Positions 1-33,095 of a stretch of 33,095 nucleotides of DNA are shown here, one piece after another. Every line of letters starts with the position of its first letter. Positions within the stretch are counted from its first letter, which is position 1. Made by a program: the position numbers and the translations under genes. The stretch comes from a virus, in IMG/VR virus record IMGVR_UViG_3300021354_000021, positions 1-33,095 of that record; one strand, 5' to 3'. The notes below the pieces were generated by a model. The model saw only the letters and a list, made by a program, of their open reading frames with translations. It searched no databases and was not told where the DNA came from.

Positions 1-2
1 AC

Positions 3-248
3 CATATTTTACATTATTACGGAAACGGATTTTTCTACACATGGACAATGCAACTTCCGTTTCGCTTAAATCAAGGCGACCAAATTCATAATGAACTATT
101 AGACAACAAAGGAAATTTGCAATATGAAAAAGAAGAAACGGATGAATGGATAAAATTCAGTTGCGATAATGAACATTTTGAAGTTGAATACATACAAATA
201 GACCACAATTCCGATGTAGTTGCATGGTTGATATTACCGAAGTCGTAG
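3..248 (+). CDS. Hypothetical cassette protein, 5' truncated by window edge
   Basis: The frame is open from the first bases of the window to a TAG at 246-248, so the methionine at 48 is probably internal and the real start lies outside. The visible C-terminal part is about 81 residues, rich in acidic and aromatic residues, with no motif, signal peptide or membrane segment that I recognise. An attC-like site follows within 5 bases, so this is read as the body of a gene cassette whose left end is missing. Function unknown. The open frame before 48 is seen directly; the cassette assignment rests on the flanking site. Confidence 0.55.
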   Translation, partial: HILHYYGNGFFYTWTMQLPFRLNQGDQIHNELLDNKGNLQYEKEETDEWIKFSCDNEHFEVEYIQIDHNSDVVAWLILPKS

Positions 249-252
249 CACT

Positions 253-332
253 TGCCACTAACGTTTTGCAGATACACGCTGTGAGCGTTGGACTGAGGGT
301 GGCAAAATAGCGTGTATGTGCTGTTAGGTGTC
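253..332 (+). repeat. attC-like cassette site (left array)
   Basis: The R''-like core TGCCACTAAC (253-262) and the R'-like core GTTAGGTG (323-330) fit the integron consensus RYYYAAC...GTTRRRY. Between them GCAGATACACGCT (268-280) pairs with AGCGTGTATGTGC (309-321), 12 of 13 bases. Length and symmetry match integron cassette recombination sites, which recombine as a folded single strand. It separates the partial cassette on the left from the HAD cassette on the right. Confidence 0.7.
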
Positions 333-355
333 TGGTTTTATTTAAAATTTGATCG

Positions 356-856
356 ATGGACAAAATTATATTCTTAGACATAGACGGAGTGCTAAATGTT
401 ATAGGACAAGGTAGAGACGAGTTCGGGCAATGCTTCCATAAACATTTTGAAGATAATCTAAGATGGATTATTGAACAGACAGGTGCAAAGATTGTGATTA
501 GTAGCACTTGGCGAATGAGTGGATTATCTGAAATGCAAAGAATGTGGAAGCATCGAAACTTGGCAGGTGATGTAATTGATATTACTCCGACAGAAGTTGA
601 TGTAGTAGAACGTGGAACTTGTGAATTTTACGACCAAGTTGATAGAGGGTTTGAAATTCAGCAATGGATTGATGATAACAATGTAAAATGCTACTGTATA
701 ATTGACGATTATAACGATATGCTGCCAACTCAAACAAATAATTTTGTTAGGACTGCAAATAATCAAGACCATCCCGATTGCATAGATATTGGTTACGGAC
801 TTACTCGCAAGTGTGCAGAGCGGGTGGTAGAAATTTTAAATAAAACTTGCACCTAA
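356..856 (+). CDS. HAD-family phosphatase-like protein (HAD_SAK type) in a gene cassette
   Basis: A 166-residue haloacid dehalogenase-like protein. HAD motif I is the DxD of FLDIDGVLN (Asp8, Asp10), motif II is SSTWR (49-53), and a late acidic motif CIIDD lies at 114-118. The layout resembles the small HAD domain found in Swiss Army Knife RNA-repair proteins and in stand-alone proteins of phages and Bacteroidota. The likely chemistry is Mg-dependent phosphate hydrolysis, with possible nucleic-acid end repair; the substrate is inferred only. The gene starts 24 bases after the attC-like site and its TAA stop lies inside the next R''-like core (848-857), a compact layout typical of integron cassettes. 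Confidence 0.8.
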   Translation: MDKIIFLDIDGVLNVIGQGRDEFGQCFHKHFEDNLRWIIEQTGAKIVISSTWRMSGLSEMQRMWKHRNLAGDVIDITPTEVDVVERGTCEFYDQVDRGFEIQQWIDDNNVKCYCIIDDYNDMLPTQTNNFVRTANNQDHPDCIDIGYGLTRKCAERVVEILNKTCT

Positions 857-890
857 CTTGCGGACATGTGCCATGATTTTTGCGAACACC
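848..890 (+). repeat. Terminal half attC-like site
   Basis: TGCACCTAAC (848-857) is nearly the reverse complement of the HAD cassette start GTTAGGTGTC (323-332), 8 of 10 bases, as expected for that cassette's R'' core. No matching GTTRRRY half with a paired arm is found downstream. The sequence after the core resembles the sequence after the last right-hand cassette (30310-30347), sharing CTAACTTGCG and then GCCA.GA..TTTG. The minus-strand phage genes begin about 20 bases further on. Confidence 0.5.
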
Positions 891-907
891 AATAAAATAG
901 GTAAAAA

Positions 908-1264
908 TTAACGAATTAAAATAATAGCGATTTCACAAATAAATATTGGAATTAAAACATAAAGTGCAGCCGATTTTATCGCTTGTCCTTTTTTTATTTT
1001 TGCGATTTCCGATTTGCAATTTTTGGACAAATTTTGTCCTAAAACAATTGCGGTATTAAGTTCAAACTTCAAACTATCGGCAAACTTATCACAGGCGTTT
1101 ATATGAATTGATTGAAATAAAATGATACTATCTTTAGTTAATGAAGTTTCGATACACTCAGCGTTCTTAAAATAAGTTACTACGGCTTTATGTTCCGCTT
1201 GTGTTTGTTGAGAATAACATTTCGTTGATGTCAACAAAACGATAACTAAAAATAATTTATTCAT
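908..1264 (-). CDS. Small membrane-anchored exported protein, possible lysis accessory
   Basis: 118 residues with an N-terminal hydrophobic signal-like segment (about 3-19) and a C-terminal transmembrane segment (about 97-117) rich in Ile and Leu. The region between would lie outside the cytoplasmic membrane and holds several Cys. Its start overlaps the end of the next upstream gene by 8 bases. Position after the DUF5675 protein and another single-pass protein suggests a lysis group, perhaps spanin-like, but there is no sequence signature for that. It is the last gene of the minus-strand block; no clear terminator is visible between 857 and 908. Confidence 0.6.
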   Translation of the reverse strand: MNKLFLVIVLLTSTKCYSQQTQAEHKAVVTYFKNAECIETSLTKDSIILFQSIHINACDKFADSLKFELNTAIVLGQNLSKNCKSEIAKIKKGQAIKSAALYVLIPIFICEIAIILIR

Positions 1265-1556
1265 ATAGTTTCAAGAATAATTTGTGTACAGAATCTTCGC
1301 TTAACGAATCTAATTTAATATAGATAGTATCGTACTTGTGTTTTATAAGCCATTGTTTTTGAATCTGAATTTCAACATTATTTTCAGAATATTTTTTTAT
1401 CGAATCATAATCATCTTGTAACCTTGCCACAGTTTGCCCGATTGAAGTAATCCCCTCGTTAAAACCTTTGTCGAATATTTCATTCTCTTTTATAGGTCGC
1501 ATGAAAAGCAATAAGATTAAGCCGGATAAAATAATTATGTAAATTAAATCTCTCAT
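1257..1556 (-). CDS. Single-pass membrane protein with periplasmic helical domain
   Basis: 99 residues. Residues 4-19 form a transmembrane helix (Ile/Leu-rich), followed by a charged, probably helical region (about 25-99). This N-in anchor plus helical exterior is the shape of Rz-type inner-membrane spanins, and the gene sits between the DUF5675 protein and another exported protein, overlapping both by a few bases. The spanin role is inference from topology and place only; no family is recognised. Confidence 0.6.
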   Translation of the reverse strand: MRDLIYIIILSGLILLLFMRPIKENEIFDKGFNEGITSIGQTVARLQDDYDSIKKYSENNVEIQIQKQWLIKHKYDTIYIKLDSLSEDSVHKLFLKLYE

Positions 1557-1963
1557 ACAACAGGTTTATCCGACCCAATAAATACAGTTACATTCTTACC
1601 TTTTGCTATTTCTGCATAAGCCAAGTCACGCAAAGGAATAAACACAGCCTTACTTGCGCTTCCCTTTCCCTCCCCTGTTAAAGTTGTCACAGGCGCAATA
1701 CAACCTTTCAATTCTTTTTTTGCATCGTTAGCCGAATGAATATAAATCATGTCCCTATCAGGTACATTTTGCAACCAAAGGACATCGCCTAAATGTTCTG
1801 AGTGGTGTTTAATAGCTTCATAACTTCCTTCAGGAATACAACTGATTCCATGTTGGTTATTTAAGTTTGGCAATTCAATGCAATGACTGTGAAATTTACC
1901 ATCAACGCTTATGTCGCCATTTGTGCCACCGTTTAAATATGTTCTTTTAATTGTGATAATCAT
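1553..1963 (-). CDS. DUF5675 family protein, candidate cell-wall enzyme
   Basis: 136 residues matching the conserved shape of DUF5675 proteins of Bacteroidota phages: N-terminal beta strands, a central IPEGSYE motif (43-49), then HSAN (76-79) and GC (87-88). The spacing of a conserved His and a Gly-Cys resembles the HxxN...GC arrangement of L,D-transpeptidase-like active sites, so a peptidoglycan-acting role is possible. That is inference; the family has no established function known to me. It overlaps the downstream membrane gene (ATG inside its stop region) and belongs to the group where a lysin is expected, and no other lysin is recognisable in the window. Confidence 0.75.
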   Translation of the reverse strand: MIITIKRTYLNGGTNGDISVDGKFHSHCIELPNLNNQHGISCIPEGSYEAIKHHSEHLGDVLWLQNVPDRDMIYIHSANDAKKELKGCIAPVTTLTGEGKGSASKAVFIPLRDLAYAEIAKGKNVTVFIGSDKPVV

Positions 1964-2021
1964 TTCTTCTTTTAGATTTAATTTTTTGTAAAGTTTTTTT
2001 AATCGTTTATTTTTCTATATA

Positions 2022-2339
2022 TCATTTTAAATTAACTTTTCTATATCCTAAGCTCCAAATTAAGTGTCCCAACTTTCTTGCCTCAATTCTTATTTTTGTT
2101 TCCGAATATTCGGGGTGTATTAAGTGCAACTTCTCGTGTATTGCTGTTTGCAAAAACTCTTTACCATTTTGTCGTGGGTCAATTATGATTTCGTTAGTAT
2201 TGCTATCACTACTGCCAATAAATTGTTGTCCATTAATCCTATACCGGCCAGCCTTTTTAATATAAATTTTGCTCCCAAAACTTTCAGCATCAGGCTTAAT
2301 ATTATGGTTTTTATGGTGTAAATATTCATCGACTTTCAT
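2022..2339 (-). CDS. Small zincin-like protein with HExxH motif
   Basis: 105 residues. HEKLH at 68-72 is the zinc-binding and catalytic motif of gluzincin/ImmA/SprT-like metallopeptidases, and Glu80 eight residues downstream could be a third ligand. The fold before it (a short beta region ending in IIIDP, 51-55) is like that of SprT/ImmA minimal domains. The start codon overlaps the TAA of the upstream phosphoesterase in the sequence TACTAATG. The substrate is unknown; small phage proteins of this type may process a virion or host protein. Confidence 0.7.
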   Translation of the reverse strand: MKVDEYLHHKNHNIKPDAESFGSKIYIKKAGRYRINGQQFIGSSDSNTNEIIIDPRQNGKEFLQTAIHEKLHLIHPEYSETKIRIEARKLGHLIWSLGYRKVNLK

Positions 2340-3331
2340 TAGTAGATTTTGCCATCAATAATTGTGAAATTGTTAACCTTATATTTTCCTAACTTATCAA
2401 CCTCAATTAACGCTGCACCGTGCGACCAATTGTTAAAAGGCATATAAGCAGCATATAAATCACAAAGGCATCCTGTTGAATACACCTTGATTAGTTTATT
2501 TTCAAGTGTACGCTCAACGTGTTCGGATTTACGATGATAATGGCCACCAATAACCGAATGCCCAGTTTTTAAAAATACTGTACGAGCAGGATTAACGCCT
2601 CCTGATTTCAATGGAAGTTCGTGAAAGTGCAGTACCGGCAATTCGCCACAATAAGCAAGCTGCTTGTCTTTTAATAAAATGATTTTATGTTCGTTAAAAT
2701 GAAGTAAAGTTGAAAGTTCAAATTCCTCCATGCCTAATAATTCAGGTGCTTTTTGTTTCAAGAACGCTTCCCAACGATTCTCATGGTTGCCCATTTTATA
2801 AATTATTAACGCTTTTGGAAACATGGCCCTGATTCCTTTTAAAAATACTCGAACACAATCTAACTCATAAATGAAATTTCGTTTGCGTGGGTCTTTTTCA
2901 AAACGACTTAATTGGTACATGTCCATTATATCGCCATTTAGCCAAATTGTATCAACTCCATTCTTTTCTCCAAACTCTAACGAAGCGAATAACGCTGCAT
3001 CATCCTGGTAAGGAAAATGAATATCTGATAACATTAAAACTTTTCGCTTATCTTTTGGTAAATGATAAGTTTCGATTCTATCAGTTTCGCCTTTTGGGAG
3101 TTCTTTTTTAAGTTTTTTCAGTTCGTTAATAAAATTTATCACGTTAGTTGATGTGTTTTTTAGTCCTGAAACTCCTGTGTGTCTATTTATAGAATTTCTT
3201 GCGCTTTCACAAGAGCTAAAAACCTTAGGTTCGCTTTGAAAAAGTAGTTTTGCTAATTCTCGCTTTGAGGTATTTGGAAATTTCCTTAAATAGTCTTGTG
3301 TTATCTTACCCACTAAAGTTATTGATGGCAT
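2339..3331 (-). CDS. Calcineurin-like metallophosphoesterase with N-terminal helical DNA-binding-like part
   Basis: 330 residues. The C-terminal two thirds carry the metallophosphoesterase motifs in order: DIH (103-105), GDIMD (133-137), GNHE (181-184) and GGHYH (262-266), all two-metal ligands of this superfamily. Residues 5-55 look like a helix-turn-helix or resolvase-like helical domain, and 62-90 is a charged linker. It hydrolyses phosphomono- or diesters; nuclease or nucleotide phosphatase activity is possible and cannot be decided here. Such proteins are frequent in Bacteroidota phage late regions. It ends TAC TAA, overlapping the next gene's ATG. Confidence 0.88.
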   Translation of the reverse strand: MPSITLVGKITQDYLRKFPNTSKRELAKLLFQSEPKVFSSCESARNSINRHTGVSGLKNTSTNVINFINELKKLKKELPKGETDRIETYHLPKDKRKVLMLSDIHFPYQDDAALFASLEFGEKNGVDTIWLNGDIMDMYQLSRFEKDPRKRNFIYELDCVRVFLKGIRAMFPKALIIYKMGNHENRWEAFLKQKAPELLGMEEFELSTLLHFNEHKIILLKDKQLAYCGELPVLHFHELPLKSGGVNPARTVFLKTGHSVIGGHYHRKSEHVERTLENKLIKVYSTGCLCDLYAAYMPFNNWSHGAALIEVDKLGKYKVNNFTIIDGKIY

Positions 3332-3334
3332 AAT

Positions 3335-3424
3335 TTATTTTTTAGTACCTATTTTATCAATTATATAGACTAAAATTATTGGAAACAGCAGTATGATGAC
3401 TAAGCATACTACCTCTAACATCAT
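3335..3424 (-). CDS. 29-residue single-pass membrane peptide, holin-like
   Basis: Short frame between the holin-like gene and the phosphoesterase. Its ATG overlaps the upstream TGA (ATGATG arrangement). The peptide is almost entirely one hydrophobic helix (residues about 3-21) with a short basic tail ending DKIGTKK. Translational coupling and the tight fit in the gap argue that it is real. It could assist membrane permeabilisation; this is inferred from topology only. Confidence 0.45.
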   Translation of the reverse strand: MMLEVVCLVIILLFPIILVYIIDKIGTKK

Positions 3425-3627
3425 TTGTCGCTGCTAAACTGCATTAAAAACGTTCCTATTAGTGTTGCTCCACCCATTGACTGAACGACTACCAAAGGAA
3501 TCCAATCAAACATTGCGCCACCAACTGCAATAGCTGTTCCTAACCCTCCAAATGCAAATAAAAGTTTTTGCCATTTCTTAATATGTTCGGGTGTTGGTGA
3601 GAGAAAATTATTAAATAGTTTTTTCAT
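3421..3627 (-). CDS. Holin-like small membrane protein
   Basis: 68 residues with two predicted membrane helices (about 25-42 and 45-63) separated by a short turn around FDWIP, and an amphipathic basic N-terminus. Size, topology and location beside other membrane proteins and upstream of the DUF5675 protein fit a class II holin. It overlaps the upstream coiled-coil membrane gene by 17 bases. No holin family signature is recognised. Confidence 0.6.
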   Translation of the reverse strand: MKKLFNNFLSPTPEHIKKWQKLLFAFGGLGTAIAVGGAMFDWIPLVVVQSMGGATLIGTFLMQFSSDK

Positions 3628-3988
3628 AGTGCTTATTTAGATTATTGATTGCAACGATTATTTTTTCATGTTGCTCGTAGCCCTTTTCAACGAATTTTAA
3701 AAGCCCCACCATTGTCGAGCTTATTTTATTTTCTTCGTTCTTTTCTTTATGAACTTGTGTGGCTAAGTTGTCAACCTTTAAAGATAACTCCTCAACCTTT
3801 TTCGTCAGGTTTTCAATCGTAATTGTAAATACATCCTCAACTTTCTGTATACGCCTGTCGTGGTTGATTAGCGACTGTTCAGATACCTTAACCCTCGCTA
3901 ACATCATTTGCCAAATAACGGTAATTAAAACCCCTGCAATGGTTACGATTGCGCTTAAACAAGCTACGATGATTTGTGTGGTGTCCAT
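3611..3988 (-). CDS. Membrane-anchored coiled-coil protein
   Basis: 125 residues. Residues 6-27 form a transmembrane segment; residues 35-90 have heptad-like spacing of hydrophobics with many Lys and Glu, consistent with a coiled coil. This resembles haemolysin XhlA-type or holin-associated proteins of phages, which sit beside the holin. Overlaps the next gene by 17 bases. A tiny 11-codon frame (3988-4023) immediately upstream is probably not a gene. Confidence 0.65.
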   Translation of the reverse strand: MDTTQIIVACLSAIVTIAGVLITVIWQMMLARVKVSEQSLINHDRRIQKVEDVFTITIENLTKKVEELSLKVDNLATQVHKEKNEENKISSTMVGLLKFVEKGYEQHEKIIVAINNLNKHYEKTI

Positions 3989-4024
3989 TATTTCGGGAGG
4001 TTTAATTGTTTAGATGTTTCCATT

Positions 4025-4297
4025 TTAAATTATTTTTTCTTGAACTTTAATCCAATCACTACCTAATTCAACTACCTGTTCACAAGTAATCTCACTTATA
4101 ATAATTTCCCATTCTACAAAGTCTAACATAGGTACATTGTACAGTTCCTTTGTAGGGTGTTTCTGTTGCACCTTTTGCACGTAGGTTTCATCGGTAAGAT
4201 TTAACTGCTCTTTTACTAAAGCATTTATCTTATCAATGTTAGTTTCATTTACTATCAGAAACTTTGGTTTAGGTGTATTATCTATTGGTAGTTCCAT
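4025..4297 (-). CDS. Hypothetical phage protein, downstream of tail fibre candidate
   Basis: 90 residues, acidic, no recognised family or membrane segment. Begins MELPIDNTPKPKFLIVNET and has one WxII segment near the middle. Its ATG overlaps the TAA of the upstream putative receptor-binding gene (TACTAATG), so the two are probably translated together. Could be a fibre chaperone or accessory; unproven. Confidence 0.65.
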   Translation of the reverse strand: MELPIDNTPKPKFLIVNETNIDKINALVKEQLNLTDETYVQKVQQKHPTKELYNVPMLDFVEWEIIISEITCEQVVELGSDWIKVQEKII

Positions 4298-5730
4298 TAG
4301 TATATCTCTCCGTTAAATATTGTTGTATTTAAGAAATCTTTTAAGTTATTATCAGAAACTGAATCCCCTGATAAAGATATAAAGCCATTAATATCTGATG
4401 CTGTTTGATATATATCTACATAACCTATCTGTCTTATTTGAGTTAGCGCTCCTGAATCATATTGTCCAGCTGCTGTTACAATAGTTCCTTTATTTTCTTG
4501 CGCTTTTGTACCTCCTGCATCTTTTCTAAAAAATGTAAATATTGTATTTTTATTTAAAGATGGTTGAGTTAAAGTTGCGCCACTTAAATAACCTAAATGG
4601 ATACCAGAATTAGTAGAATAAAAAATTGTTGATTTTAGGTATTCCTGTCCCTGAAACAATGCAGCATCATTAGCTAAAAATGGCATTAATAATGTTCTAA
4701 TATCTAAGAAAGTAATATCTGTACCAAAAGGAATTGTTCCTGATGTTAAATATATACTGTTTTTAACTTGATATTTTGTTCTTGTTACTATTGTAGATTG
4801 ATAGGCTGTTGCATTTGTCACAGGTCTGTTCAAAGTCCAAGTTTCTCCTGTTGTAGCAGTCCACGTTGTTTCTGATACTTTGTGATTGTAAGCAGCTAAA
4901 TCTAACTTAAAATTGTTTCCGTTAGTAGCATTATTATATGTAAAATCATAAATATTACAATCTGTTCCATTAGTAATTTTATCGGTACTTACATATAAAA
5001 TATCTAAATCATACCCTGCTCCACCACTTGAAGAAAAATTAGCTAAAATAGCAGCTCCGTAAACTATACCATCATTTGAAAAATACAAATTATATTGGTG
5101 CATAGCTATACATTCAAGTTTTACCCAAAATTTACTACTTAAAGTAATGTTAGCTAAAAATCCTGTATGAGTAACACCTGAATGATTAATCGTATAACTA
5201 CCATCAGACTCTCTTATAAGAGTTGTTCCTACTCCATTTAATGCAGTCCACTCCAAAGAGAACAAAGCTCCTACTGAATCATTGTCAGCCTTAACAGTAA
5301 TTACCCAATCAAAATCTCTATTGTTTATACTTGTATAAGAGGATGTAGTTATATAACCACCAAAATATCCTTTAGCATATCTTTCTCCACTATACTTTAA
5401 TAATTTAGGTTGATTTACAACTGTATTCTGTACCATATCTCCTATGTAACTTCCCGTTGTACTTCTTGCTGGGTCAACCGAAAATACTATCTGACAATTT
5501 CCTGCTACACTACCTTCTTTATATCCTGTAACACTTGGTATTGCTCCGATGTATTGAGATGACATCAATCCATTAGTAACTAAGTATTGCACATAAAGAT
5601 TTAATAACGCAGGAGAATCTATTGTTCCCCCTTGTTGTGCTACTCTTGTTATATGAGCAACTGTAATAGGATTGTACCCCCCACTTAATTGTGTTCGGTC
5701 TATGCCGATTCCATTTCTAATACTTGGCAT
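4297..5730 (-). CDS. Putative tail fibre or receptor-binding protein with lectin-like domain
   Basis: 477 residues, rich in Ser, Thr, Gly, Asn and Tyr, low in charge, typical of phage tail spikes and fibres. Residues about 110-250 have the alternating beta pattern of LamG/concanavalin-like jelly-roll domains (segment DFDWVITVKAD and WVKLECI). The N-terminus begins MPSIRNGIGI, a short conserved anchor-like start. It is the last large structural gene before the lysis region, a usual place for host-recognition proteins. Assignment is from composition, fold pattern and place; the ligand is unknown. Confidence 0.6.
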   Translation of the reverse strand: MPSIRNGIGIDRTQLSGGYNPITVAHITRVAQQGGTIDSPALLNLYVQYLVTNGLMSSQYIGAIPSVTGYKEGSVAGNCQIVFSVDPARSTTGSYIGDMVQNTVVNQPKLLKYSGERYAKGYFGGYITTSSYTSINNRDFDWVITVKADNDSVGALFSLEWTALNGVGTTLIRESDGSYTINHSGVTHTGFLANITLSSKFWVKLECIAMHQYNLYFSNDGIVYGAAILANFSSSGGAGYDLDILYVSTDKITNGTDCNIYDFTYNNATNGNNFKLDLAAYNHKVSETTWTATTGETWTLNRPVTNATAYQSTIVTRTKYQVKNSIYLTSGTIPFGTDITFLDIRTLLMPFLANDAALFQGQEYLKSTIFYSTNSGIHLGYLSGATLTQPSLNKNTIFTFFRKDAGGTKAQENKGTIVTAAGQYDSGALTQIRQIGYVDIYQTASDINGFISLSGDSVSDNNLKDFLNTTIFNGEIY

Positions 5731-5731
5731 A

Positions 5732-5986
5732 TTAGTAACCGATTACTATTCCTGATGTAATTGTTACCTTAGTAATTCTACTTCCTGCAGTTGCGGGTAA
5801 ATATGCACCTGCTTTGATTGTATTGGATCCGATTCCTGATGATGTCAAAACATCAATGCTGTCAATTTCCAATACAGTAAATACTGCATCAGAATTAACT
5901 ACTAATGCTTCGTAAGATACTCCAGTAACTGCTCCTGTGATAACTTTAAAGCCTGAATTACCGGCCATTTTTTCTATTGCTGTCAT
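5732..5986 (-). CDS. Small structural protein (decoration or tail-associated)
   Basis: 84 residues, beta-rich and nearly free of charged residues, beginning MTAIEKMAGNSGFKVITG. An upstream in-frame ATG (6064) would run into the preceding gene, so the ATG at 5986, with an A/T-rich leader, is chosen. Composition (Gly, Ser, Thr, Val) and place between the neck-type gene and the putative fibre suggest a virion surface or tail-fibre-base protein. It ends ...IGY with TAC TAA two bases before the next ATG. Confidence 0.6.
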   Translation of the reverse strand: MTAIEKMAGNSGFKVITGAVTGVSYEALVVNSDAVFTVLEIDSIDVLTSSGIGSNTIKAGAYLPATAGSRITKVTITSGIVIGY

Positions 5987-5990
5987 AATT

Positions 5991-6437
5991 TTAAATTTTA
6001 TTTGGTATTGAACAACGGTCAGAAATATATCTAACCTCAAAATTAATTGTAAACCTCCAACCATTCACAAGGTCGGGCAAACCTTCTCTTATTTGAGAAA
6101 GTGTAATATTTGATTTAATATAAAAATTGTCTTGATAAATTGGATTTTGTAAAGCTGAGATTAAATCAGTTGCGATTTGTAAAGTATCGCTGCTTATATC
6201 TATTTCATTCCTATTATCGGCAGTTGCTAAGTCTGCGACAATTATTTCAATAGGAATATTTAAAGTTTTTTCGCTAATCGAAGTGTCAGTAAAGTTCAAC
6301 CATGCCATCGGATAAACTATCTGATCGCTTGCTGAAATTTCTGAAAGTTCACCCCAAAAACAATAATTAATTTGAGGGTGGTTTAACGCCACCGTTCTTA
6401 TTAGGTTTAGGATTTGATTTAACGAATAATTGTTCAT
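5991..6437 (-). CDS. Putative head-tail connector / tail completion protein
   Basis: 148 residues with alternating helix and strand pattern, including WLNFTD and a C-terminal WRFTINFEVRY strand. Size and position after the DUF6712-like connector and before the fibre fit the tail-terminator or neck proteins of siphophages, which share this alpha-beta fold. No family named with certainty. Confidence 0.55.
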   Translation of the reverse strand: MNNYSLNQILNLIRTVALNHPQINYCFWGELSEISASDQIVYPMAWLNFTDTSISEKTLNIPIEIIVADLATADNRNEIDISSDTLQIATDLISALQNPIYQDNFYIKSNITLSQIREGLPDLVNGWRFTINFEVRYISDRCSIPNKI

Positions 6438-6492
6438 TGTTTTTTTTTAAAAACTCTTGTAACTTTTTAATATTTTTTTTTGAAACTCCCAT
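6367..6492 (-). CDS. Small Lys/Asn/Pro-rich ORF overlapping the neck gene
   Basis: A 41-codon frame starting ATG at 6492, two bases after the stop of the connector gene, and overlapping the next gene by about 70 bases in a different frame. The product is basic (MGVSKKNIKKLQEFLKKN start) with a proline-rich tail. It fills an otherwise 57-base gap. Conserved small basic proteins occur at this point in related phages as far as I know, but I cannot confirm homology, and A-rich DNA makes Lys-rich frames by chance. Confidence 0.35.
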   Translation of the reverse strand: MGVSKKNIKKLQEFLKKNNEQLFVKSNPKPNKNGGVKPPSN

Positions 6493-6494
6493 AA

Positions 6495-7091
6495 CTAACA
6501 AAATGTACATGGTTTCCTTAACTCAGGTGGGGTAACAGGTATATTCCTAAAATTATTCTTACCCATACAACCAAATTCGTCATCTAAAACCATCCCGGAA
6601 TTAAAATTATTTCTCTTCGCAAAAATTGTATCTATTCCAACATTAGGTTGATTTAGATATAACGGGAAAGTGGTATTATTTTGAAGCAAATATTTTGTTA
6701 ATCGTTCAGAATATACCTCAGCAGCATTTCTTGTGTGATCCATTAGCCGAAACATTTCCGATTCTGTTATCGGTGTCATGTTATCAGCGTTCTGAGTGCC
6801 AACAGCTTTATTAAAATACTTGTAATTCATTACGATTGGGCTTTCAAATAGTGTCCACCAAACCATAACAGGAGTAATATATAAATCCATCAAAGACTTC
6901 TCAACAGTAGACAAACTTTTTGCAATAATTTTAGTTTTCAAATCATTGAAAAGAGATGTTCCCAAAATTGGCAATAGATAAAAGTTCTCAACGTGCAAAA
7001 TAGTTGGTTTCAAAACCTTCGTATCAACATTATCTTGAATGGCCGTTTGGTCTTTTAATGTTGCTTCACTTAAAAATATTGCGTTTGCCAT
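6495..7091 (-). CDS. DUF6712-like head-tail connector protein
   Basis: 198 residues, largely alpha-helical, beginning MANAIFLSEATLKDQTAIQDN and ending in a Cys pair (CTFC). This pattern matches the DUF6712 proteins that follow the portal in Bacteroidota phages and are thought to act as head completion (adaptor) proteins. The ATG overlaps the portal's TAA (TAATG), so translation is coupled. Family naming is from memory of its hallmark N-terminus; the connector role follows from size, helicity and location. Confidence 0.65.
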   Translation of the reverse strand: MANAIFLSEATLKDQTAIQDNVDTKVLKPTILHVENFYLLPILGTSLFNDLKTKIIAKSLSTVEKSLMDLYITPVMVWWTLFESPIVMNYKYFNKAVGTQNADNMTPITESEMFRLMDHTRNAAEVYSERLTKYLLQNNTTFPLYLNQPNVGIDTIFAKRNNFNSGMVLDDEFGCMGKNNFRNIPVTPPELRKPCTFC

Positions 7092-8977
7092 TATTTAATT
7101 TTTTTAACAAGTTCTTGCTGCCATGCGTGACGGCAAAACGGTACATTAACATTACTTTTTGGGTCATGATACCAACCTCCACGTCTTCTGAACGCATCAT
7201 AATTTGCTATACCATACAATTGCCCTAACTCTTCACCTATCATGTCAATATCTTGCTTTGAAAAGTATCGAGGATTAGCAATCATAGCCTTGCAGAACTC
7301 ACGACTTTCGCCACCTTTAACCAATGCCGGTGCATCAGGACGTTCAACATATTTATAGCGAATCATCAAGTCTTGAAATGAAGGAACCTTTTTTGAATCA
7401 CCTTCACTTGTAGTGTTTATTCCTTTATCGGTTACGTTTATTAATCCCTCGCCTGATAGTGTTTCTAACGCATCTGTTACGATTGTTTTATCAACCTTAA
7501 GAATATTACTTAAACTTTCTTCTGTGATGTCTGGTGTCTTCTTAATCAAATCTAAAATAGCCTGTTCCATTTCGTTCAACTTGCCAAATTCCTGAACCGA
7601 GAATATTAGCCTTTTAGCTTTAATCGAAGTAAACATTTCAATAGGTTCTCCATACTTCATAAATACCTCTAAATCCAACTCATCTATTTGTTCGTTGCTG
7701 AACTTATAGGCTTTTATCGGTGCTAAAATAGGTTCTGCAGGCGCAATCGGTTGTACTCCTGATGGCAATTGATCCCCACCCATTATTGGTTTTAATCCTA
7801 TCTTACCTCTCAATTCATCAACTGTCATAATTGATTGTAAAACAGCATCACCATAAGTTGGAAGTATGGGTTCTGTTGGTATAATATTGAGCTTCCCTTT
7901 TACAGGTGCGAATTTTTCAAAAACTGCAAGCTGAATAGCCTGTTTTGGTTTGATATAAGTATTTTGAAAGATGTTATATGCATCGACTAACTCGTTTCTT
8001 TGCCCTAATGCTCCGGGAGTTGTCACTCCAAATAGAATCGGGCTGGTTATTTTATGCGATTTGAAGATTTTACCCTCAATTGTTTTATCTAAAGCATCAT
8101 ATTTCTTATCGAATTGGTCATCACCGAGATTCATTATCTCTGGAGTACGTGCCGGGTCATCAACAAAATCAATTACAAACGCCCCTGCGTTATCTGTTGG
8201 AGTGAATTTAGCCTTCAATTTGCGTTCTGTTGCCTTCATTTCGTCATCAGAAGGCACGCCATTTTTGAAAACAATCATCTTTGAGCCCTTAAAAGAGTTC
8301 TGAATTTCAGCTCTGTGGAAATTTGCAATCTCGCAATCTGTTATAATAGCTTCCACACCACCAATATATGAAGGCAAAGTGTAAGATTTTAGATTCGGAC
8401 GGTAAGATTTATAGTAATAAACGAACTCCTTTTGTTTTTTATTCGGATCGTATGCCTCAATAGTCTTATATTTTGGCTTATAATTCTCCGTTCCATCGTT
8501 AGAAACCCAACCACCCTTACCATCTTCGTCCAACTCTTCAACAAAGAATAGTGAATTATCTGTGTTACTTCTTACGGTGCAATAATCAAGCAAGTAGATT
8601 GAATTGAACTCGCCTTTTTTATTGTTTATTCCATGCAAATAAAAGCCACCGAATAACTCTTCATCAAGTACGGTCTTATTTAATATGTCATTTAATGTTT
8701 CATCAGGATTTGGGTTGTCAATGAACGCTTTAAGATTAGATATGTCTTTAGTTTGCATATCCTTTTGGTCAAAATCAAAACCTTTCCCAGCAATATAGAA
8801 TTGCTTTGAAGTTAAAATAGAATTATGTATTGCCGAACGGTTAAAAAGAGTTAATAAGAACTCCGGATAGTTATTTTCCTCGCCATATTTAATCCACTCT
8901 TTACCTCGTTGCTCTACAAAAGCAGGAACCTTATCATTAGAAAATCCAATACTTATTAATTTACTTGCAAAATTCAT
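7091..8977 (-). CDS. Portal protein with C-terminal extension
   Basis: 628 residues. Residues 1-390 show the portal pattern seen in Bacteroidota phages: WIKYGEENNYPEFLLTL near 28-44, a clip/stem region, and FGVTTPGALGQRNELVDAY near 305-323. The remainder is unusual: about 465-520 reads as a winged-helix-like segment (repeated helices, then GEGLINV), and the last 90 residues hold a compact domain ending FCRHAWQQ that resembles C-terminal domains of minor head proteins. As portal it forms the dodecameric DNA entry ring at one capsid vertex. No separate minor head protein gene is visible, so the extension may be a fusion. Confidence 0.8.
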   Translation of the reverse strand: MNFASKLISIGFSNDKVPAFVEQRGKEWIKYGEENNYPEFLLTLFNRSAIHNSILTSKQFYIAGKGFDFDQKDMQTKDISNLKAFIDNPNPDETLNDILNKTVLDEELFGGFYLHGINNKKGEFNSIYLLDYCTVRSNTDNSLFFVEELDEDGKGGWVSNDGTENYKPKYKTIEAYDPNKKQKEFVYYYKSYRPNLKSYTLPSYIGGVEAIITDCEIANFHRAEIQNSFKGSKMIVFKNGVPSDDEMKATERKLKAKFTPTDNAGAFVIDFVDDPARTPEIMNLGDDQFDKKYDALDKTIEGKIFKSHKITSPILFGVTTPGALGQRNELVDAYNIFQNTYIKPKQAIQLAVFEKFAPVKGKLNIIPTEPILPTYGDAVLQSIMTVDELRGKIGLKPIMGGDQLPSGVQPIAPAEPILAPIKAYKFSNEQIDELDLEVFMKYGEPIEMFTSIKAKRLIFSVQEFGKLNEMEQAILDLIKKTPDITEESLSNILKVDKTIVTDALETLSGEGLINVTDKGINTTSEGDSKKVPSFQDLMIRYKYVERPDAPALVKGGESREFCKAMIANPRYFSKQDIDMIGEELGQLYGIANYDAFRRRGGWYHDPKSNVNVPFCRHAWQQELVKKIK

Positions 8978-8981
8978 ATCT

Positions 8982-9404
8982 TTATTCAGGTTGATAAACT
9001 GTTATTTGTTCTACTGCCGGCACATACGCATCGACTGTTGCAATATTGGGCACCACCCAAACTAAACCTACCTCAACTGTTCCGATGATAAAAGGAACAC
9101 ACTGCAAAGCTGTTGTTTTGCCACTCAAATTAGTTAGCGAAGTTTCATATATAGTATAGTTATAAAAACCCTCATTACCTAATGATATTTGTCCGGCTAA
9201 TGTATTCGGATTAGTTGCCTTATCTTCTATTTGAAATTGATTATATCTCTGCTTAAATTGAGATGTATCGGTTCCGACAAAATAATAAAGGTCATTCGAT
9301 TGGTCATTCTTAAACTCCCATAAATAAATAGGATTACTCAACGTACTTTTTTCAGTTAAAGTAACGACAATATCATTTATGGCTAACTTTTCAAATTTTA
9401 TCAC
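8982..9404 (-). CDS. Hypothetical structural protein before the portal
   Basis: 140 residues, beta-rich, with WEFKND and YNYTIYE segments; a conserved-looking virion protein of unknown role. The start is GTG at 9404, directly downstream of the AGCAA-N14-TATACTAAT element and of a strong terminator, so this gene opens a new transcription unit that continues into the portal. The next possible ATG would remove the first 9 residues, including the hydrophobic start, so GTG is favoured. Confidence 0.65.
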   Translation of the reverse strand: MIKFEKLAINDIVVTLTEKSTLSNPIYLWEFKNDQSNDLYYFVGTDTSQFKQRYNQFQIEDKATNPNTLAGQISLGNEGFYNYTIYETSLTNLSGKTTALQCVPFIIGTVEVGLVWVVPNIATVDAYVPAVEQITVYQPE

Positions 9405-9412
9405 TATTAATT

Positions 9413-9437
9413 AGTATAAAAAAATACTTTTATTGCT
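9413..9437 (-). promoter_or_regulatory. Phage late promoter candidate (copy 1)
   Basis: On the minus strand AGCAA (9437-9433) is followed by TATACTAAT with TATACT at 9418-9413, the first bases 19 nt apart. The start GTG lies 8 nt after TATACT. A terminator hairpin (9445-9476) lies immediately upstream, so a promoter is needed here. Same boxes and spacing as at 11703, 12322 and 19411. Confidence 0.65.
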
Positions 9438-9444
9438 ATAATAA

Positions 9445-9476
9445 AAAAAAGACACCTAATAGAAGATGTCTTTTTT
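9445..9476 (-). terminator. Intrinsic terminator after the tail-tube-like gene
   Basis: A/T-flanked hairpin: AAAAAAGACA on one arm and TGTCTTTTTT on the other, with a 12-base loop. Read on the minus strand it ends in a run of eight T, downstream of the gene at 9502-10017. The symmetry would also allow function on the plus strand. It is the clearest terminator in the late block. Confidence 0.75.
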
Positions 9477-9501
9477 AAAACCACATATGAAAAACCAAAG
9501 A

Positions 9502-10017
9502 CTAAAGTAGTGCTGCGATTATTGATGGATCGATTTCATTTGCAAGTTCTTTCTCCATTCCTGTTAAGGTTAAAGAGTACCCTTGAAAATCATTCATTGC
9601 TGCGCCTGTTCCTGCTTTACCTCCTGAAACTTCCATTCCATTTGATAAGCCACATAAGAAATATGACCCATCCATTGTTTCCACAATTACTGAAGTTCTA
9701 TTTTTAGTAATTAAACCTAATTTCACCTGAGTTGCATACTGCAATTTTACGAAATCAACAGCAACAGTTTGTGTATATGCCACAGTCCCATTTTGAGGAT
9801 TAGCATCTATGTTTTGCTCTAAAGAGTTTTTTCCACGAGGCTGTAAAGCATACTTAAAAAACTTTGTTCCTGCCCCTTTGGTGATTGCAGTAACATAACC
9901 GCTTGCATTTTGCGTTACGGTTGTAATATTTGCCAATTCAGTTATGTAGATGTTCTTGATACCTCCAACAGTATCTTTACAATCTAACGCATAACCACTA
10001 ACTATTGCACATGCCAT
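9502..10017 (-). CDS. Putative tail tube or major structural protein
   Basis: 171 residues. The start is ATG 10017 (MACAIVSGYALDCKDTVGG); a longer in-frame start at 10062 would overlap the tRNA 3' end and is rejected. Pattern: a Cys-rich N-terminus, GGIKNIYITE, alternating beta strands, and a C-terminal YSLTLTGMEKE, which resembles the end of tail-tube-fold proteins. Proteins with this GGIK-start are common next to the major capsid gene of Bacteroidota phages. Tail tube is the best guess; a head decoration role is possible. It is followed by a terminator. Confidence 0.55.
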   Translation of the reverse strand: MACAIVSGYALDCKDTVGGIKNIYITELANITTVTQNASGYVTAITKGAGTKFFKYALQPRGKNSLEQNIDANPQNGTVAYTQTVAVDFVKLQYATQVKLGLITKNRTSVIVETMDGSYFLCGLSNGMEVSGGKAGTGAAMNDFQGYSLTLTGMEKELANEIDPSIIAALL

Positions 10018-10038
10018 ATTTTTTTTATTTAAAGTTTG

Positions 10039-10110
10039 TTGCGAAGATTGGATTCGAACCAATGGTCTTATGGTTATGAGCCATACGAGTTACCGCTTCT
10101 CTACCTCGCA
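10039..10110 (-). tRNA. tRNA with CAT anticodon (Met elongator or Ile2)
   Basis: A 72-nt cloverleaf can be drawn by eye. Acceptor stem TGCGAGG with CTTCGCA (one G-U), U8-A9, D arm GAG...CTC with GG in the loop, anticodon stem TATGG/CCATA with loop CTCATAA, five-base variable loop, T arm ATTGG-TTCGAAT-CCAAT, discriminator A. CCA is not encoded. The anticodon stem lacks the three G-C pairs of initiators, so it is elongator Met or a lysidine-modified Ile2 tRNA. It lies inside the structural operon, between the major capsid and tail-tube-like genes, on their strand. Confidence 0.9.
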
Positions 10111-10119
10111 ATTTTAAGA

Positions 10120-10138
10120 GGGGGATTAGTAGTCCCCC
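10120..10138 (-). terminator. GC-rich hairpin between capsid gene and tRNA (attenuator or processing stem)
   Basis: GGGGGA (10120-10125) pairs perfectly with TCCCCC (10133-10138) around a 7-base loop that reads CTACTAA on the minus strand. It lies 7 bases after the capsid stop and about 9 bases before the tRNA. On the minus strand the following bases (CTCTTAAAATT) are not a T run, so full termination is doubtful; on the plus strand a T run does follow. It could protect the capsid mRNA 3' end after tRNA excision. Confidence 0.5.
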
Positions 10139-10144
10139 AATTTT

Positions 10145-11092
10145 TTATAGAGTGAATTTAACGATTTCTGTTGGTTGAGAAATTTGAACACCATATTTAA
10201 ATTTGCTCGAAAATCTTACCATGTCGAAATCTGAAGAGAACCAGAATTTAAATTCTTCTTCTTCATTTTCCAAATCCACACCTAAGAACATATTTGATGT
10301 TCTCAACGCGTATGCTTTATTTGAACCAGTCAATCCGTTCACAGGAACAACAGTTACATCAGTACCGGCAATTTTAAACTCACCATTAGCACTTTCGTTT
10401 GACACTGGGTAATTGTATAAGTTAGCGTTTTTCAATGCAGTCTGATACATACGTGCCATATCGTTTCCGATAAACACTTTTAAATCAGGTTTACCAAGTA
10501 AAGCAGCAGGAATAGCGGTATAGATACCATCAAGAATTGCAATCACATTTGCTGCTGTTACTGCAGTTACAGGTGTCATGTATGCGGCTGCGTTAGCTGC
10601 TACTGTTCCTGATGCTGCACCAATGATTTTAATCAATCCATCGAACGGATTAAGTTGAGAGTTCCAAGAAGTAGTATCACCTGACCAAATAGCTGTTTCT
10701 AAATCTTGTGCGATTTGTCCAACCATTAATTCTGCAAACGCTTGATCTAATTTACCCGGCAAGGCAGTGTAGTTTGAACCAGGAGAAAGTAACAATTGAG
10801 TGTACTTTGTTTCAAGGTCAGCCATACACCACTCATGGTTGATTTTAACGCGTCCAACGGTCAAGTCACGAGCAGAAAGAGTTGTGTTTCCTGATGCAGA
10901 GAATCCGCAAGAAGCACCACTTTGAAAAATTACATTTTGTGATAATGCAGGAACTTGAATTACTGATTTAACACCAGTTAAAACTTGCATCATAGATGCT
11001 GTTTTAGGTTCAAAGAAAGACTTTATAATTAAAGTTTCTTCGTTTGTTTTTGTGTACGCTGAAAGCGCAGTGACGTTAAAATTTGATGCCAT
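10145..11092 (-). CDS. Major capsid protein
   Basis: 315 residues, beginning MASNFNVTALSAYTKTNEE, a typical start for capsid proteins of Bacteroidota siphophages. Central segments include LGKPDLKVFIGNDMARMYQ and a C-terminal EFKFWFSSDFDMVRFSSKFK, matching the P-domain and A-domain strands of HK97-like subunits. It lies after the protease and the scaffold-like protein in transcription order, the usual protease-scaffold-capsid arrangement. No maturation cleavage site is assigned; the N-terminus is short, so the scaffold is probably the separate upstream gene. Confidence 0.85.
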   Translation of the reverse strand: MASNFNVTALSAYTKTNEETLIIKSFFEPKTASMMQVLTGVKSVIQVPALSQNVIFQSGASCGFSASGNTTLSARDLTVGRVKINHEWCMADLETKYTQLLLSPGSNYTALPGKLDQAFAELMVGQIAQDLETAIWSGDTTSWNSQLNPFDGLIKIIGAASGTVAANAAAYMTPVTAVTAANVIAILDGIYTAIPAALLGKPDLKVFIGNDMARMYQTALKNANLYNYPVSNESANGEFKIAGTDVTVVPVNGLTGSNKAYALRTSNMFLGVDLENEEEEFKFWFSSDFDMVRFSSKFKYGVQISQPTEIVKFTL

Positions 11093-11105
11093 AATTTCTT
11101 TTTAT

Positions 11106-11681
11106 TTATTTTGTTTTTAATGCGTTTGCGATTCTTTCGCTCGCTGAAATTTCTTTTACTTTACTGAATTTTTTTGTATCAGTTTCAATTGGTTTTGCTG
11201 CAGGTTCTAAAGAAATAGCCTCAACTACTTCTTTAATCGCTGTGAACTTCTCATCAATTGTTTTTGTTGAGTTTGAAACATTACTTTCGATTGCTGTAAA
11301 CTTCTCATCGTAAGAAGTTAATTTTGTTTCCATTTCTGAAAACTTAACTTCAAATGATTTTACTAATTCAAACAATTGTGAACATGCTTCTTTTACGGCT
11401 GCTAAATCTCCTTCACCTTCTGCAGGATCGGATGCAACTTCAATTTTAGTAACCAAACCGCCAACAGTAGTAATCTTAGAACCGTCTTCGATTTCATAAG
11501 TCATGTCTGCTGCTGGCATTGGATTGCCATCAGTACCAACAGTCATTATTGCTACACCTTCTGCAAGATCACCAGTCCACTGAAGGATTGTTCCATCAGT
11601 ACATTTTGCATTGGTAAAATCTTCTGTGAACTTAATTTTTAAAAGTTCTGCTATTTTTAATAAACCTTCTTTTGCGTTCAT
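11106..11681 (-). CDS. Scaffold-like coiled-coil protein upstream of capsid
   Basis: 191 residues. The N-terminal ~80 residues include a beta-rich acidic domain (segment ITTVGGLVTKIEV), and residues about 95-150 form a coiled coil with repeated KFTAIE / KFTAIK heptads. The C-terminus (ISASERIANALKTK) is basic and helical, like scaffold tails that bind the capsid shell. Location directly before the capsid gene supports a scaffolding or assembly role. Preceded by the late promoter candidate at 11703-11727, leaving a 21-nt A/T-rich leader. Confidence 0.65.
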   Translation of the reverse strand: MNAKEGLLKIAELLKIKFTEDFTNAKCTDGTILQWTGDLAEGVAIMTVGTDGNPMPAADMTYEIEDGSKITTVGGLVTKIEVASDPAEGEGDLAAVKEACSQLFELVKSFEVKFSEMETKLTSYDEKFTAIESNVSNSTKTIDEKFTAIKEVVEAISLEPAAKPIETDTKKFSKVKEISASERIANALKTK

Positions 11682-11702
11682 AATTTTATTTTATTATTAA
11701 TT

Positions 11703-11727
11703 AGTATAAATTTTTTTAGTTGTTGCT
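11703..11727 (-). promoter_or_regulatory. Phage late promoter candidate (copy 2)
   Basis: Minus strand AGCAA (11727-11723) and TATACT (11708-11703) with first bases 19 nt apart, followed by AATTAAT. The flanks also resemble copy 3 (AAAGCAACAA at both). Start codon of the scaffold-like gene is 21 nt downstream. Confidence 0.65.
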
Positions 11728-11730
11728 TTT

Positions 11731-12312
11731 TTAGTTTTCAATTTGTTTTACTACTTCGATAATTTGCTCAATTACTGAAAGTGGTTTTGCATCAATTTTT
11801 ACGATGTTAAAAAGTCCTTCAACTGAGAAACCTTTAAACTCCCCTGACTTAATATAATCGTTCCATACTTGTTCGTTGTCGACTTTATACGAACCGAACC
11901 ATGAACCATCAGAAAGATTAAACCCTTCAGGAGAATTTATTCCACGTTTAGAATCAATTAGAAAACTTTCAACCATGTAAACACCCTCAACCATCATAGT
12001 CGAATCGTGCATCATGTTGACTTCTTTGGATTTATTGTTTTTAAAGAATTTATTACGAAGGTTATAAATATCGTCTGCTGTAAATATTCCATAATACTCG
12101 CCATGTTCTGCATCTCTTCTGTAAATTGGAAGTTCTGCAACCATTAATGGCCCGGATATAATTCTCTTTTCAGCATCGGCAGCAAATTTTATCTGATTTG
12201 AGAATGCCTGCCAATTCATTTCAATAGCAGGACTATCAACCATTGCTACTGCTTCGAGTTGCGAATCATCGTTTGCATCAACTTTAAATCTGTAAATAGG
12301 AATCTTATCCAT
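11731..12312 (-). CDS. Prohead protease, XkdF-like (Peptidase S78 type 2)
   Basis: 193 residues. Opens IPIYRFKVDANDDSQ and AVAMVDSPAIEMNW (21-34), a hallmark of XkdF-like phage serine proteases. The catalytic candidates are His102 (NMMHDST) and Ser163 (KGFSVEG). The enzyme cleaves scaffold and capsid subunits during prohead maturation. It lies directly before the scaffold-like and capsid genes, and is preceded by late promoter copy 3. Of usual length for the family. Confidence 0.85.
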   Translation of the reverse strand: MDKIPIYRFKVDANDDSQLEAVAMVDSPAIEMNWQAFSNQIKFAADAEKRIISGPLMVAELPIYRRDAEHGEYYGIFTADDIYNLRNKFFKNNKSKEVNMMHDSTMMVEGVYMVESFLIDSKRGINSPEGFNLSDGSWFGSYKVDNEQVWNDYIKSGEFKGFSVEGLFNIVKIDAKPLSVIEQIIEVVKQIEN

Positions 12313-12321
12313 CTAAATATT

Positions 12322-12346
12322 AGTATAAAATTATTTTATTGTTGCT
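12322..12346 (-). promoter_or_regulatory. Phage late promoter candidate (copy 3)
   Basis: Minus strand AGCAA (12346-12342) and TATACT (12327-12322), 19 nt apart by first bases, followed by AATATTT. It overlaps the last codons of the tape measure gene, and the protease ATG lies 9 nt downstream, so a transcript starting at the usual distance would be almost leaderless. Confidence 0.65.
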
Positions 12347-13971
12347 TTATTTTGAATGTTTTGAACGGTCTTTTGTTTAGAAGTAATGTCTGATTCAACC
12401 ACGAAAATTTTATTATTTTTCACATCAAGCGTTCTTGTTACTATTGGTTCGTTACCATTTGTCAAACGTGTTGTGTTTGATACATTAGCCATTGAAGGTG
12501 CTGAGATATTCGGAGCCGATCCGCCACCGCCTGAACTATTTGGAACTTTTACAGCATAAATATTTTTGATTGCTGTTAAACCAGATAAAGTTGCTGCGGC
12601 TGCGGCTGCAATACCTAAACCAATTCCTAATGGCCCCGGAACTGTTACAGTCATCCCTTTATATGCTGCAAACGCAGCCTCATAAGTAGCGATAGCTGTC
12701 CCTGCTGCTGCTAACGCTTGACCTTCAGCTGTGCTTTTACCTGCTGCATCTGATGCTGAATTTAGTAAATTAATTGATGTATCTAATATTGCTTTCTTTT
12801 CATCTGCATCAATCTTTCTCCATTCACGTTTAGACTTTGCTGAATCTTCGTCAATAGCCTTAGCCATGTCTGCAAATTCTTTATTATTTCTTGCTTCAAG
12901 TTCTCGTGCTGCAATTTTTTCTTGTTCTTCCCTTTTTAACCGTTCTGACAGTTCTGTATAAAAATCAGAATCTTCTTTCCACTGTTTCATTTTTGCCTCT
13001 AATGCCGCATCAGCATCTCGCTTTCTTCGTTCTGTCCTTAGTTTTTCTAATTCAATTTCCTTAGTATCATACTCCTCGCTATTTTTTTCAAGTAATTTTA
13101 ATTCATCTTCGGCAAGTTTTATTTTTCTATTCAAAACGTCTTTGCCTTTTGCCTCGTCTAAGGCTATTTCACGCTTACGTTTCTCGATACTATTAGCAAG
13201 TTGTATTTCCTTATCCTTTTCTTCAAACCCTTTATTATACGCTTCAGCAGTACGCTCTCCAAATGTTTTAGCGCTTGCTATTGCTCCTGAAAAATCACCA
13301 CTGAATATTTTACTAACTACCTCACCTATTACCTTAAATGATTCTACAAGCGATGCCATTACTCCTGCACCGATTTGCTTAATATTTTTAAAGAAATCTT
13401 CAACCTTTTTAAATCCGGGAAATGAATCTTCTATTGCCTTAGTTATAGCCTTCCAATTTGTAACAATAATTCCCAATGCAAGAACTAATGCACCAATTCC
13501 CGTTGCTGCTAATGCCCCTTTTAAAGTTCCCAAACTCTTAACGTGTTCCATTATTTGAACACCTGCCTTTTTTAGATTATCTCTCATTCCTGAAAGACCA
13601 TCTAATCCGTTAGCTAATGCCATTGCTCCCTGAGTTTTAAGAATGGCTTGTTCCATGTTCTTATTCTCAGTTCCAAATAATGCACTTGCCCCAACTGCCG
13701 CTTCCATACCTTTAGCAGCACCTTCCAATACTGTTGTAAATGCTTGAAATTTCTTTTCAGGATTAAAGTCGGTAATAGATTCTTTAACCTTCAACATTTT
13801 TTCTTGAAGGACACCAGCCTTTTTCGCAGCTTCAGTAAACGCGGCTGAACCTAATTCATGGCTGCCCATTTCATCCCTCAATTCTCTCATCTGAGCTTTC
13901 AAAGACTTCACAGAAGTTTCAGCACCACCCGCATCAACACCAACTTTTAAAATTATATTTTCGTCTGCCAT
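12331..13971 (-). CDS. Tail tape measure protein
   Basis: 546 residues. N-terminal MADENIILKVGVDAGGAE followed by helical LKAQMRELRDEMGSHE is the typical start of tape measure proteins in these phages. A hydrophobic segment lies at about 154-176 (GALVLALGIIVTNW), then long charged helices rich in Lys and Glu (240-370), a Gly/Ala-rich hydrophobic stretch (about 405-465), and a Ser/Gly linker. It would set the length of a fairly short siphovirus tail and form the inner rod. Unusually it precedes the protease and capsid genes in the operon. Confidence 0.8.
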   Translation of the reverse strand: MADENIILKVGVDAGGAETSVKSLKAQMRELRDEMGSHELGSAAFTEAAKKAGVLQEKMLKVKESITDFNPEKKFQAFTTVLEGAAKGMEAAVGASALFGTENKNMEQAILKTQGAMALANGLDGLSGMRDNLKKAGVQIMEHVKSLGTLKGALAATGIGALVLALGIIVTNWKAITKAIEDSFPGFKKVEDFFKNIKQIGAGVMASLVESFKVIGEVVSKIFSGDFSGAIASAKTFGERTAEAYNKGFEEKDKEIQLANSIEKRKREIALDEAKGKDVLNRKIKLAEDELKLLEKNSEEYDTKEIELEKLRTERRKRDADAALEAKMKQWKEDSDFYTELSERLKREEQEKIAARELEARNNKEFADMAKAIDEDSAKSKREWRKIDADEKKAILDTSINLLNSASDAAGKSTAEGQALAAAGTAIATYEAAFAAYKGMTVTVPGPLGIGLGIAAAAAATLSGLTAIKNIYAVKVPNSSGGGGSAPNISAPSMANVSNTTRLTNGNEPIVTRTLDVKNNKIFVVESDITSKQKTVQNIQNKATIK

Positions 13972-13975
13972 TTTT

Positions 13976-16861
13976 TTATTTTATTATCGCATGTAAACAA
14001 TAGTGAACACTAACCAACATAACCCCGTTCCCCGTTGCTCCGAGTGTTGCTGGTGCAGTTAAATTTATTGCAGCCTCTTTGAATATCGTATCATTATAAA
14101 GTATACCTCTTTGCATCGTTGCTGATGTTACTGCTGTAATTGAGTTGTCAAATTCAACTATATGAGTTCCGTCACCTGTAAATTCTAAAGATAACTTTCT
14201 GCGTGTGTAGGCCGCAGGAGTTAAGTCCCCGAATGAAATATCAATATAAGCCCTTAATATTTCAGTCCAATAGCCGTCAATTTTAGGGACAACTTGAATA
14301 GGTGTTGTGCGTAAATTTCGCAACTCAGATGAAGTTACTAATCGAGTTGCAAGGAATGGCATTTGAATATTATTTGCAACGAGCTCATCAGGTATTATAC
14401 TTGCAAAGTCTGTGCAATTTAAAAGTGTTTCTCCTCCTAAATTTGCTGTATTCCCTGACCCACCAAGTATAGATACTACATCGCCGTTGATAATATTATC
14501 TGACGAATTATTTATTACACCATTGCCATTTATTAAATTATTACTCCCAAAAGGAATAGCATCCATACCCGGTTGAAATGAATTTCCGTTTGATAAAATA
14601 ATTGGTGAATAAGAAGGTAATGCCTCGCCTGTTATTCCGTCCCCTGTTGGAAGAAAATCACCACTGCCACCGTTCATTCCTGTTTGACCATTTATAAATG
14701 CTGACTTAGTTCGCAATTTTAAAAATTGAACCGTTGTCAAATCATCAGAACTTGCATCGAAATCTACTTTATAAAGTCTGTAATATTGCTTGTCTATAAA
14801 ATAGTTTTTTCTGAAATCTAATTTCGATTGTTGGATTTCATTCAACCTCATTTTAAACTCCACAATTTTAGAATCAGGATCAACTATTTCAAGTAAGTTT
14901 TTTCTGTGATAAGTATTAAATAAATTTCCTAACGTATAAATCACGGCCTTGTATTGCACCTGAGTTGGCACACCAAAGTTTAAATCGAAAGTTGGATTTG
15001 ATACTGAATCAAGATGCCCAACATAAGGGAATGATGTGAACCCGGTTGGATATAGTCCTGTAATTCTTGAGTTAATTGTATACCAAGTACAACCTATTTT
15101 CCCACCATAATAAAGCAATCTTATAACTGATGCACTTGCTATGTGCTGATTGGCTGTGTCAAGAAAACTTATTTGTGACTGAACACGATTATTTCTTGTT
15201 TTATCTACCCAATCTACCAATGGTGTAGGGGCAAAGATTACTTCGGTTTTATATTCATCATTTACAAAATCATTTACGATTTTAAATTTACGAATACCAT
15301 ACGTGTCTATAAATTGTGACTGATGTTTATTATTTGTTTGGTCTTTATCTGGTTTATACGAGTAGTTATAAGACTTGTATTTCAATGCTCCCATTGGCAT
15401 TATCTTCACTTCTGAATTATAGTCTACATAATCTGTTAAATCAACAACAGAACCATTGAAAAAAGTATCGTAAGGCTCAATTATTAGCTTCTTTGGATTA
15501 TCTTCATCAGGTTGAATATAAAGATTGAACATCTTAAAAATTGATGTCAATAAATCTCTTTGCAAAACATCCGAAGGCAAACAATCTGATAATGTAATTG
15601 TCGAACCTTCATTGATTTTATAATCAGGGACAACGGTCAAATTTGAGCCCGTTAAAAATTTCACGGAACATTCAGTGGTGCCATGATTGGGACGTAATAT
15701 AAACGTTACCTCGTCACCGGCAATGAATGATTGCTGCCCAAACTGTTTCCCTGTGTCAATATTATAGGTTCCTGATGATGCCGGTAAAGTAAAATATCCA
15801 ATTGAAAGCATGTCAATAGCTGATCCGTTTTTCATCATCATCATATCTATATAATATGATGGAATAGCTGCCCCTGATGTTGTGTTTTTTATATCAAATT
15901 TAAATGTAGTATCAAAAGCATATACTCCTGTTTCAGGAATTATAAATTTATAAAGAGTAGTGTCATATCCTCCGAATGGTGGAGGTGGTACGGATTGTTT
16001 TTGTACCGTATCCATGAAAAAAGTAGTTGTTGCTAAATAACCTGTAATTGAAGTCCACCCGCTATCAGTAGAACGTCCTGCAATACATGATAGGTCTGTT
16101 AGGTGTGCATTTGTTTTAACGAACTCTTTACCAGCAAATGGAATTACTAATCTTTTAAATCTATCTGATGTGAAAAAATCCGAAGCATAATTATAACCAT
16201 ATTTCGTAAATATTGCATCGACAATAGTTTTTAAATAAATTTGAGGGAACCAATGTTCAACATAAAAATTTTGCTGGTCTGATACTAATCCTAAATCTAT
16301 CATCCCATACAAATACCCAACTCCAACAGGTGCAGTCCAACTGCCTGTGATATTTGTCCTATTCCATTCGTGGTTATATGTAGAAAGATTAATTTCATTT
16401 AATTTCCCTTCGCCTATATCCTGAAATAAATTTCCAACCTTACCAATTATCACTACATCATATTCGATTCTATTCTCATCAGTAATTCTTATGTCAGTCA
16501 ACTGCAAATATCCTTTCATCAATACTATCCCATTTCGATATAATGTGGATTCAGCTTTTAATGTTGGGTCAAAATCAGGATTAAAGTTTTGAAAAACGGA
16601 TAATGGATTAGTATCATCTCTCGAAAGTGAACGAGCAAGGTTAAATATTGATGAGAATATTTTATTATTGTTATCAGTCCCCGGAATCGTTATCGTTTTA
16701 GAATAGTCAGCCTTACGAGAACTAATATCCTCAACATCGCTAATTGATTTTGTGATAGGGATTGTTTCATCCTCTGCTAAATCAATATTGAAATCAACAT
16801 AAAAAGGAGTTGCAATGCCGTCATTGATTAACTGATGTATTTTAAGCTCGGTGTACTGCAT
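13976..16861 (-). CDS. Large tail tip / baseplate-like protein
   Basis: 961 residues. The start is ATG 16861 (MQYTELKIHQLINDGIATP); a longer in-frame start at 16930 lies inside the upstream gene and is rejected. Residues ~45-75 contain SSRKADYSKTITIPGT, a segment I recognise from tail proteins of Bacteroidota phages, followed by hub-like beta domains. Near 740-770 there is a Gly/Asn-rich linker, then a C-terminal beta domain that may bind the host. Lies before the tape measure gene. Tail hub or tip is inferred from place, size and composition. Confidence 0.65.
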   Translation of the reverse strand: MQYTELKIHQLINDGIATPFYVDFNIDLAEDETIPITKSISDVEDISSRKADYSKTITIPGTDNNNKIFSSIFNLARSLSRDDTNPLSVFQNFNPDFDPTLKAESTLYRNGIVLMKGYLQLTDIRITDENRIEYDVVIIGKVGNLFQDIGEGKLNEINLSTYNHEWNRTNITGSWTAPVGVGYLYGMIDLGLVSDQQNFYVEHWFPQIYLKTIVDAIFTKYGYNYASDFFTSDRFKRLVIPFAGKEFVKTNAHLTDLSCIAGRSTDSGWTSITGYLATTTFFMDTVQKQSVPPPPFGGYDTTLYKFIIPETGVYAFDTTFKFDIKNTTSGAAIPSYYIDMMMMKNGSAIDMLSIGYFTLPASSGTYNIDTGKQFGQQSFIAGDEVTFILRPNHGTTECSVKFLTGSNLTVVPDYKINEGSTITLSDCLPSDVLQRDLLTSIFKMFNLYIQPDEDNPKKLIIEPYDTFFNGSVVDLTDYVDYNSEVKIMPMGALKYKSYNYSYKPDKDQTNNKHQSQFIDTYGIRKFKIVNDFVNDEYKTEVIFAPTPLVDWVDKTRNNRVQSQISFLDTANQHIASASVIRLLYYGGKIGCTWYTINSRITGLYPTGFTSFPYVGHLDSVSNPTFDLNFGVPTQVQYKAVIYTLGNLFNTYHRKNLLEIVDPDSKIVEFKMRLNEIQQSKLDFRKNYFIDKQYYRLYKVDFDASSDDLTTVQFLKLRTKSAFINGQTGMNGGSGDFLPTGDGITGEALPSYSPIILSNGNSFQPGMDAIPFGSNNLINGNGVINNSSDNIINGDVVSILGGSGNTANLGGETLLNCTDFASIIPDELVANNIQMPFLATRLVTSSELRNLRTTPIQVVPKIDGYWTEILRAYIDISFGDLTPAAYTRRKLSLEFTGDGTHIVEFDNSITAVTSATMQRGILYNDTIFKEAAINLTAPATLGATGNGVMLVSVHYCLHAIIK

Positions 16862-16865
16862 AATT

Positions 16866-18008
16866 TTATATTGATTGTCTATTTCTATTATAAGTATATT
16901 CGATGTCAATAGAAGCGTTAAACATTGCACGTCCGTTGATGAACTTCTTGTTCAAATAAGAAGTATTTGCCACATTTACTGAAACCATGTTCCCGTTCTC
17001 ATCCTCTAAAAACACATAAGGACTTTCAATTAGTGACTGAATTACATCACTCTCAGCATCACTAATCCAATCTGATTGTAGGTTAATTGAATCAACTATT
17101 TTTGTTGAGTAGTTTTTCTTTAATCTGTCAGAAGTTGCGTAACCCAATGGCAAAATTGATTTGAATTGCTTACGTTCAATATTAGACCTATGTTGAGCAG
17201 CTTTGTTAAAATTAAAAGTATCCCATCCGCAATACTGATTGAGCCAATGTAGTCGGTAAGTTGTATATAAGGAACATTCATCATAGATTGCAATTCTATA
17301 TGTTGCCTTTACGGTTGTGTCGTGTAGTACACTGAAATCAATCCATTTAACACCTGAGCTTGGAGCGTAAGATTCTATTTTAACGAAGTCAATATTAAAC
17401 ACATTGCATGCTGTTGGTAAACTTAACGCTCCTGATGACGTGCCTCCGTTTGAATCCTCAATAGCCCATGCATTTACTGTTCGATTTTTATCTAAAAAGG
17501 TTAGAATCTTTTGTTCTCCTAACTTCCATTTATTTGCAACTCGTGATGTTAACCAAGCTCCAACAGATACATCGTAACTATCTAAAATATTTGCAGAGAA
17601 CTCAGGAAAATCGAATACAGTGTTTATAGCTTGGCGATAACCTGATGCCGGATCAGTTGTCGATATTCCTGTTATCGTCGCAATCCCTGAAACGTCATAC
17701 TGTTCCCTAAAGTCAACAAAATATTGAGCTGTTGTATTAAATGCTCCTGTTATATCTGAACCAATTGAGTTGACAAAATTTATTGAAACGTAATTCTTTA
17801 GTACATTTCCAATATCGAATTGAAGTTGAGTTGAACTTGGTTGAACTGGGTACTTCAATCGTGCTGCAATTCCACTATAACCGCTCACGGTTACATCAGC
17901 AACAAAATTAAAATTCGGTTGAGCAGTATTAGTCGAACTTATTTTATAAATCACCTGGTTATTTGCGGACGATATTTGATTTGGGACTGTTATTTTAGTG
18001 ATGCTCAT
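16866..18008 (-). CDS. Tail protein, possible distal tail or tail-side component
   Basis: 380 residues, beta-rich, Ser/Thr/Asn-rich. Starts MSITKITVPNQISSANNQV and carries CGWDTFNFNKAAQHRSNIER near 260-280. Sits between the gp10-like gene and the large tail tip protein, with its ATG overlapping the upstream stop by a few bases. The combination suggests a distal tail or tail sheath-surface protein that connects tube and tip. I do not recognise a named family. Confidence 0.55.
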   Translation of the reverse strand: MSITKITVPNQISSANNQVIYKISSTNTAQPNFNFVADVTVSGYSGIAARLKYPVQPSSTQLQFDIGNVLKNYVSINFVNSIGSDITGAFNTTAQYFVDFREQYDVSGIATITGISTTDPASGYRQAINTVFDFPEFSANILDSYDVSVGAWLTSRVANKWKLGEQKILTFLDKNRTVNAWAIEDSNGGTSSGALSLPTACNVFNIDFVKIESYAPSSGVKWIDFSVLHDTTVKATYRIAIYDECSLYTTYRLHWLNQYCGWDTFNFNKAAQHRSNIERKQFKSILPLGYATSDRLKKNYSTKIVDSINLQSDWISDAESDVIQSLIESPYVFLEDENGNMVSVNVANTSYLNKKFINGRAMFNASIDIEYTYNRNRQSI

Positions 18009-18661
18009 TTCGTTTCTTTTAAATCATTGATGATGTTAAATTTTATAACCACTCCAAAACCTTTTTTAATATCGCTGTTCAACTTCTTAAACCTTTCCTC
18101 AGTAATTGCAGGTGCTATAAAGTTCATTGGTTTAATACCTCCTATTTTAGTTGCAACTGCCATTTCCGTTGCAGCCTGTTTTATTAAGTCGGTTTGTTTA
18201 ACCTTGTCTTTTCTTATTAGCCGTGTTCGTTTTCCCGTTGCATTATTCTTAAACGTCTTCAATCCACTTGCCGCAATATAACCAACGAATGATTTAACCA
18301 TGTCAGGACTTACTCCAAATGACTTGAACTTGTATGTATGTCCTTTTGAATTAGCAATAGCACCTTTATTCCCTCTCATACCTATCACACCCTTATCAAC
18401 ATAGTCTGCGTAGTTTGCGTTGGTTGACACAGTCACAACTACACTTCCATTAACTACACTTGGTTTTGCAGGTTGAATCGCTCCGGCTAAAGATGAACCT
18501 CCTCGTGTTCTCGATTTCTTGTAGATTACCTTTCGCATTATTTCAACCCCCTCGTTACACCAAGCAACTACAACATCAGACACTGTATCAGTACTTGCCT
18601 TTGCAAAATCCTTTTGACTTTGTCCATACTTATTACCTATGCTTGTTCCGTCAACTGCCAT
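18005..18661 (-). CDS. HK97 gp10-like head-tail / tail component protein
   Basis: 218 residues, basic. The central segment NANYADYVDKGVIGMRGNKG (about 80-99) is the typical tyrosine-glycine region of HK97-gp10-like proteins, which close the tail tube or join it to the head. The start overlaps the last codons of the frameshift extension by 11 bases. A C-terminal helical part (about 150-200) is rich in Lys. Confidence 0.6.
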   Translation of the reverse strand: MAVDGTSIGNKYGQSQKDFAKASTDTVSDVVVAWCNEGVEIMRKVIYKKSRTRGGSSLAGAIQPAKPSVVNGSVVVTVSTNANYADYVDKGVIGMRGNKGAIANSKGHTYKFKSFGVSPDMVKSFVGYIAASGLKTFKNNATGKRTRLIRKDKVKQTDLIKQAATEMAVATKIGGIKPMNFIAPAITEERFKKLNSDIKKGFGVVIKFNIINDLKETK

Positions 18662-18917
18662 GTCTTCTGTTCTGTTCGCTAATCCTGTAATCTTCGTCCG
18701 ACTTATCTTTAAAGAATGTAACCGAATTAAGAAACTCTATCACATTCAACTCAAAAAAGTAATCCCACTTGCTACGGTCGTTATTCGCCATCGCGTTTAT
18801 TGTTGCAACCCAACCCCACTTTTTATTAAATGTTCCTGAATTGTCTTGTTCATTGCCTTCAACTCCTCCATCAAACAAGTTTCGATATTTTCCTGCAATG
18901 CCTCGAAGTATTTGCAA
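18651..18917 (-). CDS. Tail assembly chaperone, -1 frame extension (T part of G-T)
   Basis: This 88-codon frame has no ATG at its start (it opens on TTG at the slippery site) and overlaps the 3' end of the upstream chaperone gene by 121 bases in the -1 frame. Its core (KKWGWVATINAMANNDRSKW...) resembles the second part of tail chaperones. Slippage on the T run would fuse 162 residues of the upstream gene to these 88, giving a 250-residue G-T protein. Known in lambda and most siphophages; here inferred from the arrangement. Confidence 0.75.
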   Translation of the reverse strand: MQILRGIAGKYRNLFDGGVEGNEQDNSGTFNKKWGWVATINAMANNDRSKWDYFFELNVIEFLNSVTFFKDKSDEDYRISEQNRRHGS

Positions 18918-19402
18918 AAAAAAAGCATGATTGGATATGCAGTTGCTATTTTCATTTCATTATAAAATAAGTCTGCAATCTCTTTGTGCTTTGAACCGTC
19001 ATAGGCTTTTCTCTTACCATACCATGTACGCTCAACACAAATTGCAGCTAAGATGTTATGAATCTGATTTACAATTTCAGTACTTTCTTTAGTGAAAAAA
19101 GTTGAATCAATGAATTGAGATGCCGTTAATTCCTGTTGTTTCCAAATGACTTCAAATCTTCGCCCTCCAACTTTAAACTTCATTTTAACTTTCTTATTCC
19201 CGGTTAAAGTTTCAATCTGATTAAACTCTTCTAACTGTTTTTTAAGTTCGCTAATAGGTAAATCTTCAATCTCATCTTCACTCCTTCCGCTTATCTCAGC
19301 TAACATTTTAACCTTTCGCATAATTGGGTCTTGCTCCATTTCTGAAATCCGTTTGCAGGCTAAAAACTGTTTAATAGAAAGTTGGTTGTAATTAGTAATC
19401 AT
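18797..19402 (-). CDS. Tail assembly chaperone G-like protein
   Basis: 201 residues, acidic-basic helical protein with segments ISELKKQLEEF and KVKMKFKVGGRRFEV. In siphophages the G chaperone binds the tape measure protein during tail assembly. The frame overlaps another in the -1 direction at a run of nine T, as expected for G/G-T pairs. It follows TerL rather than directly preceding the tape measure gene; three tail genes lie between. Preceded by late promoter copy 4, 8 nt before its ATG. Confidence 0.7.
   Translation of the reverse strand: MITNYNQLSIKQFLACKRISEMEQDPIMRKVKMLAEISGRSEDEIEDLPISELKKQLEEFNQIETLTGNKKVKMKFKVGGRRFEVIWKQQELTASQFIDSTFFTKESTEIVNQIHNILAAICVERTWYGKRKAYDGSKHKEIADLFYNEMKIATAYPIMLFFCKYFEALQENIETCLMEELKAMNKTIQEHLIKSGVGLQQ
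18916..18925 (-). promoter_or_regulatory. Slippery sequence for -1 frameshift
   Basis: Minus strand reads C followed by nine T and then GC. In the zero frame the codons are CTT TTT TTT TGC. A one-base slip back gives TTG CAA, entering the open -1 frame that begins at 18917. A homopolymer of this kind contains the T TTT TTT heptamer that allows tandem slippage. No strong downstream stem was identified by eye. Confidence 0.75.
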
Positions 19403-19410
19403 TTTTAATT

Positions 19411-19435
19411 AGTATAAAAAGTTAGTGTATTTGCT
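19411..19435 (-). promoter_or_regulatory. Phage late promoter candidate (copy 4)
   Basis: Minus strand AGCAA (19435-19431) and TATACT (19416-19411), first bases 19 nt apart, followed by AATTAAA and then the ATG of the chaperone gene 8 nt after the hexamer. The AGCAA box touches the TerL stop codon. Confidence 0.65.
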
Positions 19436-20619
19436 TAAATCGAAATAGTCGAGTACTTGCCGGCCGGCCTGTTTGTTAATTTCAATAGTGCCACGTAACG
19501 GATAGCATCTATGGTGTGGTTCATAGTGTCAATTGGCTTACCTGTATACTTACCATCGTTGTCCTTTTCCCACTGATACCCTCTGAGTTCTTTGATTATG
19601 TTTGTGCTACGTTTTGTCACGCAGATTTCAAACCGCCTCAATATGTCTATACCTATTTTGATTGAATCAGCACCTTTAACAGCCGGGTGAACATTGAAAC
19701 CTTGCCGCCTCAACTCTTCAATTGATTTCGGTTCAGCACTATCACATATCAATTCCTTTCGCTCAAATTGTAGTGTCTTTAAGAAGTTCCCAATGTCGTT
19801 ATTGGTCATATTGGTACGATACAGTAACTCATCAATCCATAACTTACCTTCAGATTTAAACACTGATATTAAAGTTGTCGGGTCATTTGAAAACCCAAAA
19901 TCCATCCCATGCGAAACGAGTGTAGCATCCTTTGGAATCTCATCAACTTGTTTCCAGTTATCGAAGATTGTCCCCTGAACGGATCCGATTTCTCCAAGTC
20001 CATATACTCGCCACCAATTAGCCCAATATGTAGAAGTAGCCGACTTATCTCTTGCTGCCTCAATATCCCTTACAGTTGTTTCGGGAAGTGCAGAATTATC
20101 CTTATAAGTTAGAATGATATGTTCGCTGTCGGGCTCATTTAAAACTTCTGTGTGTGCCCAAAATTCATTTGTCGGGTTAAAGTCTAACCAAATATCACCA
20201 CTTGTCCTAATTGCTAATTGATGATAACTTTCAAAATTGATATTATTGGCCTCGTTAATATACAAGATGTGCCGTCTTGCTCCTCTAAGTTTCGATTCCA
20301 TTTCAGCACTGAAAAACTCTATAAAAGAACCGTTGGAAAATCTATAAGTTAGAAGGCTCCTATTCCAATTTTCATCAATATACCTATTTGACATCTCCAT
20401 TATCTTCAGAAAGTCTTTAATTGCACCCCTCCGAAGATGTGGGATAGTTTCTGATACAATGCTAATCTCAGTCTTTGGAGTTGAAGCAGCGATGTTTATT
20501 AGTATCGGAATGATGCCGAATGTTTTTCCCGCACTTGTCCCTCCCTGTACTACTTTTTTTCGAGCGGTCATCCTACGAAGTTTGTCTATTGCATCTGTGT
20601 ATTGGAATGTTTCGCCCAT
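19435..20619 (-). CDS. terL: Terminase large subunit
   Basis: 394 residues. Packaging ATPase: Walker A GGTSAGKT (26-33), Walker B ILYINEA (118-124) with catalytic Glu. Headful-type nuclease of RNase H fold: Asp240 (GMDFGFSNDPT), Asp293 (ICDSAEPKS) and Asp371 (MNHTIDAIRY). This is the Terminase_3-like family. It drives DNA translocation into proheads and cuts the concatemer, docking on the portal. Follows TerS after a 70-base gap without features, and is followed by promoter copy 4 for the tail genes. Confidence 0.95.
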   Translation of the reverse strand: MGETFQYTDAIDKLRRMTARKKVVQGGTSAGKTFGIIPILINIAASTPKTEISIVSETIPHLRRGAIKDFLKIMEMSNRYIDENWNRSLLTYRFSNGSFIEFFSAEMESKLRGARRHILYINEANNINFESYHQLAIRTSGDIWLDFNPTNEFWAHTEVLNEPDSEHIILTYKDNSALPETTVRDIEAARDKSATSTYWANWWRVYGLGEIGSVQGTIFDNWKQVDEIPKDATLVSHGMDFGFSNDPTTLISVFKSEGKLWIDELLYRTNMTNNDIGNFLKTLQFERKELICDSAEPKSIEELRRQGFNVHPAVKGADSIKIGIDILRRFEICVTKRSTNIIKELRGYQWEKDNDGKYTGKPIDTMNHTIDAIRYVALLKLTNRPAGKYSTISI

Positions 20620-20690
20620 TTTACCCCCTCAATGTCAATAAAAAGTTTATATTAAAATGCGATATGTCCACCGCATGGATACAAATTAAA

Positions 20691-21131
20691 TTACTCATTA
20701 TCAATCTGTTTTGGATTTAGTGGCAAAAATAAAGGCTGTTCAATTTTTATTGAAGTTGATACATCCAATTTATCCCCATATTTCTTTGGTCTTAATTTCG
20801 CTGCGATCCATTTCCGAGTTTCAACCTTTAACTTACTGCGGTTAGTCCACTCAGTGTTCTCGAGTTCAATCTGTTGACCGTCACGAATGACGTATTTAGT
20901 ATCGTTTGAACTGTCATCAGCTATCTGAACCATCTCTTCAACTAGTAAGTCGGCCTGTGCTTCGCGCGCGCTCGCATATCTTAATTGATTATCATCGTTT
21001 AAATTTAGCCAATCATAAAACGAATTAGTTGAGATGTGGACAGTCCTGCAAGCGGTATGCACCCCATTATGTGAGGTGCTTATAATCTTTAGCACTTCAT
21101 CAAACTTTGATATGTCCGTTGGCTTCGCCAT
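20691..21131 (-). CDS. terS: Terminase small subunit
   Basis: 146 residues. N-terminal helix-turn-helix region (about 15-45, with GVHTACRTVHISTNSFYDWL) for DNA recognition, then a helical oligomerisation part and a segment WIAAKLRPKKYGDKLDV (108-124), which is highly typical of Terminase small subunits. It binds the packaging site and regulates TerL. Its ATG lies against the stop of the glycosyltransferase gene upstream. Confidence 0.9.
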   Translation of the reverse strand: MAKPTDISKFDEVLKIISTSHNGVHTACRTVHISTNSFYDWLNLNDDNQLRYASAREAQADLLVEEMVQIADDSSNDTKYVIRDGQQIELENTEWTNRSKLKVETRKWIAAKLRPKKYGDKLDVSTSIKIEQPLFLPLNPKQIDNE

Positions 21132-21730
21132 TATAGTATGTTATAATAATATTCCATTTTAGCCTTACCGTTACCGTGAATGACCTTTGGGAATGATTGT
21201 GTAATAGTTGAATATAATTTTGAGTTAACCGTTCCGAGCTCAAACTCGTATTGGTGTACTCCGCATAAGGTCTGAAACACTTCGCAGTTGTTATCAATTG
21301 GGATGTTGTGGGTTAAAACCTGTTTAGTCAACCACCTTTGGTCGTCACAATCTTCATTTGGACGGTCATTTTCAAATAAGGTCATAAATCTTTCCCTTGT
21401 CATCATGTACCCACCTGAGTTAACATAAGGGAATCTAAAGTTTGTATTTTTATATTCGATTTCAAGTTCAGCATCCGGCCAACAGTTGACCTCAGCACTT
21501 ATTATTTCTTTAAATTCGGGAATACCTATAAAAAAAGAATCGTAAGCATCGACAAACATAAACTCGTTGCAGTCTGTATGCTCTCGCAAGTACTCATAAA
21601 CTCCATGCAATTTACTTCCGAATCCTTTCCATTGCCGGAAAATCAATTCATAGTCGAGTTTGAAATAATCAAGTGACCTTTGCAGTTCTGCTATCTTTGA
21701 CCGGTCATCAAATACTGATAATATTTTCAT
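21131..21730 (-). CDS. Glycosyltransferase, PLOD/LH3-like GT-A fold
   Basis: 199 residues. N-terminal MKILSVFDDR, metal-binding DAYDSFF (61-67, DxxD), VNSGGYMM (103-110) and late HGNGK (185-189) match the glycosyltransferase domain of procollagen lysyl hydroxylase-type enzymes, which use UDP-sugars and Mn. The gene is shorter than full GT domains but has each motif. Overlaps neighbours by 1 to 4 bases within the glycosylation group. Acceptor unknown: phage DNA, virion protein and host surface are all possible. Confidence 0.75.
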   Translation of the reverse strand: MKILSVFDDRSKIAELQRSLDYFKLDYELIFRQWKGFGSKLHGVYEYLREHTDCNEFMFVDAYDSFFIGIPEFKEIISAEVNCWPDAELEIEYKNTNFRFPYVNSGGYMMTRERFMTLFENDRPNEDCDDQRWLTKQVLTHNIPIDNNCEVFQTLCGVHQYEFELGTVNSKLYSTITQSFPKVIHGNGKAKMEYYYNIL

Positions 21731-22311
21731 AGCCTTATAAATTCAATTTTATATTTTCCAAGTTCATCAAACATATCCTGGCGTTCATTTTCAAAACTGG
21801 GCACCAAATCAATATACTCGTCAGTGTACCATGCAGGAGCTTTGCTGAATATTGAAGTACCTCCATCGAATCCAAATGATTGAATCTTTTTAATGCCAGC
21901 CTTTCCAAAAAAGTTAGCTATTAATTTAGCAGTGCATGAACATTGGAACGGTTCGTGAAAAGGGAAATATCTTTTGCCATTGCCTCCGTGAAAAGTGCCT
22001 TCACTTGTTTCAGATTTAATGTCGCAATCGTATTCAAAGTAATGTAGGTCTTTTGTTTCATCAAAATTAAACGCTCGTGTGACTACATTTCGGCTTTTCT
22101 CGAATAAATTATAAGAGTGAATGAATCCATGAGTATCGGGTGCAAATAAAATGTCAGGTCTGCAAACTTCTCCGGCTGCATAAATAGCCGCAATGTTCTT
22201 ATCGGTATGTTCTTTTGGATTGAAGTTATCTAACGAAGCACCCGTGCCAAGTAATAGCCATTCATTTTGATAAAAGAAGTCTTGATTGATTATTTCTGAT
22301 AGATGTTTCAT
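21727..22311 (-). CDS. DUF115/MptE-like Rossmann protein, putative glycan enzyme
   Basis: 194 residues. N-terminal WLLLGTGASLDNF (18-30) is a glycine-rich nucleotide-binding loop like that of DUF115/6-hydroxymethylpterin pyrophosphokinase-like and sialyltransferase-related proteins. Central HGGNGKRYFPFHEPF and C-terminal FGFDGG segments are conserved-looking. Sits between two glycosyltransferases with 4-base overlaps at both ends, so it probably works in the same glycan modification. The exact reaction is not known. Confidence 0.55.
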   Translation of the reverse strand: MKHLSEIINQDFFYQNEWLLLGTGASLDNFNPKEHTDKNIAAIYAAGEVCRPDILFAPDTHGFIHSYNLFEKSRNVVTRAFNFDETKDLHYFEYDCDIKSETSEGTFHGGNGKRYFPFHEPFQCSCTAKLIANFFGKAGIKKIQSFGFDGGTSIFSKAPAWYTDEYIDLVPSFENERQDMFDELGKYKIEFIRL

Positions 22312-23081
22312 AACTTAACTTTAACATCAATAGTCCCATTAATTAAACCTTGTTTCGTTTCGTAGAAGGCTTTCATTTGTTCGCCCGCATATTTTCTTTT
22401 CCATTCAGTGTAGGCATTGCCTCCCTCGTCTATGTGGTCAATTTCAATATGTGGAAGGAAACAAAGTTTATAACAGAGAATCTTTGCCCGAATGCTTGAC
22501 AAGGTATCATCGAAGCCATATAGTCCTCCCATTTGCATTAGCCCTCCCATCTTATCAATCAACCTCCAATTATACATCTGGCAAGTTCCCATAACGTGTT
22601 GCACGTCTTCAACTATTATCCATCGTTTACCCTCTTCGTGTCTGAGCATACGAAGAGTTGATTTATACTCATCGTTTCTAAATGGATTTTCCATCAGGTC
22701 TTTTCTTTTAAGTCCAATGATACCAATAGTTATATCGGTTTCAATTGCTTCTTCAAGTTCTTCAACCCATCCATAGCCGTTAATCACAACATCGTTATCC
22801 ATTTTGATTAGATGTTCGGTTGGATTGCGATACTTCCATGCCTGATTTATAGCTGCGGCTGTTCCTACGTTGGTTTCATTTGTGATTAATGTTATATTGA
22901 TTGATTGCCTTAAAAAAGTGTCAATAATATTCTTCGTTTTTTGGCAAGAATTATTATCTATAATAAATAATCTATGCTGAGTAAAATTAACTGTTTCAAA
23001 TAATGAAATTAAAGTTTGGCGAGTATATTCGCTACGTTCGTTTTCTTCGGTGTCATATACCGCCATTGCTAATAATGCCAT
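22308..23081 (-). CDS. Glycosyltransferase family 2-like protein
   Basis: 257 residues from ATG 23081; a longer in-frame start would overlap the upstream lipoprotein gene. GT-A motifs: FIIDNNS (39-45), NVGTAAAINQA (71-81), and the catalytic metal-binding MDND (94-97). A late GxYGFDD segment matches the acceptor-site region of GT2 enzymes. It transfers a sugar from a nucleotide sugar. Part of the four-gene glycosylation group ahead of the terminase. Confidence 0.85.
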   Translation of the reverse strand: MALLAMAVYDTEENERSEYTRQTLISLFETVNFTQHRLFIIDNNSCQKTKNIIDTFLRQSINITLITNETNVGTAAAINQAWKYRNPTEHLIKMDNDVVINGYGWVEELEEAIETDITIGIIGLKRKDLMENPFRNDEYKSTLRMLRHEEGKRWIIVEDVQHVMGTCQMYNWRLIDKMGGLMQMGGLYGFDDTLSSIRAKILCYKLCFLPHIEIDHIDEGGNAYTEWKRKYAGEQMKAFYETKQGLINGTIDVKVKL

Positions 23082-23082
23082 A

Positions 23083-23424
23083 TTAATATTTAAAGTAAAA
23101 ATAAAACATTCCTTTTTGTTTCGTGTAGTAAAACTGTACTCCTGTTTCATCAAGTATCTCAACTGACGTGTAATAGTCGGCCATAACGCTTGAGCATCGT
23201 ACATAGATACTGTCCCCTTTTATCATGTGAACAACATACTGAAAATCGGGTGTTGCCCCAACAGATTTTCTATCTTCGTCAATCCATACAGACACACCCT
23301 GAGTACCTTTAAAGTTTAACACGAATTGTTTTGTTACTACTGCCGGAGCAGTTACAATTGGTGTTACCGTTGCGGGTTTTGAACATGCTGAAATTATCAG
23401 CGCAATTAAAATTAGTTTTCTCAT
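23083..23424 (-). CDS. Putative lipoprotein
   Basis: 113 residues. Basic N-terminus MRKLI, hydrophobic core and lipobox IISAC (Cys14) predict a signal-peptidase II lipoprotein. The mature part is beta-rich, ending in aromatic FYFYFKY. Its stop codon is immediately before the GT2 start. Membrane lipoproteins in phages often act in superinfection exclusion, but its location within the late operon is unusual. The role is inferred only. Confidence 0.65.
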   Translation of the reverse strand: MRKLILIALIISACSKPATVTPIVTAPAVVTKQFVLNFKGTQGVSVWIDEDRKSVGATPDFQYVVHMIKGDSIYVRCSSVMADYYTSVEILDETGVQFYYTKQKGMFYFYFKY

Positions 23425-23726
23425 TTGAATCCTCTGTTTTTAGTTTTTGTTTTGATTGTTATAGTTTCAATTTCTTTCGGGTGTTCAAATTCGTATTTTA
23501 TCAACCATCTGATCATATTACGCATCACATCTATATTACAATTTGAACAATTGCCCGGACGTATGCCTGTCAATTCATGCTGCAAGCTGCGAAGTTCAAG
23601 AAGTTGTTGATTTGTTCCAACCCATGACTTCTCGTTCTCAAAAATGTTGATACATTCTTTAATCGTGAAACGGTTGCCGTCCTTCAGATTAATCATGTCG
23701 TTATAAACTTCCTCAAATGTTCTCAT
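23421..23726 (-). CDS. Hypothetical protein with CxxC motif
   Basis: 101 residues; CSNCN near 60-64 forms a single CxxC. The N-terminal half is helical, with EVYNDMINLKDGN. No family recognised. Overlaps genes on both sides by 4 bases, so it is part of the operon. Confidence 0.6.
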   Translation of the reverse strand: MRTFEEVYNDMINLKDGNRFTIKECINIFENEKSWVGTNQQLLELRSLQHELTGIRPGNCSNCNIDVMRNMIRWLIKYEFEHPKEIETITIKTKTKNRGFK

Positions 23727-23959
23727 ATTCTGAATAGTATTCTTTTAGCAACCAATGAAACGTAAGCGGCTATCCCTGCAAATCCAATAGTATTTATATC
23801 TATTCCATTTGAGTATGTTAGAATGATTAATACACTCCAAAAGGATAGGCACGTAATACAGTTGAATGGTTTAAAATTTAACCATTTTGGAAATTCAGTT
23901 AGCAGAAGAAACGATGTCCAAAGCAAAGGCATTCCGATTGTGATGATTATGTTGTTCAT
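23723..23959 (-). CDS. Small polytopic membrane protein
   Basis: 78 residues, three hydrophobic segments (about 3-20, 34-48, 54-70), with FNCITCLSFW at 32-41, a Cys-containing motif reminiscent of DUF1360-type membrane proteins. It follows the GT4-like gene and could anchor or assist the glycosylation group. Function unproven. Confidence 0.55.
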   Translation of the reverse strand: MNNIIITIGMPLLWTSFLLLTEFPKWLNFKPFNCITCLSFWSVLIILTYSNGIDINTIGFAGIAAYVSLVAKRILFRI

Positions 23960-25014
23960 ATATTTAAAAATGATTTGTATGCGTTATAACGTGCCTCAGC
24001 TACAACGTTCATGTGTTGACATTGCACATCAATATAAAGCTGTTCTGCTAAGTCCTTAATCATGTTTGGGTTCTTTATTAATTTAACCATATTTCTATAC
24101 CAATCATGACGAGAATTAACAACAAGACAATTGATACCATGCTTTAACATTGGCGAGTAAGGATAAACATTGGAGCAAATCACTGCCTTCTTTTTAAATC
24201 CTGCCTCTATTAATTTTAGATTTGATTTCATGTTATTAAATCGGTTATCTCTTAGAGGAATAAGACTTATATCAATATGGTCGTAAAAATTAGCATATTT
24301 ATCAACGGTTGTACTTGGGAACGTTGCGAACTTATCGGCAGGTGCAACACCTTTGCAAGATAGTACTCCTGCGATAGCCCTTGCCATATCATCGTCAGGA
24401 CTGAAACCGCCATACACAACTTTAAATTTTAACGAATTATCTTTATACATCGAAAGCAAGGAATCAAATAGCTCCATAACATCTTCAAAATGGGTAATTG
24501 AACCGGACCAACCAAATGTAGGGACATCTAACTTTTTATCTTTAGTCTCAAATTGACCAACCGGTAATATTCCGTTTTCAACTATGCGAATCTTTTTTAC
24601 TAATGTTTCATTTTGTAAAGTCCGTCCCAAATATGTGTGAGTTGTGGTAACTCCAATAGCGTGATTGATGCCATAAATAATTTTAGCTGCGTGCCCATCT
24701 CCTTTAGATACACCTTGCAAAATATGAGTATCATTTAGTTTATAATCATCATCCAAATCAATCACATAAGGAACATTAACACGTTTTAATTTTTGAATCA
24801 ATTCGATATAGTCCCCAACTTTTGAAATGAAACGATTTGCAATTACTAAATCAAAGCACTTTAAAAATTCCTCAGTTGCAGAATCAATTTCATTTATCAT
24901 TGATATTTCACATTCAGGATATAACACTCCCATAACGTTGTGAGGAACTACTAACCGATGAAAGTCTACTCCTGAATATACGGGGTGTGAAGGAACAATG
25001 ATGAGTACTTTCAT
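23956..25014 (-). CDS. Glycosyltransferase family 4-like (GT-B fold)
   Basis: 352 residues. N-terminal VLIIVPSHPVYSGVDFHRL, a central FGWSGSITHFEDV (about 190-202) and a C-terminal KLIEAGFKKKAVICS (nucleotide-sugar binding) pattern are GT-B features. Begins MKVLIIVPS and overlaps the next gene by 4 bases. Likely transfers a hexose from a nucleotide sugar; acceptor unknown. Together with the GT2 and PLOD-like genes it makes a multi-enzyme modification group. Confidence 0.8.
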   Translation of the reverse strand: MKVLIIVPSHPVYSGVDFHRLVVPHNVMGVLYPECEISMINEIDSATEEFLKCFDLVIANRFISKVGDYIELIQKLKRVNVPYVIDLDDDYKLNDTHILQGVSKGDGHAAKIIYGINHAIGVTTTHTYLGRTLQNETLVKKIRIVENGILPVGQFETKDKKLDVPTFGWSGSITHFEDVMELFDSLLSMYKDNSLKFKVVYGGFSPDDDMARAIAGVLSCKGVAPADKFATFPSTTVDKYANFYDHIDISLIPLRDNRFNNMKSNLKLIEAGFKKKAVICSNVYPYSPMLKHGINCLVVNSRHDWYRNMVKLIKNPNMIKDLAEQLYIDVQCQHMNVVAEARYNAYKSFLNI

Positions 25015-25361
25015 TTTTTACAAATTTCTATTTCATATTCATACAATTCTTCTCTAACAAACATTTTTAATTTTGCTAAATCTCTTAATGAAAAATCAAA
25101 CCATTCTCCTATCCTTCTGTGTTTCTTAAATTTGCTATGTATAGCTTGTTCATCTGCAAAGTTAGTGCTATCATCTAATTCACCATTTCCGTAATATTTA
25201 TCATATACAATATAAGCTACCAGTAACAGCCTTATTCCTGATGATGTTTCTAATCTCCTATGCCTCTCACGTAAATTGTCTGCTATACCAACCTTATAAA
25301 GTTTAGTTACATCATTATACATTAAGTACAAATAATTATGTCTTATTTCTACTTTATTCAT
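25011..25361 (-). CDS. GIY-YIG / T5orf172-like nuclease domain protein
   Basis: 116 residues. YLYLM (10-14), YKVGIA (22-27), Arg31 and Arg35, Glu71/His75 and GEWF (85-88) match the T5orf172 (MUG113) branch of the GIY-YIG nuclease superfamily. Stand-alone single-domain forms are frequent in phages and may act as nucleases. Overlaps the sigma-like gene by 4 bases, so it is likely co-expressed with it. Confidence 0.8.
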   Translation of the reverse strand: MNKVEIRHNYLYLMYNDVTKLYKVGIADNLRERHRRLETSSGIRLLLVAYIVYDKYYGNGELDDSTNFADEQAIHSKFKKHRRIGEWFDFSLRDLAKLKMFVREELYEYEIEICKK

Positions 25362-25819
25362 TTATTCAATTTATCTTTAACATATCGAAGAGCCGAGTAT
25401 GATATGCCTGTATGTTTCTGAACCTTCTTCATATTTCCAAGTTCATTATAAAGTAATAATATCCGATTTTCAAACTCCGGCAAATTCAACATATAATATT
25501 CAGCATGTTTGATGAAGTCTTCATCGTTAACTTCATTTCCACTTGCAACTACTGATGACATTTCTTTTAACTCAACTTCTTTTCTAAATAGAACCTTCCC
25601 GAGTTGCCCAGTTGGTGTGATAGTATTGAGAGCCACTCTATAATACCATGTGGAAAGGAATTTTAATTGAGGTAAATTTTCTTCCGGAAGTTCAAGTATA
25701 ATTAAAAAAATTTCCTGATATAAATCCTCGTAATACTTAGAGTTGAACCGCCTGCACAACTCTTTGTAGTTGTTATTTTTAATAATTATATCAATTATTT
25801 GCTGACGTAACACGACCAC
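25358..25819 (-). CDS. Sigma-70-like RNA polymerase factor, phage encoded
   Basis: About 153 residues with ECF-sigma organisation. Region 2-like: YYEDLYQEIFLIIL (29-42) and TWYYRVALNTI (57-67), the core-binding and -10 recognition elements. Region 4-like: a C-terminal HTH (about 112-153) with MKKVQKHTGISYSALRYVKDK. No N-terminal region 1. It heads the minus-strand operon and is the best candidate for recognising the repeated AGCAA-N14-TATACTAAT element. Start uncertain: GTG at 25819 lies inside a host-type -7 box; GTG at 25813 is another option. Confidence 0.75.
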   Translation of the reverse strand: MVVLRQQIIDIIIKNNNYKELCRRFNSKYYEDLYQEIFLIILELPEENLPQLKFLSTWYYRVALNTITPTGQLGKVLFRKEVELKEMSSVVASGNEVNDEDFIKHAEYYMLNLPEFENRILLLYNELGNMKKVQKHTGISYSALRYVKDKLNK

Positions 25820-25826
25820 AAATGTA
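25819..25826 (-). promoter_or_regulatory. Host-type -7 box (TACATTTG) for the sigma operon
   Basis: Minus-strand TACATTTG matches the Bacteroidota -7 consensus TAnnTTTG. No convincing TTG -33 box is seen about 20 nt upstream (AAGCAAGCAAAT is there instead). The box overlaps the GTG start, so a start inside the coding sequence is implied or the real start is downstream. Confidence 0.4.
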
Positions 25827-25926
25827 TAATTATTTAAATTTGCTTGCTTTTTTTATTATTATTTGTTATTAACACAAATGATTCTATCTAAAAATCAAAT
25901 AGTTACAAAATAAATAACATTTTTAC

Positions 25927-25958
25927 TTGACTTATATTATACTTTTAATATACATTTG
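25927..25958 (+). promoter_or_regulatory. Early promoter, Bacteroidota consensus
   Basis: TTGA at 25927-25930 (-33) and TACATTTG at 25951-25958 (-7) separated by 20 bases match the Bacteroidota vegetative promoter TTTG-N19-20-TAnnTTTG. The transcript would start near 25964, leaving a leader of about 30 nt to the HTH gene at 25996. CATTTGTG-type sequences are repeated near both divergent promoters and could be operator sites. Confidence 0.7.
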
Positions 25959-25995
25959 TCCTCGAATTAACAACGAAGTTTTTAAATTTAAAACA

Positions 25996-26238
25996 ATGAC
26001 AAACGGAAAAACATCACTCAAAGAATTTTTAGAACATGGCGACATACAAAAAATAGTTGATATGTCAGGGGCATCAAAAGCAACGGTTAATCGGTGGTTA
26101 ACAGATGACCCATTCAGGGTATCTGTATCAGTTAAAATTGATGCTGCAATTACTAAGGCCTATGCAAAAACTATTATTGCAAATCAAAAGGCTCGTGCAA
26201 ATTCATCTAAAATATTGAGGAGTTTAAGAGATGAATAA
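25996..26238 (+). CDS. Helix-turn-helix regulator, early operon first gene
   Basis: 80 residues from ATG 25996; a longer in-frame start at 25927 would run through the promoter and is rejected. Residues 10-45 contain an HTH (MSGASKATVNRWL, 23-35) with the pattern of small Cro- or MerR-like DNA-binding proteins; the C-terminal part is basic. Placed next to the divergent promoters, it could regulate them. Confidence 0.65.
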   Translation: MTNGKTSLKEFLEHGDIQKIVDMSGASKATVNRWLTDDPFRVSVSVKIDAAITKAYAKTIIANQKARANSSKILRSLRDE

Positions 26239-26323
26239 CGAAACTAAAAAATTTTATCGCTCGGTTGCCATTTTTTTTGGAGCAATTATTCTTTCAGTAA
26301 TTATCGGGAACTTAACCAAATAA
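26231..26323 (+). CDS. 30-residue single-pass membrane protein
   Basis: Overlaps the HTH gene's end by 8 bases (ATGAATAA). Charged N-terminus MNNETKKFYRS, then a hydrophobic helix from about residue 11 to 27. Type and place are like the small membrane peptides often found in phage early operons. Function unknown. Confidence 0.45.
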   Translation: MNNETKKFYRSVAIFFGAIILSVIIGNLTK

Positions 26324-26326
26324 ATT

Positions 26327-26689
26327 ATGTACCAATGCAATCCATTCGGTCACAAGTTTGACCGACCTATGATAAAATACGATGATTCAAATGATGAACA
26401 ATACGATCAATGTCCTGATTGTGGAACTGATGATTTTATTGACTTGGAAGATTTAAGAAAAGATGACGCAATTAACGATGTCTTAGTAAGTGAGAAATGC
26501 ATTGCATCTGATATTATTTGCATGATGCAATCACACTATACAGCATTAGAGATTACTTGCATGACTTATGTTCGTGAGAAGTTTGACACGCAAAAAGATT
26601 TCACACAATTGATGCAATTGATTTTAGAAGCGGAAAGACTACAACTCCCAAAAGAATTTATTGAAGGCCTTAAAAACGACCTTATATGA
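26327..26689 (+). CDS. Hypothetical protein with single CxxC zinc motif
   Basis: 120 residues, acidic, with CPDCGTDD (29-36) and an upstream Cys-His pair (C4, H9) that could give one zinc site. The rest is helical. No family recognised. Starts three bases after the preceding stop. Confidence 0.6.
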   Translation: MYQCNPFGHKFDRPMIKYDDSNDEQYDQCPDCGTDDFIDLEDLRKDDAINDVLVSEKCIASDIICMMQSHYTALEITCMTYVREKFDTQKDFTQLMQLILEAERLQLPKEFIEGLKNDLI

Positions 26690-26859
26690 CTAACGAACAA
26701 AAACTATTGTCAGTCATTCACGCAACAGCTAATTACCCTGCTCACGGAAGTGCAATTATTAATTCAAATAAAATATGGTATACACCGAAGCCGAAATACT
26801 TGAAAAAGTTAAAAAAACACCAAACAAAACCATCACATCTATTGATGAATGTATTGTAA
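26686..26859 (+). CDS. Small hypothetical protein, basic C-terminus
   Basis: 57 codons, ATG overlapping the previous TGA. Residues 30-50 are Lys-rich and include WYTPKPKY. A second frame (26774-26863, 29 codons) overlaps its end, so which is translated is not certain. Confidence 0.4.
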   Translation: MTNEQKLLSVIHATANYPAHGSAIINSNKIWYTPKPKYLKKLKKHQTKPSHLLMNVL

Positions 26860-26883
26860 CATAGTAAACGATCATATAAAATC

Positions 26884-27039
26884 ATGGAAAAAGAAACACT
26901 ATCTCTCGCAATCCAAGGCATATTAATCGGATTAGTCATCGCATTAATCGGGGCCATAGTTTATTGCCAAGCAAAAGAAGTTAAACGCAGGAATCAAAAT
27001 AGAATGAAGGATTATAATTTTAAAAACAGACTAAAATAA
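26884..27039 (+). CDS. 51-residue single-pass membrane protein
   Basis: N-terminal MEKETLSLAIQ, hydrophobic helix (about 9-28), then a basic tail (KEVKRRNQNRMK). Topology typical of small phage inner-membrane proteins. It begins shortly after the preceding stop and is followed directly by the DnaA-like gene. Confidence 0.5.
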   Translation: MEKETLSLAIQGILIGLVIALIGAIVYCQAKEVKRRNQNRMKDYNFKNRLK

Positions 27040-27040
27040 T

Positions 27041-27373
27041 ATGGAAGTACACATGAGTTTTTCTTATTGGGAAGCACCGATAATCAGAAAAAAGAAAACA
27101 CCAACTGAAATAATCGACATCGTAGCAGAAGAAATGAATATCCTGCCAATGATTATTTGTTCTAAATCTCGCAAACGTGAGATAGTTGATGCTCGAAGAA
27201 TTATTGCAAATTATTTATGTAAACAAGGGCAAACATTAACCTCAATAGGTAGGCTTCTCGGAGGCCGTGACCACAGCACTATAATAGCATTGCGTGAATC
27301 TTACAATGATATTTACCCAACTGATAGAGGGTTTAAAATAATTGCCGATAAAATTAACCACATTCTAAATTAA
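27041..27373 (+). CDS. Stand-alone DnaA domain IV-like DNA-binding protein
   Basis: 110 residues. ARRIIANYLCKQGQTLTSIG (51-70) and the signature GRDHSTI (75-81) are the DNA-binding helix-turn-helix and DnaA box-recognition residues of chromosomal DnaA domain IV. AAA+ domains are absent, so it could bind DnaA boxes without opening DNA, perhaps at a phage origin or as a regulator of host initiation. The two N-terminal ATGs (27041 and the one four codons later) are both possible starts. Confidence 0.85.
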   Translation: MEVHMSFSYWEAPIIRKKKTPTEIIDIVAEEMNILPMIICSKSRKREIVDARRIIANYLCKQGQTLTSIGRLLGGRDHSTIIALRESYNDIYPTDRGFKIIADKINHILN

Positions 27374-27609
27374 TGAAAACGCTAATCCTTATCGCTGCAA
27401 TCGGGTTCAACATTGGTTACTCAATTAAGAATTATAGCGAGGACAAGGAACGGCTCCAAAACCAACACAACGAAATTCAATCACAACTTAATCAAATAAA
27501 CACAAATGGAAGTATCAGGAAATTTAATCGAAGTAATGCCGGAACAATCAGGGATAAGCAAATCAGGAAGCGCATGGACAAAACAAGAGTTCATTATCGA
27601 AACAACTGA
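27373..27609 (+). CDS. Small membrane-anchored protein overlapping DUF3127 gene
   Basis: 78 residues; one N-terminal transmembrane segment (2-16) then a hydrophilic Asn/Gln-rich helical part. The ATG overlaps the preceding TAA. The final third overlaps the DUF3127 gene (27506) in a different frame by 104 bases, so its C-terminus may not be under its own selection. An Rz-like or early exclusion role cannot be told. Confidence 0.45.
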   Translation: MKTLILIAAIGFNIGYSIKNYSEDKERLQNQHNEIQSQLNQINTNGSIRKFNRSNAGTIRDKQIRKRMDKTRVHYRNN

Positions 27610-27775
27610 TAAGTTCCCAAAAAAGATATGTCTATCGGTTTCGGGTCAACAAAATAACCTTACTCAATTCGGGATGGGTCAGTCACTAAAGATTCAAGTC
27701 AACATCGAATCGAGAGAGTATCAATCCAAATGGTACACTAATGTTTCAGCATGGAAAATAGAGGCTAATAACTAA
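27506..27775 (+). CDS. DUF3127 family OB-fold-like single-strand-binding candidate
   Basis: 89 residues. Opens MEVSGNLIEVMPEQSG, then WTKQEFIIET, FPKKICLSVSG and a late IESREYQSKWYTNVSAWKI; this order is that of DUF3127 proteins of Bacteroidota and their phages, which are short OB-fold-like proteins. A role in single-stranded DNA binding is commonly proposed; it lies next to a lambda-type exonuclease, which fits recombination or replication. Confidence 0.85.
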   Translation: MEVSGNLIEVMPEQSGISKSGSAWTKQEFIIETTDKFPKKICLSVSGQQNNLTQFGMGQSLKIQVNIESREYQSKWYTNVSAWKIEANN

Positions 27776-27780
27776 ACAAA

Positions 27781-28122
27781 ATGGAAACTAAAATACCTCA
27801 AACACACTGGAAAAAATTAACGAATCCGAAATATGTCGGTTCACATGATTTGCTTCCGGGACAAGAATTGCAAATAACCTTTGATAAGGTTGTAAAAGAA
27901 ATGGTTAAAAATGTTGATGGAAAAGAAGAGATGTGTGTAGTAGCCTACATGAAAGGGGCGCACAAACCTTTAATCATGAATAAAACCAACATGAAAATAG
28001 TCACTAAGGTTTTAAACACCCCTTACATTGAAGAGTGGATAGGCAAGTCAGTTACTATCTATTCGGCTAAAGTTAAAGCGTTTGGTGAGGTTGTAGATGC
28101 AATTAGAGTTAAAGCAAAATAG
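27781..28122 (+). CDS. Conserved phage protein next to exonuclease
   Basis: 113 residues beginning METKIPQTHWKKLTNPKYVG, with KPLIMNKTNMKIVTKVLN and a SVTIYSAKVKAFGE strand. I recognise the pattern as a conserved phage protein that often precedes the nuclease in Bacteroidota phages, with unknown role. Could be an accessory of homologous recombination by context. No RecT or Erf is recognisable in the window. Confidence 0.6.
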   Translation: METKIPQTHWKKLTNPKYVGSHDLLPGQELQITFDKVVKEMVKNVDGKEEMCVVAYMKGAHKPLIMNKTNMKIVTKVLNTPYIEEWIGKSVTIYSAKVKAFGEVVDAIRVKAK

Positions 28123-28125
28123 GTT

Positions 28126-28839
28126 ATGGAATTAGCCGAAATAAAACAGCGCAATGCCTATTACGAAAGCATTATGCACCTTTTAAACCCAATACTAACA
28201 GAATTTAAAGAAATGGAATCAAATAACGACAAATTCACAGACGAAAGGTTCGGGTTAATAACCGGCAGTAAAGTTTTTGTTTTGTTCCCGAAGAAATCAG
28301 CCGAAGTAGGTCAAAGAACTTATGCGAAACAACTCGCAAATCAAATGTTCTTTAAGTATTATGATGAGGTTGGGTCGTGGCAAACAGAACATGGAACACT
28401 ATCAGAACAATCAGCACTTGAATACTATCAAACATTCTTTGATAAAGAAGCAAAGAAACCTGAATTTATCAGTAAAGGAAACTATGGGGGTTCAGCCGAT
28501 TGTTTAACTTCATCATTTGGGATTGATTTTAAATGCCCAACAACTCTTGAAGGTTGGTTGAATTATATGCACGAAGGAATTAGTGATGAACAATTCTATC
28601 AATGTCAAATGTACATGATGTTGTACGGATTAGATAGATGGAAGATTTGCGCTTATCTTTTGGAAACAAACCGCATGAGTGATATGGGCATTACATACCC
28701 AGTACCATACGAACAACGAATGATAATTATAGATGTTCCAAAGGATGAAACATTCTCAACTGAATTGGACATTAGAAGTCCAAAAATAATCAGAATGAGG
28801 GATGACTTTTTGGAAGTATTAAAGGTTAATTTTTCTTAA
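28126..28839 (+). CDS. Lambda exonuclease-like (YqaJ) recombinase nuclease
   Basis: 237 residues. Core motifs of the PD-(D/E)xK superfamily: ITGSK (45-49), a conserved TEHGTLSEQSALEYY (87-101), GGSADCL (121-127) with catalytic Asp125 and GIDFKCP (132-138) with Asp134 and Lys136, then a helical QCQMYMMLYG segment. It degrades the 5' strand of double-stranded DNA to give single strands for annealing. It ends two bases before the winged-helix gene. Confidence 0.85.
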   Translation: MELAEIKQRNAYYESIMHLLNPILTEFKEMESNNDKFTDERFGLITGSKVFVLFPKKSAEVGQRTYAKQLANQMFFKYYDEVGSWQTEHGTLSEQSALEYYQTFFDKEAKKPEFISKGNYGGSADCLTSSFGIDFKCPTTLEGWLNYMHEGISDEQFYQCQMYMMLYGLDRWKICAYLLETNRMSDMGITYPVPYEQRMIIIDVPKDETFSTELDIRSPKIIRMRDDFLEVLKVNFS

Positions 28840-28840
28840 A

Positions 28841-29101
28841 ATGAAACAACTACAAATAAATTTTACTCGCAACAATTCTTATCACACCATCACGAACTTA
28901 GCAGATAAACAAACGAAGGTTTTAGAAGCAATTAAATCACTTGGGAAATGTTCGGCTTATGAAGTGTCAAAATATTTAGGATGGGAAATAAACCGGATCA
29001 CGGGCAGGATAAATGAACTCGAAAAACTTGGAAGGATTAAAAGCTGTTCGGTTAAGGTTGGATTGTACGGAAAGCCGGTTAAAGTGTGGGAGGGGCTATA
29101 A
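28841..29101 (+). CDS. Winged-helix DNA-binding protein
   Basis: 86 residues. Residues 20-75 form a winged helix (LGKCSAYEVSKYLGWEINRI, then a GLYGKPVKVWEG wing) typical of small phage regulators. The stop TAA at 29099-29101 lies in the first attC-like core of the right-hand cassette array, so the cassettes were inserted exactly behind this gene. Confidence 0.75.
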   Translation: MKQLQINFTRNNSYHTITNLADKQTKVLEAIKSLGKCSAYEVSKYLGWEINRITGRINELEKLGRIKSCSVKVGLYGKPVKVWEGL

Positions 29102-29231
29102 CGGTATGCAAGTTGGCGTTTGTTGCTGACTTTGAAACACGATATTATCAAACTTAGACAAATTTAGATATGAAAAACGAAATTTCAATAATCACTAAAC
29201 TCAGCAATAACGCTAACTTGCTGTTATCTGC
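29096..29231 (+). repeat. attC-like site A (left edge of right-hand array)
   Basis: Core CTATAAC (29096-29102) and GTTATCTGC (29223-29231). Arms GCAAGTTGGCGTTTGTTGCTGA (29108-29129, interrupted here only by listing) pair with 29201-29221 with one bulge and two mismatches. The right core is the start of cassette 1 and is the exact complement of its end core GCAGATAAC. Note the left-arm coordinates give the full sequence. Confidence 0.7.
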
Positions 29232-29409
29232 TGTTTTTGCGTTCTTCAAACAGAGAACGTGCAAACACGAGTTTAAAGGTAAAGAAATGCAACACAGAGA
29301 TGCAGAAGGTATAGTAAGGTGGCAATGTCATAAATGCAAAAAAGTGTTTGCTGCTGAATGTGGTTTGGATATTTTGAAAAACGGAAAATGTATAGGTGAA
29401 TGGTCTTAA
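29170..29409 (+). CDS. Cassette 1 protein: zinc-ribbon-like
   Basis: 79 residues. Metal-ligand candidates Cys31, His33, Cys53, Cys56, Cys64 in the CKH...WQCHKCKKVF arrangement, a compact zinc-binding domain also seen in phage-borne proteins. The N-terminal ~20 residues are encoded by the attC-like stem itself, which is unusual; a start after the recombination junction would leave only the metal-binding part. Function unknown. Confidence 0.6.
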   Translation: MKNEISIITKLSNNANLLLSAVFAFFKQRTCKHEFKGKEMQHRDAEGIVRWQCHKCKKVFAAECGLDILKNGKCIGEWS

Positions 29410-29419
29410 AGCAAAAATT

Positions 29420-29555
29420 GCAGATAACGGTCGGGTATTGCCGAAGGCAGGGATTTGAAAGACAAAAGTTTCAACCTTGCACAAATGCCTAATAGAAGTA
29501 CAAATGATTAATTAACCGAGAATGCCCTGCTTTTGGCAATACCTTGTTAGGTGCA
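29420..29555 (+). repeat. attC-like site B
   Basis: R''-like GCAGATAAC (29420-29428) is the perfect reverse complement of cassette 1's start (29223-29231). R'-like GTTAGGTGCA (29546-29555) starts cassette 2. Arms at 29434-29452 and 29525-29543 (19 bases each) pair with only two G-U-type differences. The intervening ~70 bases give a long site like the Vibrio VCR class. Confidence 0.8.
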
Positions 29556-29579
29556 GTGCTTCTCATAAACTTAAATAAA

Positions 29580-29900
29580 ATGAACATAACACTTAAAAGA
29601 AATTATGGCTACGAATTAATTTTTGAAGCCGAAAATGTAAAAATCACAGAGGATATTGAAGATAGAATATACTCTAAAACAGAAGATGGTAAAACAGATT
29701 TTAAAACGCCACCGAAACGAGATGTAAAAACAGATGTTTTAGAACAGTTTACTTCTGTTTTAGATAATATGATAAATTATCGTGAAGCCGATTTTGATAG
29801 TAGTGATTTAATTGAAAGGCTTTTTGAAAAATTACCTCAAGAAGTAGCCAATAATTTACTTGTCAAATTGAAACGTGATTATGAAACGGAGGTCGAATAG
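29580..29900 (+). CDS. Cassette 2 hypothetical protein
   Basis: 106 residues from ATG 29580; a longer start at 29544 would begin inside the attC core and is less likely. Acidic, helical, no recognised motif, beginning MNITLKRNYGYELIFEAENV. Sits wholly between sites B and C as a self-contained cassette. Function unknown. Confidence 0.65.
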   Translation: MNITLKRNYGYELIFEAENVKITEDIEDRIYSKTEDGKTDFKTPPKRDVKTDVLEQFTSVLDNMINYREADFDSSDLIERLFEKLPQEVANNLLVKLKRDYETEVE

Positions 29901-29903
29901 CAT

Positions 29904-30034
29904 TGCACCTAACGGTTTCGGGCTTGGCGAAGTGGCTGAACCGAATGTTTGATAGAAGCACAAAACTTAAAATAAAAAACGAATGATTGATAGAATTACT
30001 GAACAGCCATTTTGCCAAACCCGTGTTAGTGGCA
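29904..30034 (+). repeat. attC-like site C
   Basis: R''-like TGCACCTAAC (29904-29913) is the perfect reverse complement of cassette 2's start (29546-29555). R'-like GTTAGTGGCA (30025-30034) starts cassette 3. Arms 29919-29938 and 30004-30023 pair over 20 bases with three transition (G-U) differences. Confidence 0.8.
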
Positions 30035-30303
30035 GTTATTATTTGGTTAGATATTGTGGTGGCTCGTATGATGACTATTATAGTGCTGTGGTTTTTGTTA
30101 CCAATAAAAAAATAACTGCAACCAAATACTGCACCAAGTTTAATAAGATGCTGAAAAAATGGAAAGACCACTACAAGAAATTTGAAGCAGATAAATTTGG
30201 AATGAAATGGATAGCAGACGAACACGTTGAAAAGCACTTTGATAGATGGAATAGCCTTCAAAATATAACCAAATGTTATTACGAAGAAGTATCGTTCCGA
30301 TAA
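29983..30303 (+). CDS. Cassette 3 hypothetical protein
   Basis: 106 residues, basic and aromatic (YYLVRYCGG, KWKDHYKKFEADKF). No recognised family. The ATG at 29983 lies inside site C, so the first 14-15 residues come from the recombination site; the region after the junction starts around GSYYLVRY. A later start, for example a TTG at about residue 21, would put it inside the cassette proper. Stop TAA is just before the R''-like core at 30305. Confidence 0.55.
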   Translation: MIDRITEQPFCQTRVSGSYYLVRYCGGSYDDYYSAVVFVTNKKITATKYCTKFNKMLKKWKDHYKKFEADKFGMKWIADEHVEKHFDRWNSLQNITKCYYEEVSFR

Positions 30304-30304
30304 T

Positions 30305-30347
30305 TGCCACTAACTTGCGTATAGAAGCCACGACCTTTGTAAACCCT
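30305..30347 (+). repeat. Terminal half attC-like site of right array
   Basis: TGCCACTAAC (30305-30314) is the perfect reverse complement of cassette 3's start (30025-30034), so it is that cassette's R'' core. No paired right half is present. The next ~30 bases align with 853-890 at the end of the left array (CTAACTTGCG, GCCA.GA..TTTG). The next gene starts at 30356. Confidence 0.6.
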
Positions 30348-30355
30348 TTTAAATT

Positions 30356-30631
30356 ATGGAAGAAAAACCAAATGAATATATAATAACATACTCAAACCAT
30401 CTTGAATTTGAAGGTGTAAAACTTGCTTTCCGGCATAAGTTACTATTTGATATTTCAAGCACTCCAAAATATATCCCTTTTAATTTTGAAGGTAAATATT
30501 GGCTCATAAAAAATAAGCAGTTGACTATTTCAAAATATAAGGAATTAATTAAAAAAGAAGAAGTAAAGGTTGACGTTAGCAACTTACAATGGTACGCTCA
30601 ATGCCATCTTGATGAATGTTTTAATTTATGA
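30356..30631 (+). CDS. Conserved phage hypothetical protein
   Basis: 91 residues. The end VDVSNLQWYAQCHLDECFNL (72-91) is a hallmark of small conserved proteins in replication regions of Bacteroidota phages, with STPKYIPFNFEGKYWLI in the middle. Role unknown. It marks resumption of ordinary phage genes after the cassette array. Confidence 0.75.
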   Translation: MEEKPNEYIITYSNHLEFEGVKLAFRHKLLFDISSTPKYIPFNFEGKYWLIKNKQLTISKYKELIKKEEVKVDVSNLQWYAQCHLDECFNL

Positions 30632-30777
30632 TAGTTACTCAGGAACAACTCGCAGGAATTGAAAGACTTGATGCAGAACGAAAACTTTTTTGTGAGAAAT
30701 TGAAAATTAAATATGCCGATAAATGGTCGGGTAAAAAGAAACTAAATGAAACCAAAATTAAGGGAAAGAAAATGTAA
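30628..30777 (+). CDS. 49-residue basic hypothetical protein
   Basis: Begins at 30628, overlapping the preceding stop (TTATGATAG). Helical, rich in Lys and Glu, with an end KIKGKKM. It overlaps the NinG-like gene by 32 bases. No family recognised; tight coupling argues it is translated. Confidence 0.5.
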   Translation: MIVTQEQLAGIERLDAERKLFCEKLKIKYADKWSGKKKLNETKIKGKKM

Positions 30778-30979
30778 GCAATGCGGTAGTGTTTTTATGC
30801 AGACTAAGCCGTTGCAATATGTGTGCAATGCTATTTGTGCAATTAATTATAGAAAGGTTCTCAGCGAGTTTAAAAGAGTAAAAGAAGCGAAGGAAATACG
30901 TAAGGAAATGAAGTTGAATATTTGGAGGCAAATATTAAAAATATCTTCAAAATATCTGTTCCGGAAATTCAAGACATGA
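30746..30979 (+). CDS. NinG-like zinc-finger fragment, probably truncated
   Basis: 77 residues. The N-terminal zinc finger CKQCGSVF...PLQYVCNAICA (Cys10, Cys13, Cys27, Cys31) matches the start of lambda NinG-type recombination proteins, normally about 200 residues. After about residue 55 the sequence turns unlike NinG, and the -1 frame is open and protein-like to about 31018 (EVEYLEANIKNIFKISV). A frameshift or a replaced C-terminus is therefore likely. Confidence 0.6.
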   Translation: MKPKLRERKCKQCGSVFMQTKPLQYVCNAICAINYRKVLSEFKRVKEAKEIRKEMKLNIWRQILKISSKYLFRKFKT

Positions 30980-31042
30980 TTAAAAGTTATAAACAAAAGA
31001 TAAAAGACTTGAATTTATAATTAATATTGCACTATCAAATCA

Positions 31043-31114
31043 GGCAAAGGATTATGACAAAAATATTAAAATCTTCTCACAACGTACACAGTATTCTCAA
31101 TGTAGTCCTTTGCC
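31043..31114. repeat. Inverted repeat in gene gap
   Basis: GGCAAAGGATTA (31043-31054) and TAGTCCTTTGCC (31103-31114) pair in 11 of 12 positions with a 48-base loop. It lies in the ~190-base gap between the NinG-like fragment and the DUF4373-like gene. The gap holds no other supported feature. It may be an origin-type, transcript-stabilising or remnant cassette structure; not identifiable. Confidence 0.4.
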
Positions 31115-31166
31115 GTTCCACATTTTTGGGAAACTGTTGTACCGAGTGAGATAAATTTCAAAAATA

Positions 31167-31847
31167 ATGGCAAAGGACACATTTTATTTTTCACACGATT
31201 ATAATGCAAGAAATGATATTAAGATTAAGAAACTAATATCTACACATGGTTTTAGCGGTTATGGTTTGTTTTGGGCTTTAATTGAAGAGTTGTATAATAA
31301 TACTAACGTATTACCATTAGATTACGAATGTATTTCTTTCGATTTACGATGTGAAAAAAATATTTTAATTTCATTAATAAACGACTTTGGTTTATTCGTA
31401 ATTAATGATGGCTTTTTCGGAAGCTCATCAGTTGAAAAAAGATTAAATACAAGAAATGAAATATCTCAAAAAGCAAAGGAATCTGTTAATATACGTTGGG
31501 AAAAATATAGGGCTGAACGGTTATTAAATACGAGCGTATTACAATCGAATTACGATAGTAATACTATAAAGGAAAGGAAAGGAAAGGAAATAAAAGAAAA
31601 TAATATAGAGGAACGCAAATTAAAATTTGCTACCACACTCACCCCTTTTAAAAGTTCTTATGACATAAACGAACTAATGAAATTTTATGAGTATTGGATA
31701 GAGCCAAATAAATCAAACACAAAATTTCGTCAGGAACTTGAACAAACATGGGACTTAAAACGCAGATTAAAGACATGGTTTGCAAACGATAAAAGTTTTG
31801 GTAACAATATTAAAAAAGCTGGTACCCCTCCAGCAGGACACGTATGA
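31167..31847 (+). CDS. DUF4373-like (Lin1244/DnaD-like) replication initiator
   Basis: 226 residues. Start MAKDTFYFSHDYNARNDIKI and GFSGYGLFWALIEELY (29-44) are hallmarks of the DUF4373/Lin1244 N-terminal domain of phage replication proteins, with a DnaD-like C-terminal part (FYEYWIEPNKS, TWDLKRRLKTWF). The middle carries a GGAAA-repeat-coded KERKGKEIKE linker. It probably loads the helicase encoded by the next gene, which overlaps it by 4 bases. Confidence 0.8.
   Translation: MAKDTFYFSHDYNARNDIKIKKLISTHGFSGYGLFWALIEELYNNTNVLPLDYECISFDLRCEKNILISLINDFGLFVINDGFFGSSSVEKRLNTRNEISQKAKESVNIRWEKYRAERLLNTSVLQSNYDSNTIKERKGKEIKENNIEERKLKFATTLTPFKSSYDINELMKFYEYWIEPNKSNTKFRQELEQTWDLKRRLKTWFANDKSFGNNIKKAGTPPAGHV
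31571..31590 (+). repeat. Four tandem GGAAA pentamers inside initiator gene
   Basis: GGAAA is repeated four times, coding the basic linker of the DUF4373-like protein. A five-base unit changes the reading frame when copies are gained or lost, so replication slippage could switch the protein. Whether it varies cannot be told from one sequence. Confidence 0.75.
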
Positions 31848-32734
31848 TAGTAAGATTAGATAAACAAGTAATTGACCGTGTGGAATGGCTAATCGACAAC
31901 CCTAACAAGATTGTTTATTCGTTGGATATTCCTGAACTCGATCCGTTTTATAAAATAGTTTTAGGTTCAACAACCTACATTGGAGGAACACCCGGACATG
32001 GTAAATCTGAATTTCTTTTTGAAATGTTAATCAGGTTAAGTGAGAAATATTCGTTCAAACATTTGATATTTACACCCGAAAGCGGTTTTGCTGAGGATAT
32101 TTATTTGGAGTTAGCTTGCAAGTGTCTTGGAAAGTCAAATCGTCCAAACGCTTTTAATCGCATTACAAAGACTGATTTTTATAATACCATAGGATTTATC
32201 ACAGAACATTTTATAGTTCGTGAGGTTGAAGATAAAACACCATCACCGACAAGTTTTATGCAAGAGATAACAGAATGTATTTATGAAAATGAAATTAAAA
32301 CAGTAACAATTGACCCTTGGAATGAATTATTGCATAATTTTTCAGAGTTTAATGATGGGGGTCGACAAGATGTTTACTTGGAAATAGCCTTATCAAATGT
32401 TCGTGCCTTTGCTCGCAAACATAAACTTCACTTTTTCGTAGTGGCACATCCTCGCACACTTCAGAAAAACAAAGAAGGCAAATATGATCCTCCAACAGCA
32501 TACGAATTAAGTGGAGGTGGGACGTGGTTTGCAAAAGCCGATTCAATTCTATGCGTACACCGACCTTTGGAACACTCAGATACTCATTTTGAACGTACAT
32601 TTGTAGATATTCATGTGCAAAAAGCAAAACCAAAATCAGTAGGGATGAAGGGAACAGCCGAGATTGATTATGATTGGGTAACAGGAAGATATAAAAGTCG
32701 TGAAGGAAGCAAACAAATAGTAACACCTTTTTAA
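31844..32734 (+). CDS. DnaB/RecA-like replicative helicase ATPase
   Basis: 296 residues. Walker A GGTPGHGKS (47-55), Walker B TIDPW (155-159) and a RecA-like core with FTPES and a late ELSGGGTWFAKADSILCVHR (about 223-242), the pattern of DnaB C-terminal domain helicases. Shorter than DnaB (~450 aa): the N-terminal primase-interacting domain is missing, so it resembles the phage helicases that work with a separate loader. Starts inside the preceding gene's stop. Confidence 0.85.
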   Translation: MIVRLDKQVIDRVEWLIDNPNKIVYSLDIPELDPFYKIVLGSTTYIGGTPGHGKSEFLFEMLIRLSEKYSFKHLIFTPESGFAEDIYLELACKCLGKSNRPNAFNRITKTDFYNTIGFITEHFIVREVEDKTPSPTSFMQEITECIYENEIKTVTIDPWNELLHNFSEFNDGGRQDVYLEIALSNVRAFARKHKLHFFVVAHPRTLQKNKEGKYDPPTAYELSGGGTWFAKADSILCVHRPLEHSDTHFERTFVDIHVQKAKPKSVGMKGTAEIDYDWVTGRYKSREGSKQIVTPF

Positions 32735-32736
32735 AA

Positions 32737-33075
32737 ATGGATAGATCAAAAAACAATTACAATGTAGTAAAGGAAATTTCAAAGATGCCGGATTATTATT
32801 CTACTCACGAAAATGGCGCATGGGCATCGGCATTCCTTTCAAGTTATCTTATGGATATTTGGGTGAAAATTGAAAAGAACCCAAACCCTGAACAACAGGT
32901 TAAATTTTTTGAACTAATGGAGGCGAAAAAGATTATTGTAAACGCATTATCTCACACGTTCAGGCTTGAAAATATGGAACGTATTCATGAAGCTGATCTA
33001 ATAAAACAACACCGGCAAATCGAAGATTTAAAGAAACAAATAAAAGTACTAAAAGACACAATTAATTTTGAATAA
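32737..33075 (+). CDS. Hypothetical protein with C-terminal coiled coil
   Basis: 112 residues. N-terminal region with a Trp-rich ENGAWASAFLSSYLMDIW (25-42) and a C-terminal coiled coil (about 83-110, IKQHRQIEDLKKQIKVLK). No family recognised. Starts 3 bases after the helicase stop; probable partner in the replication module. Confidence 0.65.
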   Translation: MDRSKNNYNVVKEISKMPDYYSTHENGAWASAFLSSYLMDIWVKIEKNPNPEQQVKFFELMEAKKIIVNALSHTFRLENMERIHEADLIKQHRQIEDLKKQIKVLKDTINFE

Positions 33076-33076
33076 A

Positions 33077-33095
33077 ATGAAAACAGGCATGACCT
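33077..33095 (+). CDS. Partial CDS at window end
   Basis: ATG at 33077 follows the preceding stop directly and reads MKTGMT before the window ends. Only six codons are visible, so no product can be named; spacing and strand fit the next gene of the operon. Confidence 0.4.

Follow-up and report, generated by a model that had tools for sequence, protein, structure and literature searches.

Two probable integron-type cassette arrays with inverted gene orientation in a tailed phage of Bacteroidota

Introduction

Small genes separated by long palindromes in the early region of a phage raise the question of whether they are mobile cassettes of the integron type and which enzyme would move them. Such a locus is present in IMG/VR record IMGVR_UViG_3300021354_000021, which was analyzed over its whole length of 33,095 bases (the window). 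The record encodes the large and small terminase subunits, a tape-measure-like protein, a RecE-like exonuclease, SSB and a DnaB-like helicase. A first-pass annotation had placed three integron-type cassettes between phage recombination and replication genes, a position that is borne out by the neighbouring genes. As described below, we consider it likely that the window carries two integron-type arrays of a tailed phage of Bacteroidota, which are moved by an IntI-related recombinase supplied in trans and in which the genes are inverted.

Results

Two arrays of attC-like sites and cassettes

Sites were detected by a stem scan for TAAC...GTTA palindromes, with dinucleotide-shuffled windows as controls. 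Array 1 comprises the cassettes at 29094-30314 and lies between the recombination and the replication genes; array 2 (1-857) lies at the left end of the record. The features are the following:

3-248, + strand: ORF upstream of site E in array 2, open at the contig start, with box GCCACTAAC directly 3' of it; probably a further cassette
254-331, + strand: attC-like site E of array 2, boxes GCCACTAAC and GTTAGGTGT, score 11
356-856, + strand: cassette gene of array 2, 166 aa, HAD_SAK_2 domain (Pfam PF18143, E 1.5e-24)
849-873, + strand: end of array 2, terminal box GCACCTAAC (849-857), then attI-like flank TAACTTGCGGACATG
29094-29231, + strand: attC-like site A, boxes GGCTATAAC (29094-29102) and GTTATCTGC (29223-29231), stem arms flanking an AT-rich loop, stem score 17.5
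29170-29409, + strand: cassette 1 gene, ORF of 79 aa, small Cys-containing protein
29223-29231 and 29420-29428: box pair of cassette 1, GTTATCTGC and GCAGATAAC
29420-29554, + strand: attC-like site B, boxes GCAGATAAC and GTTAGGTGC, score 16.5
29546-29555 and 29904-29913: box pair of cassette 2, GTTAGGTGCA and TGCACCTAAC
29580-29900, + strand: cassette 2 gene, 106 aa, function not assigned, own start codon downstream of the box
29905-30033, + strand: attC-like site C, boxes GCACCTAAC and GTTAGTGGC, stem CGGGCTTGGCGAAGTGGC / GCCATTTTGCCAAACCCG, score 14
29983-30303, + strand: cassette 3 gene, 106 aa, ATG inside site C, leader MIDRITEQPFCQTRV
30025-30034 and 30305-30314: box pair of cassette 3, GTTAGTGGCA and TGCCACTAAC
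30306-30330, + strand: end of array 1, terminal box GCCACTAAC, then attI-like flank TAACTTGCGTATAG

The three perfect box pairs reported by the first-pass annotation, one per cassette, are present at the positions claimed. Sites with a score ≥ 14 occurred 0.05 times per shuffled window, compared to three times in the real window, and none of 150 shuffled windows contained chained neighbouring sites with complementary own ends. The box proposed as first boundary (29094-29102) is real, but it coincides in part with the stop codon of the phage gene before it (28841-29101). Similarly, the palindromes exist, but the description of genes flanked by stems has to be modified, as two of the three ORFs begin within the upstream palindrome (29170 and 29983). 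A further site had been suspected between 200 and 900, and a fourth site was indeed located at 254-331, followed by the HAD-fold cassette that ends with GCACCTAAC.

According to the ORF reading, the first approximately 20 residues of the cassette 1 protein are encoded by site A, which contains its ATG; a Pfam search with this protein gave no match above the cut-off. Relatives of the cassette 2 protein were found in five viral contigs (73-82% amino acid identity) and also in a 636-kb uncultured phage. Site B shares 97.7% identity with a counterpart at viral locus L057 and 90.5% with one at L099, and site C is 90.7% identical to a Flavobacterium phage site located between unrelated genes. The leader MIDRITEQPFCQTRV of cassette 3 was also found on unrelated phage methyltransferases, and the complete unit of attC and gene recurs in L116 and L091. 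A HAD_SAK_2 homologue forms the last cassette ahead of a recombinase gene (see below) in viral locus L272. The two HAD cassettes (356-856 of the window and 7703-8234 of L272) share only about 37% protein identity, whereas identity reaches 90-94% over the 50 nt at the start and the 32 nt at the end of the cassettes, as though these ends had been exchanged or constrained apart from the gene.

The closest relative of the window phage that was found, L296, lacks array 1; it was rejected as a clean empty site for this array because the flanking gene differs, too. An attC-like sequence is located in L296 3' of the homologue of the last gene of the window (32737-33075). This arrangement suggests a single permuted circle for the window, with array 2 at the same locus in both phages.

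Box pairing within cassettes and distribution of the sites

The stem pattern of site C, TAACGNNNTCGGGCTTGGCGAAG, was found in at least 119 viral contig stretches and at least 116 genome stretches, the latter almost all from Bacteroidota. The viral loci were gathered by a single stem motif, and the genomes, mostly metagenome bins, were picked for carrying the site motif; of 35 long virus records, only 12 gave a match to one or the other of two terminase families. Among 228 viral intervals, 71% showed perfect pairing of the five variable bases in the two end boxes of a cassette, and among 77 genome intervals, 75% did. After shuffling of the ends, these values fell to 2.7 and 2.6%, respectively, and the pairing of a cassette's own ends is thus, as the first-pass annotation had held, not a matter of chance. 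It reaches position 14 apart from a near-fixed mismatch at position 11 (about 10 bp plus three more), a feature that sets these boxes apart from those of canonical integrons.

Stem-loops between small genes are common. The palindromes might accordingly be plain transcription terminators, a function in which the stems could work, or dispersed repeats, with incidental complementarity of the boxes. We regard this explanation as extremely improbable, since pairing within the own cassette was far above chance in hundreds of intervals, genes are read through the palindromes, the stems of the window have no T-run 3' of them, and exchange in phage isolates is cassette-precise (see below). When the whole window was searched against Rfam at gathering thresholds, tRNA alone matched. 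This tRNA gene (10039-10110, - strand) is located among the phage structural genes.

Exchange of cassettes in Flavobacterium phage isolates

Cassette variation among related phages, which had been proposed as a check, was found as gain, loss and relocation of whole cassettes with edges at boxes. It was observed in Flavobacterium phages from one Baltic station (PMC7077304), in which the early region of each of 14 sequenced isolates contains about 9-15 recognisable units. Phages mumin6-1 and mumin6-3 differ by one clean cassette of 506 bp with an edge ambiguity of 7 bp (TAACGTT). Phage tooticki6-1 lacks the same cassette and has the terminal part swapped between boxes; the comparison of tooticki with mumin showed 1206 bp replaced by 776 bp between boxes. 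Among the 14 isolates, the far units vary little, and the unit beside the shared terminal flank TAACTACAATATT varies by species. Another cassette, termed O (439 bp), occupies an internal position in lillamy9-1 and sniff9-1, is missing from sniff9-2 and snork6-1/6-2, and stands at the array end in lillamy9-7, with copies that are 100% identical over 444 bp and have their edges at ATAAC. Turnover at one end and precise relocation are as predicted by integron-type recombination.

Within the early region of filifjonk9-1, five methyltransferases are annotated, several of them within cassettes. For strain LMO6, a plating efficiency lower by 3-4 orders of magnitude was tied to the lack of a specific methyltransferase; integrons are not mentioned in the main text of that study (PMC7077304).

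A small difference was seen between mumin6-1 (L290) and mumin6-3 (L292), where one box differs by 3 nt (GTTATAGGC and GTTAACCGC, respectively). With this change, the box of mumin6-3 pairs with the cassette's own end box, which suggests conversion via a paired hairpin.

We also considered that the arrays are relics of an old acquisition that now vary only by homologous recombination between phages across common attC stretches. Such stretches of 120-135 bp could act as homology, the phage possesses exonuclease and SSB recombination genes, neither the window nor most attC-bearing virus records contain an integrase, and some breakpoints fall elsewhere than at boxes. However, the edges of cassette O and of the 506-bp cassette sit at TAAC boxes of 5-7 bp with differing adjoining stems, pairing is kept within each cassette while the boxes differ between cassettes, and the 3-nt difference in mumin6-3 brings about pairing with the cassette's own end. 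A relic array therefore appears unlikely.

A candidate recombinase and attI-like sites

The first-pass annotation had recognised no integrase in the window, in agreement with zero matches to TIGR02249 in the record, which may be incomplete. Above the curated cut-off, TIGR02249 matched none of 49 Bacteroidota genomes and none of 49 virus records, all of them site-bearing. Sub-threshold matches were obtained, which split near model positions 180-238. When one array-type recombinase was aligned to the IntI structure 2A3V, its linker comprised 16 aa compared to 58 aa, and the IntI1 segment was missing from every array-type recombinase aligned. Judged from these alignments, the recombinase adjacent to the arrays is related to IntI and lacks the IntI-specific domain (about 40 aa). 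Some of these proteins scored at or near the cut-off of the NCBIfam family 'site-specific tyrosine recombinase/integron integrase'. N-terminal extensions with repeated short tryptophan-containing motifs were noticed in several array-type recombinases (538-580 aa; L276, L281 and L287).

An array was present beside the recombinase in 8 of 25 regions that had not been chosen for an adjacent array, compared to 0 of 20 XerC/D regions of the same genomes. Half of the recombinase regions with ≥ 1 kb of 3' sequence showed no array, and in several other regions the contig stops within about 320 bp of the recombinase 3' end. At ten genome loci, an attI-like box is located 51-193 bp past the recombinase stop codon and pairs with the first cassette. 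In the direction from the array, its consensus reads TAAC-TNNNN-TATA. With a matrix built on these ten bacterial sites, all TAAC sites were scored, and the attI-like flanks of the window ranked in the top 0.4% (array 1) and the top 0.9% (array 2). The terminal flank of Muminvirus did not fit this bacterial matrix.

In three viral loci (L272, L274 and L275), the array ends with a last box and the recombinase gene follows about 50-60 nt further. The four recombinase-bearing virus records gave zero matches to the two terminase families tried, so that their status as phages rests on IMG/VR. In the Muminvirus records covered by the search, for whose relatives shuffling was observed, no recombinase was matched; the enzyme must therefore come from elsewhere. 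A role of the IntI-related recombinase in cassette movement is suggested by its position.

Alternatively, host XerC/XerD or another tyrosine recombinase might act on the phage arrays in place of the IntI-related enzyme, which is linked to them by position only and was not found in the records of isolated phages that were searched; Xer proteins, moreover, are universal in the hosts. Set against this are the lack of attC arrays within about 6 kb of the 20 XerC/D genes, compared to 8 of the 25 IntI-related regions, and the attI-like box, which adjoins the IntI-related enzyme in bacteria and its gene in the three viral loci. We rate the involvement of a Xer-type enzyme as rather unlikely.

A recombinase gene and an attC-like site were also found on a Chryseobacterium plasmid. 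On this plasmid (L343), a group II intron reverse transcriptase is encoded at 14765-16081 near the integron-like recombinase and the array, reminiscent of attC-targeting group IIC introns. The integrases of the Polaribacter phages Freya and Leef are related to the recombinase, and the stretches examined contained no supported array.

Inverted gene orientation in phage cassettes

Gene strand and stem motif had the same or the opposite orientation in a ratio of 87:2 in viral and 2:46 in genome units (p 2e-31). Independently of the motif, the gene-sense strand folded better at 142 of 165 decided viral sites, compared to 21 of 89 genome sites; for sites A and E of the window, the values were -36.2 (sense) versus -33.0 kcal/mol (antisense) and -28.0 versus -19.1, respectively. 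Two attCs of a class 1 integron (IntI1 plasmid record, L344), which were picked up by the same stem scan, folded like the sites of Bacteroidota chromosomes, i.e., better on the strand antisense to the gene, in contrast to the phage sites. Near-identical viral stretches (HSP ≥ 300 bp) ended 40 times at the box preceding the hairpin and seven times at the other one. Genome stretches ended five times at the downstream box and once at the other, which are few events; they were counted at HSP ≥ 230 and ≥ 300 bp, as the set at ≥ 150 bp was dominated by attC-only matches.

Breakpoints, gene strand and folding energies thus agree that phage cassettes are inverted relative to host and canonical ones. 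Based on these comparisons, the mobile unit of the phages is attC plus the following gene, a mirror of the canonical gene-attC unit. Four exceptions in orientation were found in all, among them the viral L019, which looks like a bacterial-type contig, and the genome locus L150, which looks like a phage-like contig. A first guess from the stem motif alone, that genome arrays converge on the recombinase, was ruled out by the gene directions; these show that arrays are co-directional and run away from the recombinase, and thereby revealed the inversion.

The proposal of integron-type cassettes is therefore upheld with respect to recombination, which is well supported by pairing and by exchange between sister phages, but the cassettes are not canonical, as the mobile unit is attC plus downstream gene. 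The further suggestion of a cassette route between hosts was weakened: the opposite gene orientation, which has few exceptions, casts doubt on a free exchange of cassettes between the arrays of phages and those of hosts.

Possible start codons inside attC

The combination of a frame open through the box, an in-frame ATG in attC and the lack of a gene-borne ATG within 45 nt was found in 49 viral units and one genome unit. About one quarter of the phage cassettes, including cassettes 1 and 3 of the window, appear to take their start codon from attC. The attC variants set the ATG in different phases (leaders MSNRITEQPFCQTRV..., MLIEELNSHFAKPVL... and MSNEEQNGFFAKPVL...), and related genes in L075 and L001 follow different attCs, both in frame. 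An in-frame attC ATG was reachable in 35 of 44 start-less units. A phase test of the ATG nearest to the box gave 18 of 39 in frame (p 0.09), which is not significant. The use of attC start codons is thus supported by the reading frames, but not proven.

Discussion

We propose that the mobile unit of these phages consists of an attC hairpin and then a gene, and that its terminal box is complementary to the one behind the hairpin. A tyrosine recombinase, presumably supplied in trans, would excise and re-insert such units through exchange at the TAAC/GTTA box that precedes the hairpin, with a folded single strand as the probable substrate, and new units would enter mainly at the putative terminal attI-like site. 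This enzyme is probably the relative of IntI that lacks the IntI-specific domain and is found next to the same sites in Bacteroidota genomes and in a few virus records. With attC placed 5' of the gene and often providing what may serve as its start codon, a gene would arrive translation-ready in the phage early operon. The cargo may serve anti-restriction and similar roles.

Array 1 is a CALIN, an integrase-less attC cluster of a type already reported in phages (PMC9892861): stem scores and chained complementarity place sites A, B and C within 29094-30033, i.e., at least two attCs within a few kb, and no integron integrase is nearby, with no TIGR02249 match in the perhaps incomplete record. 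CALINs were described in Polaribacter phage P12002L and Pseudoalteromonas phage PH101, and IntI1 recombined five of six phage CALIN sites in E. coli (Qi et al., 2023; PMC9892861). Phage cassettes without integrase, as pointed out by the first-pass annotation, are therefore not new by themselves. Those CALINs share with the present ones attC-bounded genes, some DNA methyltransferases and the lack of an integrase in the phage. Unlike here, the main text of that paper reports no systematic inversion, attC start codons, shuffling at the level of isolates, domain-less recombinase or Flavobacterium phages. The recombinase without IntI domain, the inverted orientation and the gain, loss and relocation of cassettes in isolates go beyond known CALINs, although an earlier description is possible: the inversion and the domain-less integrase had no prior description in the literature searched, which included few subscription papers and no preprints.

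With canonical integrons of class 1 or the Vibrio type, the system shares the array, attC hairpins with complementary boxes, a putative attI-like site and an adjacent IntI-related recombinase. It differs from them in that the recombinase lacks the IntI-specific domain and the phage genes lie in reverse orientation to attC. In Treponema-type integrons, intI is transcribed toward attI (PMC3607928), and the Bacteroidota chromosomal recombinase is likewise co-directional with the cassettes; Treponema, however, has intI, whereas the Bacteroidota recombinases remain below the curated IntI cut-off and miss the domain.

Taken more broadly, we lean towards the view that there are two mirror-image cassette pools, chromosomal gene-attC units and phage attC-gene units with a start codon and N-terminus encoded by the site, served by one integron-like system of domain-less recombinases common to Bacteroidota and their phages, and that phages swap anti-restriction genes with the recombinase acting in trans.

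Integron recombination has been described to require the IntI-specific domain, and it is still being asked how this domain and attC could have originated independently of one another (PMC4792948; PMC9668308). Arrays of attC-like sites beside domain-less relatives of IntI would make this question testable. In an analysis with IntegronFinder 2.0, a complete integron in Bacteroidetes proper was reported for Salinibacter only (PMC9024848); a Bacteroidota system would add a large overlooked group of integron hosts. If true, the inverted orientation with a start codon in the recombination site would be a new way to make a captured gene translatable at once. For the phages, the system would provide a mechanism for rapid exchange of methyltransferases, and the Flavobacterium isolates already show such exchange.
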